A DNA stretch of 22,368 nt, taken from the IMG/VR virus record IMGVR_UViG_3300013102_000077, positions 1 through 22,368 of that record; one strand, written 5' to 3'. Shown piece after piece: positions 1-22,368 of this stretch. The position numbers and the translations under genes are program-made. Source of the DNA: a virus. How positions within the stretch are numbered: the first letter of the stretch is position 1; each line of letters starts with the position of its first letter. The notes beneath the pieces were generated by a model. The model was not told where the DNA came from. It ran no database searches and worked only from the letters and a program-made list of their open reading frames with translations.

Positions 1-416
1 CCGGCGGCGTAGGTCCACGGGTTATGGATCATCAACATCGCGTTGGAAGAGATCACCACCCGGTGCGCACCGCACACGGCGACACTGGCGGCACTGGCGG
101 CGAGCGCATCGATCCGTCCGGTGCAGCGCTCGCCCAGACGCGACAACGCGTTGTGCATGGCCAGACCGTCGAAAAGGTCGCCGCCGATACTGTTGAATGC
201 AGCCACCACCGGCGACACACCGTCATCCATGGCGCGCAGATCCTGCACGAACTGATTGGCAGTGATGCCCCATGCGCCGATCTCGCCGTAGACGAAAACT
301 TCGATCACTCGCTCGGTAGCCTCGCCGCTGGCCTGCAGGGCGTACCAGGTCTTGTCCTGAACCTCGACGCGCTTGCCTGCGCGGTTGTAAATGCGCGGTC
401 GCGCTTGCTTGCTCAT
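1..416 (-). CDS. ClpP-like head maturation protease (partial, C-terminus off the left edge)
   Basis: This is the N-terminal 138 residues of a ClpP/S14-type phage protease that processes scaffold and head proteins during capsid assembly. The ClpP fold signature is visible: a GGD loop near residue 78 for strand packing, the nucleophile Ser108 in a LAASAAS motif, and the catalytic His131 in MLMIHNPW. The third catalytic residue (Asp) is beyond the edge. The start ATG overlaps the portal stop codon as ATGA, so translation is coupled to the portal gene. The ClpP assignment is seen in the motifs; whether a scaffold domain is fused at the C-terminus, as in lambda gpC, cannot be seen here. Confidence 0.9.
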   Translation of the reverse strand, partial: MSKQARPRIYNRAGKRVEVQDKTWYALQASGEATERVIEVFVYGEIGAWGITANQFVQDLRAMDDGVSPVVAAFNSIGGDLFDGLAMHNALSRLGERCTGRIDALAASAASVAVCGAHRVVISSNAMLMIHNPWTYAA

Positions 417-1894
417 GGTTGCTCCTTGTCGTCGTTGTCTTCGACGGCATCAAGGGTGTTGTAGTTGAGGCCCAAAGTGGTGGCTCGCGCCAGATCGGCA
501 GCGTTTTCCAGATCGACCGTTTCGGCGTCGTAGCCTGTGCGCAAGACCATTTCGCTGCGTGAAGCAAAGCCGGCTTGCACTTCCATCCGCCGGGCCTGCA
601 CGTCTTGTACTGGCTGGATGTAGGCCCAGCCTTGAGGCACCCAGCGGGTACGCAGGTATTGCCGACGTTTCTGCGCGTAGTCGCCCAGCACCAGGACACC
701 CGACAGCACCGCCATGTCCATCCACGCGGCCCGTACCGGGCGGCAGAGTTGATGCACGTACACGCTGAATTGCAGTTGTTCCAACCGGCGCCGAAACTCG
801 TTGAGTACCACCCGAAGTGCTCGGTCGTTGATTCCGCGCATGTCGCCGGTGAGGATCTCGTAAGGCGTACCGCTACCCGCCGCTGCAGCCATCAACTGCT
901 GCCGCATGAAGTCCGGGTAGTTGTTGCCCGCATCCGGCGGTTTGGAAAATTCCACCTCTTCGCCCGGACCGAGTTCCTGCATGGTGCCGGGTTCGAGCGC
1001 AACCATGGGCGTGAAGCCGTCGCGGTCCAGATCCAATAACGCGCCGGTGACCGGATCGCGTGGAGCCGGACCCGCGTCCGGCGGCGGGCGCGTGATGAAA
1101 CCGGCGAACAGGTTGGCCACCTCCTGCCGGAACAGCACCGCGTCGTCGTAGTTGTCCAGACTGCGTAGCCGTTTCAGAACCGGCGACAATCGCGGCACAC
1201 CGCGCAACTGGCCAGGTTCGACCGGTTCGAAGATGTGCAGCACCTGCGCGGCCGGGACGCGCACTAGCTGGTTGTAGCCGGCGTTCAACGAGGCCGCATC
1301 ACGCGGGTGCGACAGGTACATCCAATACGCTACCCGCTTGCCGCCGGGCGTGAACTCGATGCCGGCGCGGATGACGTTGCCGTTCTTGGTGCTCTCGAAT
1401 TTGTCGTGCGGCACGAACTCCGGCGCCAGAATCTGCAACTGCAGTGGAACCGCCAAGCCTTCGTCCCGACTGCGAGGACGCAAGCGAACAAAGCATTCAC
1501 CCGATGTTTCCACCGTGCGCGCCACCAGCGCCTGCTGGCCGTAAAAGTCGGTGCGGTCATCCGCATCAGATTCATCAACCCAATCGCTCCACAGCTCCTG
1601 AAGCAGCTTGCGCAGGGCATCATCATCGGTCGCTGGCCTAGGGGTGATGCCGGTGCCGATCAGGTTGCTGACGCGCTTGTCGATGACGTTGAAGGCATAC
1701 GGGTCATTGCGAACCGCTGCCCGGGAGCGCGACCGCAAATTGCGCAGTGCCGGGGTGTTGATGCTGTTGATCCCGTTGTCGGGAGCGTCCCAGTTAGCGG
1801 ATCGGCGGCCTTCACCAGCGCCTTCGTAACTGGCCTTGATGTTGGACGGCAGTACAAAGCCGTTACGGGTCAACGTCGGAAAATGTCGGGCCAT
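413..1894 (-). CDS. Phage portal protein, lambda gpB family
   Basis: This 493-aa protein has the length and pattern of lambda-type portals (phage_portal_2 family), the dodecameric ring at the capsid vertex through which DNA is packaged. Family features are the N-terminal SRAAVRNDPYAFNVIDKRVSNLIGTGI stretch (residues about 56-83), the VLHIFEPVEPGQLRGVPRLSPVL segment about residues 224-246, and a C-terminal GMGTPYE-like element near 345 followed by SEMVLRTGYDAE. Its start ATG shares one base with the gpW stop (TAATG) and its stop overlaps the protease start (ATGA), so the three genes form a tightly coupled head operon. The call is firm. Confidence 0.95.
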   Translation of the reverse strand: MARHFPTLTRNGFVLPSNIKASYEGAGEGRRSANWDAPDNGINSINTPALRNLRSRSRAAVRNDPYAFNVIDKRVSNLIGTGITPRPATDDDALRKLLQELWSDWVDESDADDRTDFYGQQALVARTVETSGECFVRLRPRSRDEGLAVPLQLQILAPEFVPHDKFESTKNGNVIRAGIEFTPGGKRVAYWMYLSHPRDAASLNAGYNQLVRVPAAQVLHIFEPVEPGQLRGVPRLSPVLKRLRSLDNYDDAVLFRQEVANLFAGFITRPPPDAGPAPRDPVTGALLDLDRDGFTPMVALEPGTMQELGPGEEVEFSKPPDAGNNYPDFMRQQLMAAAAGSGTPYEILTGDMRGINDRALRVVLNEFRRRLEQLQFSVYVHQLCRPVRAAWMDMAVLSGVLVLGDYAQKRRQYLRTRWVPQGWAYIQPVQDVQARRMEVQAGFASRSEMVLRTGYDAETVDLENAADLARATTLGLNYNTLDAVEDNDDKEQP

Positions 1895-2100
1895 TAAAGT
1901 CCCCTGCCCCCGTGATAAAGGCGGATCACGCGCGAACGTGGCCCGGCTTCGCGTGCCAGCGACGAGCGTATTTCCGCGCGCGCCGCGAGCAGTTCATCGA
2001 CCGTGCGGTATTCCACGGTACGGTCGGTGTAGCGCACAGTTTTCTCACCGCGAGCAATGGCCGCCTCAACCGCGTCGAGGTGCTTTTTCGTAAATGACAT
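1894..2100 (-). CDS. gpW-like head-tail joining protein
   Basis: This 68-residue protein lies exactly between TerL and portal, the place of gpW in lambda, and has the same size as gpW. gpW binds the portal after packaging to form the site for gpFII and the tail. The sequence shows an N-terminal helix (KKHLDAVEAAIARGEKTVRYTDRTV), then a beta-hairpin carrying VEYRTVDELLAARAEIRS and a basic tail, as in the gpW fold. It begins one base after the terminase stop and overlaps the portal start by one base. Confidence 0.9.
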   Translation of the reverse strand: MSFTKKHLDAVEAAIARGEKTVRYTDRTVEYRTVDELLAARAEIRSSLAREAGPRSRVIRLYHGGRGL

Positions 2101-2101
2101 A

Positions 2102-4096
2102 TCAGCGTCTCTTCAGGTAGCCACTGGTGGAACTGCGGCGTTGTGGGGGAGCGGCTGCCGGACGTGATTTCACGGCGGGTTGCGGCACCTGTGGTGCGGC
2201 CGGTGTTACGACTGGCCGGCTGAGCCGTTCGCTCTGAACGGGCTGGCTGCTATCGCCCGAAACCGACTCGTAGATCGACTTCCGAATACGCGTCCAATCG
2301 TGTTCTTGGTAACGATTGATGCCGAGGTAATGGGCCATGGCCAGGTTGTACACCAACAGATCGAGCGCTTCGTTGCGCTCGGCCTTGCCTTTGGTCCATT
2401 CGATGCGTTTGTGCCCCCTGACGTAACGGGTGATTTTTCGCTCAGCCACGCACTGGGCGAAAAAGTCATCCGGCAGGTCGTTGGCAAAGTGCAGCGCTCC
2501 CGGTCCGGTGTCGAACACATAGCGGTTGTAGATCCAGTCCTTCGCCGTGTCGGTACCAACAATCCAAAGCTCGGCTCCATGCCGTTCAGTGAGGCCCTTC
2601 CATGTCACGTCGACCATCGAAGGTCGCTGCGCGATCACCGGCCGGCCTCGCTTGCTCGCCCCCTTGATGGCGAACACGCTGCGCCAGCGGCGCATACGAC
2701 AGAACTGATAAACCTCATCCGTATGGTTACCACCGGAGTCGACCGCAGTCGCCATGATCATCAGCTCAGCACCACAAGGGTGTCGGTAACGGGCCTTGAG
2801 CAACTCATCCAGCGCCGCCCAGGTACGTTCATCTGCCGGGTCGCCGGAGATCACCTGAAAGTCGACCACCCAGCGTTCCATGCCGGCCCCCCAACCCATC
2901 ACCATCAGTTCCAGGCGGTTGGCTTGGGTGTCAACAGAAGCGGTCAGCATCAACACGCCTTCGGGCATTGAGCCAAGTCCGTAGCTTTCCAGCCGCGCCC
3001 GATCCCTCAGCACGTCGGCTGAGGTTTGCTCCTGAGCGCTATCCCAGACCTTGGCCAGACGGGTGTTATAAAACACCTGCATCGGCTCCAGATCGCCTTT
3101 GGCCTGAGCCTTTTTAGCCTTCTCGAATTGCTTGGCCAACGAGGCCCAACCGGTCCAGCCGGGCGGCGAGTACAACGCATTCAAGTTGAAACCAACGTTT
3201 TCGCCATCGCCTTGTGAGTGTGATCGCCACTCCCCTTTTGCCAGCATCTCGCCCTTATAGCGTTCCTCGATCAGTACGTCGCAGTCGGGGCCGGCACACT
3301 GGTAATGCACAACCTGAAAATCCTCCGAGTAATGCAACCGCTCCCACTCCAGAACCTGCATGTGTTCACAGGTTGGACACGGCACGTAGTAGTAACGCTG
3401 ATCGCTGACCTCAAACAGATCAGCGATCCGTGACGCCCCCCGGACCGTCGGCGAACTGGAAAAATAAAATTTAGCGTTACGGCCGAAAGTACTGCCGCGA
3501 GTCTCGGCCAATTCGACCGGGTCGCCCTCTTCGCCCACGTCCACACTCCAGCGATCAACCTCGTCGCCATAGATGTAGCGGGCGGAAAGCTCCGCCAGGT
3601 TGGCCGCAGAACCGGCCGTGGTGATGTACAGCGAACCACCCTCGAACTCCTTCGTGTCCATGGTGTTGCGCGCATCTCGCGAGCGGTTGGACGCCACGCG
3701 CTCACGCAGAACCGGCGTGGCCTTGATGGTTTTACCAATGCGCGACGATACCCGCTTGGCCAACCCCAGACTAGGCAACAACGTCAGGATGTTGGACGGG
3801 GCCATATGGATCAGGCCGCCGATCCAGTTCAAGGCGATCTGCGTTTTCATCAACTGCGAAGCCACCATGGTCACCACCCGCTTGCACGGGTGGGCAGGTG
3901 ACAGACAGCGCATCGGCTCACGCGCATAAGGGGTGCGCGAAGTGTGGTATTGACCAGGCTCGGCCGCGCCCGTGTCGCGCGGGATGCGCATGTACTCGTC
4001 GGCCCACTGATCAATCCAGACGTCAGGCTCTGGTCGCTGCCCACGGAAATACGCTTCGCGGTACACCGTCGCACCGTTCGACATTTCTAAGGACAT
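2102..4096 (-). CDS. Terminase large subunit, lambda gpA family
   Basis: This 664-aa packaging motor and cos nuclease has the usual gpA length. The ATPase centre is visible as a Walker A-like SQLMKTQ at residues 80-86 and a Walker B YGDEVDRW at 176-183. A zinc ribbon follows (C240-x2-C243 and C267-x4-C272). The C-terminal nuclease begins at LTASVDTQ (Asp389), with a second acidic stretch in ATAVDSGGNHTDEV. The tail is basic and low complexity. The gene starts 4 bases after the TerS stop; an alternative in-frame ATG lies 12 bases inside, and neither has a clear Shine-Dalgarno site, so coupling to TerS is likely. The GpA family implies cos (not headful) packaging. Confidence 0.96.
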   Translation of the reverse strand: MSLEMSNGATVYREAYFRGQRPEPDVWIDQWADEYMRIPRDTGAAEPGQYHTSRTPYAREPMRCLSPAHPCKRVVTMVASQLMKTQIALNWIGGLIHMAPSNILTLLPSLGLAKRVSSRIGKTIKATPVLRERVASNRSRDARNTMDTKEFEGGSLYITTAGSAANLAELSARYIYGDEVDRWSVDVGEEGDPVELAETRGSTFGRNAKFYFSSSPTVRGASRIADLFEVSDQRYYYVPCPTCEHMQVLEWERLHYSEDFQVVHYQCAGPDCDVLIEERYKGEMLAKGEWRSHSQGDGENVGFNLNALYSPPGWTGWASLAKQFEKAKKAQAKGDLEPMQVFYNTRLAKVWDSAQEQTSADVLRDRARLESYGLGSMPEGVLMLTASVDTQANRLELMVMGWGAGMERWVVDFQVISGDPADERTWAALDELLKARYRHPCGAELMIMATAVDSGGNHTDEVYQFCRMRRWRSVFAIKGASKRGRPVIAQRPSMVDVTWKGLTERHGAELWIVGTDTAKDWIYNRYVFDTGPGALHFANDLPDDFFAQCVAERKITRYVRGHKRIEWTKGKAERNEALDLLVYNLAMAHYLGINRYQEHDWTRIRKSIYESVSGDSSQPVQSERLSRPVVTPAAPQVPQPAVKSRPAAAPPQRRSSTSGYLKRR

Positions 4097-4100
4097 AGGT

Positions 4101-4670
4101 TTAGCTCGGTGTAATGGCTTGTTCTAGATCTGCTGTGGACAGCCGCTCAGCATCTTCCAGTGTTTGTCGCAAAGCCGACGTCAGACGCTTTTCGATTTGC
4201 CATGGATCAGACAGCGAGGCCAGTTCAGGCGATAGCTGTGGCGCCATTCCAAGCAAAAGATCACGCAGCAAGCGACCGGCGTTATAGGCCGCGTCTTCAA
4301 CCGCTTTGCGCTCTACTAAAGTGCCTTGGGCTTTAAGGAAATTGTTTTTTTCCTGAAGCGACAGGTAATGCTCACGAAGAGCGCGTGACTTTTGAAAGTC
4401 GGGTACCTGACCAGAGGGGTCATCTACAAAGTCTGCGATGACTATTTCCAGCGGTGGCTGATTTCCCCGCTTCGGTCGATTGCGCTCATGTCGAGCGGCG
4501 ACGGCGGCCTTGCTCGGGTCGCTCGTCATGGCCAGAAGCTGCTCGCTGGCCTCCACATCAATCTGCCCGGCGGCATTCAGAACCAGTCGTTGACTCTTGA
4601 CCAGCTTGCCAACGTACTGCCTCGACCACCCCTTCAGCTCGCAGTACTCCTTGCGAGTTACAAAAGCCAT
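4101..4670 (-). CDS. Terminase small subunit, Nu1-like
   Basis: This is a 189-aa DNA-recognition subunit of the packaging enzyme. The N-terminus (residues 1-30: VTRKEYCELKGWSRQYVGKL) is a winged helix-turn-helix like that of Nu1, which binds the cosB repeats. The middle (about 95-125) is helical and charged, fitting subunit assembly, and the C-terminus should contact TerL. I chose the ATG at 4670 because GGAGG lies 6 bases upstream; a TTG 36 bases further up has no ribosome site. TerL follows after 4 bases. The upstream DNA holds a cluster of GTTGACA repeats that could be its binding sites (inference). Confidence 0.88.
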   Translation of the reverse strand: MAFVTRKEYCELKGWSRQYVGKLVKSQRLVLNAAGQIDVEASEQLLAMTSDPSKAAVAARHERNRPKRGNQPPLEIVIADFVDDPSGQVPDFQKSRALREHYLSLQEKNNFLKAQGTLVERKAVEDAAYNAGRLLRDLLLGMAPQLSPELASLSDPWQIEKRLTSALRQTLEDAERLSTADLEQAITPS

Positions 4671-4698
4671 GCGGCCTCCATCGTCTTGGCTTGTCGGT

Positions 4699-4896
4699 CT
4701 TGTCAACTAACCCGGCTTAGTTGACAAGCCTTTTGGCCAGTGCGCCGGGGCTACTGTTTAAGAAAATGAACAGGCATAAAAAGGCCCACAGCCCAATAGA
4801 ACCGGGGGGCACTTCACTAAAAACCACTGTTTGGATCATGCGAACGCTGTCGCTGAAAACCCGGCATTCCTTGTCAACCTGTCAACCGCTGTCAAC
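4699..4896. repeat. GTTGACA repeat cluster with a perfect inverted repeat upstream of TerS
   Basis: Five copies of TGTCAAC or its complement lie within 200 bp: 4701-4707, 4720-4726 (inverted), 4872-4878, 4880-4886 and 4890-4896. The first two form a perfect 12-bp inverted repeat, CTTGTCAACTAA at 4699-4710 and TTAGTTGACAAG at 4717-4728, with a 6-base loop. The last copy shares the 11-mer TGTCAACTAAC with the first. The place next to the TerS gene suggests cosB-like terminase-binding sites or an operator; this is inference from position only. The 4729-4871 stretch holds no gene I can support. Confidence 0.6.
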
Positions 4897-5055
4897 TAAC
4901 TTTCCAGCCCTGTGGCTAACGCTTTCCCGCGGGTTTCCGACCCCGTACCCTTCGGATAACCCCAGGGTCCCCGGCGATGTCAGCGCCAGGTCGGGTCGGG
5001 TCTCACCTTTGACCCACAACTCCTTCCCGTCATCGCCTATCACGCGGACCTGCAT
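4882..5055 (-). CDS. Hypothetical 57-aa phage protein between holin and TerS
   Basis: A 57-codon frame starts MQVRVIGDDGKELWVKG, with AAGGAG 7 bases before the ATG. It lies in the late operon between holin and TerS and would be co-transcribed with both. The N-terminal half looks like a small beta-strand protein; the C-terminal half is polar and weakly conserved in appearance. Its last codons run over three of the GTTGACA repeats. I do not recognise a function. The support is the ribosome site, the position and a natural composition. Confidence 0.55.
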   Translation of the reverse strand: MQVRVIGDDGKELWVKGETRPDLALTSPGTLGLSEGYGVGNPRESVSHRAGKLVDSG

Positions 5056-5091
5056 TGGCCGATCTCCTTGGAATAATTGATTGGCAGCGAC

Positions 5092-5412
5092 TTACTCATC
5101 GACTTGAACGCCCGCCTTCTTTGCCAAGAACTGGGTGTACAAACCACCGGCTACATCGGCGCCAATTACCGCGATCACGATGCCCAATCCGGCAGCCAGA
5201 TAGAGGTTGCTCCAGAGCGCCATTGCTAGCAGCAGCGTGGCCATTCCCAGCAAACCCGATGCGAGAAACCGCAAAGCAACCCGCTGCAGGATCTGTCGTA
5301 ACCCGAGGTCGCTGCCCGATGCTCTCAGCATCTCTCCCGACAAGCCCGCCATGCTTAGCAATATCAGAAGCCAAAGGGGTACATCCGCGAGAGCTTGCTG
5401 CTCCGTGCTCAT
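5092..5412 (-). CDS. Holin, LydA/superfamily III type
   Basis: This 106-aa membrane protein has three hydrophobic segments (about residues 11-29, 46-65 and 68-92), an acidic N-terminus and a charged C-terminus (AKKAGVQVDE), the usual holin build; the pattern fits the LydA-like phage_holin_3 families. Holins open the inner membrane at the set lysis time so that endolysin reaches the wall. It is the first gene of the late transcript, after the two terminators at 5491-5553, and its ATG has GAGG 7 bases upstream. No endolysin gene is in the window. In Pseudomonas phages a holin directly before terminase is common, with the endolysin further downstream. Confidence 0.75.
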   Translation of the reverse strand: MSTEQQALADVPLWLLILLSMAGLSGEMLRASGSDLGLRQILQRVALRFLASGLLGMATLLLAMALWSNLYLAAGLGIVIAVIGADVAGGLYTQFLAKKAGVQVDE

Positions 5413-5490
5413 CTGTAGTCCTCAAATAGGTTCGGCCTCCATGTCACTGTCATCCGCTATGAGCAAAGAGCCAGGCATGGGGCCGAAAAC

Positions 5491-5517
5491 GAAAAAGCCC
5501 CGCACGATGGCAGGGCT
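5491..5517 (-). terminator. Intrinsic terminator 2 before holin (tR'-like)
   Basis: On the minus strand an 8-bp stem AGCCCTGC/GCGGGGCT with one G-U pair and the loop CATCGT is followed by a run of T. It lies about 80 bases before the holin start and follows a second terminator, so the late genes need readthrough, as Q provides in lambda. Confidence 0.75.
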
Positions 5518-5532
5518 CATAAATAGGCATAG

Positions 5533-5553
5533 AAAAACCGACTCGATGGTCGG
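5533..5553 (-). terminator. Intrinsic terminator 1 before holin (tR'-like)
   Basis: On the minus strand the stem CCGAC/GTCGG with loop CATCGA is followed by TTTTT. It shares the loop CATCGA with the terminator at 15231-15252. It precedes terminator 2 by about 20 bases. Confidence 0.78.
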
Positions 5554-5720
5554 GCTTCTGGAAGCGTCTCGCTGCGTTCACAGCAGTTCACGCTGCTATA
5601 AAAACAAATCTATTCCGCGCGGAAAAGGCTTTTTAGCATCGCCAGGTCAGACGTAGGAAATGCTCACCTAACGCCACTACGCTAGAATAACGTCACAACT
5701 CGCTTCCCCTTCTCCTAAAA

Positions 5721-7049
5721 ATGGATATTTCTAGGCAAATGACTAAGACAAACCCGACCTTCTGCGGAGCTGAACCAACTTGGGCAAATGCTTGTGTAGG
5801 GAATAATGGAAATCCTAGCTACGTAGAATATTCGATCGGCTTTTCCAAGGCCGCAAATATTCTGATAGACCTAGTACTTAAAGATCGGAGCAACAACTTA
5901 AGCGTTGATGAGTTTGTTTATCCTGTCTGCTTCAACATGCGCCACTCAGTCGAACTAAGACTAAAGGGCGCCATTGACGAACTTATAGAAATCGCCAAGA
6001 TAAAGAAAATAACGCTAAACTTCAATTCCTCTGGCTCACACGACATCGAATCAATATGGACATTCTTCAAGACTCAATCTGAAATCCTTGACAGCAGATA
6101 TTCAGATATCAATAAAAAAATCGAACCTACAATCCTAGATATTGCACAAGTTGACCCGACCGGCCAGACATTTCGTTACGCATTGAGCAACACAGCTCAA
6201 AAGCACCTGACAGACGTATCACTCATTAACTTTATAGTCCTTAAAGACAAATTCAACGAGCTCGAACTAAATTTAGACAAGCTACACCAGCTAAACACAT
6301 GGCTACAAACTGAATACCGTCAAGGAACATTCACAACAAAACTATCAAGATCGCAAATTTTCAAAATTGCGAAAAAACTACCCCATACAGACAAATGGCG
6401 AGAAGCACAATTCACAGAAATCAAGGAGCAAGTAAAAACCGAGTACGACTTGGGAAGCAGAGACTTTTCGAAAGTAATTGACATAATCAGATGTCATTAC
6501 AGTCTCGCTCCCATCATAGGGGCGCCTCTCCCGATTAAAGGGATAACCGAACCTCAGTTACTATTCTTTATCGACGAGTGGATTAAAAAAAACCCAGACA
6601 TTAAAAAAGCGCCGGACTCCAGCTTCACAGAAATAAGCTTCGACAAAGAAAGTTTAATTGCCAGAATGCTTGCAAGAGCAATTGAAAAGACGGATATATG
6701 GGACACTGTAGCTGACGAAGTGTGCTCAGGCTACCTCGCCGGGCTTGAGTCTCTATTTTACTTCGCTAGAGATACAACTTTCACAGAATACTACAATACA
6801 ATCTATGACATCCACATCAGAGAGGCAAACAATACACTAAAATTCAATAAAACCCTTAAAGATGACTTCATGCACATATTTAACAAAACAAGCGCACTGA
6901 ACAACATCCTTCTTTCCCTTTATGCTCTAGGGCACGCCAAATTAGCAGAGTCTATTGTTACAACGCACGAACTCGAAATCTCGTTCCGGTGGCTGCATGA
7001 CGCGAGAACAGGGCAGCGGTTTATCTACCCAGACTTTGCCGCTTACTAG
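5721..7049 (+). CDS. Unrecognised 442-aa cargo protein inserted between Q and holin
   Basis: This gene runs against the phage operon on both sides, is visibly more AT-rich than its neighbours, and sits where lambdoid phages often carry acquired (moron) genes. The protein is soluble and mostly helical, with no signal peptide or membrane segment. An N-terminal element NMRHSVELRLKGAIDELIEI (about residues 72-91) resembles the arginine-histidine helix of some HEPN-like and defence-associated hypotheticals, but the R-x4-6-H active-site spacing is not met there. The C-terminal part contains a long helical section from about residue 310. No strong ribosome site precedes the ATG at 5721; MTKTNPTF at residue 7 is an alternative start. 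A defence or superinfection role is inference from place and composition only. Confidence 0.8.
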   Translation: MDISRQMTKTNPTFCGAEPTWANACVGNNGNPSYVEYSIGFSKAANILIDLVLKDRSNNLSVDEFVYPVCFNMRHSVELRLKGAIDELIEIAKIKKITLNFNSSGSHDIESIWTFFKTQSEILDSRYSDINKKIEPTILDIAQVDPTGQTFRYALSNTAQKHLTDVSLINFIVLKDKFNELELNLDKLHQLNTWLQTEYRQGTFTTKLSRSQIFKIAKKLPHTDKWREAQFTEIKEQVKTEYDLGSRDFSKVIDIIRCHYSLAPIIGAPLPIKGITEPQLLFFIDEWIKKNPDIKKAPDSSFTEISFDKESLIARMLARAIEKTDIWDTVADEVCSGYLAGLESLFYFARDTTFTEYYNTIYDIHIREANNTLKFNKTLKDDFMHIFNKTSALNNILLSLYALGHAKLAESIVTTHELEISFRWLHDARTGQRFIYPDFAAY

Positions 7050-7070
7050 CAAAAAAAACATAAAATTAGA

Positions 7071-7106
7071 GCCATATCTGCCGACTTAAACTTCGGCGGA
7101 TATGGC
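7071..7106 (-). terminator. Long hairpin after Q, terminator-like on the minus strand
   Basis: There is a 14-bp stem with one G-U pair (7071-7084 with 7093-7106) and an 8-base loop. On the minus strand the stem is followed by a T-rich stretch (7051-7069, ending in eight T), so it can end the Q-containing early transcript. On the plus strand no T-run follows, so it is a poor terminator for the cargo gene that stops at 7049. Confidence 0.55.
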
Positions 7107-7123
7107 CATAACAACAACTACAG

Positions 7124-7513
7124 TCACGCCGCATCGTACAAGGGGCAAACCACACAATCAATCCAGGCAGCCCCTGCCCTTGCCAGCTCTCTCGCCTTAC
7201 CCTCACTGATCCCGTAATGCTTACCAACTTTTAACATTGCCCATTTGGCGCCGTAATAGAGCCAGAGGATGTCACCCATCTGTTGATCTCGGTGCGCGAG
7301 TTTGGCGACAGCGTTGTCGATTGCCAAAGCCCAGTCATCAGTAATGCAATAATTTTTGCTTGATGCAGCTTGAGGCATCGCTTGCCGCATGAGAGCGAAT
7401 GTCGGGGATGTGTAACTGGGTATCCCCATGCCATCCATCCTCCACCATCCCCACTGCTCAAGCAGGTACTCGGTGTCTCCCAATGGCCGACCTGCCGGCT
7501 TGCGAATCATCAT
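7124..7513 (-). CDS. Antiterminator Q-like protein
   Basis: This 129-aa protein has the pattern of the phage antitermination Q family (PF06530 type): an N-terminal GDTEYLLEQWGWWRMDG block at about residues 11-27, a Trp-rich middle LWLYYGAKWAMLKVGKHYGISEGKARELARAG with a helix-turn-helix (about residues 84-114), and a short tail. Q proteins bind at the late promoter and let RNA polymerase pass the terminators before the late genes; here these would be the two terminators at 5491-5553. It starts 4 bases after the DnaJ-type gene. AAGGA lies just before two tandem ATG codons (7513 and 7510), and the second has the better spacing. Confidence 0.82.
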   Translation of the reverse strand: MMIRKPAGRPLGDTEYLLEQWGWWRMDGMGIPSYTSPTFALMRQAMPQAASSKNYCITDDWALAIDNAVAKLAHRDQQMGDILWLYYGAKWAMLKVGKHYGISEGKARELARAGAAWIDCVVCPLYDAA

Positions 7514-7517
7514 TCCT

Positions 7518-7838
7518 TCAATCCCCTGTGTAATTTGTGCCGCCCGCCCCCAGGCGGTTCGATCGTTCGAATTGACTTTGTCGTCCGCTCATCAGCGGCG
7601 AACCTTTCAGCGCTGAAATTTCACGTTGAGCGTGCTGCAATTTGAAACTCAATTGAGTGACCAACTCGTCGGAAGAGAGGACCAACTTGCTCCCCAAAAC
7701 AACCCAACCTGAGCCGTTGCAATCAGTGCAAACCAGCTCATAAAACAGCCCTTTCACCACCGCGCTCCCCGCGCAGATTGAGCAAGGCTCAAGCTCGATC
7801 CGTTCTCGCTTAAAGCCAGGCACTCGCCCTTTTTGCAT
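7518..7838 (-). CDS. Small DnaJ-type zinc-finger protein
   Basis: This 106-aa protein carries two CxxC pairs (C19/C22 and C37/C40), the second followed by NGSGW, as in half of the DnaJ zinc domain. A helical segment after residue 55 (DELVTQLSFKLQHAQREISAL) could form a coiled coil. It overlaps the recombinase C-terminus by 29 bases and precedes Q, a usual place in the nin-like region. Its role is unknown; zinc binding is inferred from the cysteines. GAGG stands 9 bases before the ATG. Confidence 0.75.
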   Translation of the reverse strand: MQKGRVPGFKRERIELEPCSICAGSAVVKGLFYELVCTDCNGSGWVVLGSKLVLSSDELVTQLSFKLQHAQREISALKGSPLMSGRQSQFERSNRLGAGGTNYTGD

Positions 7839-9123
7839 GATTTGAAACCTCGCCTATGGTTGTTTCTTCAATGGCCTTGCAGGCCTTGTGGTCTGTGGCT
7901 TGCAGCGAATTACCAGAATCTTCAAATCTAAAGCTGGTCAATCCGTGAATCATTGCAAGCCCCTTCTGATCTAGATGCGCGTGCCACTGCTCGAGGGCAT
8001 CACGCTTGCGACTCATCACGTCCGACTGGATGTACACCTTCACGTTGTGGCCCATCGCGTGGTTGATCAGCAGCTCGCCGATCAGATGGTCAATGCCAAT
8101 GTCTGCCCAGCCGGTGCGGGCCACCTTGCGCAGGTCGTGACTGGTCCACTCGCCTTGCCCCAACCGACGAAACACGGCGCAGCCTTGAGCCTCACCCAGC
8201 GCCTTGCCGTTGCGTGCCGGGAACAGGAACTGACCGTCATAGCCTCGGGCGTATTGGCCTTCGCGGTACCGGACCAACAAAGCGCAAACTTGCTCGGTCA
8301 GGGGCAGGTGGTGCTCGACACCGGTCTTGGTGTTCTCAGCCGGGATGAACCACTCGCGTTCGGCCAGGCTGATATGCGACCAGCGCGCCATCCGGGTTTC
8401 GCCGATCCGCGTGCCGTGACACAGCATCATCAGCGCGAGCATTGAATCCAGTGGCGCAGCGGGCATGACATCGGCCAACTGTTGCAGCAGGCCTTCCAGT
8501 TGAACGCCGCGCAGGCGAGACGGCTTGATCCCGACCTTAGCCTTGGAGAAGTCATTGAACCGGATCGCCGCCATCGGGTTGGACGTGATCAGGCCCAGCT
8601 TGGCAGCCTGACGGAATGCCAGGGCCAGCAACTGGAACACCGAGCGCACGTAGTCGATGGAAATGGTTTCCTGCAGCGGCCACATCAGCAGGGTGTCGAG
8701 CGTCACCTTGTCGATGCCGGTCAGCGGCAATTCGCCGAGGCGTGGCTTCAGGTGACACTTGATCATCGACGCGCCAGTGTTCTTGCGCTTGGTCGACAGG
8801 TTGCGGTCGCGTGACATGCGGTCAGCAAACCAGTCCAGCAGTTCGCTGACAGTGTTCCACTTCGACAGGCTCGCGTTTTCCCCGGCGGCCAGACGCAGCC
8901 GAAGCGACGGCAGCGCCGCTACGACCTGTTTGTGAGTCAGCTCGGGGAACGTCCCGATGGGATTCCACTTGCCCTTCAACACCAGGTACCACGAGCCACC
9001 GGTTCGAGCCTTGTTGAAGCGCAGGTACAGGCCCTTATTCTCAATGTCGCGTACGTCCTGTACGGTGCCGGCCACTTGGCGCTTGATCTCAGCTTCGGTG
9101 ATCTTCACCGCGGCGGTACTCAT
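7810..9123 (-). CDS. Tyrosine recombinase embedded in the early operon
   Basis: This 437-aa site-specific recombinase has an N-terminal arm-type domain (GLYLRFNKARTGGSWYLVLKG, about 31-51), a core-binding domain (about 88-190) and a catalytic domain. The active residues are visible: Arg239 in HGTRIGE, Lys266 in NTKTG, His329 and Arg332 in SHDLR, His355 in LLINHAMG and Tyr364 in VKVYIQSD. The set is complete, so the enzyme should be active. It lies inside the replication/nin-like operon, coupled to the YbcO gene by ATGA, and not beside an attachment site. It may serve DNA recombination or multimer resolution, or be a displaced integrase; the sequence does not tell which. Confidence 0.9.
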   Translation of the reverse strand: MSTAAVKITEAEIKRQVAGTVQDVRDIENKGLYLRFNKARTGGSWYLVLKGKWNPIGTFPELTHKQVVAALPSLRLRLAAGENASLSKWNTVSELLDWFADRMSRDRNLSTKRKNTGASMIKCHLKPRLGELPLTGIDKVTLDTLLMWPLQETISIDYVRSVFQLLALAFRQAAKLGLITSNPMAAIRFNDFSKAKVGIKPSRLRGVQLEGLLQQLADVMPAAPLDSMLALMMLCHGTRIGETRMARWSHISLAEREWFIPAENTKTGVEHHLPLTEQVCALLVRYREGQYARGYDGQFLFPARNGKALGEAQGCAVFRRLGQGEWTSHDLRKVARTGWADIGIDHLIGELLINHAMGHNVKVYIQSDVMSRKRDALEQWHAHLDQKGLAMIHGLTSFRFEDSGNSLQATDHKACKAIEETTIGEVSNHAKRASAWL

Positions 9124-9422
9124 GCGGCCCCCTTAACGGTGAGAATTCCGGCTCGGATTAGCCCTTCGTGGGTTTCAGCAATGGCGCGCGGAATGTCCTC
9201 CCAATCGATGTCGCCGGCGGCGCGACCATCGACAACGTCGTGACAGGCACAGCAGACATACACCGCGACGGTGTCGAAGCCCTTCATACCCATGCCTTTC
9301 TGCCCGCACGGCAGATGCGCGAGGATGGTGGTTTCTGGTTTGTGGTTGCAGATGCCTGGCATCCGGACGGTGCACTCTTGGCCATCGGCCGAGGCGCGAA
9401 GCTTCCTCGAGCTCACTCGCAT
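9120..9422 (-). CDS. YbcO-like nuclease (DUF1364)
   Basis: This 100-aa small zinc nuclease is of the YbcO/DUF1364 family, common in the nin region of lambdoid phages. The family pattern is clear: SRKLRASADGQECTVRMPGIC at the start (C17, C25), His36 in TILAHLP, and C57/C58/C60 with His61 in VYVCCACHDVVDG. I chose the ATG at 9422 because GGGGAAG precedes it and the family begins with MR-S-KLR; the frame is open 18 codons further up. It overlaps the upstream 69-aa gene by 10 bases and the recombinase start by 4 (ATGA). Confidence 0.87.
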   Translation of the reverse strand: MRVSSRKLRASADGQECTVRMPGICNHKPETTILAHLPCGQKGMGMKGFDTVAVYVCCACHDVVDGRAAGDIDWEDIPRAIAETHEGLIRAGILTVKGAA

Positions 9423-9622
9423 GCAGGCTTCCCCGTCACGACGTCGACGACTTCGTAGGTCCCAGGCCACATCCACGAGCCATAACGCTTGGCCATGGCC
9501 TCGTCGGCAAACAGCGCCAGCGCGTGATCGGGCGGCGAACTCAGATCGACCTTGAACGAGCAGCAGAACACTGCGAAGCGATAGGTATCGATTTCAGGAA
9601 CAGCCAGGCGGCGGTCAGGCAT
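9413..9622 (-). CDS. Hypothetical 69-aa phage protein
   Basis: This small gene lies between P and ybcO, overlapping both by 8-10 bases, so it belongs to the same coupled operon. The sequence has a beta-strand/helix alternation (TYRFAVFCCSFKVDL, then ALALFADEAMAKRYG, then TYEVVDVVTGK). I recognise no domain. The overlaps and composition make it a likely real gene. Confidence 0.65.
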   Translation of the reverse strand: MPDRRLAVPEIDTYRFAVFCCSFKVDLSSPPDHALALFADEAMAKRYGSWMWPGTYEVVDVVTGKPACE

Positions 9623-10277
9623 TACGGGCAGCCCCCGATCTTATGGCGCGCAGCTCGGAGAGCGCTCTGTTTCCGATCTCAGGTGTACGGCGGCCGTCAA
9701 CTCGGGCGGGCAATGCCAGCGGCATCTTTTGGAGCGGCAACCCATCGATCAAACGGCGCACGGTGATCACGTAGTTGCGCTCGAACAGCTTACGCGCCAG
9801 CGAGGTTTCGAGGCGGTTCAGACTTTCGAAACCCGACTCCTTGGCCGTGTGCCAAATCGCATCATGCGACCAGTTCGCTTCCCCGGCCATCGACGGATGG
9901 ACATTGCGGCACGCTTCGCGAAACGCCGTTTCGGTCGGTGGCAGCCCAAGCATTTCAGGCGTGGGTTGGCACAGGTTTATGAACTTGCCTACGCTCGGTG
10001 CGAAGTCAGAGCCAAGCTTCCGGCACTGCTCGATGCCGAAGCGAATCTGCTCGACCTTTGTGATTTTCTCGGCCATGAACGCCTTGGTCCATGTGGCTTT
10101 CGCGGCGTTGACGGCCTCTTGATCAGGCCACGCCTGCTTCCACGCCGGGAAGATTGCCATCAGCTCACGGAACAGTGCGTTGATGACCTGGACGGTACCC
10201 GCATCCGCCTTCACTGGCGCGACCTCAGCCGACGCCACATTGGGCAACATTTGCAGCACACTCGAAACAGACTTCAT
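9615..10277 (-). CDS. Replication protein P-like (helicase loader)
   Basis: This 220-aa protein is of the lambda P family. P takes the host DnaB helicase to the O-bound origin. Family features are the INALFRELMAIFPAWKQAWPDQEAVNAAKATWTKAF block (about residues 33-68), FGIEQCRKLGSDFAPSVGKFINLC (about 81-104) and a C-terminal FERNYVITVRRLIDG stretch. I chose the ATG at 10277, which overlaps the stop of the O-like gene as TGATG and has GGAGG 6 bases upstream; a GTG three bases earlier is too close to the site. It lies directly after O, as in lambda. Confidence 0.85.
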   Translation of the reverse strand: MKSVSSVLQMLPNVASAEVAPVKADAGTVQVINALFRELMAIFPAWKQAWPDQEAVNAAKATWTKAFMAEKITKVEQIRFGIEQCRKLGSDFAPSVGKFINLCQPTPEMLGLPPTETAFREACRNVHPSMAGEANWSHDAIWHTAKESGFESLNRLETSLARKLFERNYVITVRRLIDGLPLQKMPLALPARVDGRRTPEIGNRALSELRAIRSGAARNA

Positions 10278-11065
10278 CACAGACCTCCCAGGTCATCACC
10301 CCAACTGGTGTCGTTGAAATCAGGCTCTTGACCACGACCTGCTGCCTGCACTCGCTCACGCTTCACCCACTGGACCAGGCGGTAGCACCAGCCGGAGCCG
10401 GAATCGAGAGTTTTTGGCTTGGCGCAGTGGAAGCCCTTGAACTTGCGAACCGCTTCGTCAGGGACGCTGTCAGCCGGAAGCCCCGCGATGGCGATCTGAT
10501 CCGACAACGCTTTCTCGTTCGGCACCCAAGTCGCGAACATGGCGAAGCGTTGGTGATCATCCTGCGGCTCGATTGCGGCGTTGTTCTGCTCGGCGATCGC
10601 GGCATCAATCTCGCGCTGCTGCTGCTCTTCGGTTAATTGATGGTTAAGTGACGGATTGGGTGCAGCCGCTGCACCCCGTTCTGTCGTAGCTTGCACCCCG
10701 TCCTGTTGTGGATTGCACCCCGTGCCGTCATTTGCACCCCGCTCGGAACGGGGTGCAGCATTTGCACCCCGCAATAATTGGAGGTCGTAAACAACTGGGC
10801 GTCGGTCATGGCGATCAATGTGAACAGCAGCAATCGCTTGATTGCCCTGCTTGATCAGCCCCGACTTCTCCAGGTCATCTAACTTGTAACGCACGGTACG
10901 CTCGGATAGACCGGTGTCCTGAGCCAGGGTTGAAGCTGACGGAAACGCGCCAGTACCGTTCGATCCCGCATAGTTGGCCAAGCACAGTAGAACGTGCCGT
11001 GCGCTGGCATCCTTGAGAACTTGCGTGGGCAAAGACAGCGCCCATGACATTGCTTGAACGCTCAC
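10277..11065 (-). CDS. O-like replication initiator with DnaT-type C-terminal domain
   Basis: This 262-aa initiator has an N-terminal winged helix-turn-helix (about residues 10-95; SASTLAQDTGLSERTVRYKLDDLEKSGLI is the recognition part) and a C-terminal DnaT-like single-strand-binding domain (about 173-240; FAMFATWVPNEKALSDQIAIAGLP). Between them lies a loose Ala/Gln/Gly-rich linker, which is encoded by the iteron array at 10658-10771; this is the arrangement of lambda O and ori-lambda. The start is GTG, with GGAG 7 bases upstream, and it overlaps the stop of the 40-aa gene as GTGA. P follows by TGATG. Confidence 0.85.
   Translation of the reverse strand: MSVQAMSWALSLPTQVLKDASARHVLLCLANYAGSNGTGAFPSASTLAQDTGLSERTVRYKLDDLEKSGLIKQGNQAIAAVHIDRHDRRPVVYDLQLLRGANAAPRSERGANDGTGCNPQQDGVQATTERGAAAAPNPSLNHQLTEEQQQREIDAAIAEQNNAAIEPQDDHQRFAMFATWVPNEKALSDQIAIAGLPADSVPDEAVRKFKGFHCAKPKTLDSGSGWCYRLVQWVKRERVQAAGRGQEPDFNDTSWGDDLGGL
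10658..10771. repeat. Iteron array, probable phage replication origin inside the O-like gene
   Basis: The core TGCACCCC(G) occurs five times on the plus strand (from 10670, 10692, 10714, 10733 and 10763) and twice inverted (GGGTGCA at 10658-10664 and CGGGGTGCA at 10749-10757). The first steps are 22 and 22 bp, two helical turns. Two inverted pairs form palindromes, 10658-10676 and 10733-10757. An AT-richer tract (10631-10650) borders the array and could be the unwinding site. That the O-like protein binds here is inferred from lambda. Confidence 0.8.
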
Positions 11066-11184
11066 AGCGAGGCTCCGATATTCAATTCGGCAAAACGAGA
11101 TGACGTTTGTCGCGACACTTTTTGCGATTGACCAAAACGTGTCGCAGGAATGGAGGGATTACCGGGGGTGACGTTCGTATTCAT
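11062..11184 (-). CDS. Small 40-aa gene upstream of O
   Basis: A 40-codon frame begins MNTNVTPGNPSIPATRF and ends exactly with a GTGA overlap onto the O-like GTG start. GAGGGG stands 5 bases before its ATG. The overlap explains the unusual GTG start of the O-like gene through translational coupling. The peptide is polar with no recognisable domain. Within its sequence lie a TGTCGCGACA palindrome (11108-11117) and a third GTGTCGC copy (11139-11145), possibly a regulator site. Confidence 0.6.
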   Translation of the reverse strand: MNTNVTPGNPSIPATRFGQSQKVSRQTSSRFAELNIGASL

Positions 11185-11213
11185 AATGGCCCCTCAGTGT
11201 TTTGCGTTTGAAG

Positions 11214-11240
11214 AAACCGGGTTGCAGCCCGGCTTTTTTG
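11214..11240. terminator. Hairpin terminator after the CII-like gene
   Basis: The stem CCGGG/CCCGG with loop TTGCAG lies directly after the CII-like gene. On the plus strand it is followed by TTTTTT, on the minus strand by the weaker TTTCTTC. It could attenuate early leftward transcription between CII and O, like tR1, or stop plus-strand readthrough. Confidence 0.55.
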
Positions 11241-11250
11241 TGCCTGAAAC

Positions 11251-11673
11251 TCAAGCTGCCTTCACCGAGCTTTCGAGTAAATGAAGGCTTTCGCGTACAT
11301 GTCCGATCTCAGTGAGAATGTCGGTCTTCTCGCCGGATGAAACGTGCTGGTCATCTAAAGCCTCGTGCACAGCGATGGTCAGATCAGCTACTTCCTTGCC
11401 GACATGTACCAGCGAGGCAGTCAGCTCTTTGGGTGCCGGCGCATCCTTCGGAACGAGCTCAAAACCGAACTGATCCGCCAACGCTTTCAACGGGCGCATG
11501 TCTTCGGTGTGCAGCAAAATCCCGAACAGATGCTCAATAGTCAGGTGATGCGCCGCGTTGTCCGGGTTCGAGCGCTGGAGCAAGCTCACGTGTGCCATGC
11601 ACATCTTCCCGGCCAACTCCTCTGCCCCACTTTCCTTGACGGTGGTGTGGCAAGCCCTCAAGAAATCTTCCAT
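11251..11673 (-). CDS. CII-like regulatory protein (Phage_CP76 family)
   Basis: This 140-aa protein has the layout of the phage regulatory CII family (PF06892). It begins MEDFLRACHTTVKES, has a helix-turn-helix-like middle (MCMAHVSLLQRSNPDNAAHHLTIEHLFGILLHTEDM, about residues 25-60), then a segment on ADQFGFELVP and a C-terminal helical bundle (about 85-138). Such proteins act in the lysis-lysogeny choice. It lies directly after cro, the position of cII. GAGG stands 8 bases before the ATG. The family match is from memory of sequence pattern; no promoter target (PRE) could be fixed. Confidence 0.78.
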   Translation of the reverse strand: MEDFLRACHTTVKESGAEELAGKMCMAHVSLLQRSNPDNAAHHLTIEHLFGILLHTEDMRPLKALADQFGFELVPKDAPAPKELTASLVHVGKEVADLTIAVHEALDDQHVSSGEKTDILTEIGHVRESLHLLESSVKAA

Positions 11674-11702
11674 TCGTAAAACCTCAAATTTGTTTCCGTG
11701 GC

Positions 11703-11721
11703 GCCCTGCCAGTGGCTGGGC
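11703..11721. promoter_or_regulatory. Imperfect hairpin between cro and the CII-like gene
   Basis: The arms GCCC-t-GCC and GGC-t-GGGC enclose a 3-base loop. It lies in the cro-CII gap, where lambda has nutR and tR1. No boxA-like sequence is visible beside it and no T-run follows, so its role is open. Confidence 0.35.
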
Positions 11722-11759
11722 GAGAATTTGCTCAGTGGATCGGCGGACAGGGATTTCGG

Positions 11760-11975
11760 CTATGCAGCCATCTCAGCCCATGGAAATGACGGACAAAGGG
11801 ATTCTTTTTTGAAAACACCTCCGGTCAAAGCCTCCGCCCGCTTTGCAACCACTGGAGACATGCCGTGCTTTTCACGTACCCAACCGGAGACGGTACTTTG
11901 ATCAACCTTGAGCTTTTCAGCGGTAACCTCTTGTGTGCCGAAGAAGGCAACGAGGTCCTTGTAAATAGTGTTCAT
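11760..11975 (-). CDS. Cro-like repressor (YdaS-type helix-turn-helix)
   Basis: This 71-aa DNA-binding protein has a YdaS/Cro-type helix-turn-helix. The recognition region is GTQEVTAEKLKVDQSTVSGWVREKHGMSPVVAKRAEALTGG (about residues 13-53), followed by a short tail ending in PSFPWAEMAA. Its ATG has GGAGG 7 bases upstream, so I reject the open frame reaching 12059, which would run through the operators and both promoters. It is transcribed from PR and should bind the same three operators as CI. It is the first gene of the leftward early operon. Confidence 0.85.
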   Translation of the reverse strand: MNTIYKDLVAFFGTQEVTAEKLKVDQSTVSGWVREKHGMSPVVAKRAEALTGGVFKKESLCPSFPWAEMAA

Positions 11976-11988
11976 GTCGCCCCTCCAT

Positions 11989-12050
11989 ACGGGAATACCC
12001 ATATTGTAATTTATGGGAATACCGATTTGCAAGGATATGGGAGCACCCGT
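11989..12050. promoter_or_regulatory. Three CI/Cro operators, 24-bp phased (OR-like)
   Basis: The sites fit ATGGG-N4-CCCAT: 11989-12002 (ACGGG-AATA-CCCAT), 12013-12026 (ATGGG-AATA-CCGAT) and 12037-12050 (ATGGG-AGCA-CCCGT). Their starts are exactly 24 bp apart. Site 1 abuts the PR -10 box, site 2 fills the PR spacer and site 3 fills the PRM spacer, so the logic can match OR1-OR3. Two more copies lie at PL (15271-15309). Confidence 0.85.
12003..12032 (-). promoter_or_regulatory. PR-like promoter (cro and early leftward operon)
   Basis: On the minus strand the -35 is TTGCAA (12032-12027) and the -10 is TACAAT (12008-12003), with an 18-bp spacer. Operator 2 lies in the spacer and operator 1 just downstream of the -10. 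The cro ATG at 11975 follows after a short leader with GGAGG. Confidence 0.75.
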
Positions 12051-12055
12051 AATAC
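12027..12055 (+). promoter_or_regulatory. PRM-like promoter, leaderless cI transcript
   Basis: On the plus strand the -35 is TTGCAA (12027-12032) and the -10 is TAATAC (12050-12055), with a 17-bp spacer containing operator 3. The cI ATG begins 7 bases after the -10, so the message should start at or one base before the ATG, as in lambda PRM. The -35 hexamer is its own complement and is shared with PR. Confidence 0.72.
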
Positions 12056-12062
12056 TCAACGA

Positions 12063-12734
12063 ATGGAATTTAAAGACCGATTAAAGGCCGCAAGGCGGCA
12101 CGCGAAGCTCAACCAAGTAGAACTTGCCCTGAAAGCAGGAATTACTCAGACGTCGATTTCTGATCTTGAGCGCGGCAAATCAAAAGCATCTACGCACGTC
12201 GTAAAGATTGCGGACGCCTGTGGTGTGAATGCCAAATGGCTCTCAGACGAGATTGGTCCGATGACTGGACCAGCGAGCTCGGTGTCGTCCCAGCATTCCG
12301 AATCGAACGTCGGTGCAACTCGCCAGCCCATCGAGTCCTTCCGCTATCCAGTTATCAGCTGGGTGGCCGCCGGCGCATGGGCCGAAGCTGTCGAGCCCTT
12401 CCCACCTGGATTCTCCGATCGGTACGAGCTCTCGGATTACAACTCAAAAGGTCCCGCGTTCTGGCTTGAGGTCAAGGGCGACTCGATGACATCGCCAGTT
12501 GGGATGAGCATCACTGAGGGAACGCTGATCCTGGTCGACACTGAAGCCGATGCCCAATCTGGAAAGCTGGTGGTGGCCAAGCTTGCAGACAGCGATCAGG
12601 CCACATTCAAAAAACTGGTTGATGACGGCGGGCGGCGCTTCTTGAAGCCGCTGAACCCCGCTTACCCTATTGAGATGTGTGCAGAAAATTGCCGGATCGT
12701 CGGCGTTGTCGTCAGGGCGCTGCAGAAGCTTTAG
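12063..12734 (+). CDS. CI-like repressor (HTH + S24 autoprotease)
   Basis: This 223-aa lysogeny repressor has an N-terminal helix-turn-helix at about residues 14-45 (LNQVELALKAGITQTSISDLERGKS) and a linker from about 65 to 92. A LexA/CI-type S24 peptidase domain follows: self-cleavage site Ala103-Gly104 in SWVAAGAW, nucleophile Ser141 in VKGDSM, and general base Lys183 in ATFKKL. RecA-stimulated cleavage would thus induce the prophage. The ATG at 12063 lies 7 bases after the PRM -10 and has no Shine-Dalgarno site, fitting a leaderless message; the frame stays open upstream to 11865, but that part covers the operators. Confidence 0.92.
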   Translation: MEFKDRLKAARRHAKLNQVELALKAGITQTSISDLERGKSKASTHVVKIADACGVNAKWLSDEIGPMTGPASSVSSQHSESNVGATRQPIESFRYPVISWVAAGAWAEAVEPFPPGFSDRYELSDYNSKGPAFWLEVKGDSMTSPVGMSITEGTLILVDTEADAQSGKLVVAKLADSDQATFKKLVDDGGRRFLKPLNPAYPIEMCAENCRIVGVVVRALQKL

Positions 12735-12768
12735 GTATCCGGTGCGACGGGATTCGTAGGAGTTCGCC

Positions 12769-12840
12769 ATGAAAGATTGTACGGGGCCAGTCGGAATAGG
12801 TATCTCGACCTGGATTTCCAAGGACATGTCTGCTCACTGA
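12769..12840 (+). CDS. Possible 23-aa peptide after cI
   Basis: A 23-codon frame (MKDCTGPVGIGISTWISKD start) lies 34 bases after cI, with TAGGAG 7 bases before its ATG. It could be co-transcribed with cI. The strong ribosome site is the only support; it may be a remnant of a gene lost when the cargo pair entered. Confidence 0.3.
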   Translation: MKDCTGPVGIGISTWISKDMSAH

Positions 12841-12886
12841 GTCTGCAGACACACCGCCAAGGAGTTGTTCACGTAATACGTTACCA

Positions 12887-12904
12887 TTTTCCCAGTAGGG
12901 AAAA
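12887..12904. promoter_or_regulatory. Inverted repeat upstream of the sce7725-like gene
   Basis: A perfect 7-bp inverted repeat, TTTTCCC-AGTA-GGGAAAA, lies 30 bases before the gene start. A second palindrome, GTCTGCAGAC, stands at 12841-12850. Either may be an operator of the cargo pair; no bound protein is evident. Confidence 0.4.
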
Positions 12905-12934
12905 ACGATATCGTAAACATGCCAAGGAGAAAAC

Positions 12935-14077
12935 ATGGAAAAGTTAGCGGCAGTAAAGTATTTCCCTTCCGTCAGAGCTGGTCAATATGACCTTCTTGCA
13001 CTACAAGAAATCGAAGAAGAACGAAAAAAGAAAATAACACCTATAATTTCAGCTCGTGGAAATACACTAAAACAAATAACCGACTTTGCGACAAAGTGGG
13101 GTGACAACTATTTCTGGATCGACTCCTCGCGATTCGGACAAGACACTGAGGATCCTGTTGCCAATCCCGCTAACAATGACGACAATAATTTCGAAAACAA
13201 GTTACAGATGTTTCTGTCACTACAGGAAATAAACAGAAAGACCCTACCGATTCTGGGATTCAAGTCAGGTGACAGCCAGAGATCAGCCGTTCAGTTTGGG
13301 CTTAAGCTTCTAAAAGAATTTCCGCTCGTTGCACTTCGCGTTGAGGGGACCGGGAGTGTGCTAGACAAAAACATATCTATTGCAAGAGCATTCCTTAATG
13401 CGGTAAGCGACGACGACTTCAATAAGACCATTCTAATAGTGGACTTATGGAGCACTACCGACATGCCTTCTCTTCAAGAAGAAGGCCCAGTCATGAAGAT
13501 ACTCAACCTGCTAAATGAATACCCTATAAAGAACGTCGTCACCCTGAGTACTTCGTGGCCAGAGGATCGACCTGACCGAGGAATGAATACTTACGCACAG
13601 TGTATTGACCCACTATGGCAAGCGATTGTTCACTCTCAGCTCTCAGAGAGGGGGGTCAAATGCTTCTATGGCGATTATGCCGCAACAAATCCCGTCAAGG
13701 ATCTGCTTGACGACTATGACCCAAGCAAGATGTCACAGCCAATCCCCTTCGCAGGCTATTACACTTCGTGCTCTTGGTATCAAGAGCGCCAAGGAGCAGG
13801 TGGGGAGAACGAGAAGTACAGAGAAATCGCAAAATCATTTCAGAAGCTCCCCGGCTACCACACTGACAACTTTTGTTGGGGCACGAGAGCCATCGCGGCT
13901 ATCGCATCAACAAAGAGAGAGAAAGCCGGACATATGGCTTACTGGAACAAAATCCGCATAAACCAACATATTTGCGCGATGATAAAAGATATCGATGATG
14001 GTCTGCTTCAACGAATTTTAAAACCACAGCAGACTGATGAAATAATTGATCAAGATGATCTAGATGAGTTGATTTAA
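12935..14077 (+). CDS. Beta/sce7725-family protein in the rex position
   Basis: This 380-aa protein begins VKYFPSVRAGQYDLLALQE (residues 7-25) followed by KKITPIISARG. This is the opening I associate with the beta protein family (PF14350) and with NCBI sce7725-family proteins, which start YFP-LRGKQ-ELLAL...I-PIIEP. The fold is likely a TIM-barrel-like alpha/beta protein, with regular strand-helix repeats, for example LPILGFKSG, LVALRVEGTG, ILIVDLWS and NVVTLSTSWP. There is no signal peptide or membrane segment. AAGGAG stands 5 bases before the ATG. Its stop overlaps that of the convergent sce7726-like gene. It is more AT-rich than the phage genes. The function is unknown; defence or superinfection exclusion is inferred from its place between cI and PL. 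Confidence 0.8.
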   Translation: MEKLAAVKYFPSVRAGQYDLLALQEIEEERKKKITPIISARGNTLKQITDFATKWGDNYFWIDSSRFGQDTEDPVANPANNDDNNFENKLQMFLSLQEINRKTLPILGFKSGDSQRSAVQFGLKLLKEFPLVALRVEGTGSVLDKNISIARAFLNAVSDDDFNKTILIVDLWSTTDMPSLQEEGPVMKILNLLNEYPIKNVVTLSTSWPEDRPDRGMNTYAQCIDPLWQAIVHSQLSERGVKCFYGDYAATNPVKDLLDDYDPSKMSQPIPFAGYYTSCSWYQERQGAGGENEKYREIAKSFQKLPGYHTDNFCWGTRAIAAIASTKREKAGHMAYWNKIRINQHICAMIKDIDDGLLQRILKPQQTDEIIDQDDLDELI

Positions 14078-14646
14078 TTAGATCGGCGAGCTTTCAACCG
14101 AGCCAAAACGTAGGCTCGGATCGTTTCAACAGTAATCTCTTTGGAAACCTTGGCTCTGATTTCAGCCTTGGTTTCCTTGGAGCGAGTAGGTATATCATTC
14201 CGTCGACAAAGCTCATCAAGTTCATCACGCCACAATAAACCCGTCAGATCATAAGCGCTGAGCGCGTTGTTGCGTTGAGCAGCGCGCAGCATAGCGACAC
14301 CACCAAGATCATCCACAAGCAAAACACCGGTTTTCTTGGGAGTCATGGACAAGGCTTTCTCAAGATGTCGACCGTGCGTGCAAAGCCATACCTCATCAAA
14401 AACATTGAAGTAAGCCTCACATTGAGCTGGCCATCGTTTAAGATTATCGGCACCGGATTTTATTTCAAACCCTACGAGCCTGCCGTTTGCCAGGGCCAAA
14501 TCAGCCCTGAAGGATGTGTCGATAGTCTTGCCGCTTTTATGGTTTACAAAACCAAGTTCATCGATAAGCACGTCATCTGAACTGTTAGATAAGTTTGTGG
14601 AAACCCAGTCCCTTAGTCTTTCTCGAATATCCATTGGGCTCAACAT
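14074..14646 (-). CDS. sce7726-family PD-(D/E)XK nuclease-like protein
   Basis: This 190-aa protein matches my memory of the sce7726 family. A PD-(D/E)XK centre is visible: Glu30 in VLIDELGF, Asp49 in SFRADLAL, Glu61 and Lys63 in VGFEIKSG, and a following Gln75-x3-Tyr79 in WPAQCEAYF, then VFDEVWLCTHG. The C-terminal part (about 125-190) is basic and helical (AKVSKEITVETIRAYVLARLKARR), fitting nucleic-acid binding. AAGGA stands 8 bases before the ATG at 14646, and a TATAAT lies at 14687-14682. The gene converges on the sce7725-like gene with overlapping stops. The locus names sce7725 and sce7726 are adjacent, which suggests a standing functional pair. Confidence 0.8.
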   Translation of the reverse strand: MLSPMDIRERLRDWVSTNLSNSSDDVLIDELGFVNHKSGKTIDTSFRADLALANGRLVGFEIKSGADNLKRWPAQCEAYFNVFDEVWLCTHGRHLEKALSMTPKKTGVLLVDDLGGVAMLRAAQRNNALSAYDLTGLLWRDELDELCRRNDIPTRSKETKAEIRAKVSKEITVETIRAYVLARLKARRSN

Positions 14647-14681
14647 AAATCAATTCCTTCGGGTCTCGCAAAACGTGACAG

Positions 14682-14750
14682 ATTATAGGTAATTATCCAG
14701 CATTCCTCCAGAACCAATGATCCATAAGCCCTGCGCAATGCTGGCTTTTT
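14682..14750. promoter_or_regulatory. Gene-free stretch before DUF1654: TATAAT box and long-loop hairpin
   Basis: In the 326-bp gap between the sce7726-like and DUF1654 genes, TATAAT stands at 14687-14682 on the minus strand, without a good -35, and could drive the sce7726-like gene. A perfect 8-bp stem CCAGCATT/AATGCTGG (14697-14704 and 14737-14744) with a 32-base loop is followed by CTTTTTG on the plus strand; it may be a weak terminator. From 14751 to 14913 I see nothing supportable. Confidence 0.4.
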
Positions 14751-14913
14751 GTTTCTCGCACCCTGCCCAGACTCGCCTCGCGCTCCAGCGCCACCCTACT
14801 CCGTCCTAAAACCGCCCCCGCCAGGGTTCGCTAATCCAGTCCATGAAAGCCTCCCTTTTGCGGGCTTTTGTGTCCCGAGAAAAGACAAATCATCGACAGC
14901 GACTCTGATGCCC

Positions 14914-14954
14914 TTGCCAAAAAACAATCAGACAAATACTGTATATTCATACAG
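14914..14954 (+). promoter_or_regulatory. SOS promoter: -35/-10 with a LexA box
   Basis: A perfect CTG-N10-CAG LexA box, CTGTATATTCATACAG, lies at 14939-14954. It overlaps the -10 TACTGT (14937-14942), which has -35 TTGCCA (14914-14919) at 17-bp spacing. LexA bound here would block the promoter until DNA damage. Confidence 0.82.
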
Positions 14955-14972
14955 CTTAGCAAGGAGCATTAC

Positions 14973-15224
14973 ATGCAGCAACTCGCCCACCCTACAAGCC
15001 CAGCAAAAAACTCCTACGAGCTTGTTGGTCGACGAATTCAACGCCTGATCGCAGCGCCGAATGTGCAGAAGATCCAATCCATAATTGTTACCAGGCGTGA
15101 AGACGAGCCCGCTGACGCATGGCTAAAGGTCATTCAGGAGATCGAGGAGACCAGCGGAGTACGCATGGAGCGTCTTGAGGGAGGTGCCGTCCGGATCGGA
15201 TGGCGGGAGTACTACGAAGCGTAA
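14973..15224 (+). CDS. DUF1654 protein under SOS control
   Basis: This 83-aa protein has the DUF1654 pattern: an SYELVGRRIQRLIAAPNVQK helix (about residues 14-33), then IIVTRREDEPADAWLKVIQEIEE and a C-terminal beta-hairpin with GVRMERLEGGAVRIGW. DUF1654 is a small family typical of Pseudomonas with no known activity. AGGAG stands 7 bases before the ATG at 14973. The gene has its own LexA-box promoter and its own terminator, so it is a single-gene SOS unit between the cargo pair and PL. This place and control recall the LexA-regulated antirepressors of other phages, but that role is inference. Confidence 0.82.
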   Translation: MQQLAHPTSPAKNSYELVGRRIQRLIAAPNVQKIQSIIVTRREDEPADAWLKVIQEIEETSGVRMERLEGGAVRIGWREYYEA

Positions 15225-15230
15225 AGAGGG

Positions 15231-15252
15231 CCCGCCATCGAGCGGGTTTTTT
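15231..15252 (+). terminator. Intrinsic terminator of the DUF1654 unit
   Basis: The stem CCCGC/GCGGG with loop CATCGA is followed by six T. It ends the SOS transcript 18 bases before the first PL operator and isolates PL from it. The same loop sequence occurs in the terminator at 5533-5553. Confidence 0.85.
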
Positions 15253-15270
15253 ATCACTTCGGAAAACAAT

Positions 15271-15312
15271 ATGGGAATACCCATTGACTCAATATATGGG
15301 CTTGCCTATATT
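15271..15312 (+). promoter_or_regulatory. PL-like promoter with two CI operators
   Basis: The -35 TTGACT (15284-15289) and -10 TATATT (15307-15312) have a 17-bp spacer, near the sigma-70 ideal. A perfect operator ATGGGAATACCCAT (15271-15284) touches the -35, and a second, ATGGG-CTTG-CCTAT (15296-15309), covers the spacer and -10. Their starts are 25 bp apart. These match the three OR-like sites, so CI should repress this promoter, which drives the rightward operon from 15615. Confidence 0.85.
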
Positions 15313-15614
15313 TGCTTTCAAGCCAAGACAACACCGGCCCAGCAGCGAAAGCCGCGCCGCTCTTTAACAATCAGCGCAACAAACAAACCAACAGACCGCA
15401 TTGCCTCTACCGGCGACCGGCGAGCAGACAGGCCTGAAAGCCTGCCAACGACAGGAACAACCTGGACGGCTGCTCGATGGTGAAACGCCTTAACCGTGTG
15501 AGTGACCCGGCATGCAATGCGCCCCGCCCTTTCCGGCGGCAATAGGACGGACAGCATCACTGAGCAGCCTTCAAGCGAGGGCTGCTTGGGATGACAACCG
15601 ATAGGTAATCAACC
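15313..15614 (+). promoter_or_regulatory. PL leader with boxA and hairpins (nut-like)
   Basis: This roughly 300-base untranslated leader contains a perfect boxA, CGCTCTTTAACA (15358-15369), as in rRNA operons and phage nut sites, where NusB and S10 bind. A hairpin CAGGC-CTGAAA-GCCTG (15429-15444) with a GAAA-containing loop lies 60 bases on and may be the boxB partner. Two more hairpins lie at 15524-15539 and 15563-15586. No N-like gene is recognisable. A 22-aa arginine-rich frame at 15478-15546 lacks a ribosome site. Confidence 0.65.
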
Positions 15615-15917
15615 ATGAAGCACACAGCAGAAATTGCTCAGTTCGAAATGCACCCACTGATGCAACAGCGCCGGGAAGTTCTCAACGCCTTGTTTATTCG
15701 CTCCCACGCAGCCCGTGGAGAGTTCGCCCGCCTTTCAGGTCTGGCGGCGCCAGATAAGAAAGTACGCTTCCAAGTGAAGACGGTCGGCAATGCCTACCAC
15801 ATCGTTGATCTGGTCACCGGAAAGACCAAGGCATTCCGCTTCAATTACCAAGTAGCAGTGAACATGGCGATCGCATTCGAAAAGCAGGCGAATCGCTTGG
15901 CGGAAGGTGTGCATTGA
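15615..15917 (+). CDS. Hypothetical 100-aa protein, first gene of the PL operon
   Basis: This 100-residue soluble protein has a helical N-terminal half (EVLNALFIRSHAARGEFARLSGL, about 21-43), a beta-hairpin (VRFQVKTVGNAYHIVDLVTGKTKAF, about 50-74) and a final helix (NYQVAVNMAIAFEKQANRL). A weak AGG stands before the ATG. Its stop overlaps the TTG start of the next gene. I do not know its function; place and composition support a real phage gene, possibly an early lytic or host-takeover protein. Confidence 0.72.
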   Translation: MKHTAEIAQFEMHPLMQQRREVLNALFIRSHAARGEFARLSGLAAPDKKVRFQVKTVGNAYHIVDLVTGKTKAFRFNYQVAVNMAIAFEKQANRLAEGVH

Positions 15918-16219
15918 TCGGTGCACCAATGCCAAACCCACGAGACCAGTTGCTCGACAGCCTGAACCAGCAACTTGATCAGTTCTTCGGTTCCGGCGGT
16001 AGGGCTCAGCAAATCCCCAGTGGCGTCACTGGCGATCCAAAGCTGGCATCCACACCGCACCACGACCGTCTGCGCGTCGAGCGCAACAAGATCGCCCCGA
16101 AGGTTCGCGAACTGGCCGAAGCCGGCAAGACCATCAGCGAGACGGCCAAGACACTGCACATGCACGTCAAGCGGGTTGCGCTGATCGCCAGCGAGAACGG
16201 ATTCAAGTTCAACTCATGA
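15914..16219 (+). CDS. Hypothetical 101-aa protein with C-terminal helix-turn-helix
   Basis: The C-terminal half (about residues 60-98; APKVRELAEAGKTISETAKTLHMHVKRVALIAS) reads as a helix-turn-helix of the simple recombinase or transposase-like kind, so DNA binding is likely. The N-terminal half is polar and loose. I use the TTG at 15914, which has AAGG 6 bases upstream and overlaps the previous stop; an ATG at 15929 lacks a ribosome site. The gene ends with ATGA onto the next frame. Confidence 0.68.
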   Translation: MIGAPMPNPRDQLLDSLNQQLDQFFGSGGRAQQIPSGVTGDPKLASTPHHDRLRVERNKIAPKVRELAEAGKTISETAKTLHMHVKRVALIASENGFKFNS

Positions 16220-16407
16220 AACGCATCAGTAACCGGGCGACGACGCGCCGCCGACAGACTTGGCTGGACTTGCCGGCCAGCGGAATTGAAGAGGTAGGCC
16301 ATGGCAGAAGTACAGGAACCGACGAAGGAAGCGATCAAGCAAAAGAAAAAGCGCGAGAAGGCAGCAGCAAAGGACGCTGCATTGGGCGTCTAGAAGTTTA
16401 CGGTTGA
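16216..16407 (+). CDS. Possible small basic protein overlapping the broken gene
   Basis: A 63-aa frame starts with an ATGA overlap onto the previous stop (KRISNRATTRRRQTWLDLPAS start). The first 28 residues are not covered by another gene and look natural; the rest overlaps the frame of the gene beginning at 16301 and may be a shadow of it. No domain is recognisable. Confidence 0.33.
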   Translation: MKRISNRATTRRRQTWLDLPASGIEEVGHGRSTGTDEGSDQAKEKAREGSSKGRCIGRLEVYG

Positions 16408-16669
16408 GGTTGCTGGGGTATTCAAGCCTGATCTGAAGGCGGTGATGAAAGCTCATGGTTTCAACAACCAGCAGGAAATCCATCAGAACCTGATTCGGAA
16501 CCTGATTGGCGCCGACTTCGAAACACAGGCTTGGATGCTTCGCGGTGTCACGACACCTTATGTAGTTACCGAAAAGGTGTCGCGACTCATCAGGGAAGCC
16601 GGCATGAAATCCATCGCCGCCGATCCTCCAGAGCCTGACGACGAAATCGTCGACCCTCTTTCCGCCTAA
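16301..16669 (+). pseudogene. Phage gene interrupted by an in-frame amber codon
   Basis: From the ATG at 16301 the frame reads MAEVQEPTKEAIKQKKKREK..., is cut by TAG at 16391-16393 (codon 31), and goes on in the same frame for 91 codons to TAA (KFTVEVAGVFKPDLKAVMKA, then EIHQNLIRNLIGADFETQAWML and TTPYVVTEKVSRLIREAG). Both halves fit one small phage protein of about 122 aa with a basic coiled N-terminus. The downstream part alone could start at a GTG at 16442. The lesion looks like a point nonsense mutation; amber readthrough is possible but unsupported. The stop overlaps that of the convergent gene at 16666. Confidence 0.62.
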
Positions 16670-17268
16670 ACGAAGCCAGAGCCGCGAACGGGCGAGCCCA
16701 GCGTTGTTCCATCCCATATAGGATGATGGATGTTTGGCCCGTGAGTCCCAAGCTTCGAAATGTCGTGACATATCTGATACCGATTGCCGTCTGCTGATAC
16801 CACGATCAGGCTTACCAGCTCGTAACAATTCTCATCAAAATCATAACCTTCTGGGAATTGAAATTCCTTTGGGTGCTCGATCTCGATTATTTTGATGTCG
16901 CCAGGCTCAATAAGAAATGAATCAATTGGATCGCCTGAAAGGATTGTGAAAGATCCATGCGACTTCAAATTCCCCCGAATATCCGGCCCTTGCAACACCT
17001 CGATATCCTTTACATACAGCGTTTGCTTACCAGTATTGCTGAGGCTGTATTTGAGATGCCTCATCGCTGGTCGAGTTATTTTTGCCTTAGCTGGTACGTA
17101 CGGTGACTCATTGGGAATGTAGCTGAATTCCGCCGCAGAATATGTCCTATCCAATAGGATGAGAACCGCCCCAGACGGCTTGTGAATTTGCGAGAAATAG
17201 AAACTCGCGAAAGAAACTATAAATGCTGCGGCTGACACCGAAAGCGTCACTACATCCTTCGTATCCAA
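16666..17268 (-). CDS. Single-pass membrane cargo protein, antisense in the PL operon
   Basis: This 200-aa protein has an N-terminal hydrophobic segment (about residues 8-26; [19 protein letters not shown]), then a beta-rich domain ([23 protein letters not shown], then [14 protein letters not shown]) resembling an Ig-like or beta-sandwich fold. I chose the TTG at 17268, which has AAGGA 7 bases upstream; the frame is open to 17307 with no better start. It converges on the amber-broken phage gene with overlapping stops and is flanked by a second broken gene on the other side. Composition is AT-richer than its neighbours. The function is unknown. Confidence 0.68.
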
Positions 17269-17298
17269 AACCACTTCCTTTGACCGACCGGTATTTAG

Positions 17299-17531
17299 GC
17301 CGATCAAACACTATCCCAAACCAAATTGCCACCACCGGTCACGGAGGGCGGCGCCGAGCAGGTCGAGAGCCAGGCTCGCGACGATCTGATGAGCCAGCTC
17401 AACGAAAGCTACAACGCCAACGCCGACACCTGCTCGGGTCGAAGATTGAATTCGATGAAGCCGGTGGCACGCTGACTTTGCGCGGTCTACCAACCCAGCT
17501 CATCGAACAGCTGAACCGCGCTCTGGAATAG
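17299..17531 (+). pseudogene. Truncated and frameshifted phage gene
   Basis: Frame 1 is open from 17299 and reads [18 protein letters not shown], then [25 protein letters not shown], and ends at 17475. At 17430 the reading continues naturally in the next frame as [20 protein letters not shown]...[10 protein letters not shown] to TAG. One missing C (GACACC for GACACCC) would restore a continuous protein of about 78 residues. There is also no usable start before 17326, so the 5' end seems lost at the border of the adjacent cargo gene. An apparent open frame from 17223 covers only the second half. Confidence 0.58.
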
Positions 17532-17550
17532 CATTAGCAACTGCAATTAA

Positions 17551-17916
17551 CTAGTCCTCAAGCTCTTGGCTTGGTAAAGGCAACCCGCTCGCAGCGGCGA
17601 CCAGTCGATTGAGAGACCGGACAGACCCAGACAGAGCTTCGGAGAGCACGGGACCATATTGATCAATCCCAGACCCGGCCAACAAATCGAGCATGGAGGC
17701 AATCTCGTGAAAGTCGAGCTCGATTTTGTAGTCTCGCTCACCGTTCTCTGTAATTCTGCAGCGTTTGTGCACAAGAGAGACACATGGGCCTTTGTAAGGC
17801 ACGCCATAATGGTGAGCTCCGAAAACGAGGCGCCACGGCTCATCCTTTTTCGATGGGCGCTTCACGATATGGACCCAGTCGCCCGAGCTCTCCGAACCTT
17901 TACGATAAATTTCCAC
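17551..17916 (-). CDS. Hypothetical 121-aa soluble cargo protein
   Basis: This antisense gene begins with GTG and has GGAGA 5 bases upstream. The protein starts with a beta-rich part (GDWVHIVKRPSKKDEPWRLVFG, about residues 12-33) and has a helical C-terminus (IELDFHEIASMLDLLAGSG, about 65-83, then LSEALSGSVRSLNRLVAAASGL). No domain is recognised and no membrane segment is seen. It lies between the frameshifted phage gene and another antisense gene. The gap up to 18018 contains nothing I can support. Confidence 0.6.
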   Translation of the reverse strand: MEIYRKGSESSGDWVHIVKRPSKKDEPWRLVFGAHHYGVPYKGPCVSLVHKRCRITENGERDYKIELDFHEIASMLDLLAGSGIDQYGPVLSEALSGSVRSLNRLVAAASGLPLPSQELED

Positions 17917-18018
17917 TGTCTCTCCATACTCACTAATACAAATAAAGGGACCACACCATCCCCACCGCTTCCACCATGTCGCATACGGTCACCGGGGGCC
18001 CCGTCTTACTGCATAAAA

Positions 18019-18264
18019 CTAAAACTGTTTCTTTTCTGATCGAAATACTTTTACGTATGCGAAGTACCCAATAGCGATTTCAGCTATCGCCATCACGCCG
18101 TAAATTGCGCCGAACATGAATGATGAAATGAGAAATGAGAGCCCAACAAGGAAAAGTAAAACCTCGGAAATAATCTCTGTTTTCTTTCTCCAGGATGGCG
18201 CTCGATCCTCAACAAAACCACCTACAAATCCGATCATTAATCCCACAACAATTTTCGCAAACAT
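18019..18264 (-). CDS. Small three-helix membrane protein
   Basis: This 81-aa protein has three hydrophobic segments (about residues 2-18, 32-50 and 52-70) and a basic tail FRSEKKQF, so the C-terminus should be in the cytoplasm. GGGAG stands 6 bases before the ATG at 18264, so the longer frame starting at 18312 is not needed. It lies antisense in the PL operon between two other cargo genes. It could be a superinfection-exclusion type protein by size and topology, but no family is recognised. Confidence 0.68.
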   Translation of the reverse strand: MFAKIVVGLMIGFVGGFVEDRAPSWRKKTEIISEVLLFLVGLSFLISSFMFGAIYGVMAIAEIAIGYFAYVKVFRSEKKQF

Positions 18265-18341
18265 CACCGCTCCCTGTCCGGCTCCATGCCGGGCCGAACA
18301 CAAATACCCCACTTCTACGAATCACGCCAGCCGGCGAGGCA

Positions 18342-18407
18342 ATGGATCATTTGCATGCTCAGTCCGATCCTTTGCAATGCCGAAACGAAATCGCAAAAGT
18401 GAAATGA
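18342..18407 (+). CDS. Short phage frame between cargo genes (possible remnant)
   Basis: A 21-codon frame (MDHLHAQSDPLQCRNEIAKVK) has GAGG two bases before its ATG and stops one base before the stop of the convergent membrane gene. It lies on the strand of the PL operon and may be a phage gene cut off by the cargo insertion. The support is weak. Confidence 0.28.
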   Translation: MDHLHAQSDPLQCRNEIAKVK

Positions 18408-18408
18408 T

Positions 18409-19101
18409 TTATCTCAGCAGTTTGGATTTTATATACTCATAGGCCTGCTTCGATAGCTCATCCGCCTTCGCCAAAATCCTGCCCTCTTGCCACCCATCAA
18501 GCTCAAACTTGTCGCCTAACTCTATGATCCTGGTTTTGAATAAATCTACTCTTTCAAATTCTACATCTGGTTCAATTGCCGCCGAAAAAAGACGCACACA
18601 CCCATAAAACTCATCACAAATATTTATTATTCCACCGAATGAGTTTGATAGCTCATCCCCCCACAAAGCACGTGCCTCAATGAGAAGCACTTGCAAGTCA
18701 GCCCTCTGAGTTTTAGCCTTCTCCATTCTAACTATAAAACTATTTGTCACGCTTCTAAGCAAGTCTGGCGGAAGCCCCTCAAAACCAACAATGCAGTTAT
18801 TCCTACAGAACTGCATATCTGCATAAGCTGACTGAATAGTTTCCTTAAGATTTATCAGTGAGACAGCCAATTTGCGGGCTAGCTCGTGGTCTGACTCTGC
18901 TTTTATTTGACTTCGCCATGCATTAATACTGAAAGCTGCAAGGATCACAGCCACAACCGTCGCAGCGGAAGAAAGTATTTCAAACAGGTCGTGAATATTG
19001 TCAACGGTATAGAAATCCGTTTTCAGCCTAATACTGCCCCACGTAACACCTGCAAGAAATATCAATACGCAGGTCAGCCAAATAATCCAGTCCTTCTTCA
19101 A
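18409..19101 (-). CDS. Two-pass membrane protein with cytoplasmic helical domain
   Basis: This 230-aa protein has two hydrophobic segments (about residues 5-24 and 43-59) followed by a long charged helical domain (INAWRSQIKAESDHELARKLAVSLINLKETIQS onward), probably cytoplasmic. I chose the TTG at 19101 because AAGGAG stands 6 bases before it; the frame is open to 19143. It is AT-rich and antisense to the operon. The topology (short membrane anchor plus cytoplasmic helices) is like that of the AbiC-like gene at 20061, but no shared motif is seen. The function is unknown. Confidence 0.68.
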   Translation of the reverse strand: MKKDWIIWLTCVLIFLAGVTWGSIRLKTDFYTVDNIHDLFEILSSAATVVAVILAAFSINAWRSQIKAESDHELARKLAVSLINLKETIQSAYADMQFCRNNCIVGFEGLPPDLLRSVTNSFIVRMEKAKTQRADLQVLLIEARALWGDELSNSFGGIINICDEFYGCVRLFSAAIEPDVEFERVDLFKTRIIELGDKFELDGWQEGRILAKADELSKQAYEYIKSKLLR

Positions 19102-19166
19102 GACGTTCTCCTTTTTGCTAATTAACTGATTATGCCGGAGCAAACTGCTATCGGCGAGGATCCCCT

Positions 19167-19946
19167 ATGTCCGCACAACAGATCGACGAAAAGAAACTCG
19201 AGCGCGCGATCCGCAAGATCAAGCACTGCCTGGCGTTGGCTCAGAGCGCCAACGAGAACGAGGCCGCCACGGCTTTGCGGCAGGCGCAGGCACTGATGCG
19301 CGAGTACCGCTTGACCGAAATGGATGTGAAGCTGAGCGATGTCGGCGAAGTCGAGTCGGACCTGCACCGCGCCAAACGCAGGCCGGCATGGGATCAGCAA
19401 CTGAGCATCGCTGTAGCAGATGCATTCAACTGCACGACCTTGCGGCGCCGGAAGTGGAGCCCATCGAAAGAGCAAGTCATCGAATGCGCGACATTCGTCG
19501 GCGTATCTCCCGCTCAGAACATCGCCCTGTATGCGTATGAGTCGCTGCACAGAAAGCTCACCCAGGCGCGCAAGGAGTACTGCTCAGCAGTCAGGTCTGG
19601 AGTTCGGCGCAGTGAGTATTCGGCAGAAACAGCTGGCGATCACTTCGCACTGGCGTGGGTCTGGGAGGTGCAGTCGAAGCTGAAAGCGCTTGTTCCGCAG
19701 GATGACGATGATCCGCTCGAACATGCCGGCACCGGCCGAGACGTGATTGCAATTCAAGCGCAGGACAAGGCATTGATCAGCGAATACCTCGCCAACCTAG
19801 ACATCAAAGAGTCCCGGAAAAGTAAGGGTGTCGAGCTGGATATGAACGCCCAGATCGCCGGGATGCTTGCCGGTCAACAGGTGGAACTGCACGCCGGCAT
19901 CGCACGCGGTGGCGACGACATTCTGTCCCTATCCGCAACCGCCTGA
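19167..19946 (+). CDS. DUF2786 domain protein
   Basis: This 259-aa protein begins with a DUF2786 domain (about residues 10-52; LERAIRKIKHCLALAQSANENEAATALRQAQALMREYRL), a family common in phages and plasmids and of unknown activity. A second part (about 70-170) with WDQQLSIAVADAFNCTTL and FVGVSPAQNIALYAYESLHRKL matches the usual downstream region of these proteins, which I recall as a separate domain. GAGG stands 7 bases before the ATG. It is on the strand of the PL operon. The gap 19947-20060 has only a possible remnant near 19996. Confidence 0.88.
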   Translation: MSAQQIDEKKLERAIRKIKHCLALAQSANENEAATALRQAQALMREYRLTEMDVKLSDVGEVESDLHRAKRRPAWDQQLSIAVADAFNCTTLRRRKWSPSKEQVIECATFVGVSPAQNIALYAYESLHRKLTQARKEYCSAVRSGVRRSEYSAETAGDHFALAWVWEVQSKLKALVPQDDDDPLEHAGTGRDVIAIQAQDKALISEYLANLDIKESRKSKGVELDMNAQIAGMLAGQQVELHAGIARGGDDILSLSATA

Positions 19947-20060
19947 TCCCTCACCCCCCTCCACCGCCCGGGCATGCCCCGGCATAGGACGCCCCATGCT
20001 CACAGGCACAAATCGAACGGCTCGCTAAAGCTTGAGCAGTGAATTTATTTTTTAACAAAA

Positions 20061-20900
20061 TTATAATTCGGGCGCCCCATTGTAGTAATACTCAATTTCT
20101 TTACATGGAAAAAACCCACGATTCAAATGCACAAAACCCCACTCTTTCAGCAGTTGCGCAGATGCATTATCACCCATGTAACACATACTTGAGATGACGA
20201 TACACTCATTTGGATAGATAGTATCCCGAAGTATACTCGCATATCTCCAGCGAATTTTACGGTCAATTTCTGACGTATGCAAGAACCTGACAAGCCTGGT
20301 AGCATGATTACGAAGAATTATACAATTAGGATTTATAGTTAAACTACGAATCAGTTTATTTGCAGAGCTGATCTGAAGCTCCGAATCCAACGAGCTGAAA
20401 TATTCATATTTAGCACAAAGAGCTTCCGCCAACTCTTCTCCATAACAAGCACCATCGCTATCGTCTCTAAAATGGCGCTCACAGAATGTTTCTATTTGCT
20501 CGAGAATTTTAAAGAAGGTGCCTTCGAACTTTTCCCTTTCGAGAATTTCTTGTTGTTTTGCCATAAACATCGTTGTTTTTCGAGCTTCTCTAGTTTGAAT
20601 CGATGTTGTGCGGAGTAGCACAAGCAAAGCAAGAAAACTCAAAACTGGGTTTGTTAAACCACCGATAAAATCTCCAATCTGCCCTATGTTTTCCGGAACA
20701 TTATATTTATTCTCACCAAAATAAATATACGCACAAAAAACAAAGAATACAAAGAGCAGTGCAAACCATGATATCAGACCACTATCAAGTGGATTAAGAT
20801 CTTCTGTATCTCCATTACGCCTAATTTTAGTAAAAAAATAAAAAGCGAGCACAGCAGTGAATATTAATAATACGACCAGGCTTTTTTCTAAATTACTCAA
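20061..20900 (-). CDS. AbiC-like putative abortive infection protein
   Basis: This 279-aa protein has three N-terminal membrane segments (about residues 7-24, 41-60 and 75-98), the last in IGDFIGGLTNPVLSFLALL. A charged linker follows (SIQTREARKTTMFMAKQQEILEREKFEGTFFKILEQIETF, about 100-140), then a cytoplasmic helical domain with RYASILRDTIYPNECIVI near residue 225. This is the pattern of the putative phage abortive infection family (PF16872, putAbiC), named after lactococcal AbiC. The gene starts with TTG, with GAGG 9 bases upstream. It is very AT-rich and antisense in the PL operon. Family membership is from memory; a defence role in this phage is inference. Confidence 0.78.
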   Translation of the reverse strand: MSNLEKSLVVLLIFTAVLAFYFFTKIRRNGDTEDLNPLDSGLISWFALLFVFFVFCAYIYFGENKYNVPENIGQIGDFIGGLTNPVLSFLALLVLLRTTSIQTREARKTTMFMAKQQEILEREKFEGTFFKILEQIETFCERHFRDDSDGACYGEELAEALCAKYEYFSSLDSELQISSANKLIRSLTINPNCIILRNHATRLVRFLHTSEIDRKIRWRYASILRDTIYPNECIVISSMCYMGDNASAQLLKEWGFVHLNRGFFPCKEIEYYYNGAPEL

Positions 20901-20992
20901 TTCTATGGTCCTCAGCTAAATTTTCGACCGCGGCGCGATTTCAAAATGATATCAAGACGTCCCGCGCAAACAAAATCTTCCCTTCAAAGTCA

Positions 20993-21006
20993 GCCGCTAT
21001 AGCGGC
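20993..21006. repeat. Perfect palindrome GCCGCTATAGCGGC
   Basis: A 14-bp perfect palindrome lies 17 bases before the start of the cupin-like gene, at the right border of the AbiC-like insertion. It may be an operator or a hairpin in the operon message. I see no promoter boxes around it. Confidence 0.4.
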
Positions 21007-21022
21007 AAGGACGAGTGTTGCC

Positions 21023-21592
21023 GTGAGCATCATCGACGACGTAATGACCGACAAGATCACCCTGCACGGCCTCGGGTTCGTGCAGGTTCAACTGCAGGGC
21101 AATCAGCGCCTACACGTCTGGCACCCTGAGCTGCCGCGCCGCGCGTGCTTCAAGCACTCGGCTATCCATGACCACCGTTTCAACTTTACTTCGCGGGTGA
21201 TCGTGGGCAAGCAGATCAACCACTGCTTTGAATTGGAGCGCTGTGATGATGGAGGATTTGTGCTGTATCTGCATGAGGGTGCCCGCACACCGGGCGGCGG
21301 CAGGCCGTGGACTCCAGATGGCCGCGCCCATCTGATACCGGATGGCGTGATCACCGTGGAAGCCGGCAACGACTACAACACTCGGGCATACCACTATCAC
21401 CGCACAGAGCCCGGCGGCGATGGGCGAGTCGCCACAATCATGGCGAAGCGCGGCGAATACCCGCACGGCGCCCACTCGACCTGCACCTACGGCGTTCAGC
21501 CCGACACCGACTTCGACCGGTACCAGTGGTCACCGTCGCAGCTTTGGGAAATCGTCGCCGATGTGATGCTCGGCCAGAGGCTGACGCCATGA
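21023..21592 (+). CDS. Phage protein with cupin-like histidine motif
   Basis: This 189-aa protein contains HSAIHDHRFNFTSRVIVGKQINH (about residues 45-67) and a later YHYHRTEPGG (about 122-131), a spacing of histidines in beta-rich sequence that suggests a cupin-type metal site. Metal binding is inferred. The start is GTG at 21023; an in-frame ATG at 21044 (MTDKITLHGLGF) is possible, and neither has a strong ribosome site. Its stop overlaps the next ATG as ATGA, opening a coupled run of four genes. Confidence 0.68.
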   Translation: MSIIDDVMTDKITLHGLGFVQVQLQGNQRLHVWHPELPRRACFKHSAIHDHRFNFTSRVIVGKQINHCFELERCDDGGFVLYLHEGARTPGGGRPWTPDGRAHLIPDGVITVEAGNDYNTRAYHYHRTEPGGDGRVATIMAKRGEYPHGAHSTCTYGVQPDTDFDRYQWSPSQLWEIVADVMLGQRLTP

Positions 21593-21669
21593 TCCTCAAA
21601 TGCATGGCCGGCTGCACCCTCTTCTTCTGGCTTCCATTGGCCCTGACCATTAAGGCGGTGATCGGATGA
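21589..21669 (+). CDS. 26-aa membrane micropeptide in a coupled run
   Basis: A 26-codon frame, MILKCMAGCTLFFWLPLALT followed by IKAVIG, has ATGA overlaps at both ends, with the cupin-like gene before it and the 152-aa gene after it. Residues 7-25 form one hydrophobic segment. The double overlap is strong evidence for translation. The function is unknown. Confidence 0.62.
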   Translation: MILKCMAGCTLFFWLPLALTIKAVIG

Positions 21670-22124
21670 AAGTTCCTGATTCAGAAATCCTGCAAGCCAT
21701 CTGGCGCGCGCAGGTGAAGAAAACCGCGAACGGCGTCATCACCAACTACGTCGGCGGCGGCAAAGCACTGAGCGGTAGCGATAGCCAACGGTACGCTCAG
21801 GGGCTGCACATGATCAGCCGTCGAGCGTGGGGCGTGCCGCTGAGCTATGCGCAGTTGCGGCGCCGCACTCTTGCGCTGATCAATGCCAGATCGATTCCCT
21901 GGCGCACCGACTTCAACGGCTCGATCATCTGGATCGACGACCAGCGCGCGAAGGCTGTGTTCGAGTTCGCTCGCCAATGGTGGCGCGATCATGGCGTTCC
22001 TGAAGGCTTTGACGAACAGCGCAAACGCAAGCGCACCGTTCAAGTAGATGAATTCGGAGAGAAGGTCGAACAGCTCGAGGCTGAACTCTTGGAGCGATTC
22101 GGCAAGCTGGAGGTGACGCCATGA
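21666..22124 (+). CDS. Hypothetical 152-aa phage protein
   Basis: This soluble protein is rich in Trp and Arg in the middle (ISRRAWGVPLSYAQLRRRTLAL, about residues 50-71; VFEFARQWWRDHGVP, about 99-113) and has a charged C-terminal helix (FGEKVEQLEAELLERFGKL) that could form a coiled coil. The N-terminus (SEILQAIWRAQV) is helical. No domain is recognised. It is coupled by ATGA to the micropeptide before it and to the short frame after it. Confidence 0.7.
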   Translation: MKVPDSEILQAIWRAQVKKTANGVITNYVGGGKALSGSDSQRYAQGLHMISRRAWGVPLSYAQLRRRTLALINARSIPWRTDFNGSIIWIDDQRAKAVFEFARQWWRDHGVPEGFDEQRKRKRTVQVDEFGEKVEQLEAELLERFGKLEVTP

Positions 22125-22192
22125 TCGCCCTCGGTTCGTCTGCCGATCTGCGCTGCCACAAAATCCCGCGTTGCCGCGGTATCAGGAAGTGA
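22121..22192 (+). CDS. Short coupled frame, 23 aa (possibly truncated)
   Basis: A frame of 23 codons, MIALGSSADLRCHKIPRCRG plus IRK, starts by ATGA overlap with the previous gene. Two cysteines and its basic nature recall the start of Com-like translation regulators, but it is too short to say. Its end overlaps the convergent frame at the right edge, so it may be cut by an insertion. Confidence 0.4.
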   Translation: MIALGSSADLRCHKIPRCRGIRK

Positions 22193-22368
22193 GTGGCTCT
22201 TCAGGTGGGCGCCCATCAAGCGCAGGCATCGGATCTGTATGGACACCCGGGAGGATGGATGTCCATGCTTCGAAGGCTAGTTTCTGGCGCAACACTGCAT
22301 CGTCCCAGCGGATTCCGGAAACCTCTTTGGCGACTACCAACATCATTAGATGATTCGTGGTCGCGTCG
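22182..22368 (-). CDS. Partial antisense gene at the right edge (C-terminus)
   Basis: A minus-strand frame is open from the right edge to a TGA at 22182. It contains VVAKEVSGIRWDDAVLRQKL, then AFEAWTSILPGVHTD and a tail GRPPEEPLTS, which looks natural. It would be a sixth antisense cargo gene. The plus strand is also open here (from GTG at 22193), so the choice is uncertain. Confidence 0.38.
   Translation of the reverse strand, partial: DATTNHLMMLVVAKEVSGIRWDDAVLRQKLAFEAWTSILPGVHTDPMPALDGRPPEEPLTS

What the first reader, a model, noticed from the sequence alone, without database searches (positions are those of the whole stretch)
12935..14646. sce7725/sce7726-like pair in the rexAB position of a lambdoid prophage
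Between cI and PL, where lambda carries the exclusion genes rexAB, lie two non-phage-like genes: one of the beta/sce7725 type and one with a complete PD-(D/E)XK centre (E30, D49, E61/K63, Q75/Y79) of the sce7726 type. They converge and overlap by their stop codons, and each has its own ribosome site. Seen: motifs, order, overlap and lower GC. Known from memory: the two family names come from neighbouring loci, so pairing is not unique to this prophage. Inferred: a two-component nuclease-based immunity system expressed in the lysogen. I know of no described function for the pair.
Basis: partly seen in the sequence, partly recalled or inferred. Interest (0 to 1): 0.85.

Follow-up and report, generated by a model that had tools for sequence, protein, structure and literature searches.

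The report
P4-type defence pair missing its toxin
A Pseudomonas-type prophage carries, in the slot where phage lambda keeps its exclusion genes, two genes related to part of satellite phage P4's known anti-phage system but without that system's killer gene, which makes it a good candidate for a simpler, untested form of a known bacterial immune system.

Summary
Between cI and the OL/PL operators of a lambdoid prophage fragment lie two convergent genes sharing a TTAA stop: a Beta_protein (PF14350) and a sce7726-family protein (NF033832) with an invariant RecB-type PD-(D/E)XK centre and a matching fold model. The pair is not without precedent. It corresponds to beta and cII of satellite P4's gop-beta-cII system, shown by others to block lambda and P1; P4 has the same convergent layout and its CII is itself a sce7726 protein.

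What differs is that the toxin gene gop is missing. This is a clade trait, not a local loss: gop is confined to P4-like branches, while the window sits in a fully supported gop-less clade. Gop-less pairs are under strong purifying selection, are inherited as a unit independently of cI, and recur downstream of cI; two related prophages carry gop-plus and gop-less versions in the same slot. Natural beta knockouts with intact sce7726 argue against a simple toxin-antitoxin pair. Best reading: a gop-independent exclusion cassette in which the nuclease acts with beta. Defence by this two-gene form is inferred, not shown.

The parts
12063..12734 (+). cI repressor (HTH plus S24-type region), presumed to share its transcript with beta
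   Evidence: phrog_4 183.8 bits; no terminator-like site between it and beta
11988..12051 (.). OR region: three palindromic CI/Cro operator-like sites
   Evidence: pattern search
12924..12929 (+). RBS-like AAGGAG of beta
   Evidence: read from sequence
12935..14077 (+). beta (Beta_protein PF14350, 380 aa), TIM-barrel-like model
   Evidence: PF14350 98 bits; PADLOC beta 75 bits; model pLDDT 90.2 and Foldseek TIM barrels
14074..14077 (.). TTAA shared by the stop codons of both genes
14074..14646 (-). sce7726-family (P4 CII-like) PD-(D/E)XK protein, 190 aa
   Evidence: NF033832 131.5 bits; PADLOC cll 99 bits; model pLDDT 95.3; invariant catalytic residues
14654..14659 (-). RBS-like AAGGAA of sce7726
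   Evidence: read from sequence
14682..14687 (-). perfect TATAAT, possible -10 box of sce7726 (no good -35; not found by the consensus scan)
   Evidence: read from sequence; suggestive only
15270..15312 (+). OL/PL: two operator-like palindromes with a PL-like promoter TTGACT-17-TATATT

Best explanation
A prophage exclusion (anti-phage) cassette: the beta-cII half of the P4 gop-beta-cII family in a gop-independent, two-gene form, inserted in the rexAB slot. Beta is read on from cI in the lysogen; sce7726 is read from its own promoter on the opposite strand. The RecB-type nuclease sce7726 is harmless by itself. Upon infection it is licensed or targeted by beta, a TIM-barrel-like partner, and cuts nucleic acid, stopping the invader or the infected cell. 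Shown here: family membership, invariant catalytic centre and fold model, rex position, co-inheritance of the two genes, purifying selection, clade-wide absence of gop, and survival of natural beta knockouts. Inferred: nuclease activity, the beta-sce7726 interaction, the trigger, the transcripts, and defence itself. I put about 0.6 on defence and about 0.3 on beta being the activator of the nuclease.
For: PADLOC 'beta' and 'cll' models both hit. P4 carries gop, beta (+) and cII (-) convergently; tblastn links the window protein to P4 CII at 26.8% identity, E 4e-7, and P4 CII passes the sce7726 model with 151 bits. gop-beta-cII protects against lambda and P1 and Gop is toxic without beta (PMC9122126). 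Beta-family PD-lambda-2C is needed for defence but not for neutralising the toxin (PMC9519451). Beta is convergent in 55 of 55 non-redundant viral/phage/plasmid loci that have it (52 overlapping) and in 28 of 28 genome loci. The cII tree puts the window in a 31-row gop-less clade, SH-aLRT 100. dN/dS is 0.02-0.17 in gop-less pairs. A CI-like repressor lies co-directionally upstream in 20 of 80 loci. L020 and L051 share 77-80% identical flanks but carry gop-less versus gop-plus cassettes in one slot. Mantel test in 17 rex-position loci: beta-CII r 0.67, p 0.0005; cI-CII r 0.03, p 0.35. E. coli: gop-less type in 93 of 5426 genomes, P4 type in 39. IS1 insertions in beta with intact sce7726 in two strains. 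BstA, a proven prophage defence, sits in the same slot (PMC8585504).
Against: No gop-less pair is known to have been tested. In P4 the measured toxicity belongs to Gop, so the pair may lack the effector. Some chromosomal Pseudomonas copies are not obviously in prophages and lie beside ordinary genes. An sce7726 gene without beta exists in a phage operon (L012), and the Rac-type pair lies in an early region near a RusA-type resolvase gene, not next to cI. The consensus scan found no sigma-70 promoter for sce7726. Structural matches are weak (TM about 0.3), so the fold assignment rests also on motif and topology.
Confidence: 0.55

Rival explanations
1. Two-gene toxin-antitoxin form: sce7726 is a toxic nuclease held in check by beta, as P4 beta holds Gop; infection upsets the balance and kills the cell.
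For: P4 beta neutralises Gop (PMC9122126); both genes are kept together.
Against: IS1 insertions in beta with intact sce7726 in two E. coli strains and frameshifted beta beside intact sce7726 in L023, L104 and L113 (sequencing error not excluded) indicate that sce7726 without beta is tolerated. sce7726 without beta also occurs (L012, L017, L018).
Confidence: 0.15
2. Remnant of gop-beta-cII that has lost its effector and no longer defends.
For: gop is absent and is the toxic component in P4.
Against: The lack of gop is a clade trait, the catalytic centre is invariant in 40 homologues, and dN/dS is 0.02-0.17 for both genes.
Confidence: 0.15
3. Phage-own DNA metabolism: a RecB/Cas4-type nuclease used in recombination or repair of the phage's own DNA.
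For: Nuclease fold; the Rac-type pair lies in an early region near a RusA-type gene; sce7726 without beta in a Myxococcus phage operon (L012).
Against: The window's pair lies in the lysogen-expressed slot with beta co-directional to cI, is found on plasmids and chromosomes outside prophages, and moves independently of cI.
Confidence: 0.1
4. Defence in trans: the pair needs a Gop-like effector encoded elsewhere in the host or in the missing part of the prophage.
For: The window is a fragment, and relatives combine beta with different killer modules: gop, and a PD-lambda-2_B-like gene in L015.
Against: Gop is next to beta wherever it was found, and whole clades lack it.
Confidence: 0.05

Closest known systems
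gop-beta-cII system of satellite phage P4 (PADLOC gop/beta/cll)
   Same: Homologous beta and CII, same convergent tail-to-tail order, phage-borne; prophage versions (Pasteurella phage Pmp11, L032, L044, L051) also follow cI
   Different: No gop; CII is 190 aa instead of 264 aa (238-301 aa ORFs in gop-containing loci); separate clade in the cII tree
PD-lambda-2 (Vassallo 2022)
   Same: Component C is a beta-family protein (window beta hits it at 7e-11) and is required for defence
   Different: Its HigB-like A and Xre-peptidase B are absent here; a plasmid locus (L015) has a PD-lambda-2_B-like gene, beta and a convergent sce7726 together
NCBI sce7725/sce7726 gene pair (co-directional, e.g. L136)
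   Same: sce7726 partner with the same nuclease domain
   Different: sce7725 is about 305 aa and follows sce7726 on the same strand; the window's beta fails the sce7725 cut-off
lambda RexAB and Salmonella BTP1 BstA
   Same: Position downstream of cI in the lysogen-expressed slot; exclusion function described for both (PMC8585504)
   Different: Not the same protein families; only the place and the presumed role are shared

Membership tests
gop-beta-cII (P4) | beta (PF14350 / PADLOC beta) present | tested here: met
gop-beta-cII (P4) | cII (sce7726 / PADLOC cll) present | tested here: met
gop-beta-cII (P4) | beta and cII convergent | tested here: met
gop-beta-cII (P4) | gop membrane toxin upstream of beta | tested here: not met
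   gop profile finds nothing in the window ORFs; only 200 bp lie between cI and beta
gop-beta-cII (P4) | protects against phages | not testable with these tools
   shown by others for P4's version only (PMC9122126)
NCBIfam sce7726 (NF033832) | score above curated cut-off | tested here: met
   131.5 bits against 70
NCBIfam sce7725 (NF033831) | score above curated cut-off | tested here: not met
   24.8 bits against 60
PD-(D/E)XK superfamily, RecB/Cas4-like | alpha-beta-beta-beta-alpha-beta core with D...ExK and QxxxY | tested here: met
   model pLDDT 95.3 with that order of elements; residues invariant or nearly so; Foldseek top hits Cas4-family SSO0001, ACE1, DinG, Exo5, Can2 (weak scores)
PD-(D/E)XK superfamily, RecB/Cas4-like | Cas4-type conserved cysteines | tested here: not met
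   none of the three Cys is conserved; so RecB-like, not Cas4
PD-lambda-2 | A (HigB-like) and B (Xre-peptidase) beside C | tested here: not met
   beta is preceded by cI and 200 bp

The most novel reading that the evidence does not exclude
Gop-less beta-sce7726 pairs are a widespread, self-sufficient defence type in which a TIM-barrel-like protein licenses a RecB-type nuclease. P4's gop-beta-cII and PD-lambda-2 would be derived forms that added different killer genes to this core, and the strict convergent 3' overlap would couple the expression of the two genes.
Probability: 0.3. Interest if true: 0.65.

Novelty: new variant of a known kind. Interest (0 to 1): 0.5.

Why it matters
It links two widely annotated gene names without known function (beta family, sce7726 family) to a proven but mechanistically unexplained defence system, and shows that the gene thought to do the killing is absent from most relatives found here. 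That makes the role of the other two proteins directly testable, and it would add a further exclusion family to the repressor slot of lambdoid prophages after RexAB and BstA.

Tried and rejected
Looked for a hidden gop between cI and beta and elsewhere in the window: none by profile. The small ORFs 12712-12936 (-) and 12777-12947 (+) were considered but not taken as genes: L020 has only 55 bp between cI and beta. Looked for a conserved alternative third gene in gop-less loci: the proteins between cI and beta in L021 (108 aa) and L022 (100 aa) are unrelated to each other and to gop. A 353-aa ORF upstream in L013, L110, L114, L117 and L121 reflects a shared neighbourhood, not a system component. 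Sequence searches of solved structures found no relative. No terminator-like site was found after cI or at the beta/sce7726 junction. The distant alignments A1 and A2 were too divergent for some collection scans, so closer sets were used. The locus sample is ranked by similarity to the window, so the convergence counts hold for this part of the family; co-directional sce7726-sce7725 pairs exist.

Full report
What is there. The window is a 22.4-kb virus record of a lambdoid prophage, Pseudomonas-type by its phage matches, with portal, large terminase, integrase, O, lambda-P, CII-activator, cro and cI genes. Three palindromic operator-like sites stand between cro and cI, and two more at 15270-15309 over a PL-like promoter. 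Exactly between cI and OL/PL lie the two genes of the finding: beta, 12935-14077 (+), running with cI, and a sce7726-family gene, 14074-14646 (-), running against it. They share TTAA as stop codons. Both are lower in GC than their surroundings.

What the proteins are. The first is a Beta_protein (PF14350, 98 bits) and hits PADLOC 'beta' and, more weakly, PD-Lambda-2_C. It does not reach the sce7725 cut-off. The second is sce7726 (131.5 bits) and PADLOC 'cll'. In 40 homologues E30, D49, E61, K63 and Q75 are invariant and Y79 nearly so. The model (pLDDT 95.3) has the alpha-beta-beta-beta-alpha-beta order of PD-(D/E)XK nucleases, with ExK on the third strand and QxxxY on the following helix. The best structural matches are RecB/Cas4-type and related nucleases, though with weak scores, and no Cys cluster is conserved. 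The model of beta (pLDDT 90.2) matches TIM barrels, including triosephosphate isomerases and aldolases. Several of its best-conserved residues (P105, D170, D247, Y275) fall on or at the ends of predicted strands, which would fit a ligand or active site; this is inference.

The known relative. Satellite P4 has gop, beta (+) and cII (-) in the same convergent order. P4 CII is itself a sce7726-family protein (151 bits) and is found by the window protein. Rousset et al. (PMC9122126) report that gop-beta-cII protects against lambda and P1 and that Gop is toxic without beta. Vassallo et al. (PMC9519451) found that PD-lambda-2C, related to the P4 antitoxin, is required for defence though not for neutralisation. 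From memory, not tested: Ghisotti et al. 1990 described a terminator between beta and cII whose mutation disturbs beta expression; a putative terminator is annotated there in the P4 record.

The difference. Gop, a short membrane protein with two apparent transmembrane helices and a coiled-coil-like tail (judged from sequence), is absent. A gop profile finds it in P4-type loci, weakly in Pasteurella phage Pmp11 and in L123, and not in the window. On a tree of 88 CII proteins gop is confined to P4-like branches. The window belongs to a 31-row clade without gop (SH-aLRT 100), and a second large clade of 42 rows also lacks it. CII ORFs next to gop are 238-301 aa long; elsewhere most are 181-235 aa. 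Lack of gop is thus an old property of this lineage.

Is the two-gene form functional and a unit? Beta is convergent to sce7726 in all 55 non-redundant viral, phage and plasmid loci that have it (52 overlapping) and in 28 of 28 genome loci. dN/dS is 0.02-0.17 for both genes in gop-less pairs. In 17 loci downstream of cI the distances of beta and CII correlate (r 0.67, p 0.0005) while those of cI and CII do not (r 0.03, p 0.35), so the pair moves between prophages as a cassette. L020 and L051 have similar DNA on both sides (77-80%) but a gop-less and a gop-plus cassette, respectively, in the same slot. The related Pseudomonas phage SC_8_H2H8_2017 has matching flanks but other genes there. A CI-like repressor lies directly upstream, same strand, in 20 of 80 loci with enough sequence. 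In E. coli a gop-less type is in 93 of 5426 genomes and the P4 type in 39. In the genus of G001 (Pseudomonas fluorescens) 16 of 119 sampled genomes, the centre genome included, carry sce7726, a patchy distribution.

Mechanism. Two E. coli strains have different IS1 insertions in beta with intact sce7726, and beta is frameshifted beside intact sce7726 in L023, L104 and L113 (sequencing error is not excluded). So sce7726 is probably not a toxin that beta must restrain. Together with the positive requirement for the beta-like PD-lambda-2C, the likeliest scheme is that beta licenses or targets a nuclease that is otherwise harmless. The slot after cI is the one used by RexAB and BstA and is described as a mosaic hotspot read with the repressor in lysogens (PMC8585504). 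The steps from infection to nuclease action are inferred.

Limits. The locus sample is ranked by similarity to the window, and other relatives have co-directional sce7726-sce7725 genes. Some chromosomal pairs sit beside ordinary genes. The window is a fragment, so a gop elsewhere in this prophage cannot be formally excluded. No complex prediction was possible.

Noticed in passing
window 14939-14954 and 14973-15224 (+): CTGTATATTCATACAG, a LexA-box-like palindrome, just upstream of a DUF1654 gene (PF07867, 71 bits) between the pair and PL; a 31-bp block around it is conserved in Pseudomonas phage SC_8_H2H8_2017 (L003 6510-6540) although the neighbouring DNA is replaced.
   Followed up: partly
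window 5721-7049 (+): A 442-aa ORF in the lowest-GC stretch of the window (about 40%), on the strand opposite to the terminase genes; no match in Pfam, PHROGs, PADLOC or phage records. Possibly another cargo gene.
   Followed up: partly
L015 2965-6268: Sinorhizobium plasmid with a PD-lambda-2_B-like Xre-peptidase gene, beta and a convergent sce7726, which combines parts of the two known systems.
   Followed up: partly
window 14030-14074 (beta C-terminus): Acidic tail ending in a hydrophobic residue (DDLDELI), like P4 beta (DEEDLI) and L032 (DEEDFDDFDF); resembles the tip of single-strand binding proteins by eye. Absent in the Rac-type beta.
   Followed up: no
L135-L138: Co-directional sce7726-sce7725 pairs in genomes of the genus Pseudomonas, another arrangement of the same nuclease family with no known function.
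   Followed up: no
L018 1-3591: sce7726-family gene on a Staphylococcus aureus plasmid directly after a type I restriction R-subunit gene, without beta.
   Followed up: no
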